Shown here one piece after another: positions 1 to 33,703 of a DNA stretch of 33,703 bases. The notes beneath the pieces were generated by a model. It saw only the letters and a list, made by a program, of their open reading frames with translations, was not told the DNA's origin and ran no database searches. The position numbers and the translations under genes are program-made. The DNA is from Planctomycetes bacterium RIFCSPLOWO2_12_38_17 (lineage in GTDB: Bacteria; Planctomycetota; Brocadiia; Brocadiales; Brocadiaceae). The DNA lies in contig MHYY01000041.1 of assembly GCA_001830285.1 (NCBI GenBank), positions 1 through 33,703 on the forward strand, written 5' to 3'. Positions within the stretch are counted from its first letter, which is position 1, and each line of letters starts with the position of its first letter.

Positions 1-1666
1 CTATCTCCTGTTCAATCCTTGCCTTTTCAAACATGTTAATTTCGTTATATATCTTTGCCAGATTAAAATGATAACGTGAGTCATTGGGATTTAAAGTAAT
101 TGCGTTGTTGAGTTCTTCGATAGCAGCGGTTACATGACCATTCTTGAAAAGTAAAATTCCTAAATTATTATGTGTATCACTATTTTTTGGCTCGATATTT
201 AAGGCACTTTTATATTCCCTGATAGAATTATCATACAAGCCTTTTTCTGCATACGCATAACCGAGATTATAATGAGCGGTAGGATAATTATATTTTACTT
301 CTGATGCCTTTGTTATGGCAATATTAAATTCGTCAATTGCTTTATCAACAAGACCTTTTTTGAGATATTCTTTGCCAATGTTGTTATGTGTAGTAAAACC
401 GCAAGATGTATTGGATACAGTATAAGACCATAGTGTCTTATCGTCATACCATTTTCTGTTGTGTTTTATAGTAGAGGAAAAGTAAAAAAGGAGTAGTGTT
501 AATAAACATATTATTGAAATGTAACGATAATTATTGGCAAGGGATCTTTGTATTTTAAGAATGACTATTCCAAGAAATATACAGAATCCAATAGAAGGTA
601 AATATAAATACCTTTCTGCCATAATATTACCAATGGGTACAATGTTCATTACAGGTACTAATGTTATGAATACCCAAAGAATTGGGAAGGCTGTGTTTTT
701 TTGTTTTCGAAATAGTTTATAAATGATAATAGTGATGCAAATTAAAGAAGCAAGAGATGGGAGAAATGTTTGGCTGATTAAAGAAGATTCTAATGTGACA
801 TGATAGTCGGGATTAAGTATAACAGGAAAGAACAATAACTTTACATAGGATGCTATGACTTTCGGCATGGTGAGTATGTTAATTGCTATACTATTTCCTG
901 GGTAAGTTATATTTTCGATACCGCTTCTTAAGAAAAAAAGTCTTGTGAAAATATAGAACACACTAACTAATACAAATCCTGAATAATATTTTAGAATTCT
1001 TGTTTTAAGGTTAATTTCGGATTGTGGAAGAAGTATGTCCATGACAAAAATGATTAATGGCAAAGAAATGGCCAATTCTTTAGAAAGCAGAGAAAGGCAA
1101 TACGTAATGAGTGTGATTATGTAAAATATGTTTTTGCGTTTTGATGTATGCAGTTTTCCGTAAAGGAGTAAACTTGTTATAAAAAAAGTAGTGCATAGTA
1201 AATCCTCTCGGAATCCCGCTGAATTTACTGATTCTGTGAGTATAGGATGAGATGTAAACAACAGGCAAGAAATTATGGCAAGTTTTATATTGTGTGTTAT
1301 TTTAAGAATGAAGAAAAATATTAAAGTAGTATTTAAAGTGTGAATTAGTAGATTTGTTAAATGAAATCCGAATGGGGTATGTTGCCATATAGCGTTATCT
1401 ATAAAATAAGATAAGGTAACAAGCGGACGATAACTAAGTTCTTTTGATATATCAAAATAATTCTGGTTGAAAAGCGCTGGAAAGTATTTAAAGTCCTTTA
1501 TGAATGAATTATTCACAATGACTGTAAAATCATCATAAGCAAATTGATTGGTTACAGCGTTTAGATATGTTAAAAATGATGTGATTGATATAATGAGAGG
1601 AAATAAGATACGATAATTTCTTGTTATGTTATACGATTTATTAAAGGCATTATTTTGAGGTTCCAT
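1..1666 (-). CDS. TMTC-like membrane glycosyltransferase with C-terminal TPRs (3' end outside window)
   Basis: I translated this open frame by hand from ATG at 1666; 555 codons run off the window edge without a stop. The N-terminal half is strongly hydrophobic with many predicted membrane helices. It has the features of GT-C fold, TMTC/PMT-like proteins: an acidic loop motif after helix 1 (YDDFTVIVNN, D45-D46), a YRPL motif (79-82) and AERYLYLPS (350-358). From about residue 428 on there are roughly four TPR units with the usual N-x-G...A...A pattern and asparagine/proline ends. In the family such proteins transfer sugars from a lipid carrier to proteins; the substrate here is unknown. The start lies 13 nt after the xerC stop on the same strand, so the two are probably co-transcribed. 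I see no good Shine-Dalgarno. The family call is firm, the enzymatic role is inferred. Confidence 0.75.
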   Translation of the reverse strand, partial: MEPQNNAFNKSYNITRNYRILFPLIISITSFLTYLNAVTNQFAYDDFTVIVNNSFIKDFKYFPALFNQNYFDISKELSYRPLVTLSYFIDNAIWQHTPFGFHLTNLLIHTLNTTLIFFFILKITHNIKLAIISCLLFTSHPILTESVNSAGFREDLLCTTFFITSLLLYGKLHTSKRKNIFYIITLITYCLSLLSKELAISLPLIIFVMDILLPQSEINLKTRILKYYSGFVLVSVFYIFTRLFFLRSGIENITYPGNSIAINILTMPKVIASYVKLLFFPVILNPDYHVTLESSLISQTFLPSLASLICITIIIYKLFRKQKNTAFPILWVFITLVPVMNIVPIGNIMAERYLYLPSIGFCIFLGIVILKIQRSLANNYRYISIICLLTLLLFYFSSTIKHNRKWYDDKTLWSYTVSNTSCGFTTHNNIGKEYLKKGLVDKAIDEFNIAITKASEVKYNYPTAHYNLGYAYAEKGLYDNSIREYKSALNIEPKNSDTHNNLGILLFKNGHVTAAIEELNNAITLNPNDSRYHFNLAKIYNEINMFEKARIEQEI

Positions 1667-1679
1667 TTATTTACGTTGT

Positions 1680-2576
1680 TTATGCCCTTGGGTGTGTCCT
1701 GTCGTATACCTGCTTTAGTTTTTCCGTTGTTATGTGGGTATATATTTGAGTTGTAGAAAGGTTGGCATGTCCAAGAAGTTCCTGCACAGAACGTAAATCA
1801 GCGCCTCTATCTAAAAGGTGTGTTGCGAAGCTGTGTCTGAATACATGTGGAGAAATTTTCAGATTCATTCCAGCCTTTTTAATATATTTTTCAATCATCC
1901 TTGCTACACTGCGCACGGAAAGACGACCACCGCGATTGTTCAAAAAGAGCGCATTGTTATTTTTAGTTAAAATATGTGATTCTGTTTCTGTGTTTCTTTT
2001 ATCAAGATACAATTGTATAGCGTTTAAGGCGTGTTTCCCTATAGGTTGTAAACGCTCTTTTTTCCCTTTTCCCCTGACCTTGATAACATCATTCTGAAAA
2101 TTCACATTTGTAATATTTAAACCAACGAGTTCACTTACCCGGATACCTGTGCTATAAAGGGTTTCCATGATAGCGCTATCGCGGAGGCCTGATAATGTAT
2201 TTGTATCTGGTGTTTTCAGAATTGCTTCGACTTCGTTGATACTCATAAACTTCGGGAGTTTTTTCCCAAGTTTTGGAGTCCTGATATTTTCTACCGGGCT
2301 AAATTCCAATATACCTTCACGGCACAGGAATTTGTAAAGAGACCTTATTGTTACAAACTTTCTTGCTATTGTAGTTTTTGTATATGCGTGTTTTTTTTGG
2401 AATGCAAGAAATTTACGCAAAAGTAAACGGTTAACATCCTTGAGGTCACAACAACCCTCCGTCTTAAGAAATGAAAGGTATTGATTCAAGTCATTTCGAT
2501 ATGCTCTTAATGTTTGCAGTGAAAAATTTTTGTCGTGTTCAATATGTACAAGATATTTGTTAATATATTCTTGCAT
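1680..2576 (-). CDS. xerC: Tyrosine recombinase XerC/XerD
   Basis: This is a site-specific recombinase of the XerC/XerD type, which resolves chromosome dimers at dif during cell division. The 298-aa protein is full length. It has an N-terminal SAM-like core-binding domain (about 1-90) and a C-terminal catalytic domain. The catalytic set is complete: R146 (STGIRVSEL), a lysine in the GKGKKER hairpin near 172, H244 and R247 (PHVFRHSF), H270 (LLGH) and the nucleophile Y279 (TTQIYTH). This spacing is the one known for Xer proteins. The tail ...VYDRTHPRA resembles XerC more than XerD, but the HITTEKL stretch is XerD-like, so the C versus D assignment is uncertain. It is not next to phage or integron genes, so a housekeeping role is likely. 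It appears to lead a two-gene unit with the downstream glycosyltransferase-like gene. Confidence 0.9.
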   Translation of the reverse strand: MQEYINKYLVHIEHDKNFSLQTLRAYRNDLNQYLSFLKTEGCCDLKDVNRLLLRKFLAFQKKHAYTKTTIARKFVTIRSLYKFLCREGILEFSPVENIRTPKLGKKLPKFMSINEVEAILKTPDTNTLSGLRDSAIMETLYSTGIRVSELVGLNITNVNFQNDVIKVRGKGKKERLQPIGKHALNAIQLYLDKRNTETESHILTKNNNALFLNNRGGRLSVRSVARMIEKYIKKAGMNLKISPHVFRHSFATHLLDRGADLRSVQELLGHANLSTTQIYTHITTEKLKQVYDRTHPRA

Positions 2577-2722
2577 GGATAAAGTTTAAAAACTAGCCCT
2601 ATAGAGTAGATGTATAAAAAAGAAATTAAGAGCAAAACATTCCATCGTTTCACCAAAGAGCTTGTAATGGTTGTTTTGTATTTAATTTATAAATTAACAC
2701 ACACGTATTTAAATGACAAGGA

Positions 2723-2746
2723 TAAAAATGGCTTCTTAAAAGCCAT
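2723..2746 (-). terminator. Minus-strand terminator-like hairpin upstream of xerC
   Basis: A perfect 7-bp stem (ATGGCTT at 2728-2734, AAGCCAT at 2740-2746) with a 5-nt loop is followed, when read on the minus strand, by TTTTTATCC. This is the form of an intrinsic terminator. No annotated minus-strand gene ends here, so it would stop antisense transcription coming from pabB before it reaches xerC. On the plus strand there is no T run after it. The stem is only 3/7 GC, so its strength is doubtful. Confidence 0.4.
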
Positions 2747-2763
2747 GGAACGGTTGATTTACC

Positions 2764-2792
2764 TTGACAAAGATTTATACCACATCTAGAAT
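2764..2792 (+). promoter_or_regulatory. Sigma-70 type promoter for pabB-pabC
   Basis: TTGACA (2764-2769), a 17-bp spacer and TAGAAT (2787-2792) form a near-consensus housekeeping promoter. Transcription would start near 2799, about 78 nt before the pabB ATG. The spacing matches the other promoters of this window. Confidence 0.65.
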
Positions 2793-2876
2793 TTGAAAAT
2801 TGGAATGTTATGTTGTTCCTATTAAGAAGTTTATCCAGCACTTTAAGGATAAAAATCAGTATTAGGGTAATTTTGG

Positions 2877-4316
2877 ATGGATTTAACAAGTCCCTTGGAA
2901 GGTAAAATTATTGTTCGTGAGATAAACGGCGCTTGTCTGCCTATAGAGGCATTTCCCAGATTTGTTTCACAAAATAATTTATTTTTTCTTGACAGCGCCT
3001 TACAGATAAAGGGAATTGCGCGGTATTCGTTTCTTGGTTTTAATCCTTTTTTAATAATAAAAACGAAGCATCGTAAGGTTACGGTGATATGTGGAGAAGA
3101 ATTAACTGAATTTGAAGGAAATCCATTCGAAGCCTTCAGAAGTATCTTAAGACGTTTTAAAATAAAAGACGCAGAAAAGGCGCCCATTCCTTTTCAATGT
3201 GGGGCAGTTGGATATTTTAGCTACGATTTATGCCATTTTATAGAAAAATTGCCGAATAAGTCGGTAGATGATTTATATCTACCAGACATTTATTTTGGGT
3301 TTTATGATGCTATTATTTCATATGATAATTTTCTTGGTAAGTGTTACGTAATAGGAATAGAATCCGATGGGAATAGTACAATAAAAGATAGGATGAACCA
3401 AATAGTTGATGTGCTGTGTGAAAAGCTTGATGTTTGCGACGAATCTCTTGGTTATAAACAAACTCAGTGGATATCTGAGACACCTTTAAAGTTCAACTTC
3501 GCAAAAGACCAATATATCAATGCAATCAGGCGTATTAAAGACTATATTGCATCAGGGGATGTTTATCAGGTCAATCTTTCACAAAGAATAGAAACCAAGG
3601 TTGATATTCCTTCCTATGAGCTTTACAAAATATTGCGTTTGATGAATCCAGCCCCTTTTTCGTGTTATTTGAAATTTGACGATATCGCTGTTGTTAGTTC
3701 TTCGCCAGAAAGATTTCTTAATGTAACTGGCAGACACGTTCAGACTCGGCCAATTAAGGGTACACGACCGCGTGGAGAAGATACTGTTGCTGATGAAGTT
3801 ATGAAACATGCATTGTTAACTAGTCCAAAAGACGATGCAGAGCTTACTATGATTATTGATTTGGAACGCAACGATCTTGGCCGCGTATGTGACTATGGTT
3901 CTGTTAAAGTAGTAGAAAAGAAAGTGCTGGAAAGTTTTTCTACAGTACATCACCTCGTTTCAACGGTCGAAGGCAACCTGCATGAAAGGCACGACTTAAT
4001 AGATTTACTCAAGGCTACTTTCCCCGGAGGTTCTATTACTGGTGCGCCTAAAATAAGAGCCATGCAGATAATTGACGAACTTGAACTCACAAAACGAAGT
4101 GTTTATACAGGTTCTATTGGTTATATAGGGTTTAACGGAAATGCAGACTTGAACATTGCCATTCGTACATTTATTATGAAAGGCAGTAATGTGTATTTTC
4201 AGGTTGGCAGCGGTATTGTGGCTGATTCAAATGAATATGAAGAGTATGAAGAAACTATGCATAAAGCAAAGGCACTTATAGAGTCGTTGAAACCATGTCT
4301 TACTTTATCTTCTTAA
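2877..4316 (+). CDS. pabB: Aminodeoxychorismate synthase component I (PabB)
   Basis: PabB uses chorismate and ammonia (from the PabA glutaminase) to make 4-amino-4-deoxychorismate, a precursor of the p-aminobenzoate part of folate. The 479-aa protein is a full chorismate-binding enzyme with N-terminal (about 15-150) and C-terminal (about 205-470) domains. Family motifs are GAVGYFSYD (109-117), SSSPERF (274-280), GGSITGAPK (384-392) and GSGIVADS (444-451). The deciding residue is K294 in PIKGT: aminodeoxychorismate synthases have lysine there, anthranilate synthases (TrpE) have alanine. A weak AGGG lies 9 nt before the ATG. The reading frame overlaps pabC by 22 nt. No pabA is adjacent, so the glutaminase must be encoded elsewhere or shared with the tryptophan pathway. 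Confidence 0.9.
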   Translation: MDLTSPLEGKIIVREINGACLPIEAFPRFVSQNNLFFLDSALQIKGIARYSFLGFNPFLIIKTKHRKVTVICGEELTEFEGNPFEAFRSILRRFKIKDAEKAPIPFQCGAVGYFSYDLCHFIEKLPNKSVDDLYLPDIYFGFYDAIISYDNFLGKCYVIGIESDGNSTIKDRMNQIVDVLCEKLDVCDESLGYKQTQWISETPLKFNFAKDQYINAIRRIKDYIASGDVYQVNLSQRIETKVDIPSYELYKILRLMNPAPFSCYLKFDDIAVVSSSPERFLNVTGRHVQTRPIKGTRPRGEDTVADEVMKHALLTSPKDDAELTMIIDLERNDLGRVCDYGSVKVVEKKVLESFSTVHHLVSTVEGNLHERHDLIDLLKATFPGGSITGAPKIRAMQIIDELELTKRSVYTGSIGYIGFNGNADLNIAIRTFIMKGSNVYFQVGSGIVADSNEYEEYEETMHKAKALIESLKPCLTLSS

Positions 4317-5152
4317 ATGGTAAAATTGTCGAAGGGACAGATAGTCACTTAAGCACTATAGATCGAGGCTTTCTTTACGGTGATGGTCTGTTTGAGACTA
4401 TCAGGACATATAATAAAAAACCTTTTCGACTCGAAGACCATGTTGTACGCCTTTCAAATTCTGCTCGTTTTCTGGAAATTCCTTTTAATTATACAGTACA
4501 ACAAATTTCTGAGATTCTTGAAGAGCTTCTTATCAGGAATGATTTGAATAATGCCTATGTCAGGATGACTTTATCACGGGGCGCTGGAGTTAATGGATTT
4601 TTCCCTGCAGGGAAATGTGCGCCCACATTTATTGTGTGTACAAAACCGCTTGTTAGTTATCCATTGTCATTGTATGAAACAGGTATGCTGCTTATTACGT
4701 CCAGTATCCGCAGGAGCACAACATGTCCTATTTCAAATCATAAGACGTTGAATTTTTTAACCAATTATATTATTAAAAAAGAGGCGATGGAACGCGCAGC
4801 GCATGATGCAATTATTCTGAATACCAACGATTACGTAACAGAATGTACCGTAAGTAATATTTTTATAGTAGAAGGCAGAACTGTTTTGACACCGTCAATT
4901 AATGCCTGTATTCTTCAGGGGATTACACGAAAAGTCGTTTTAGAATTATGTAAGGCAAAAGATATTAGCATATCAGAGGAGGTTTTTAACTTAAAAAAAG
5001 TATTAGGAGCTGATGAAGTTTTTATTACCAACTCTATTATGGAAATCATGCCGGTTTCAAGAATTGACGGAAAGCCAATTGGGAAAAGTATCCCGGGAAC
5101 TATAACAAAGCTTCTGCAGAACGAGTATAAGGCGTTGACTCGTTTTCAATAG
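4295..5152 (+). CDS. pabC: Class IV aminotransferase, probable aminodeoxychorismate lyase (PabC)
   Basis: This is a fold-type IV PLP enzyme of 285 aa. Position after pabB, with a 22-nt overlap, points to aminodeoxychorismate lyase, which splits 4-amino-4-deoxychorismate into p-aminobenzoate and pyruvate. The sequence shows the N-terminal DRGFLYGDGLFETIR signature (23-37), the PLP lysine K150 in SNHKTLNFL, and the cofactor-binding region VTECTVSNIF (181-190). The same fold covers branched-chain aminotransferase (IlvE) and D-alanine aminotransferase, and sequence motifs alone do not separate these cleanly; the neighbour gene is the main argument. Translation is probably coupled to pabB, since the ATG lies inside the pabB 3' end. 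Confidence 0.8.
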   Translation: MSYFIFLNGKIVEGTDSHLSTIDRGFLYGDGLFETIRTYNKKPFRLEDHVVRLSNSARFLEIPFNYTVQQISEILEELLIRNDLNNAYVRMTLSRGAGVNGFFPAGKCAPTFIVCTKPLVSYPLSLYETGMLLITSSIRRSTTCPISNHKTLNFLTNYIIKKEAMERAAHDAIILNTNDYVTECTVSNIFIVEGRTVLTPSINACILQGITRKVVLELCKAKDISISEEVFNLKKVLGADEVFITNSIMEIMPVSRIDGKPIGKSIPGTITKLLQNEYKALTRFQ

Positions 5153-5212
5153 ATAAAACCCATAGAGATCTTTGGTTGTTATGCTATGAAGACAGTATGT
5201 TTGCCAGTATCC

Positions 5213-5241
5213 TTGACATTAAAAGCACAAGGGAATATATT
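5213..5241 (+). promoter_or_regulatory. Sigma-70 type promoter for nifU-nifS
   Basis: TTGACA (5213-5218), a 17-bp spacer and TATATT (5236-5241) give a near-consensus promoter; a start near 5248 would leave about 38 nt of leader. It is not a sigma-54 (-24/-12) promoter, which argues against nitrogen-fixation control of this nifUS pair. Confidence 0.7.
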
Positions 5242-5285
5242 AAATACATGATTTATAAGTTAGATTTAATATGAAAGGATAAGAC

Positions 5286-6140
5286 GTGTGGGATTATTCT
5301 GATAAAGTTAAAGATCATTTCTTCCGTCCAAGGAATGTTGGAGAGATTGAAAATCCTGATGCAGTAGGCGAGGTGGGAAGTCTGGCGTGCGGCGATGCAT
5401 TGAAATTAATGCTTAAATTAGATACTGCAGAACGCATAATTGATGTGAAATTCAAGACATTCGGATGCGGAAGCGCTATTGCGTCTGCAAGCGCCTTAAC
5501 AGAGATGATTATTGGAAAAACGCTGGATCAAGCTGCAAAGATTACAGATAATGATATTGCAGAGTATCTTGATGGATTACCTGAGCAAAAGATGCATTGT
5601 TCTGTTATGGGACGGGAAGCGTTAGAGGCTGCTATTGCCAATTATCGAGGATTAAAAATTGAAAAACCGGTAGAAGAAGGAACTATTGTTTGTAAGTGCT
5701 TTGGTGTGACTGATAATAAGATTGCACATGAGGTCAGGGAACATAAATTAAATACTATTGAACAGGTTACAAATTATTGTAAGGCGGGTGGCGGGTGCCA
5801 ATCCTGTCATCCACAAATTCAGGCAATAATAGATGAAGTATGGCATAAAGAGAAAGAAAAGGCAATGATTGAAGCGTCAAGAAAACCAGTAAAAAGGTTG
5901 ACAAATATTCAAAAAATGAAGTTGGTACAGGAAACAATAGAGAAGGTTATTCGGCCGACACTTAAATTCGACGGCGGTGATATTGAATTAATAGATATAG
6001 ATGGCGATAGGGTTATGGTTTCCTTCAGGGGAAGTTGTTCGGAGTGTCCGAGTTCGAAGGTTACTCTAAAATCTACTGTGGAAGCAAAATTGAGGGAGCT
6101 TGTTACAGATACGATAATTGTTGAGGAGGTGGTTTCATGA
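5286..6140 (+). CDS. nifU: NifU-type Fe-S cluster scaffold, three domains
   Basis: NifU receives sulfur from NifS, assembles Fe-S clusters and passes them to target proteins in the cytoplasm. All three classic modules are present in 284 aa: an IscU-like scaffold (about 1-125) with C35, C61 and C105; a BFD-like [2Fe-2S] domain with C136, C138, C171 and C174; and a C-terminal NFU domain (about 205-284) with the CSEC pair C251/C254. The start is GTG (5286), supported by AAAGGA six bases upstream. The stop overlaps the nifS start by 4 nt (ATGA). No nitrogenase genes are in the window and the promoter is housekeeping-like, so general Fe-S supply is the likely role. An anaerobe rich in iron-sulfur and heme proteins would need this. 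Confidence 0.92.
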   Translation: MWDYSDKVKDHFFRPRNVGEIENPDAVGEVGSLACGDALKLMLKLDTAERIIDVKFKTFGCGSAIASASALTEMIIGKTLDQAAKITDNDIAEYLDGLPEQKMHCSVMGREALEAAIANYRGLKIEKPVEEGTIVCKCFGVTDNKIAHEVREHKLNTIEQVTNYCKAGGGCQSCHPQIQAIIDEVWHKEKEKAMIEASRKPVKRLTNIQKMKLVQETIEKVIRPTLKFDGGDIELIDIDGDRVMVSFRGSCSECPSSKVTLKSTVEAKLRELVTDTIIVEEVVS

Positions 6141-7336
6141 AGGTTGTATATACAGATAATAACGCAACAACAAAAGTTGCAACTGAAGTTGTAGATGCTA
6201 TGACGCCTTATTTCACAGAGTACTATGGTAATCCTTCAAGCATGCATACCTTCGGCGGTCAGGTGGCGAAGAAGATTGATTTTGCAAGACAGCAGATAGC
6301 TGAACTGATTGGCGCTAATCCGGATGAAATTGTATTTACCAGTTGTGGTACTGAAAGTGATAATACAGCTATATGGGGGGTACTCAGGGCAAATCCACAC
6401 AAGAGGCATATTGTAACTTCAAGGGTTGAACATCCAGCTATTTATAATTTATGCAAATATCTAGCGCAGAATGGCTACCATGTGACTGAAATTGGTGTTG
6501 ATAGTCATGGTATGATTGATTTGAGCGAGTTATCCGATGCAGTAAGAGAAGACACTGCGGTAGTGTCTATAATGTATGCGAATAATGAGACAGGTGTTGT
6601 TTTCCCTATTGAAGAAATAGGCGCTATTGTGAAGCAACGGGGGTCTATGTTGCATACAGATGCTGTCCAGGCAGTAGGTAAATTACCAATTAATCTTTCA
6701 AAAAGTACAATAGACCTTTTAACCCTTTCCGGGCATAAGCTACATGCGCCTAAAGGTATTGGCGCTTTATTTATCCGAAAAGGGACTACATTTACTCCAT
6801 TTATTATTGGCGGACATCAGGAAAAGAACCGGCGTGGCGGGACAGAGAATGTTCCTTCAATTATCGGACTTGGTAAGGCATGTGAACTTGCAAAGAAATA
6901 TGTTAACGAAGAGCAGACCCGTATAAAGCAATTAAGGGATAAGCTAGAAACTGAAATACTTAAGAGGGCGCCGGATACAAGAGTTAACGGACATAAAGCC
7001 AGTCGTCTTCCAAACACCACAAATTTGAGTTTTGAATTTGTCGAGGGTGAGGCTATTCTATTGTTGTTAAATGAAAAGGGGATTTGTGCGTCGTCCGGTT
7101 CTGCTTGTACTTCAGGTTCGCTCGAACCTTCTCATGTACTCAGAGCAATGGGTGTTCCATTTACAGCAGTTCATGGTTCTGTAAGGTTGAGCTTGAGCCG
7201 ATATAATACTGCTGATGAAATTGATTACATTATTGAACATCTCCCTCCAATTATTAGAAGATTGAGGGAAATATCTCCATATGGAAGGGAAACAAAAGTT
7301 AAAGGACAAACGTCTACTGTATCTGCGCGGTTATAA
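6137..7336 (+). CDS. nifS: Cysteine desulfurase, NifS/IscS type
   Basis: This PLP enzyme converts cysteine to alanine and provides persulfide sulfur for Fe-S assembly on NifU. The 399-aa chain has H99 (RVEHPAIY), NNETGV (149-154), the PLP lysine K201 in SGHKLHAPKG, and the catalytic cysteine C324 in SSGSACTSG, the long-loop form typical of class I (NifS/IscS) enzymes. It starts at ATG 6137 within the nifU stop, with GAGGTGG just before it, so translation is coupled. The last 20 residues or so (KVKGQTSTVSARL) are not conserved-looking. The assignment to the Nif rather than Isc branch follows from the fused three-domain NifU next door; no iscR, iscA or hscBA is nearby. Confidence 0.92.
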   Translation: MKVVYTDNNATTKVATEVVDAMTPYFTEYYGNPSSMHTFGGQVAKKIDFARQQIAELIGANPDEIVFTSCGTESDNTAIWGVLRANPHKRHIVTSRVEHPAIYNLCKYLAQNGYHVTEIGVDSHGMIDLSELSDAVREDTAVVSIMYANNETGVVFPIEEIGAIVKQRGSMLHTDAVQAVGKLPINLSKSTIDLLTLSGHKLHAPKGIGALFIRKGTTFTPFIIGGHQEKNRRGGTENVPSIIGLGKACELAKKYVNEEQTRIKQLRDKLETEILKRAPDTRVNGHKASRLPNTTNLSFEFVEGEAILLLLNEKGICASSGSACTSGSLEPSHVLRAMGVPFTAVHGSVRLSLSRYNTADEIDYIIEHLPPIIRRLREISPYGRETKVKGQTSTVSARL

Positions 7337-7504
7337 ATGAAGAAGTGAATCTATAATCACGCCGATAACTAGCATATAAATTTACTGATGAGGGTTGTAA
7401 CCAAGATGGATAAATTTTCTGGTGTTGTTTGAGGTTATCCCAAAAGTATAATTTTGGAATTGGATTTTATTGATATAATCAAAAATTGAAGGAACACTTT
7501 ATTT

Positions 7505-7582
7505 TCCCTTCTAGAAAGAGGGGATTAAAGTGGTGTGTAAACTTGTTCTTAACACCCCCCAGCTCCTCTTAATAGAGGGGAG
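7505..7582. repeat. Imperfect inverted-repeat element in convergent gap
   Basis: About 78 bp between the ends of nifS (plus) and htrA (minus) form an imperfect long inverted repeat. The left arm (7506-7537) runs from CCCTTCTAGAAAGAGGGG to GTGGTGTGT; the right arm (7551-7582) from AACACCCCCC to TAGAGGGGAG. Each arm also holds a smaller dyad (for example CTCCTCT at 7564-7570 with AGAGGGGAG at 7574-7582). G/C runs here contrast with the AT-rich surroundings. It could act as a two-way transcription stop, or be one copy of a dispersed palindromic repeat; copy number cannot be judged from a single window. Confidence 0.6.
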
Positions 7583-7629
7583 TATAATCATTGCTACTTT
7601 TTTGAACAGTTCCTACTATCGAAGTGATG

Positions 7630-9177
7630 TTATTTTTCCTTTGTCTTAATAACAACGTATCTAGAAAACTCGCCTCGTTTTACCAATAAAAGAATATCTT
7701 TTTCTTTACTTCCTTCACTTAATGCCTTCTTAAATTCAGAAACATTGCTAATCTTTTTTCTGTTCACCTCTTTGATTATGTCTCCTTCTCTCACATCGGC
7801 TGTCGCAGCGGTGCTTCCAGGTTGTACCTCAGTGACAATCACACCGCTGTCCTCTTCAACACCTAAATTTCTGGCTAATTCCTTTGTTAGATTTTGTACA
7901 GTCATTCCAAGGTCTTTTGTTGAAGGCGAAGCGCCCGGTCCAGCTGCAAATAAATCCGCTGGTTGTTCGCCAATTTTTACTGTTAACTCTTGTTCTTTGC
8001 CATCTCTAAGGATTTTAATTTTTACTTTTTTACCAACCTCTGTCTGAGCGACAACATTACGAAGGTGGTTAACATCTCGGACAGGTTTGCCATCGTATTC
8101 AATTACAATATCGCCGCCTTGAAGACCCGCTTCCCTTGCCGGGGAACTATCATTGACATCACTTACAAGAACGCCTTCAGTCACAGAAACATCAAATTTT
8201 TTTGCCAGTGCGGGATCAATGTCCTGAATTACAACACCTAACCAACCTCTCGTAACTTTGCCCTTTTCAACAAGGTCTCTCATAATGGTTTTAACCATGT
8301 TGATTGGTATGGCGAATCCAATGCCCTGATAACCGCCGCTTCTTGTGTATATAGCGGTGTTAATGCCAATGATTTCACCTCGGATGTTGACAAGCGGTCC
8401 TCCGCTATTTCCAGGATTGATAGCGGCATCTGTTTGAATCATATCTTCATATTGTGCAACACCTACATTTGCCCTTCCTGTGGCGCTGATTACACCGATA
8501 GAAACTGTTTGAGACAGGCCGAATGGATTACCAATAGCAATTGCCCACTGGCCGACCTTAATTGCATCTGAATCACCAAGTTTTGCAGTAGGTAAATTCT
8601 TACCTTCTATCTTTACTATAGCTATATCTGTTTGTGGGTCGGTACCCATTACCTTTCCGTCAAATTCCCTGCGATCACCTAAAGTGATTTGCAGCTCATC
8701 TGCGTCTTCTACAACATGATTGTTTGTAATTATATATCCCTTTTCACTATCAATGATTACACCTGAGCCGAGTCCCTGAATCTTATATTCACCTTCAGGG
8801 AATCTTGGTCTGAAAAATTTGTCAAAAAAATCATTGCCAAAAAAATCCCTGAATTGCTCGAATGGGTCAGCCCCTTCTTCGTCTTCGGGTCCTGGTCTGG
8901 GTTGTGAATGGAAACGGTCGTTTGGCATTTGTCTTTGTCTCTGTTGGCTATGTTTAAATGTTTTAACCGATGTGATAGAAACAACGGCTGGCTTGATCTG
9001 ATCGACGACACGTTCAAATACTTTTTCAAATTGTAAGGCGGCTGTTAACTCATCGCTATTTGTCTGTTTTTCTGTAGCGTACAGTTCTGCTTCGAATGGT
9101 AGATAAATACCGATTCCTGTAAATAGGGAAACGGAAAGTAAATAACCAGGTATAAATTTATGTAATTTCTTAAACAT
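7630..9177 (-). CDS. degP: HtrA/DegP-type serine protease with two PDZ domains
   Basis: This is a cell-envelope quality-control protease that degrades or refolds damaged exported proteins. The 515-aa chain begins with a hydrophobic export segment (about 10-30). The trypsin-like domain (about 125-295) carries the full triad H154 (ITNNHVVED), D184 (PQTDIAIV) and S258 (NPGNSGGPL). PDZ1 (about 300-400) and PDZ2 (about 420-512) follow, the DegP/DegQ/MucD arrangement. A charged Q-, R- and P-rich stretch (about 75-105) lies where the LA loop linker is in other DegP proteins. The ATG is preceded by AAGGAG (9188-9193) and a strong promoter. It stands alone and is divergent from the PLD-like gene. In a compartmentalised planctomycete the exact compartment is uncertain. 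Confidence 0.93.
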   Translation of the reverse strand: MFKKLHKFIPGYLLSVSLFTGIGIYLPFEAELYATEKQTNSDELTAALQFEKVFERVVDQIKPAVVSITSVKTFKHSQQRQRQMPNDRFHSQPRPGPEDEEGADPFEQFRDFFGNDFFDKFFRPRFPEGEYKIQGLGSGVIIDSEKGYIITNNHVVEDADELQITLGDRREFDGKVMGTDPQTDIAIVKIEGKNLPTAKLGDSDAIKVGQWAIAIGNPFGLSQTVSIGVISATGRANVGVAQYEDMIQTDAAINPGNSGGPLVNIRGEIIGINTAIYTRSGGYQGIGFAIPINMVKTIMRDLVEKGKVTRGWLGVVIQDIDPALAKKFDVSVTEGVLVSDVNDSSPAREAGLQGGDIVIEYDGKPVRDVNHLRNVVAQTEVGKKVKIKILRDGKEQELTVKIGEQPADLFAAGPGASPSTKDLGMTVQNLTKELARNLGVEEDSGVIVTEVQPGSTAATADVREGDIIKEVNRKKISNVSEFKKALSEGSKEKDILLLVKRGEFSRYVVIKTKEK

Positions 9178-9224
9178 GGTTGTAAAACTCCTTAAAGTAA
9201 TGATTAGTATATTAAATTTGTCGC

Positions 9225-9253
9225 ATTTTATTCTGGATATAAATTTTTGTCAA
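9225..9253 (-). promoter_or_regulatory. Sigma-70 type promoter for htrA
   Basis: On the minus strand TTGACA (9248-9253), a 17-bp spacer and TAAAAT (9225-9230) form a near-consensus promoter, about 48 nt before the htrA ATG. I see no sigma-E-like element. Confidence 0.65.
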
Positions 9254-9287
9254 TACAAATAAGATTGTGAATATTCTTGTGTTATAC

Positions 9288-9315
9288 TTGCAATTTATTT
9301 TTGTGTTGATAAAAT
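9288..9315 (+). promoter_or_regulatory. Possible promoter for the PLD-like gene
   Basis: TTGCAA (9288-9293), a 16-bp spacer and TAAAAT (9310-9315) could drive the plus-strand gene at 9440, back to back with the htrA promoter. The region is AT-rich, so a chance match is possible. Confidence 0.35.
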
Positions 9316-9439
9316 AATTTTAAATTCACAAAACTCTAAAAGGCTTAAGAATTATAAGAGATAGCTAATTTTCTTTGTAAACAGGTATTCAGAAATATTT
9401 GTTCCATAAAAAATATGATATGGAAAGGATATCTAAACC

Positions 9440-10855
9440 TTGAATAAAAAATATTTATTTACCGCCGTTGTACTAACTGTAATTATTTTACAGGGTATTG
9501 TGTTTTCTTCTGATGTTTACTTTAAGCATCAGGAAATAAAGTCACAGATTATAAAGGCAATAGAGGACTCTAAAGAGTCAATTGACATTGCAGTATCGCA
9601 TATTGATTCAAGTGACATTTTGGGGTTTTTGGTTAAAGCAAAGGAACGAGGTGTAACTATAAGAATTGTGGTAGATAGAAGATATGCTTTAAAGAAGGGG
9701 CCGTTTTCTATTCTTTGTAAGAATAACGAATTTCAAATTAAGATATTGAGACGTAAAGAGACGCTGCGCGGTAGTTTTGCCATTTTTGACAGCAAGTTAT
9801 TAACAACAGGGTCATATTGCTGGGGTGAAAATACCGGTAGATCTTACCTGGATCAGACTGTTTTTACAGATGAAGCAAAGTTGTTAGTAAAATATCAAAA
9901 GGAATTTGATCTTCTTTTCCATGAAGGAATGAAATCTGGAGTTAAACTAGTTCCTTATTCTAAAAAGGAAGTATCTCATGAGATTGTTGTGGAAAGATTG
10001 GAAGAGGCCAAAAAAATATCACCAAATATTATTTCTGGAAAGCAAATTATTGCGTCAAACTATGGTTTTACGATTACTGAGAATCCCTATGGTTACATTG
10101 ATATGAATTTTGATGAGTTTAATAGTATATTCGGAATGGCAAGTGATCTCTCAGACGAACAAAAGGAGAATCTGTGGAGTAAATGTGTGGGCAGAAAAGT
10201 AAAATGGAATGGTAATGTGAATTATATTGGTTGGACATTGTTAACAGGTTGGATGATGAGTGTTACGCATGGTGATACCGGTGTTGAGATAAAGTTAGAT
10301 TCGGCAAATAAGTCACATTTTTCAAGTGTAAAATATGGCAATACTGTAACGTATACTGGAAGTCTTGATTCTAGAGTGACAAGGATTTTTCCATACAAGC
10401 TGACAGATGGTGATGTGCTTGATATTGAGAATACAGCGCCAAGACAGTTGAGTTATGATGAATTAATAGAATGTCCAGATATTGTGCCTATTTCACAAGG
10501 GCCCAAAAAGGTCTTTATAGTGGAAACTTTTGAAGACATGGATAATATCTTTGGTAAAGGCAGTAAATTATTAGAAGCAGAAAAAGACGAGACATGGGAA
10601 AAATACGAAGGTAAATATGTCACGTGGACTGGGCAAATTGTTTATAAAAATATAAATGTTGCATCCGGTTTAAGAGTTGGAATGACACAGAAAGAAAGCG
10701 GGGATGTGGAGCTTAAAATCAATTTAGCCAAAAAAGACAAAGTGTTGCAATTCAAGGATGGTGAAACTGTAGTTTATTCAGGAAGGCTAAAATCAAGACG
10801 TGGAAGTAATACGCCATATATGTTAGAAGATGGTGATATTGTAAGTTTTAAATAG
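9440..10855 (+). CDS. Secreted PLD-like protein with degenerate HKD motif and duplicated C-terminal domain
   Basis: The 471-aa protein starts at TTG 9440, chosen because GGAAAGGA lies about 10 nt upstream. A hydrophobic N-terminus (about 5-23) suggests export. Residues 30-160 look like one phospholipase-D fold half: IKAIEDSKESIDIAVSHI, a Rossmann-like RGVTIRIVVD, and the C-terminal strand FAIFDSKLLTTGSYCW. In active members the latter is preceded by HxK; here that position reads LRGSF (109-113), so the catalytic His and Lys are replaced by Arg and Ser. From 222 to 471 there are two similar units of about 110 aa (about 222-330 and 358-471), each with an F-D/E-x(3)-N-I/S-I-F-G start, a K-V-x-W-x-G strand, a V-x-Y-x-G-x-L strand and a final DGD-V/I. 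They look like small beta-rich, OB-like domains. No function can be named; a binding role is more likely than catalysis. Confidence 0.7.
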   Translation: MNKKYLFTAVVLTVIILQGIVFSSDVYFKHQEIKSQIIKAIEDSKESIDIAVSHIDSSDILGFLVKAKERGVTIRIVVDRRYALKKGPFSILCKNNEFQIKILRRKETLRGSFAIFDSKLLTTGSYCWGENTGRSYLDQTVFTDEAKLLVKYQKEFDLLFHEGMKSGVKLVPYSKKEVSHEIVVERLEEAKKISPNIISGKQIIASNYGFTITENPYGYIDMNFDEFNSIFGMASDLSDEQKENLWSKCVGRKVKWNGNVNYIGWTLLTGWMMSVTHGDTGVEIKLDSANKSHFSSVKYGNTVTYTGSLDSRVTRIFPYKLTDGDVLDIENTAPRQLSYDELIECPDIVPISQGPKKVFIVETFEDMDNIFGKGSKLLEAEKDETWEKYEGKYVTWTGQIVYKNINVASGLRVGMTQKESGDVELKINLAKKDKVLQFKDGETVVYSGRLKSRRGSNTPYMLEDGDIVSFK

Positions 10856-10873
10856 CAAGATAAAAAACATTCA

Positions 10874-10903
10874 TTGACATTTTTGTTATAGTGTTTTTGT
10901 ATT
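10874..10903 (+). promoter_or_regulatory. Possible promoter for the TPR gene
   Basis: TTGACA (10874-10879), an 18-bp spacer and TGTATT (10898-10903) lie 86 nt before the chosen ATG at 10989. The -35 box is perfect, the -10 box is poor. Confidence 0.4.
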
Positions 10904-10988
10904 TATCTGTTAATTGGTTTTCTAATCCTGTCATGTTAGAAAGGGGTTGCTGACTTTATTTCGCTTTAGAGCGAAGGGAGGCGTGGTC

Positions 10989-12821
10989 ATGGTCAGAAAA
11001 GTGATGGGTATAATAATTGTATTTTTTATTGCTTTTATTGGATTAAAGGGGATGTCGTTTGCGGCTGACAGTTATGAATCGGCAGTTAGCGACGGGAATG
11101 TTTTTGTCCGTAAACAAATGTATCAGGAAGCCCTCGATGCCTATGAAGATGCTGTTCGGTTGAAACCGAACGCCTTTGAGGCGTGGTATAATAAAGGGCT
11201 TGTACTTGATTATTTAGGTAGATTTATGGATGCCGTTGAATCATTTGAAAGGGCCGCACAATATAAACAGGATTATTACGAGGCGTGGTATATGAAAGGA
11301 AGGTCCTTAGACCATGCTGGTAAGTATGAAGAGGCAATTAAGGCATTTAATAAGGCAATTGAGATAAAACCCGATTATTTTGTGGCGTTGTACAACAAGG
11401 GTAACGTACTAGACCACATTGGAGAGCTAGATGCGGCTGTTGAGACATACGACCGTATTATAAAACTGAAACCCGATGCTTATGATGCATGGAATAATAA
11501 AGGCTTGACCCTTGCTAAGGTTCCAAACAGGCGAAATGAGGCATTGGAGTCATATGACAAGGCAATTGCAATAAATCCACAATATTATGAGGCATGGATT
11601 AATAAGGGAAATTGTTTTGTCAGATTACGCAAGTATAAAGAAGCGGTTGATGCATATGACAAGGCAATCGAAATAAAGCCTACTGAACATGCTGCATGGG
11701 CAGACAAAGGGTTTACACTTGCAGATTTAGGCAAACATGAAGAAGCTGTAAAGGCTTTCGATAAAGCCATAGAACTTAAGCCTGATTCCTATGCCGCATG
11801 GAATGGTAAGGGGCTTGCGCTTGATGCCTTGGGTAGATATGAAGAAGCCCTTGTGGCATATGGGAAGACTATTGAAATACAACCCGATTCTTACGGTGCA
11901 TGGACAAATAAAGGATTGGCTCTATCCAAGATTGGAAAGCATATTGAAGCTGTGGCTGCATACGAAAAGTCCCTGCAGATTCAGCCTGATTCTTATGAAA
12001 CGATTACAAATAAAGGCGGTGAGCTTTTTCAACTTGGTAAATATGAGGAGGCAATAAAGGCATTTGAAGGCGCCATAAAATTGAAATCTGATTATCCACA
12101 GGTTTGGAATGCAAAGGGATTGGCGCTTTTGCGGTTAGGTAGATTTATGGAGGCAGTAAAGTCGTTTGATAAAGTAGCTCAGATAATAACAGAAGAAGAA
12201 GCCACAAGCATTCCCAGACAGGCAAAGATTAGATTTGAAGCGCTGAGTAATAAAGGTCTTGCGCTTGTACAGTTAAAGAATTATGAAGAGGCAATTAAGG
12301 CATTTGATAAGGCCTTGAATTTAAAATCAGATGCCTTTAGTTTATGGATAAATAAAGGACTAGCTCTTTTAGAATTGGAAAAACACCAGGAGGCATTAGA
12401 CGCCTTTAGTAAGGCAACGACATTAAGCGGAAATATACATGAGGCGTGGAATTTTAAGGGTTATGTATTTGAAGAAATGGGAAAACAGCTGGAGGCGCTT
12501 GATGCTTATGATAAGGCAATCCAAACTAAGCCTGATTTTATTGAAGCATTGAATAATAAAGGGCTTTTGTTAGATTTTATGGGAAAGCACGGCGAGGCAA
12601 TTGAGATTTATGACAAAGCATTAAAGATAAAACCTGATTTTGATGTTGCGTGGTTTAATAAGGCATGCGCATATGCCTTACTTCAGAATAAGGAGGGTAC
12701 CCTGAGTTCTTTGAGTAAGGCTATAGAATTAAATCCCAGATATAAAACTATAGCGAAGAATAATCCTGATTTTTTAGCTCTTAAGGGTACTGAGGAATTT
12801 GAAAAAATTATAAGTAAATAA
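10989..12821 (+). CDS. Secreted 16-repeat TPR protein
   Basis: I place the start at ATG 10989 (610 aa), preceded by AGGGAGG with 7 nt spacing; the frame is open upstream to a TTG at 10947, but that start has worse spacing and would precede the signal peptide. The N-terminus MVRKVMGIIIVFFIAFIGLKGMSFAA is a clear export signal with a likely cut after the A-A. The rest is nearly continuous 34-residue TPR units; I count 16, many ending in EIKPD or ELKPD. Unit 5 has one extra residue, and unit 11 has an insert of about 11 residues (ITEEEATSIPRQAK). TPR solenoids bind other proteins; no enzymatic domain is present. In this group such proteins act as envelope scaffolds, but no partner is visible here. 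Only the repeat nature is certain. Confidence 0.85.
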   Translation: MVRKVMGIIIVFFIAFIGLKGMSFAADSYESAVSDGNVFVRKQMYQEALDAYEDAVRLKPNAFEAWYNKGLVLDYLGRFMDAVESFERAAQYKQDYYEAWYMKGRSLDHAGKYEEAIKAFNKAIEIKPDYFVALYNKGNVLDHIGELDAAVETYDRIIKLKPDAYDAWNNKGLTLAKVPNRRNEALESYDKAIAINPQYYEAWINKGNCFVRLRKYKEAVDAYDKAIEIKPTEHAAWADKGFTLADLGKHEEAVKAFDKAIELKPDSYAAWNGKGLALDALGRYEEALVAYGKTIEIQPDSYGAWTNKGLALSKIGKHIEAVAAYEKSLQIQPDSYETITNKGGELFQLGKYEEAIKAFEGAIKLKSDYPQVWNAKGLALLRLGRFMEAVKSFDKVAQIITEEEATSIPRQAKIRFEALSNKGLALVQLKNYEEAIKAFDKALNLKSDAFSLWINKGLALLELEKHQEALDAFSKATTLSGNIHEAWNFKGYVFEEMGKQLEALDAYDKAIQTKPDFIEALNNKGLLLDFMGKHGEAIEIYDKALKIKPDFDVAWFNKACAYALLQNKEGTLSSLSKAIELNPRYKTIAKNNPDFLALKGTEEFEKIISK

Positions 12822-12926
12822 AGGCTCTCAATGGTTTTTATTAGATTGATTAGTCAATGACCAGTATATTGGAATCTTTAGTATTAGATTATTTTGGTAT
12901 AATTCGGGCTGATGTAATTGTTCAAA

Positions 12927-14369
12927 TTAAAGCTTCTGAAAAGTTAGTTTTAAAATCTTCTTCGTTTCAGGTGTAACCTTAACCTTATTATCAATGCACA
13001 CGCCAATAACCCATATGGGTTGATCGTTCATTACAACAACTGGAATTGCATTACGTTGCTGAGCCGGGATTTTTTTATCTATAAATATGTCTTTTAGTTT
13101 TTTATGCCCCTTTGTACCCAAAGGCGAAATTGCATCACCGTCTTTACGCCCTCTTACAGATATAGGCAAGGTAATTCTTCCAAGATCCAGAATCTCTTCA
13201 TTTTTTGTCTTTATTCTTTTGTATTCATCTAATGATAAATTTTGCACATCTGAAATTTCAGCTGTTAGTTGGCCTGAAGGGTAAATTGGTGTTATCCCAG
13301 GTATCTGAATGATAGTTTCAGGTATAGGTATAAAAGATTTCTGAAGAGGTGTTTTTCTGATATAAAGAATCCCTTTTTCATGCCACAAATGAAGTTTCCC
13401 TGGTAATTGGAATTGCCGTCCTTTACCCTTTTTTGATGTTTCTTCAATTATTTTAGTATAGTGTGCGTAGCTGAATTCTTTTAGTGGTATTTGCATTTCC
13501 ATTAAAATTTCGTAGAAAATAAAATATTGTATTATTTTGGACTGTTTTGATAGAAGATGCGAGTTAATGATATATGAATCTTCAGCTCTTTTTATAATAA
13601 CGGTTTCTAAGGTCTTTTTTGCTTCAGAAGATAGATATTTATTATTTATATTGAGGATTTGACTTAATTGTAAAAGTGTATTTCTAAAATTGGGGTTGTA
13701 CTGGTTTTCAATTAATGGGATTAGTTCATGTCTTATTTTATTTCTAAGGTATTTCGTTTCATAGTTAGATGTATCTATTCTAAAATCTGCTTGTTCGTTT
13801 TTCAGATATTCGATAATTTCATTTCTCCAGGTATACAGAAGCGGGCGTATTAGTTGGGTTGATGAGTCTCCGGTAAGCTGGCGTTTTATTGGGATTCCTT
13901 CTAATCCTGATAAACCCGTTCCTCTTATTATTCTATGTAAAATGGTTTCTGCGTTGTCATCTGCCGTATGACCTAATGCCACAACAGAGGCATTGTAAGT
14001 TCTTGATGACTCAATAAAAAATTTGTATCTTTCACAGCGGGCAGCTTCTTCTATTGAACATTTAGTTTGTATGGCGATTTTATGAACATCCACATTTTTT
14101 AAAATAAATGGTAGGTGTAGTTCTTCTGATAGTTTCTGAATGAATAGGGCATCTTCTTCAGAGTCTTTTCCACGAAGTTGGTGATTTAAATGGGCTACGA
14201 TAAGGTGCAAGTGGAGCCTTTTGTTTGTGTTAATGGCATAGAGGACTTTTAATAACGCAACTGAATCAGGTCCGCCAGATACACCAACTATTATCGTATC
14301 ATTTGGGTTGATAAGATTATATTTATCAATAGTATTGAAGACATTGAAGGATAGTTTATTGAGCTGCAT
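12927..14369 (-). CDS. tilS: tRNA(Ile)-lysidine synthase TilS
   Basis: TilS adds lysine to cytidine 34 of the AUA-reading tRNA-Ile, so that it pairs with AUA instead of AUG. The 480-aa protein has the N-type ATP pyrophosphatase loop SGGPDS (31-36), HLNHQLRG (60-67), and the family signature HTADDNAETILHRIIRGTGLSGLEGIP starting at 134. The C-terminal third contains the TilS substrate-binding domain, with RGRKDGDAISPLGTKGHKKLKDIFID typical of full-length bacterial TilS. The gene is alone on its strand, divergent from the DUF192 lipoprotein gene. The predicted leader is only about 24 nt and has no obvious Shine-Dalgarno. It converges with the TPR gene across a 105-nt gap that shows no strong terminator. 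Confidence 0.93.
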   Translation of the reverse strand: MQLNKLSFNVFNTIDKYNLINPNDTIIVGVSGGPDSVALLKVLYAINTNKRLHLHLIVAHLNHQLRGKDSEEDALFIQKLSEELHLPFILKNVDVHKIAIQTKCSIEEAARCERYKFFIESSRTYNASVVALGHTADDNAETILHRIIRGTGLSGLEGIPIKRQLTGDSSTQLIRPLLYTWRNEIIEYLKNEQADFRIDTSNYETKYLRNKIRHELIPLIENQYNPNFRNTLLQLSQILNINNKYLSSEAKKTLETVIIKRAEDSYIINSHLLSKQSKIIQYFIFYEILMEMQIPLKEFSYAHYTKIIEETSKKGKGRQFQLPGKLHLWHEKGILYIRKTPLQKSFIPIPETIIQIPGITPIYPSGQLTAEISDVQNLSLDEYKRIKTKNEEILDLGRITLPISVRGRKDGDAISPLGTKGHKKLKDIFIDKKIPAQQRNAIPVVVMNDQPIWVIGVCIDNKVKVTPETKKILKLTFQKL

Positions 14370-14399
14370 ATTTAAAAACCGTTTTTATTTCCTATTTGA

Positions 14400-14428
14400 A
14401 ATATATCTTGTTATTTTGAGTATGTCAA
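14400..14428 (-). promoter_or_regulatory. Sigma-70 type promoter for tilS
   Basis: On the minus strand TTGACA (14423-14428), a 17-bp spacer and TATATT (14400-14405). It lies back to back with the promoter of the DUF192 gene, with 13 bp between the two -35 boxes. Confidence 0.65.
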
Positions 14429-14441
14429 GTTTAGAAATAGA

Positions 14442-14469
14442 TTGACTTTAGTTTGCTGGTTCGTAAAAT
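14442..14469 (+). promoter_or_regulatory. Sigma-70 type promoter for the DUF192 gene
   Basis: TTGACT (14442-14447), a 16-bp spacer and TAAAAT (14464-14469). Transcription would start near 14476, about 50 nt before the chosen ATG, which also makes a TTG start at 14488 less likely. Confidence 0.55.
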
Positions 14470-14526
14470 ATCCCTTGCCTCATAATATTGAGAAGTCCAG
14501 TTTTGAAGGATGTTCATGTAAATTAT

Positions 14527-14979
14527 ATGAAAAAGGTTACAGCCGCGTTCTTAGTTCTCATCCTTGTTGGGTTTATTTTTAATGTCTTCGTTGGTTGCGC
14601 AAAATCAAGAAAGGGGCGAAAGCTACCAATTAATGTTGCTGGAATTGAGCTGGAGGTTGAATTGGCAATAACGCCTGAAGAACTATCTACAGGTCTAATG
14701 TATCGTGACAGATTAGATGATAATCAAGGCATGTTATTTGTCTTTTCTGAAGAAAGAATTCTTTCTTTCTGGATGAAGGATACCCGTGTGCCTCTGTCTA
14801 TAGCATTTATTAAAGCGAATGGTAGAATTATTCAAATTGAATCAATGAAACCATACAGCCTGGATTCTCACGTTTCAAAAGAAATGGTCAAATATGCATT
14901 AGAGATGAAAGACGGTTGGTTTGCAAATCATAAGGTAAAAGAAGGGGATATCGTTAAAATACCGCCTATCATGAATTGA
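14527..14979 (+). CDS. DUF192-family lipoprotein
   Basis: This is a DUF192 protein; the family is widespread and its function is not established. I choose ATG 14527 (150 aa) because it begins MKK and is followed by a hydrophobic segment ending in a lipobox-like FVGC, with Cys24 as the acylation site. The frame is open to a TTG at 14488, which would bury the signal. The mature part shows the family pattern: VELAITPEELSTGLMYRD, QGMLFVF, and SFWMKDTRVPLSIAFI, then IIQIESMKP. These residues form a compact beta-rich domain. AAGGA lies about 16 nt upstream, farther than usual. It is divergent from tilS and not obviously in an operon with the next gene. Confidence 0.85.
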   Translation: MKKVTAAFLVLILVGFIFNVFVGCAKSRKGRKLPINVAGIELEVELAITPEELSTGLMYRDRLDDNQGMLFVFSEERILSFWMKDTRVPLSIAFIKANGRIIQIESMKPYSLDSHVSKEMVKYALEMKDGWFANHKVKEGDIVKIPPIMN

Positions 14980-15128
14980 AATAGATGTATACGGATGGGA
15001 AAAACTGAAAAGAAACACAATTGAGTGTGTGATTCATTCTTCAGATAATATAAAAATTTAACGTAGTGTTGCCCATGTATTTTTGCTTTTCATTGTAAGT
15101 TGTCTTTTGTGTCTTGGTATTGATACAA

Positions 15129-15157
15129 TATTTTAGGCGGTAGAAATTCCTAAAATA
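15129..15157. promoter_or_regulatory. 9-bp perfect dyad before the SUMF1-like gene
   Basis: TATTTTAGG (15129-15137) and its exact complement CCTAAAATA (15149-15157) are separated by 11 nt and end 3 nt before the AGGAA ribosome-binding site (15161-15165) of the next gene. It may be an operator overlapping a -10 region (a weak TTGTGT-N16-TATTTT can be read here) or an RNA hairpin at the ribosome-binding site. Confidence 0.45.
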
Positions 15158-15171
15158 GTCAGGAATTTGAT

Positions 15172-15813
15172 ATGCCACGTATAATTAGTGTTATTAATGA
15201 AGCAGATGGTTCGGAAATGGTACTCATACCAAGTGGAGAATTTATCATGGGTGAAGAGAGAACCGTTGTGAATGTGAACGCTTTTTATATTGATATGTTT
15301 CCAATAACCAATTCTCAATATAAAAAATTTATTGAGATTACAGGCATAAGAGAGCCTTTTTTTTGGGATGATGAGCGCTTTAATAAACCATTGCAACCGG
15401 TTGTTGGTGTAAGCTGGAATGATGCGGTTGCTTATGCTAAGTGGGCGGGCAAACGACTACCGAAAGAGATTGAGTGGGAAAAAGCAGCGCGTGGAGTTGA
15501 CGGCCGGGAATATCCGTGGGGAAATACTCAGCCTGATAATACAAAGGCAGTCTATAACTTGGATCCAAATAAAGGAGCACCTGCGCCTATAGGTAACCGA
15601 AAGGAGGGCGCAAGTCCTTATGGTTGTTTTGATATGGCAGGAAACGTGTGGGAATGGTGTGAGGATTGGTATGAAGAAGGGAAATTCAGGGTAGTCAGGG
15701 GTGGTTCATGGGTAAATCATCACTACATCCTCAGGAGTGCTTATAGAAGCTGCAGTTATCCCGAGGGTAGAGATAATAATGTTGGTTTCCGATGTGTTAA
15801 ACAAAGTAAATAA
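15172..15813 (+). CDS. FGE/SUMF1-domain protein lacking the active-site cysteines
   Basis: The whole 213-aa protein is one formylglycine-generating-enzyme (SUMF1) domain of C-type-lectin-related fold, with no signal peptide. Characteristic stretches are MVLIPSGEFIMG (16-27), FPITNSQYKKFI (43-54), PVVGVSWNDAVAYAKWAGKRLP (76-97), EWEKAARG, YPWGN, GCFDMAGNVWEWCEDWY (151-167), RVVRGGSW (173-180) and NVGFRC (203-208). True sulfatase-activating FGEs have two cysteines after the GGSW region, six residues later and five apart by position; aligned here they are N182 and L187. So it is probably not a copper-dependent FGE. Related proteins without these cysteines include kinase-associated, NirV-like and other non-FGE members. 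AGGAA lies 6 nt before the ATG. No sulfatase gene is in the window. Confidence 0.88.
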   Translation: MPRIISVINEADGSEMVLIPSGEFIMGEERTVVNVNAFYIDMFPITNSQYKKFIEITGIREPFFWDDERFNKPLQPVVGVSWNDAVAYAKWAGKRLPKEIEWEKAARGVDGREYPWGNTQPDNTKAVYNLDPNKGAPAPIGNRKEGASPYGCFDMAGNVWEWCEDWYEEGKFRVVRGGSWVNHHYILRSAYRSCSYPEGRDNNVGFRCVKQSK

Positions 15814-16251
15814 TTATCTTTTTTTGATACCCAGTGATTCTAGTGTAAGTTGAATATCGTATTTCCCAATAAATTTGAATTCCTCATCGAAAACCTTCTT
15901 CATGTCATAGTTATTTTTAAAATCATCCAAAGAATCTTTATCGGTTTTTCCCATCAAACCGCTTTCCACTAAATTAAACACTATATTCCCAAAATCTATG
16001 TCCTGATTTATACCCCATTGTTCGAACACTGTTAGTGTCATAAAACCGAACTGCTTTATGGCATACTGCTTGATCCCTTCCATAAGCTGTTTCCCGGTTA
16101 CATGGCGGTCAACATCTGTAGTTTTATGTTGGTTTTTACCAAGCATATTTGTTGTATAGTCGAGTGCTTCGAATATAAATTGATATGCTTGCAGTGAGTA
16201 ACGTGCGTCTTTTTTAATAATTTCTTTAATCTTATTCCGTGAATTTAACAT
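15814..16251 (-). CDS. Minf_1886-family hypothetical protein (Planctomycetes/Verrucomicrobia)
   Basis: The 145-aa protein has no signal peptide or membrane helix and no known catalytic motif. I recognise it as the Minf_1886-type conserved hypothetical family, known mainly from Planctomycetes and Verrucomicrobia. Supporting stretches are YSLQAYQFIFEALDYTT (18-34), RHVTGKQLMEGIKQYAIKQFG (49-69), FEQWGI, DFGNIVFNLVESGLMGKTD (86-104) and YDMKKVFDEEF. Function is unknown. The stop lies directly against the stop of the plus-strand SUMF1-like gene with no spacer. GGAGA stands a few bases before the ATG. It is the strongest single taxonomic marker in the window. Confidence 0.8.
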   Translation of the reverse strand: MLNSRNKIKEIIKKDARYSLQAYQFIFEALDYTTNMLGKNQHKTTDVDRHVTGKQLMEGIKQYAIKQFGFMTLTVFEQWGINQDIDFGNIVFNLVESGLMGKTDKDSLDDFKNNYDMKKVFDEEFKFIGKYDIQLTLESLGIKKR

Positions 16252-16288
16252 AACGTTTCTCCGTATGTTAATTATTAAAATTTCTGAT

Positions 16289-16318
16289 ATAATAAATTTA
16301 TTATTTATATCTAATCAA
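16289..16318 (-). promoter_or_regulatory. Possible promoter for the Minf_1886-like gene
   Basis: On the minus strand TTGATT (16313-16318), an 18-bp spacer and TATTAT (16289-16294). The -10 box sits in a perfect 16-bp AT-only palindrome (16289-16304), which could be chance in such AT-rich DNA. Confidence 0.4.
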
Positions 16319-16403
16319 TTACAGGTATGACATTGACATTTAAACATGTCGTCTTTTTATACAAATCCTGTATTTAATTTTTCTAGCGATCGCATATATT
16401 TGT

Positions 16404-17936
16404 TCACTGTACTGTGACAGTATGCTCGATTCTGGGAAACAGTGGTTTATCCTTTTTAACCTCAGTGCCTTTTTTTATCCTTTCTCTGATATCAAAACAT
16501 ATATGTTGGTCATCTTCTTTTATACCAATTTGGCGTTGAATTTCAGCCGCAGTTTTTGGCATAAAAGGATAAATAAATATAGAGATATTTCTTAGCGCCT
16601 TAATTAAAGTAGAAATAACTTTAGCAAGTTGTGGTTTGGAATTTGAAGATTTTGCAAGCGCCCACGGTTTACTATCTTCTATGAATTTATTAATATAGTT
16701 TATAAATTCCCAGATGATTTCCAATGCCTTGCTAAATTGCAGTTCGTCCATTTCATTAATCATTCTGTTATTAGTTTCCTGCGAGAGTTTTTCTATCTCT
16801 TCTTCTGGGACACTGTCATCAGGAACAATTCCATTAAAATATTTTTCAACCATCGTTAGCGTTCGTTGTAATAGATTGCCAAGGTCGTTGCCGAGGTCGG
16901 AATTTATTCTTTGTATAAGGGCACTGTAAGAAAAATTTCCATCGAGACCAAAGGGTACTTCTCTGAGTAAAAAATATCTGTAGGCATCACTGCCATACAA
17001 TTGGATGATATTTAATGGGTCTATTGCGTTTCCCAGCGATTTTGATATTTTTTGACCTTCAATTGTCCACCAGCCATGTGCAAAAATCTTAAATGGCAGG
17101 TCTATTTTCAGGGACATCAGTATTGCAGGCCAGATAACACCATGAAACCACAGGATTTCTTTGCCAATAATGTGAACATTTGCAGGCCAGTATTTTTTAA
17201 ATTTTCCCATGTCGTCGTCGTAACCTAATGCTGTGATATAGTTCATGAGTGCATCAATCCAAACGTATATAGTATGACTAGGGTCAGTAGGAACCTGAAT
17301 TCCCCATTCTACTGCTGAACGGCTAATGCTTATGTCATCAACTTTGGATTTTATCCTATGTAGTAACTCATTTCTTCTCGGTTCTGGTTGTATGAAATTT
17401 GGATGTTTTTCATAAAACGCAAGAAGGTCTTTTTGGTATTTGGATAATCTGAAAAAATAATTATTTTCCTTTACTTTTTCAGCATTTCGCTTACATTCCG
17501 GGCATTTATTGTCTTCAAGTTGTGATTCTATCCAGAAGCTTTCGCATGGGATACAATACCAACCTTCATATTCGCCGAGGTATATGTCTCCGTTTTCAAA
17601 GATTCGCTGAAATATTTTTTTTACTCGAAGGCAATGGAGTTCATCTGTCGTACGAATGAAGCCATCGTTGGAAATGTCAAGTTTATTCCATAATTCTTTA
17701 AATTTATTTACTACATTGTTGGCATATTCAATGGGTGTTTTGTTACATGCCTGTGCTGCTTTTTGAATCTTTTGTCCATGTTCGTCAGTGCCTGTTAAGA
17801 AAAACACATCAAACCCCTTTGTTCTTTTATAGCGAGCCATTACATCCGCTGCAATGGTGGTGTAAGAATGCCCTATATGGGGGACATCGTTAACATAGTA
17901 TATGGGCGTGGTTAAGTAAAAGGAGTGTTTATTCAA
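16404..17936 (-). CDS. metG: Methionyl-tRNA synthetase
   Basis: MetG charges tRNA-Met with methionine. I take TTG 17936 as the start (510 aa): it is preceded by GGAAGGA at 8 nt and gives the family-typical N-terminus NKHSFYLTTPIYYVND. A GTG at 17969 in the same frame would add 11 residues. Signature sequences are the HIGH box (20-23, PHIGHSYTT), two Zn-knuckle pairs C128/C131 and C145/C148, and KISKS (296-300), the KMSKS equivalent. The anticodon-binding helical domain follows and the protein ends there, so it lacks the C-terminal EMAP-like tRNA-binding domain of longer MetRS. The start lies inside the 3' end of ricT (8-nt overlap), which implies translational coupling. Confidence 0.93.
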   Translation of the reverse strand: MNKHSFYLTTPIYYVNDVPHIGHSYTTIAADVMARYKRTKGFDVFFLTGTDEHGQKIQKAAQACNKTPIEYANNVVNKFKELWNKLDISNDGFIRTTDELHCLRVKKIFQRIFENGDIYLGEYEGWYCIPCESFWIESQLEDNKCPECKRNAEKVKENNYFFRLSKYQKDLLAFYEKHPNFIQPEPRRNELLHRIKSKVDDISISRSAVEWGIQVPTDPSHTIYVWIDALMNYITALGYDDDMGKFKKYWPANVHIIGKEILWFHGVIWPAILMSLKIDLPFKIFAHGWWTIEGQKISKSLGNAIDPLNIIQLYGSDAYRYFLLREVPFGLDGNFSYSALIQRINSDLGNDLGNLLQRTLTMVEKYFNGIVPDDSVPEEEIEKLSQETNNRMINEMDELQFSKALEIIWEFINYINKFIEDSKPWALAKSSNSKPQLAKVISTLIKALRNISIFIYPFMPKTAAEIQRQIGIKEDDQHICFDIRERIKKGTEVKKDKPLFPRIEHTVTVQ

Positions 17937-18801
17937 GTTTGCAATCCTTCCCTTCACAATCCCTATCACAATCAGTTTCTTTTTGTTGTAAAGGTTCTCT
18001 TACTGTGTCTAGTATATTGCAGACTGGTACATTTAAAACATTTCCATTTTCAAGTTCAATTGTAACTTGCTGTTGTAATATATCATAGTTTATAACCTCT
18101 CCTGTACCAATTGCTGTTTTGACAACGGAACCCTTTTTTGGTAAATTGAATTTTAGTTCTTCATAGATTCTATCTTCGTATCGCAAACAACACATGAGAC
18201 GACCACACCTTCCCGATATTTTTGAAGGGTCTAATGTGGCTTTCTGGTTTTTTGCCATTTTCATAGTCACAGGTTCAAGATTTTTTAAGAAAGACCTGCA
18301 GCACAACTCTCTTCCGCAGTGTTCGTAATCAGCCAGTAGCCTGGCTTCATCTCTGACACCGATTTGTTTCATTTCTATCCTTGCCTGATATTCTTTAGCA
18401 AGGTCTTTTACAAGTTCTCTGAAGTCAACACGTCCGTTGGCAAGAAAGTAAAATATGATCTTTTTTGTTCCAAATAAATGTTCTACACTTGCTAATTTCA
18501 TCGTAAGTTTGTGTTCTTTTATCTTTTTTTGGCAGAATTTAAATTCAACAGGGATTAGCTCTTTGTCTATTTTCTTCTGTTTCTCTTTGTCATCGGTAGT
18601 TGCTTTACGTAGAATTTCCCCGAGATTTTCCACCGGTTCATCATCAGGGATTTCTTTGACTTTTGCAATGATTTCGCCGAATTCTATACCACGGTTAGAA
18701 CGTATTATAACATGGTCGCCACTTCTAATGGAATTGAATGTCGCTATAAAATCGGAGGTATTTCTTAAGACACCGTATCGGACAGTTAAAATTTGTCGCA
18801 T
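17929..18801 (-). CDS. ricT: PSP1/RicT (YaaT) family protein
   Basis: This PSP1 C-terminal-domain protein corresponds to RicT/YaaT, which in Bacillus joins RicA and RicF in a complex that binds iron-sulfur clusters and affects RNA processing and phosphorelay signalling. The 290-aa chain has the core pattern: RSGDHVIIRSNRGIEFGEI (26-44), VDFRELVKDLA (125-135), and two cysteine groups, C162/C167/C168 (HCGRELCC) and C199/C204/C205 (RCGRLMCCLRYE). An extra cysteine-containing tail (C278, C282, C287) is not part of the usual core. The neighbour metG overlaps its end; ricT is often found near replication and metG genes. I see no Shine-Dalgarno before the ATG. Whether RicA and RicF exist here is unknown. 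Confidence 0.88.
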   Translation of the reverse strand: MRQILTVRYGVLRNTSDFIATFNSIRSGDHVIIRSNRGIEFGEIIAKVKEIPDDEPVENLGEILRKATTDDKEKQKKIDKELIPVEFKFCQKKIKEHKLTMKLASVEHLFGTKKIIFYFLANGRVDFRELVKDLAKEYQARIEMKQIGVRDEARLLADYEHCGRELCCRSFLKNLEPVTMKMAKNQKATLDPSKISGRCGRLMCCLRYEDRIYEELKFNLPKKGSVVKTAIGTGEVINYDILQQQVTIELENGNVLNVPVCNILDTVREPLQQKETDCDRDCEGKDCKLE

Positions 18802-18863
18802 GGAGGTTTATTAAATGTGAGATAATAAATGTAGCTAAAATTTTGCATTGTGAATTTTTAAAG

Positions 18864-18892
18864 ATATTATCAATTATATTATGTATTGTCAA
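18864..18892 (-). promoter_or_regulatory. Sigma-70 type promoter for ricT-metG
   Basis: On the minus strand TTGACA (18887-18892), a 17-bp spacer and TAATAT (18864-18869), about 63 nt before the ricT ATG. The flanking 18900-19050 stretch is extremely AT-rich and holds no recognisable gene. Confidence 0.65.
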
Positions 18893-19095
18893 GTTTAACG
18901 TTGATGTATGTAATATCTTATAAGAATTAAACTTGCATTATTAATATAAATTATTATATTATAAATATATTAAATTAGCATATTACATATAATTAATTAA
19001 GCTATCTTTTTTAAATTTTTTATTATTTTCATGGTTAATATTAGCTAATAATTAATAATTGTTTCCTGGTTTTGAAATTGGGGTTAAGTTGTATT

Positions 19096-19641
19096 ATGTC
19101 ACTGCCAGTTAAGACGATATTGATTTCTTTAATTGTGGGCATGTTTCTTTTTACGACTGACAAGAAACTAATTGCTCAGGATTCGTCCACTAAATTAAAT
19201 ATGCTGGAGATAGTTATATCAAATCTAATTGCAAGGGTGGAGGTTTTAGAAAAACGTGTTAGCGAATTAGAAAAAGGTAGGGGTGTTTCATCCGGAATCT
19301 TAAAACAACAAAAAAAGGAAATTGCTGATAAAGAACCTGCAAAATTTTTATCAATGAGCGGATTTGAGGATATTGGCAGGGGATTTTTTACTAAAAACGT
19401 ACGTTTTAATCAATTTGGCAATAATGTACTTTTTACTGGAGAGATGGCTAATAAATCAGATAAGAACTATCGTTTTGCAAAGTTTAAATTAGAGATATAT
19501 GACGATAAGGATCTACTTATAAAAGAAGAAGAGTTTACGATCCCAGATATACCTAAAGATACTACAAGAAATTTTGAGGCGATGCTATTAGGTATTGGAA
19601 TAAGTCTTATTCATAGGTATGTAATTAAAGGAGTTGATTGA
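19096..19641 (+). CDS. Secreted coiled-coil protein with FxLYD-like domain
   Basis: No specific function is recognised. I use ATG 19096 (181 aa); the frame is open to TTG 19072, but neither start has a strong Shine-Dalgarno. The N-terminus has a hydrophobic segment (about 5-22) followed by DKKLIAQD, so it is exported or membrane-anchored. A heptad-like stretch LEIVISNLIARVEVLEKRVSELEKG suggests a short coiled coil. The C-terminal part, with NNVLFTGEMANKSDKNYRFAKFKLEIYDDKDLL and IPDIPKDTTRNFEAML, fits the FxLYD pattern (G-x-V/M-x-N-x-S...F-x-L-x-Y/I-x-D), a beta-sandwich found in envelope proteins. The stop is followed 16 nt later by a long hairpin (19658-19706). Its upstream region is very AT-rich. 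Confidence 0.6.
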   Translation: MSLPVKTILISLIVGMFLFTTDKKLIAQDSSTKLNMLEIVISNLIARVEVLEKRVSELEKGRGVSSGILKQQKKEIADKEPAKFLSMSGFEDIGRGFFTKNVRFNQFGNNVLFTGEMANKSDKNYRFAKFKLEIYDDKDLLIKEEEFTIPDIPKDTTRNFEAMLLGIGISLIHRYVIKGVD

Positions 19642-19657
19642 AGCGGGAAGGGTAAAG

Positions 19658-19706
19658 TTTATTGTACGTTCTGTATTCCCTCCAAAAGAGGTAATCGTAC
19701 AATAAA
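19658..19706 (+). terminator. Long hairpin after the FxLYD-like gene
   Basis: TTTATTGTACG (19658-19668) pairs perfectly with CGTACAATAAA (19696-19706). Inside, ATTCCCTC (19675-19682) pairs with GAGGTAAT (19688-19695) with one mismatch around a 5-nt loop; a 6-nt bulge (19669-19674) separates the stems on the left side. It starts 16 nt after the stop codon. There is no U tract after it, so it may be an mRNA 3'-end stabiliser rather than an intrinsic terminator. Confidence 0.55.
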
Positions 19707-19841
19707 AAGTACTGAAAATTTAAATTTAATCAACCTGTACCTTTAAGTTAATAGTTAGAAGATTTGGAAATTTACTTGAGTTTTTTAATTGGGACCTATG
19801 GTGTACGTTTTAAATAATATAAGTAATTATTTGTATATAAT

Positions 19842-19874
19842 TGTGACAATATTCAGTGTTACAATATGTAACAC
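19842..19874. promoter_or_regulatory. Operator-like palindrome with overlapping direct repeat
   Basis: GTGTTAC (19856-19862), AATAT, GTAACAC (19868-19874) is a perfect 7-bp dyad with a 5-bp spacer, a size that suits a dimeric helix-turn-helix regulator. GTGACAATAT (19842-19851) repeats as GTTACAATAT (19858-19867), 16 bp apart. No regulator can be named. Confidence 0.45.
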
Positions 19875-19931
19875 GCAATAAGCCTTATTAATATACGTTA
19901 ATTGCATTCATTATAAATAAATTTTAAAAAA

Positions 19932-19948
19932 TGCAACAATTTGTTGCA
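19932..19948. promoter_or_regulatory. Operator-like 17-bp palindrome
   Basis: TGCAACAA and TTGTTGCA are exact complements around a single central T (19940). The size suits a dimeric DNA-binding protein; the binder is unknown. Confidence 0.4.
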
Positions 19949-20081
19949 CGTTAATAAAAAGCTGTTTTATAACATTCCTTCCTCTATCAGAAGGTCACAT
20001 CTCCTCATATTATCAAATCTTATAACATTTTAGGGAATATAAAACTCTTCATAATGTAAATTGGTATAGTACCTGCTCATT

Positions 20082-20120
20082 TTAATCCAACACATTATGT
20101 ATTCTTGATTGTTGGATTAA
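20082..20120. promoter_or_regulatory. 11-bp perfect dyad before the sigma gene
   Basis: TTAATCCAACA (20082-20092) and TGTTGGATTAA (20110-20120) are exact complements separated by 17 nt. A TATAAA follows at about 20124, so the dyad would cover the -35 zone of a promoter there. It could be a paired operator half-site arrangement or an RNA hairpin. Confidence 0.45.
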
Positions 20121-20210
20121 GGATATAAATTTGTTTGGTAAAATAACATTAATTTATAAGGGTCTTTATTGCGGGGCTTTTCTTCTCTATTCTTTGAGTT
20201 CCGCATGTTT

Positions 20211-20248
20211 AGAAAGGTCAGGGATTGTTACATTCCCCTGATCTTTCT
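20211..20248 (+). promoter_or_regulatory. Stable hairpin in the sigma-factor 5' leader
   Basis: AGAAAGGTCAGGG (20211-20223) and CCCTGATCTTTCT (20236-20248) pair over 13 positions, with a single G-U at 20217/20242 when read as RNA, around a 12-nt loop. It ends 29 nt before the sigma ATG. No U tract follows, so it is more likely a leader structure that affects translation or RNA stability than a terminator. Confidence 0.55.
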
Positions 20249-20277
20249 GACAAATCTAAGTATTTTGGGATTAGAAT

Positions 20278-21096
20278 ATGGAATTTGCATTACAAATTTA
20301 TCTTAAAGATTTAAGGAAAAATTCATTCCTCAAGACAGAAGAGGAACGAAAATTATTCAAGAAGGTTAACAAAGGGGATTCAAGGGCAAAGGATTCTATT
20401 GTAACATCTTATCTTCCGCTTGTGGTGAAGATAGCAGGCCGTTTTGCTCATTATGGAACGCCCATTGTTGATTTAATAAGCGAAGGTAATATTGGACTTA
20501 TGCGAGCTGTCGAAAAGTTTGACTGTAAAATCAGTCATCAATTTGGTAAGTATGCTTCGTGGTGGATTAAGTGGTCTATTATAAGAGCACTAATCAATAG
20601 TTCAAAAACAATACAAATTCCTGTATATATGGCAGAAAGGGTTTCGAGGTGGAAGAAGGTTTCTTCAAGACTCATGAATCATTTGCAAAGACTTCCTGAT
20701 AGAAGCGAGATTGCACAAGAACTAAAAGTTGATGATAAGCGGGCTCGTTGGATAGAAAGTGCAATAAAAAATACGTATTCTATAGATGATGTCTACCCTA
20801 ATCATGAGAATGATTCAAGGGAATTGAGCGAGAATATACCAGATAATCGCGCAAAAATGCCTGAGGACGAATTTGTCGAGTCTTGCGATAAAAAAGAATT
20901 AAAAAGACTGCTGGAAATAATTGACCAGCGAGAGGCTTCTGTATTAAAGATGCGGTATGGTTTTGATAATTATGAGCCTATGACTTTGCGTGAAGTTAGT
21001 AAGAAACTCAGTATCAGCCGAGAGTGGGTCAGAAAGATTGAAAGAAAAGCCCTGACTAGGTTAAACAGGCTTATGACTCATAAAAAAGCTGTTTAA
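20278..21096 (+). CDS. Sigma-70 family RNA polymerase sigma factor (group 2-like)
   Basis: The 272-aa protein directs RNA polymerase to a promoter class. Region 1.2 is present (LQIYLKDLRKNSFLKTEEERKLFKKVNKGD, about 5-34). Region 2 has DLISEGNIGLMRAVEKFD (65-82) and KYASWWIKWSIIRAL (91-105), the -10 melting and recognition helix. Region 3 begins at IQIPVYMAERVSRWKK (112-127). Region 4 ends with MTLREVSKKLSISREWVRKIERKALTRL (235-262), the -35 reading helix-turn-helix. Region 1.1 and the non-conserved insert of the primary RpoD are missing, so it is an alternative (RpoS- or group-2-like) factor. GGGA about 7-10 nt upstream is a weak ribosome site. Its leader and upstream DNA hold several dyads. 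The regulon is unknown. Confidence 0.9.
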   Translation: MEFALQIYLKDLRKNSFLKTEEERKLFKKVNKGDSRAKDSIVTSYLPLVVKIAGRFAHYGTPIVDLISEGNIGLMRAVEKFDCKISHQFGKYASWWIKWSIIRALINSSKTIQIPVYMAERVSRWKKVSSRLMNHLQRLPDRSEIAQELKVDDKRARWIESAIKNTYSIDDVYPNHENDSRELSENIPDNRAKMPEDEFVESCDKKELKRLLEIIDQREASVLKMRYGFDNYEPMTLREVSKKLSISREWVRKIERKALTRLNRLMTHKKAV

Positions 21097-22322
21097 AAAT
21101 TCAATTCATATCCTACTGTTGGTACCCAATCTGCCCTTAATCCATCCTCATTTACAGGTATCTGTACATTGGCGAACACAAGCATTCCCATGCGTGGACT
21201 CCATTTAAACCCTGTGGAATAATCAATAATGTCGTTTCCTGTCTCTGATTTTTCCATCTTGTGACTGCCTACAATATCAAGTGCAACTGAGAAGTGGTTA
21301 TTACCCTTGCCAAATCCGTAGTCCGTACCAGCAATGTATACGATTCTATCCCATCCTTCACTGCCGCTGTTGAATTCATATCCAATGTTTGTATGTGGAG
21401 TAAGACGACCAATGTTTTTTGAAATTATAAAAAAGGGTTTTATACTGGTCCGGCCTGTTCCCAGGAGATCATCGTCATCACCCGTTTGCAGTTTTATATC
21501 AATTGCCGGAGAGAAATCTATCCACGTGGATTTAAATAAACTATATTTGCTTCTAAGCAATATATCACCTATACCTGTAGATGCGCCAGAAACGGAATCT
21601 CTTATTGTGTCTCCGGAATCAAGACTGTAGCCAAGTGTATTGCCTTCTTCGCTTTTTTCTGTAGTACGATTCAAAATCGTTGCAGTACTGTCTACATCAA
21701 GTTGTACCTGCATGATAGGTATAAGGATGGAAAAGTCCCAATTATCTGTTATTCCATAAGTGCCGTAAAAGGAAAACAAATTAGTTTTTATGTTTACGTC
21801 AAAATCCATTTTCAGCAAGTTGGTATCTTTTTGTTCCTCGTCTAATAACACTATAGATTCTATGTTATCGAGGTCTTCGCCCTGTATAGAGGAATAATTA
21901 ATATATGTGTATGAAAAACCAAAGTTAATTTTTCCTCTCCCAAGTGTATTTGCGCGTTCGGCGAAAATGGGGCCGAGGCTGTCTGTAGTTCTTGTAAATA
22001 CCTCTAGTTCACTATCATATTGAAAAGTAAATCCACCTCCTGTTGTGCTAACTGGGAACGATCCCTTTTCAGAGTTTAATTCTGAATTTAAATCCTGAAT
22101 TTCTATAGATGAATCTAGCGGTATGAAGACAGTTTTTACAACGTCTACGCCGCCAGTAGGTCTTTCCTTTTCAAACGTACTTGTTACCGGGACGCCATTT
22201 CCACCATATAATGTTGTTATTATGTCAGATAAACCTGTAGCGAAACTATTATATTTTGCGATGGAAATTGTTAATAAAATAACTGCGATGATAAGTGAAT
22301 ATTTTGCTATTGAACCTTTCAT
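21093..22322 (-). CDS. Outer-membrane beta-barrel, transporter-like (phenol-degradation MetA type)
   Basis: The 409-aa protein has an export signal (about 8-30, ending NSFATG). The body has alternating beta-strand patterns and ends in aromatic phenylalanine (GYELNF), the usual last residue of outer-membrane barrels. The stretch from about 115, GPIFAERANTLGRGKINFGFSYTYINYSSIQGEDLDNIE, resembles the putative MetA-pathway transporter family seen in environmental Gram-negative and planctomycete genomes. Further barrel-like parts are YGITDNWDFSILIPIMQVQL and ASTGIGDILLRSKYSLF. Substrate is unknown. The last codons overlap the sigma-factor stop by 4 nt, tail to tail. Presence of such a barrel implies an outer membrane. 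Confidence 0.75.
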   Translation of the reverse strand: MKGSIAKYSLIIAVILLTISIAKYNSFATGLSDIITTLYGGNGVPVTSTFEKERPTGGVDVVKTVFIPLDSSIEIQDLNSELNSEKGSFPVSTTGGGFTFQYDSELEVFTRTTDSLGPIFAERANTLGRGKINFGFSYTYINYSSIQGEDLDNIESIVLLDEEQKDTNLLKMDFDVNIKTNLFSFYGTYGITDNWDFSILIPIMQVQLDVDSTATILNRTTEKSEEGNTLGYSLDSGDTIRDSVSGASTGIGDILLRSKYSLFKSTWIDFSPAIDIKLQTGDDDDLLGTGRTSIKPFFIISKNIGRLTPHTNIGYEFNSGSEGWDRIVYIAGTDYGFGKGNNHFSVALDIVGSHKMEKSETGNDIIDYSTGFKWSPRMGMLVFANVQIPVNEDGLRADWVPTVGYELNF

Positions 22323-22785
22323 ATCTTCTTAGAACTGAGTTTATTTTAGTACAGCTATGGTTTACTAATTTAAGAAGAATTGATTTAAAACAAAATTCTT
22401 CGGTTCATTCTAGTATATTTTTCTAAGATTAGAAAATAAGCATAGTTGAAGGAATTTGAACAATCGAAAGATTGATTGAATTAAGTTGGGTTAAGAATAC
22501 CACTAAGTGAAAGTATAAAGCAAGAGTTTTCTTGTTTTAAAACAATCAAGGTGTATATCAAAGATTACTATTTGGGAATAATATAATAAATAAGATAAAA
22601 ACCAGGTCATTTTTATAGGGTCGGCTGCAAATTATGATTCTTATTGGGTGCCTTCAACGATGACAAATACCATTTCAAAATGAAAATCATTTGATTAATA
22701 CCGCATGCCTGATATAATTTCGCTTTGAGATGGTATTATTAAAAGTTACAAGATAGGTATTAATATTTTTCGGAGATTTTTATTC
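22323..22785. other. Divergent intergenic region between barrel gene and argG
   Basis: No gene is visible. It holds the argG promoter (22691-22718), an 8-bp perfect dyad GAAGAATT/AATTCTTC (22374-22381, 22394-22401, 12-nt loop) near the barrel gene, an AT-only dyad ATAAAAA/TTTTTAT (22595-22601, 22610-22616) and a small CAATC-GAAA-GATTG hairpin (22461-22474). I see no arginine-repressor box. Confidence 0.5.
22691..22718 (+). promoter_or_regulatory. Promoter with extended -10 for argG
   Basis: TTGATT (22691-22696), a 16-bp spacer and TATAAT (22713-22718). A TG one base before the -10 (22710-22711) makes it an extended -10 promoter. The ATG follows about 60 nt after the expected start. Confidence 0.65.
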
Positions 22786-24066
22786 ATGTCGGAAAAAAGG
22801 GAAAAGGTAGTACTTGCATACTCAGGAGGTTTGGATACCTCTGTTGCAATAAAATGGATTCCTGAAAAATATAACATGGATGTTATAACAGTAACAATTG
22901 ACCTTGGTGCGGTAAAGGATCTGGAGGGAATTAGGCAAAAGGCATTGGAAATAGGGGCAAAGAAGGCTATTGTTGTTGATGCAAAAGAGACATTTGTAAA
23001 ATATTTTATATATCCTGCTTTACGGGCAGGCGCTTTATATGAGGGGGTTTATCCTCTGGCAACTGCACTTGGAAGACCTTTAATCGCAAAATTACTGGCA
23101 GATGTGGCGCATGAGGAAAAGGCTGACGCCGTTGCTCATGGTTGCACAGGCAAAGGGAATGACCAGGTACGATTGGATGTGTCCTTAAATGTTTTAAATC
23201 CAAATTTGCAGATTATTGCACCTGTACGAGAGTGGAGAATGACTCGCGATGAAGAGATTAAATATGCAGAGGAGCACAATATTCCAGTAGAAGCGAAAAT
23301 TAAAAGCCCATACAGTACGGATGAGAATCTCTGGGGTAGGAGTATTGAGTGCGGTGTATTAGAAGACCCATGGGCTGAACCGCCGGAAGAGGTTTATAAA
23401 TGGACAAAAAATGCAAAGGAGACCCCGGATGAACCCGAGTACTTGGAGATACATTTTGATAGAGGTATTCCTGTGGCTATTAATAATGAGGAGATGGACG
23501 GAATAACAATTATTAATACATTAAATGCAAGAGGCGGGAAACATGGTGTCGGTCGTATTGACCATTTGGAAAATCGGCTTGTAGGTATCAAATCAAGAGA
23601 AATTTACGAGGCGCCCGCGGCTAATATATTGCATACAGCGCACAGGGCGCTCGAAGGTATGATTATGACAAAGGACGCATTGAGATTTAAGGAGACTGTA
23701 TCTACACAATATGCAGATTTGATTTATAATGGACTCTGGTTTTCGGCATTTCATCAGGATTTGGTGGCTTATGTTACGAGCAGTCAACGTATCATGAATG
23801 GCACAATTCGTGTAAGACTATCCAAAGGTACATGCACTGTGGTTGGCCGTAAATCGCCTTTGTCACTTTATAGTGAGAAATTAGCTACATATCAAAAAGA
23901 AGATACATTTGATCATTCTGCATCTGTTGGATTTATTAAAATATATGGTTTACAAGTGAAAATACAGGCACAGAAGCAAATGGATGTCCTTGTTGGCAGG
24001 GAGACGCTGCAACTTGATTCTATAATGCCGCCAAAGCTAAAACCTGTTAAGGCTTCGGAGAAGTAA
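22786..24066 (+). CDS. argG: Argininosuccinate synthase
   Basis: ArgG joins citrulline and aspartate with ATP to give argininosuccinate, the second-last step of arginine synthesis. The 426-aa protein is full length. It has the ATP-binding PP-loop AYSGGLDTS (11-19), the segment HGCTGKGNDQVR (118-129) that contacts citrulline and aspartate, and downstream SPYSTDENLWGRSIECG and NARGGKHGVGRIDHLENRLVGIKSREIYEAPAA. GGAG stands 10 nt before the ATG. It is a single-gene unit: argH and other arginine genes are not adjacent. Downstream a weak hairpin (GGTGT...ACACC, 24217-24243) could end its transcript. Confidence 0.95.
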   Translation: MSEKREKVVLAYSGGLDTSVAIKWIPEKYNMDVITVTIDLGAVKDLEGIRQKALEIGAKKAIVVDAKETFVKYFIYPALRAGALYEGVYPLATALGRPLIAKLLADVAHEEKADAVAHGCTGKGNDQVRLDVSLNVLNPNLQIIAPVREWRMTRDEEIKYAEEHNIPVEAKIKSPYSTDENLWGRSIECGVLEDPWAEPPEEVYKWTKNAKETPDEPEYLEIHFDRGIPVAINNEEMDGITIINTLNARGGKHGVGRIDHLENRLVGIKSREIYEAPAANILHTAHRALEGMIMTKDALRFKETVSTQYADLIYNGLWFSAFHQDLVAYVTSSQRIMNGTIRVRLSKGTCTVVGRKSPLSLYSEKLATYQKEDTFDHSASVGFIKIYGLQVKIQAQKQMDVLVGRETLQLDSIMPPKLKPVKASEK

Positions 24067-24321
24067 TATGGATTGCAAGTATTTTAAGTTTTTGATTTCG
24101 AAGGATTCCGTGATATGAATAATTTAGCGCCATTGGGATTGTAATAAAATTCTTTAAATAAGAAAGCCCGATGATAATTATTTCAATGCTACCTTAATCT
24201 TTTTATATATTTAAAGGGTGTCTTTTAAAAAAGTAAAAACACCATGAGTCGTTTTTAGTTAATTTTCGCATTTGCTATTGTTGCGATAGTAGTGCGTAAA
24301 ATTGTATAAAAAGGTGAAGTA

Positions 24322-26085
24322 ATGAAAGTGCTACTTTTATTCCCTCCATCATGGCATCCTTCCCAGCCATATTTAAGCTTACCTTCACTTACTGCATTTT
24401 TACGGGAGAATGGTGTTTCAAATGTTCTGCAAAGAGATTTGAATATTGAATTGCTTGATATACTCCTTACCAGAAAGAAGTGTCTTGAGTTTTATCAAAA
24501 AATTATTAACAAATTGAAGGATATTGACAGAGATTCTAAATATTATGAGGAAAATCAGGAAAAACGGCTGATACTGGTCAACGCATTGGAAATAATTCCT
24601 GAGATGGCAGACAAAGTTGAGCGTGCAAAAAATGTCTTGAGGACCGATGATTTCTACGACCTGGAAAAATATGTTGACAGTGTTAATATAATTAACGACT
24701 CGCTGAAATGTATGTCTGCTTTATACTATCCTTCATTGATGACAGCAGTTAATAATGACATGAGATATTCTGTATATTCTTCGAAGGAAATTTTTATGGC
24801 GCTGGATGATCAAGAAGAAAACATTTTCTTAAATCTTTATAAAGAGCATATATTACCTTCAATTCTGGAATATTCTCCAGATTTGCTTGGTATTTCTATT
24901 ACAAATACTTCACAGATTATTCCGGGGTTAACCCTTGCAAAGTTGGTAAAAAAGCAAAACGAAACAATCTATATTACAATTGGAGGAAGTGTTTTTACAA
25001 AATTGACTGAGAATATAAAAAATATAGAGGGATTGTTTTCCATAGTTGATAGCTTCATTGTTTTTGAAGGAGAACATGCCCTTCTGGAACTGGTGACACA
25101 GATAGATAGGGAAAAGGATTTTAAGAAAGTTCCTAATTTAATTTACAGAGAAAATAATACTACGAAAGTTAATGAGCCTTTTTATGTAGAAGATTTAAAT
25201 GCCCTGCCAACGCCTGATTTTGAAGATTTTCCTTTAGGACTCTATTTTGCACCTTCATCTGTCTTACCGATACAAACATCAAGAGGTTGTTATTACAGAA
25301 AATGTACCTTCTGCAACCTGCATCTCGACCATAGAAATTTTCGTTTGAGACACACTGATTTGCTTATGAAAGATATCCAGACACTTTCGCAAAAGTACAA
25401 TACTTCGTACTTCTTTTTTACTGATGAATCTGTCCCGGTAAATAAACTCAGGGAGGTATCCCGTTGTTTGATAGAAAATAAGTGGGATATAAAGTGGATG
25501 GGAGGGGTTCGATTTGAGAATTCTTTAGATAAATCGTTGTTGGAAAATATGTCAAAATCAGGGTGTTTGAAGCTTGTGTTTGGTCTTGAGTCTTACAATC
25601 AACGCATATTGAATTTAATGAAGAAGGGGACAAGGACAGATATTATGAAAAGAATATTAGACGACTGTCTGGAGCTAGATATAGCATTTCATCTTTATAC
25701 AATTGTCGGATTCCCAACTGAAACTGAGGTAGAGGCAATGGAAACATTGGAGTTTGTACTACAGGAAAAATTTCTCTCTTCGCATGGTTATTCCTGTTTA
25801 CCGTCTCTTTTTGGGATGGAAAAGGATTCTCCAATTACTCACAATCCAAAAGAATATGGCTTAAAGAGCATTATGGCGCCAAAGGCTGAAGATATGGGGT
25901 TGGGTTACTATTATGAAGTTGAGCATGGTATGACACCTGAAGAAAGTAACAGAATGTATGACTATGTAATAGGTAAATTGAGCGAAGAATTATGTCCCTT
26001 TCCATATAATTATTCAATGTCTGACGGATTGTTATATATTACGAGGTCGAAGCAAAAAAGTTACAACCCAGCAGTACCGGTATAA
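24322..26085 (+). CDS. B12-binding-type radical SAM protein
   Basis: The 587-aa protein has an N-terminal cobalamin-binding-like part: it begins KVLLLFPPSWHPSQPYLSLPSLTAFLREN, and has PDLLGISITNTSQIIPGLTLAKLVK (186-210) and a strand-turn IGGSVFT (220-226). The radical SAM core follows. The cluster cysteines are C323, C328 and C331 in RGCYYRKCTFC, spaced CX4CX2C rather than the textbook CX3CX2C. Later core signatures are GGVRFEN (394-400), LVFGLESYNQRILNLMKKG (418-436) and YTIVGFPTET (459-468). About 140 residues (about 50-180) between the first strand and the later B12-like part are an unusual insertion. The start has AAGGTGA upstream. Reaction and substrate are unknown. It lies 55 nt before the sensor kinase and may share its transcript. 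Confidence 0.85.
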   Translation: MKVLLLFPPSWHPSQPYLSLPSLTAFLRENGVSNVLQRDLNIELLDILLTRKKCLEFYQKIINKLKDIDRDSKYYEENQEKRLILVNALEIIPEMADKVERAKNVLRTDDFYDLEKYVDSVNIINDSLKCMSALYYPSLMTAVNNDMRYSVYSSKEIFMALDDQEENIFLNLYKEHILPSILEYSPDLLGISITNTSQIIPGLTLAKLVKKQNETIYITIGGSVFTKLTENIKNIEGLFSIVDSFIVFEGEHALLELVTQIDREKDFKKVPNLIYRENNTTKVNEPFYVEDLNALPTPDFEDFPLGLYFAPSSVLPIQTSRGCYYRKCTFCNLHLDHRNFRLRHTDLLMKDIQTLSQKYNTSYFFFTDESVPVNKLREVSRCLIENKWDIKWMGGVRFENSLDKSLLENMSKSGCLKLVFGLESYNQRILNLMKKGTRTDIMKRILDDCLELDIAFHLYTIVGFPTETEVEAMETLEFVLQEKFLSSHGYSCLPSLFGMEKDSPITHNPKEYGLKSIMAPKAEDMGLGYYYEVEHGMTPEESNRMYDYVIGKLSEELCPFPYNYSMSDGLLYITRSKQKSYNPAVPV

Positions 26086-26140
26086 AACATGTTCAATTAT
26101 AAAAATTATTATCAATTGTATTTAATTTATTAGTTTGTCT

Positions 26141-29100
26141 ATGAGAAGACTTTTATACTTACCGAACATATTTCCGTTAAAATCCATTAAAAACAGGTTG
26201 ATAGTTATTTTTTTGATATGTTCGTTTACTCCGTTGTTATTGTTACGTTTCATGGCGTTTCCCAAAGCACAAAAGGATCTGGAAGAAGCGCTGATAAGAA
26301 ATTTAGAAGGTGTGATGCAAAAGCAGGCAGAAATTGTAAAGATGTGGTTTGAGGAACGGAAGCACGATGCAAAGATTGTTAGTAGAAATCTTTCAGCCGT
26401 GATGGGAAAAAGCGTAAGCGAAAAAGACACTAACACCGTGAGGTTGAATAACTTTGCTGAAATGATTAGAAATGAATATGGTTATAAGGGGGTAAGTATT
26501 ACTTCAAGCGATGGCACAACACTTGTATCTGCAGAAAATGAGTCTAGAGGCGCCAACCTGATAGGCTATGATTATTGTAGAGAGGCTTTGAATGGGAAAA
26601 TCTTTATATCAGGTATTCAGCGGGATTTTAGTGCTGTAGTGGATAATATTGAAAGTGTAGGTTATCCAATAATGTTTTTGTCTGCACCTTTAACAGATAC
26701 TAACGAAACCACAATAGGTGCAATTATTCTCAGGGTAAATACAGCGCCTCTTAGCGGGATTATGAAGACGGCTAAACTTGGAAGAACTGGGGAAACATTT
26801 CTTATAAACAAAGAAGGTTTTATGTTAACAGAGTCACGGTTTTCAGATGCTTTGAGAAATGGGGGCATTATTAAACGAAATACCGCCCTTGAATTAAGGG
26901 TGTTGAATCCTCGTACAGGAAAGCTTACAGAAGGCGCTCAAAAATGTCTGAGTGGTAAAGATGGCTATGATGCGGAAGGTTATATGAATTACGATGGTAA
27001 TATTGTTCTGGGTGCTTGGTGCTGGATTCCAGAGTATGATTGTGGCTTGGTTGCGCAAATAGATATTAGGGAAGGATATGGCGCTGCTTACAGCTTGAAA
27101 AGGTTTGTACTCTCCATGCTTCTGGTTCTTGCGTTTCCATTGACATTAATTGCGTTTTACTTTGGCAGGAGAATTTCAGCCCCAATTCTGGATATGACTG
27201 AAATAACAAAAAGAATTGCTGGTGGAGATTTGGGGCAAAGAGTAAAAACAAGCGATAAAAAGGACGAGATTAATGAATTAGCACAGGCGTTTAATGTAAT
27301 GACAGAGTCCCTGGAAGAAAAGACTATTAAATTAAGAAATTATACAACTGACCTTGAAAAGATAGTAAAAGAAAGAACTCTTAAATTGCAGGAAACATCT
27401 AACTTTTTAAATAGTATCTTGGCAGGTTCAACAGAGTATTCAATAATTGCAGAGGATTTAAATGGCAATATCCTGGAGTTTAACAAGGGGGCAAGTCTTA
27501 TTTATGGATATAATCCTGAAGAAGTGGTTGGTGTTGCCAACGTTAGAATACTTCACACATACGAAGATGTTAGGTTAGGAAATGTTGAAAAGATATTAGA
27601 GATTGCCCGTGGAACAGGCCGTTATGAAGGTGAGGTAATGAGAAGGAGAAAAAACGGCGAAATTTTTCCAGTTCATGTGACATTCACTCTCAGGCGCGAT
27701 GAAAATGGCCAACCCATAGGTTTTGTTGTGATATCAAAAGATATTACAAAAGAAAAGTTGGTGGAACTTGAAAAAGATATTGTAAATAGTATAAACAAAG
27801 CGATTGCATCAGGGCTTGATATTAGAGATGTTTACAAAAACATCTATTTTGAATTAAGGCGTATGATTGATATTTCATGGTTGGGTGTATCGTGCCTTAT
27901 AGAGGGTGCTGAAATAACTGAAGATTCCGATATTGTTGAAGGGGTATTATTTACAGATTTATGGATAAACAAGACACAACATGGTATTTATGCTATGCCT
28001 CATGGTATTGCATATGAAAAGGGTGTACCAGTTTTTGTATCGGATACTCTGGAGAAAAAATATCCAATTGATCAGGATTTATACGAAAAGGAGATACGTT
28101 CTTATCTCTGTTACCCTCTAAAATCAAAAGGAATTACTATCGGAACTGTTACACTGGGAAGTAGAAAAAAGGATGCATTCAGAGAGATACATTTTGGATT
28201 ATTGAATCAAATTACCCCACAGTTGGCAATTGCTGTTGAAAATACAAGGCTTTTTGTGTCCATAAGAGAATCTGAAGAAAAGTACAGGGATTTAGTAGAA
28301 AACGCACCGGAAATGATACATGAGATGGATCCAAGAGGAAAATTTATCAACGTTAATAGAACAGAGTTGGATAAATTAGGTTATTCATTGAAGAAAATGA
28401 AGCAAATGACCCTTGAAGATATTGTGCCAGCGAAGTACAAGGATGATATAAAGCGATATATTCAACGTGTAATACATAAAGGAAGCGGAGAGTTGGAAAT
28501 AGTGTTCCTTACAAAATTGGGAAAGGAAATCAATGTAGAGATTAATGGGACGGCACTTTATAATAAGACGGGAGAGTGTGTTTGTACAAGGGCATTTGTA
28601 CGTGACATTACAGAACGAAAGCGGATGGAAGAACAGGTGCGCAGGTCAGAAAAACTGGCGTCTATGGGTGAGCTGGCTGCTGCAATTGCCCATGAAATAA
28701 GAAACCCTTTGGGGGCAATATGTAATTCAATTGGAATTTTAGATGCACATTTAAAACTAAACGGACAGGACAAGGTTTTATTAGAGATGATTATTGGACA
28801 ATCAGAGAGATTAGACAGGATTATAAGTAGTTTCTTAACCTTTGCTCATCCAAGAGAGCCTTCTTTTTCTTTACAGGATATTAAGGACGTAATTAAAAAT
28901 ACTATTTTTCTTCTCGAACAAGACAACCGATTTACAGATAAGATTGAGGTTAAAGAAACTTATGAGAGCATATTGCCGAAAGTGTTCATTGATCCTGATT
29001 TGATTCATCAAGTGTTATGGAATTTGTTTGTGAATTCACTTGATGCTATGCCACATGGTGGACAAATTAGAATTATGGTAAGAAAGGCAACCCTGTTTTT

Positions 29101-29359
29101 AAGGGACGCAGTAGAAATTGTAATTTCCGATACCGGCATGGGCATACCGCCTCATACGCTTGATAAAATATTCGAGCCTTTTTATACTACAAAAACCGAG
29201 GGAACTGGGCTGGGTCTCGCAATGGTACAGCGCATTATTGATGACCACGGTGGAACGGTTGACGTTAAGAGTAAGGAAGAGAATGGAACAACATTTTTTA
29301 TAAAACTTCCTGTTGGGAATGAGAAATGGGTTGAACAGGGTGGTCTTTTAGTGGGTTAG
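26141..29359 (+). CDS. Membrane sensor histidine kinase, dCache-HAMP-PAS-GAF-PAS-HisKA-HATPase
   Basis: I choose ATG 26141 (1072 aa); a TTG at 26135 is also in frame, and neither has a clear Shine-Dalgarno. Order of parts: TM1 (about 18-38), an extracytoplasmic double-Cache-like sensor domain (about 45-315) with KLGRTGETFLINKEGFMLTESRF, TM2 (about 322-342), HAMP (about 343-395), a coiled linker, PAS (about 420-537), GAF (about 545-705), PAS (about 710-825), and the kinase core. The phosphorylated histidine is H851 in AAIAHEIRNPLG; ATP-binding boxes are LWNLFVNSLDAM (N box), DTGMGIP and TEGTGLGLAM. It senses an external ligand through dCache plus internal signals through PAS/GAF and passes phosphate to the adjacent regulator 6 nt downstream. 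A second gene at 32305 carries a strikingly similar sensor half. Confidence 0.92.
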   Translation: MRRLLYLPNIFPLKSIKNRLIVIFLICSFTPLLLLRFMAFPKAQKDLEEALIRNLEGVMQKQAEIVKMWFEERKHDAKIVSRNLSAVMGKSVSEKDTNTVRLNNFAEMIRNEYGYKGVSITSSDGTTLVSAENESRGANLIGYDYCREALNGKIFISGIQRDFSAVVDNIESVGYPIMFLSAPLTDTNETTIGAIILRVNTAPLSGIMKTAKLGRTGETFLINKEGFMLTESRFSDALRNGGIIKRNTALELRVLNPRTGKLTEGAQKCLSGKDGYDAEGYMNYDGNIVLGAWCWIPEYDCGLVAQIDIREGYGAAYSLKRFVLSMLLVLAFPLTLIAFYFGRRISAPILDMTEITKRIAGGDLGQRVKTSDKKDEINELAQAFNVMTESLEEKTIKLRNYTTDLEKIVKERTLKLQETSNFLNSILAGSTEYSIIAEDLNGNILEFNKGASLIYGYNPEEVVGVANVRILHTYEDVRLGNVEKILEIARGTGRYEGEVMRRRKNGEIFPVHVTFTLRRDENGQPIGFVVISKDITKEKLVELEKDIVNSINKAIASGLDIRDVYKNIYFELRRMIDISWLGVSCLIEGAEITEDSDIVEGVLFTDLWINKTQHGIYAMPHGIAYEKGVPVFVSDTLEKKYPIDQDLYEKEIRSYLCYPLKSKGITIGTVTLGSRKKDAFREIHFGLLNQITPQLAIAVENTRLFVSIRESEEKYRDLVENAPEMIHEMDPRGKFINVNRTELDKLGYSLKKMKQMTLEDIVPAKYKDDIKRYIQRVIHKGSGELEIVFLTKLGKEINVEINGTALYNKTGECVCTRAFVRDITERKRMEEQVRRSEKLASMGELAAAIAHEIRNPLGAICNSIGILDAHLKLNGQDKVLLEMIIGQSERLDRIISSFLTFAHPREPSFSLQDIKDVIKNTIFLLEQDNRFTDKIEVKETYESILPKVFIDPDLIHQVLWNLFVNSLDAMPHGGQIRIMVRKATLFLRDAVEIVISDTGMGIPPHTLDKIFEPFYTTKTEGTGLGLAMVQRIIDDHGGTVDVKSKEENGTTFFIKLPVGNEKWVEQGGLLVG

Positions 29360-29365
29360 TGAAGA

Positions 29366-30769
29366 ATGGACGAAAATAAAATTCTTATTGTGGAAGATCA
29401 GGATGCTATGCGGGAATCCCTTGTTATAGCTTTCAGAGACGAGGGATATCAGGTCGAGGGCGTTGCAAGTGGAGAGGAAGCGATTCAAAAATTGAGTAAT
29501 GATGTTTATGACCTGATTATTACAGACCTCAAAATGAAAAAAGTTGATGGCTTAGAGGTACTGAAGGCAGCAAAGACTGCAAACACAGCATCAGAAGTAG
29601 TGCTTATTACAGCTTATGGCACTATCAGCACAGCCGTTCAGGCGATTAGAGACGGGGCGTACGATTACGTGACAAAACCCTTTCGTCACCATGAAATCCT
29701 AAAAGTTGCCAAAAAAGCCATTGAAAAGAAAAACCTAAAGGACAGAGTTAAATACCTTGAAGGTGAAATTCGTGATAAATATAGATTTGAAGGCGTTGTA
29801 AGCAATTCTAATGCAATGCTTGAAGTTCTTAAAGTTACAGCCCATGTATGCCATACAGATAGCACCGTGCTTATTACAGGTGAAAGCGGTACCGGTAAGG
29901 AGTTAATTGCGAGGGCAATTCATTATAACAGTCCTAGGAAAGATGCCCCGTTTGTCGTAATTAACTGTGGCGCATTACCTGAAAATTTACAGGAAAGTGA
30001 ATTGTTCGGGCATGTAAGAGGCTCTTTTACAGGGGCGATTAAGGATAAGGTGGGATTATTTCAACATGCACAAAAGGGGACTATCCTGCTTGATGAAATC
30101 GGTGAGACCCTGCCTTCAACACAGGTAAAACTTTTGCGTTTTTTACAGGATGGAGAGATACGTCCTGTTGGAGGTAACAAACCAATATATGTGGACACAA
30201 GAATCATTGCTGCTACAAATGAAAATTTAGAAAAAGCAGTTGAGTCTGGGAGATTTAGGAAAGACCTCTTTTATCGAATTAATGTAATACGTGTTCATCT
30301 TCCTTCCCTTAGAGAACGGAGAGAGGATATACCTCTTTTGATAGACTATTTTTTGAAAAAGTTTTCAGACAAACTAGAAAAGGCGAACAAGACATTTTCT
30401 AAAGAGGCAATGCATGTACTGGCTAACTACGATTGGCCTGGTAATATTAGGGAATTACAAAATGTGGTAGAAAGAGTGGTTGCACTGTCAAAGAATGAGA
30501 TAATAGGTGTTGACGAGCTTCCAATCCCTGTAGAAGAGCTTGCAGCGCTTAATAAAAAACCATTTGAGCAGGAGAAGAAAAAATCTTTTATTGTTACAAC
30601 GCTTGCAGAACAGGAAAAAAATGCCATTATTGATGCGCTGAATAAATACGGGGGCAATCAAACAAAAGTTGCTCAGACACTTGGGATATCCACAACAACA
30701 CTCTGGAGAAAAATCAAGAAATACAGGATAAAACCTCAGCATGAAATTTCAGATGACGTGGGGAATTAA
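29366..30769 (+). CDS. NtrC-family sigma-54 response regulator
   Basis: This 467-aa regulator is the partner of the preceding kinase (6-nt gap). The receiver domain (1-120) has acidic D11/D13, phosphoacceptor D54, T82 and K104. The AAA+ sigma-54 activator domain has Walker A GESGTGKE (172-179), Walker B LLDEIGE (241-247) and the sigma-54 contact loop at 219-224, which reads GSFTGA instead of the common GAFTGA. The C-terminus has a Fis-type helix-turn-helix (AIIDALNKYGGNQTKVAQTLGISTTTLWRKIKKYRI). It should open sigma-54 promoters when phosphorylated. I see no clear -24/-12 promoter in the window, so its targets probably lie elsewhere or are too diverged to see. Confidence 0.93.
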   Translation: MDENKILIVEDQDAMRESLVIAFRDEGYQVEGVASGEEAIQKLSNDVYDLIITDLKMKKVDGLEVLKAAKTANTASEVVLITAYGTISTAVQAIRDGAYDYVTKPFRHHEILKVAKKAIEKKNLKDRVKYLEGEIRDKYRFEGVVSNSNAMLEVLKVTAHVCHTDSTVLITGESGTGKELIARAIHYNSPRKDAPFVVINCGALPENLQESELFGHVRGSFTGAIKDKVGLFQHAQKGTILLDEIGETLPSTQVKLLRFLQDGEIRPVGGNKPIYVDTRIIAATNENLEKAVESGRFRKDLFYRINVIRVHLPSLRERREDIPLLIDYFLKKFSDKLEKANKTFSKEAMHVLANYDWPGNIRELQNVVERVVALSKNEIIGVDELPIPVEELAALNKKPFEQEKKKSFIVTTLAEQEKNAIIDALNKYGGNQTKVAQTLGISTTTLWRKIKKYRIKPQHEISDDVGN

Positions 30770-31075
30770 TTTCATCTCGAAATCACAATATATGCTAATT
30801 GCAAATTTATTTGGTTCTTTTGATTTTATGTATAGTTAAGGCTAGATTAATAGAAGAAGATGATAATGAAATTATGTTCATTTAGTACTTGATTATTGGG
30901 TCCTGAAAAATTGAGAGAATCTGCTATTATAGTTTAAATAAAAAAATTGCTTAAAATCTCTCTACGTATTTCGCTAGAATTTATATTGACTTTTGAGCCG
31001 TACTACAGCGACATGAGAGGGCCGTTAACCGCATATTTTTTAAGTGTGTTTGTGGTTATTTTGTGGAAGAAAAGA
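30770..31075. other. Noncoding stretch after the response regulator
   Basis: I see no gene, RNA or clear terminator in this AT-rich DNA. It lies between the response regulator stop and the caspase relic. Confidence 0.4.
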
Positions 31076-31325
31076 CTATGTTTTAACGGGTACAAAAAAG
31101 AAATCGCCTGACTCGTGTCCATCAAAGCTTATAGGTGCATATTGCGGGATCTGCTCTATCATTGCAACTGAGGTATAATAGGTAACTCGAGCTGATACTT
31201 CCTTGCCCGAATGTTGCCCTTCGATAATATCGTTATTTTAATACATCCAGAAATGCTTTTGCAAGAATAGAGTGTTCACCGCTACCTTTTATCTATAGCG
31301 GATAATTGAGCTTGTAATCAAGGGA
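31076..31325 (-). pseudogene. Relic of a caspase-like (peptidase C14) gene, C-terminal part
   Basis: Reading the minus strand in three frames recovers pieces that join into the end of a caspase (C14) domain: LITSS (31307-31321), AIDK (about 31288-31299), KGSGEHSILAKAFLDVLK, then after a frameshift NDIIEGQHSGKEVSARV, and finally IEQIPQYAPISFDGHESGDFFFVP before a stop at 31076. C14 proteins end in the same order: HS-x-FAKAFLDxL, a G(Q/E)-x(5)-V segment, Q-x-P-x-Y, GH-x-GGDFFFVP. The first frame break is an extra A near 31287, a second is near the in-frame TAA around 31234-31237, and a third lies between LITSS and AIDK. The catalytic His and Cys part further upstream is not recognisable. So this is a decayed fragment, not a functional gene. 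Confidence 0.7.
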
Positions 31326-31561
31326 TGTAATTTCACAATGAAACTACCATTGCATAATGTAATCTTTTTTGGCTGGATAAATTTGCCATGTTCGCGTGCT
31401 TACAAGTATTTTTGCTATTATTAAGATATTGAATGTTGACCAGTTATATAAAATAACAAGTGGTTTTTAACTTTTTATTCAAAGTTGGTATATTTTTCGT
31501 TTATATAAAAAGCAGTTAGTATGATTAACGTTACAAATTTTGTTAAAAAGGTGCAAGTAGG

Positions 31562-32236
31562 ATGTTCAAAAGGCGGAAGCCTTTCGATGTTAAAAAGATT
31601 ATAGATGTTAAATTTGATGTAAAAGCTGATTATGAAGAAAGAAATAGTGGCTGTATTGAGCGATTAATCGGTTTTTTTAGGGGATGTCCAAATAGGGAGA
31701 GGGGGAAAATGCAAATAATTGAGAAAGTTAATAATATTTGGAAAAAACTACCAAAGGCGCCGCATCCTGCAATACCGTCAAAGGAGGTGTGGCTTTCGCT
31801 TTGGGGGGCTTTACTGGGGGTTGGTTTTACAGCGTTGCTGGCTTTTCTATGGAAGTGTCCGATGTTGTTAGGACCTTTTGGCGCTTCTGCTGTGTTGATT
31901 TATGGCGCTTATAAGGCGCCGCTTGCACAACCCAGAAATGTACTATTGGGCCATTTTTTAGCCGCTTGTATTGGTGTGACAGTAAATGATTTCTTTGGTG
32001 CAACATACTGGTCTATTGCGCTTGGTGTTGCCCTTGCGCTTGTTCTAATGACGGTGACGTATTCGATACATCCGCCTGCAGGTGCTACCGCATATGTTGC
32101 AGTTCAAACAGCGGGTTTGGGTTCTGGGTATATGTTCATTTTAAATCCCGTACTTTTAGGCGCCTTTATTTTGTTATTAATTGGTGTAATTTTTAATAAA
32201 CTTGGGAAAAGAGATTATCCGACACATTGGTGGTAA
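31562..32236 (+). CDS. HPP-family integral membrane protein
   Basis: The C-terminal 155 residues or so form a four-helix HPP domain: GALLGVGFTALLAFLW, LLGPFGASAVLIYGAYKAPLAQPRNVLLGHFLAACIGV (102-139), IALGVALALVLMTVTYSIHPPAGATA (the HPP motif at 170-172) and a last helix from 195. HPP proteins of cyanobacteria and chloroplasts have been linked to nitrite uptake, so a nitrite or other small-anion transport role is possible but unproven. The 224-aa reading has a charged N-terminal extension of about 70 residues with two cysteines. An internal ATG at 31709 (M50) is preceded by a purine-rich GGGAGAGGGGG and would give the usual family length, so the true start is uncertain. It sits between two sensor genes on the same strand. 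Confidence 0.85.
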   Translation: MFKRRKPFDVKKIIDVKFDVKADYEERNSGCIERLIGFFRGCPNRERGKMQIIEKVNNIWKKLPKAPHPAIPSKEVWLSLWGALLGVGFTALLAFLWKCPMLLGPFGASAVLIYGAYKAPLAQPRNVLLGHFLAACIGVTVNDFFGATYWSIALGVALALVLMTVTYSIHPPAGATAYVAVQTAGLGSGYMFILNPVLLGAFILLLIGVIFNKLGKRDYPTHWW

Positions 32237-32304
32237 GGTTTATGCACAAGCATAGACATTCACGGACATGGACTTACCATATTTAATAATTTACGGAGAG
32301 GGAA

Positions 32305-33703
32305 ATGTATATCTCGATTAAAAATCGGCTTATTTTTCTGTTGATTGCATTTACTTTGTTACCTTTTGTTTTATTACGTATTGTAGCTTATCCAAGGATA
32401 CAGTCAGACCTACAGGAAGTTTTGATACGAAATCTTGATGGTATTGGGCATAAACAGGCAGAGTTAGTAACCAGTTGGATTAATGAAAGGATGAAAAATA
32501 CCCGTGTCGTTGCAAATAATCCATTAATGATTAAATGTGCAAGGATTACAAAGGATGATAAGGATTATCCGGATATAGTTCAGTATTTAAACGTTATAAA
32601 AACTGAATATGGATACAAAGGTGCTTTTGTCTGTAATGATAAAGGTGTAGTCACGATTGCTACAGTAGAAGAGGGTCTTGGGAATGATGTATCGCAGATG
32701 GACTATTTTAAACAGGCACTACAGGGAAGCACCTATATTTCAAGCGTTATTCCATCTGAGATTCCCATTGCAAATGAAGTTGGAGAGAAAGAACTGGGAA
32801 TGCCTACCATGTTTGTTTCCTCTCCATTGAGAGATAGAGAGGGCATTATTGTTGGTGTTGTTGCATTGAGGATTGATGTTAATACGTTGAATGAATTGAT
32901 GCTAAGTCTGAAATTGGGCAAGACAGGTGAAACGTATCTTGTAAATAATGAAGGGTACATGATCACAGAATCCAGATTCAACACGCATCTAAAAGAGATG
33001 GGACTGGTGAAGAAAAGATGCGCCCTTGAATTAAAGTTGATTAATAGAGAAACAGGCGAACTAACGGCTGGTATTAAACAATGCGTTGCCGGTAATAACG
33101 GTTTTGACGCAACTGGTTATAAAGACTACTCGGGTATAACAGTACTGGGTGTATGGCGCTGGTTACCAGAATTTAATTGGGGTGTGATTGCCGAGATTGA
33201 TAAGGATGAAGGTTATGGTGCAGCCTATAATCTTAACTATATTGTAACTTCTGTTTTATTAGTAATTGCATTTCCTATAGTAATTGTTGCTTACTTTATA
33301 GGCAGAAAGATTTCATTGCCGATTATTAAATTAAGGGAAGTGACAGAAAAGATGGCATCTGGCGATTTGACTCAGAGGGTAGACATAAAGAGAGACGATG
33401 AAATTGGTGTTCTTGCAAATGCCTTCAACTCAATGGCAAAGTCCCTGGATGAAAAGACAAAGGAAATCGTAAATTCTGAAAAACGGTACCGCGATTTATT
33501 TAACTCCATAAAAGAGGGTGTTTATCAGTCAGAGCCTGGATATGAAGGTATATTTACATTTATCAATAAAGCAGGTGCTGAAATACTCGGATATAGCAGT
33601 CCCGAGGAGGTAATTGGTACGAAGGTTAAAAATATTTATGTAGACTCAGAGGATAGAAGACGTTTATGTGAGAAACTCGAAAAGGATGGCGTTTGGAGGG
33701 ATT
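32305..33703 (+). CDS. Sensor protein dCache-HAMP-PAS (3' end outside window), paralogue of the 26141 kinase
   Basis: I translated 466 codons from ATG 32305, preceded by GGAGAGGG; the frame stays open to the window end. TM1 is about 7-27, the extracytoplasmic dCache-like domain about 35-305, TM2 about 312-334, HAMP about 335-388, and a PAS domain begins near 393 (EKRYRDLFNSIKEGVYQS). The sensor domain is closely similar to that of the kinase at 26141: KLGKTGETYLVNNEGYMITESRF against KLGRTGETFLINKEGFMLTESRF, and both end DEGYGAAYNL / REGYGAAYSL before TM2. A kinase core would be expected further on but cannot be seen. It follows the HPP gene by 68 nt. Confidence 0.88.
   Translation, partial: MYISIKNRLIFLLIAFTLLPFVLLRIVAYPRIQSDLQEVLIRNLDGIGHKQAELVTSWINERMKNTRVVANNPLMIKCARITKDDKDYPDIVQYLNVIKTEYGYKGAFVCNDKGVVTIATVEEGLGNDVSQMDYFKQALQGSTYISSVIPSEIPIANEVGEKELGMPTMFVSSPLRDREGIIVGVVALRIDVNTLNELMLSLKLGKTGETYLVNNEGYMITESRFNTHLKEMGLVKKRCALELKLINRETGELTAGIKQCVAGNNGFDATGYKDYSGITVLGVWRWLPEFNWGVIAEIDKDEGYGAAYNLNYIVTSVLLVIAFPIVIVAYFIGRKISLPIIKLREVTEKMASGDLTQRVDIKRDDEIGVLANAFNSMAKSLDEKTKEIVNSEKRYRDLFNSIKEGVYQSEPGYEGIFTFINKAGAEILGYSSPEEVIGTKVKNIYVDSEDRRRLCEKLEKDGVWRD

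Follow-up and report, generated by a model that had tools for sequence, protein, structure and literature searches.

The gap at positions 19642–20277 of the window (the whole stretch of 33,703 nucleotides that was analysed) very probably holds an enhancer-dependent sigma-54 promoter followed by a structured mRNA leader, which together would control a sigma-70-family, RpoS-like gene. We favour this reading because the promoter box is conserved in all 18 orthologous regions, the activator sites keep fixed spacings from it despite a varying distance from box to start codon, RpoN and activators are encoded in the genome, and the base pairs of a leader hairpin covary. The features are as follows.

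19658–19706, no strand assigned: strong hairpin behind the upstream gene (stop codon at 19639–19641), −18.4 kcal/mol, z −4.2
19842–19852, plus strand: additional half-site TGTGACAATAT (ATCGTTACA in relatives), a direct repeat conserved in the alignment
19857–19873, no strand assigned: putative upstream activator site (enhancer) TGTTAC-N5-GTAACA, identity 0.83, fixed spacing
19932–19948, no strand assigned: putative second activator site, a perfect palindrome in the window, TGYYAC-N4-GTTAT in relatives
20020–20034, plus strand: conserved segment TTATAACATTTTAGG (TTACAACTTTTAAAG in relatives) between enhancer and promoter, from the alignment
20063–20076, plus strand: sigma-54-type −24/−12 promoter box GGTATAGTACCTGC (GG-N10-GC)
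20082–20120, no strand assigned: window-specific 11-bp dyad with the predicted transcription start inside its left arm
20170–20205, plus strand: predicted leader RNA hairpin A, arms 20170–20179 and 20196–20205, pyrimidine-rich 16-nt loop
20211–20248, plus strand: predicted leader RNA hairpin B, arms 20211–20223 and 20236–20248, −22.4 kcal/mol, z −4.8
20278–21096, plus strand: sigma-70-family sigma factor, the presumed controlled gene, 272 aa, regions 2, 3 and 4 (Pfam, NCBIfam)
26135–29359: sensor-kinase-like large ORF directly 5′ of the NtrC-type activator gene
29366–30769, plus strand: NtrC-type activator, candidate enhancer-binding protein, with receiver, AAA+ and Fis-type HTH domains

The host genome is a MAG of 2.1 Mb, and its family includes Candidatus Brocadia. 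The MAG was compared within a set of 18 Brocadiaceae genomes carrying an orthologous sigma gene (63–73% protein identity), which are not independent, as they belong to one family and most are MAGs. Such orthologs were found in genera g1, g7, g9 and g11, and the remaining genera of the family have paralogs only, with about 40–46% identity. A second sigma-70-family paralog at this level of identity is present in most family genomes, for example at G000:C92:19911-20714. In the relatives whose neighbourhoods were listed, the genes 5′ of the sigma ortholog are not the FxLYD-domain gene of the window, and therefore the shared upstream sequence belongs with the sigma gene. The convergent membrane-protein gene downstream is retained in several relatives. 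The FxLYD-domain protein itself (window:19072-19641, 189 aa) is probably a secreted coiled-coil protein and was not detected close to the sigma gene in relatives.

In the sigma protein, Sigma70_r2 and r4 exceed the Pfam cut-offs and r3 falls slightly under. Among NCBIfam models, those for RpoD/RpoS-type proteins come closest, but all RpoS and RpoD equivalog models score below their cut-offs (TIGR02394: 202.5 bits, cut-off 378.7), so that by these models the protein is not assigned to RpoS as an ortholog. In one relative (L094, genome G039) the sigma ortholog is broken over two frames (C73:2621-3250 and 2443-2640), either because this copy is decaying or through an error of assembly; the leader there has no hairpin A, and box and enhancer are still in place.

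The GG-N10-GC box was found in 18/18 orthologous upstream regions, with 0.013 chance matches expected per 230 bp. Its 14-bp consensus is GGCATACCATCTGC. Box and start codon are between 104 and 215 bp apart in these regions. Spacing and identity were calculated on 15 non-redundant representatives of the 18 regions, and in all 15 of them the TGTTAC-N5-GTAACA dyad lies 206–210 bp, and the second site 127–131 bp, upstream of the GG of the box, in keeping with the range of about 80–200 bp expected for activator sites. Mean pairwise identity in these representatives reaches 0.83 in the dyad, 0.75 in the second site and 0.86 in the box, against 0.28–0.42 in the sequence that separates and flanks these elements. 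The DNA-binding domain of RpoN (PF04552) is present in 24/24 genomes tested, the host genome among them, and the host encodes eight full activators (enhancer-binding proteins, PF00158). Upstream activator sites, a GG-N10-GC box, RpoN and activators make up the anatomy of enhancer-dependent sigma-54 transcription. The exact letters of the box count against the sigma-54 reading: its −12 element is CTGC and the −24 element of the window is GGTAT, whereas TTGC and GGCAC are the common elements at these positions. Of 15 paralogous or distant sigma genes checked, none was preceded by a CTGC-type box; the single weak match among them, GGCA-N6-ATGC, belongs to L024.

The site at 19857–19873 is the only perfect TGTTAC-N5-GTAACA site of the host genome, and the closest other matches lie inside or beside unrelated genes. 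Its left half (19857–19867) is repeated directly 15 bp upstream by the half-site at 19842–19852. The conserved segment at 20020–20034 could possibly be the site of a bending protein or of a second regulator. Across 33 genomes we detected no further target with a TGTTAC-type dyad and a box at 70–130 bp. Two minor observations concern the same stretch. In relatives (e.g., L009 and L041) a conserved palindrome, TTGTATACAA, adjoins the activator half-site on its upstream side and may possibly be a further operator; the form in the window, TTGTATATAA, is degenerate. On the minus strand at window:19932-19949 the second palindrome is followed by TTTTTTAAAA, which gives a terminator-like score, and no minus-strand gene is evident there.

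If these sites serve an activator, then we can ask: Which of the eight would bind them? Some 9 kb separate the sigma gene from the gene for the NtrC-type activator of the window, and likewise in G006. Orthologs of this activator are present also in genomes without the sigma gene. Another candidate, L076, is near-universal but does not occur in G023, which carries the sigma gene, and was rejected. A scan for similar sites near activator genes, covering the eight of the host and dozens from relatives, gave nothing convincing. None of the activators could thus be paired with the sites, which counts against our explanation.

The leader provides the second part of the evidence. Across relatives, 94.4% of alignment cells in hairpin A are paired, and 7 of its 10 pairs show double (compensatory) changes. 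The covariation score was 0.387 compared with 0.209 in shuffles, none of 500 shuffles scored as high, and slid controls were far lower. A covariance model of this hairpin gave one strong match per genome, always 5′ of the sigma gene, in 14 of 33 family genomes. There was no strong match in any of the 33 where the sigma ortholog is absent; because the model was built on the same leaders, its strong scores at the sigma gene arise partly by construction, and what is informative is the lack of strong matches elsewhere. Hairpin B occurs in most relatives. In 8 leaders, 90% of its cells are paired, and in these 8 its covariation was no higher than in shuffles. Two leaders (L004 and L032) are shortened to about 90 nt and have neither hairpin, although promoter and enhancer are kept; hairpin A is missing or altered in L039 and L094. 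These exceptions count against our explanation. Two pairings were tried and rejected. The first was a translational lock formed by the pyrimidine loop of hairpin A and the ribosome-binding region, for which shuffled loops did no worse; the second joined the 3′ arm of hairpin B to the stretch before the ribosome site and clearly beat shuffles in L033 only.

Read together, these features suggest the following course of events. An NtrC-type activator would bind the TGTTAC/GTAACA sites about 120–220 bp upstream and, through DNA looping, could activate the RNA polymerase–sigma-54 complex at the GG-N10-GC box. The transcript, with a start predicted from the box near 20088, would carry hairpin A and usually hairpin B ahead of the start codon. 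A second, post-transcriptional control probably acts at the leader, where hairpin A would add a step. We advance a more specific version only tentatively, giving it somewhat less than an even chance: an undescribed two-layer relay of anammox-type Brocadiaceae in which sigma-54 and a dedicated activator drive the RpoS-like sigma gene, and its mRNA carries a new, gene-specific RNA element, hairpin A with its conserved pyrimidine loop, read by a protein or a small RNA. The word "dedicated" is based here on the single strong site set per genome.

The dyad and the second site might instead be operators of a dimeric regulator, e.g., of CRP/FNR or GntR type, at a sigma-70 promoter, the box being coincidental. 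Perfect 17-bp dyads are typical for many such regulators and a scan for sigma-70 promoters did return weak matches, but these were fewer than in shuffled sequence (6 vs 10.7), and the 14 bp with the highest conservation (identity 0.86) suit a sigma-54 box and not −35/−10 elements. The sites are also fixed relative to the box at 120–220 bp upstream, too distant for simple repression or for activation of class I/II. We regard this arrangement as quite improbable. Somewhat less improbable, though still unlikely, is that hairpin A acts not as an RNA structure but as an inverted repeat in the DNA, to which a repressor binds within the 5′ leader. Its arms, GCAGATCA...TGATCTGC, do double as a DNA dyad; yet pairing is kept through G.U in several sequences, which would be meaningless in duplex DNA, and the spacing between the arms varies.

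The original prediction had also allowed for an unannotated small RNA gene. In its present form this would be an independent sRNA made from the sigma-54 promoter and ending after hairpin B, with the sigma gene transcribed from another promoter or by read-through. The strong stem-loops would fit, and sigma-54/CbrB is known to control sRNAs through these half-sites, CrcZ and CrcY among them (PMC6296734). However, no T-run follows the leader hairpins, hairpin B received no terminator call, and Rfam leader and riboswitch families gave 0 matches at gathering score in the window. L004 and L032 retain promoter and gene without the hairpins. On these grounds, and because the strong hairpin A matches all lie just 5′ of the sigma start codon, invariably so in 14 genomes, a separate small RNA gene finds no support, and we consider it very unlikely.

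A sigma-54 promoter with a leader ahead of a sigma gene can be compared with several known systems. The E. coli rpoS mRNA has a structured leader permitting post-transcriptional control. The RpoS-like gene studied here likewise has a predicted structured leader at its 5′ side; unlike in E. coli, this leader has no Rfam match and a pairing of loop and ribosome site is unsupported. In Borrelia, the Rrp2-RpoN-RpoS pathway forms a sigma-54 to sigma-S cascade (PMC2940757, PMC4014564). The Brocadiaceae region resembles it in placing an alternative sigma-70-family sigma gene behind a predicted sigma-54 promoter that an NtrC-type activator would switch on, and the gene would qualify, by its domains and the box, as a sigma-54 target of the same kind. 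It differs in belonging to another phylum, in a sigma factor that remains below the RpoS equivalog cut-offs, and in carrying two conserved, putative enhancer sites whose distance is fixed, together with a leader hairpin that is likewise conserved.

The half-sites recall the sigma-54 promoters that CbrB activates in Pseudomonas (crcZ, crcY and PP2810; PMC6296734), where TGTTAC/GTAACA subsites, identical in half-site to ours, also lie upstream of GG-N10-GC. There, one forward and two reverse subsites stand 20–25 bp apart (PMC6296734). At the sigma gene we did not find this F1/R1/R2 arrangement with its spacing; in contrast, the dyad is compact, with a 5-bp spacer, its half-site recurs as a direct repeat 15 bp upstream, and a third site follows about 75 bp further on. 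According to the same source, CbrAB is exclusive to pseudomonads (PMC6296734). A survey of sigma-54 targets covers Planctomycetota and rpoN autoregulation (PMC12316311); its main text contains neither "anammox" nor "Kuenenia", and the sigma gene is not mentioned in the passages considered. Searches of the open-licence literature gave no description of such a relay from sigma-54 to a sigma factor in anammox bacteria. Little work has addressed global regulation in anammox bacteria and related Planctomycetota, and the genetic tools for them are poor. The predicted relay may offer an entry point, as RNA-seq data already at hand for Brocadia could be used to examine transcription starts, targets of RpoN and the regulon of the sigma factor. 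The relay would also extend sigma-54 control of an RpoS-like gene beyond the Borrelia cascade, to a case in which the enhancer sites can be read, and hairpin A would be a new candidate leader RNA limited to one gene.

The original prediction had started from five dyads in the gap, and all five are present: a two-part hairpin at 19658–19706 (outer arms 19658–19668/19696–19706, 11 bp, perfect), a perfect palindrome at 19856–19874 (8-bp arms, 3-nt spacer), another at 19932–19948 (8+1+8), the dyad at 20082–20120 (arms 20082–20092/20110–20120, 11 bp, perfect) and the hairpin at 20211–20248, whose arms match at 12/13 bp. Their density is above chance. We counted 5 perfect dyads (arms of at least 8 bp, spacer up to 30), while 200 dinucleotide shuffles gave a mean of 0.9 (sd 1.0) and 0.5% of them reached 5; when arms had to reach 11 bp and the spacer could be up to 40, there were 2 against 0.035 in shuffles. 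Sliding 636-nt stretches across the rest of the window contained at most 4 dyads (mean 0.75), and none attained 5. The claim that no other gap is as dense is thus correct by dyad number but not by rate, since two shorter gaps, 18802–19071 and 14980–15171, have slightly more dyads per kb (11.1 and 10.4 compared with 7.9).

Conservation divides the five. The palindromes at 19856–19874 and 19932–19948 are conserved, and their fixed distance from the conserved sigma-54 box supports the proposal that a multi-input control region governs the sigma gene; 20211–20248 is recurrent, and 19658–19706 and 20082–20120 have no counterpart. The dyads were accordingly neither unconserved as a group nor at chance density. 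Covariation favoured a hairpin outside the five, 20170–20205, over 20211–20248; this 10-bp G.U-containing hairpin had been overlooked, as had the box at 20063–20076.

The two dyads without counterpart appear to be outside the conserved switch. For 19658–19706, blastn found no match in relatives, where other genes lie upstream, and no T-run follows it on either strand; it is probably a 3′-end structure of the upstream gene. The dyad at 20082–20120, which the alignment showed to be particular to the window, was rejected as a leader hairpin, as the predicted start at about 20088 cuts its left arm and would leave half of the arm untranscribed. It may possibly be a DNA-level site.
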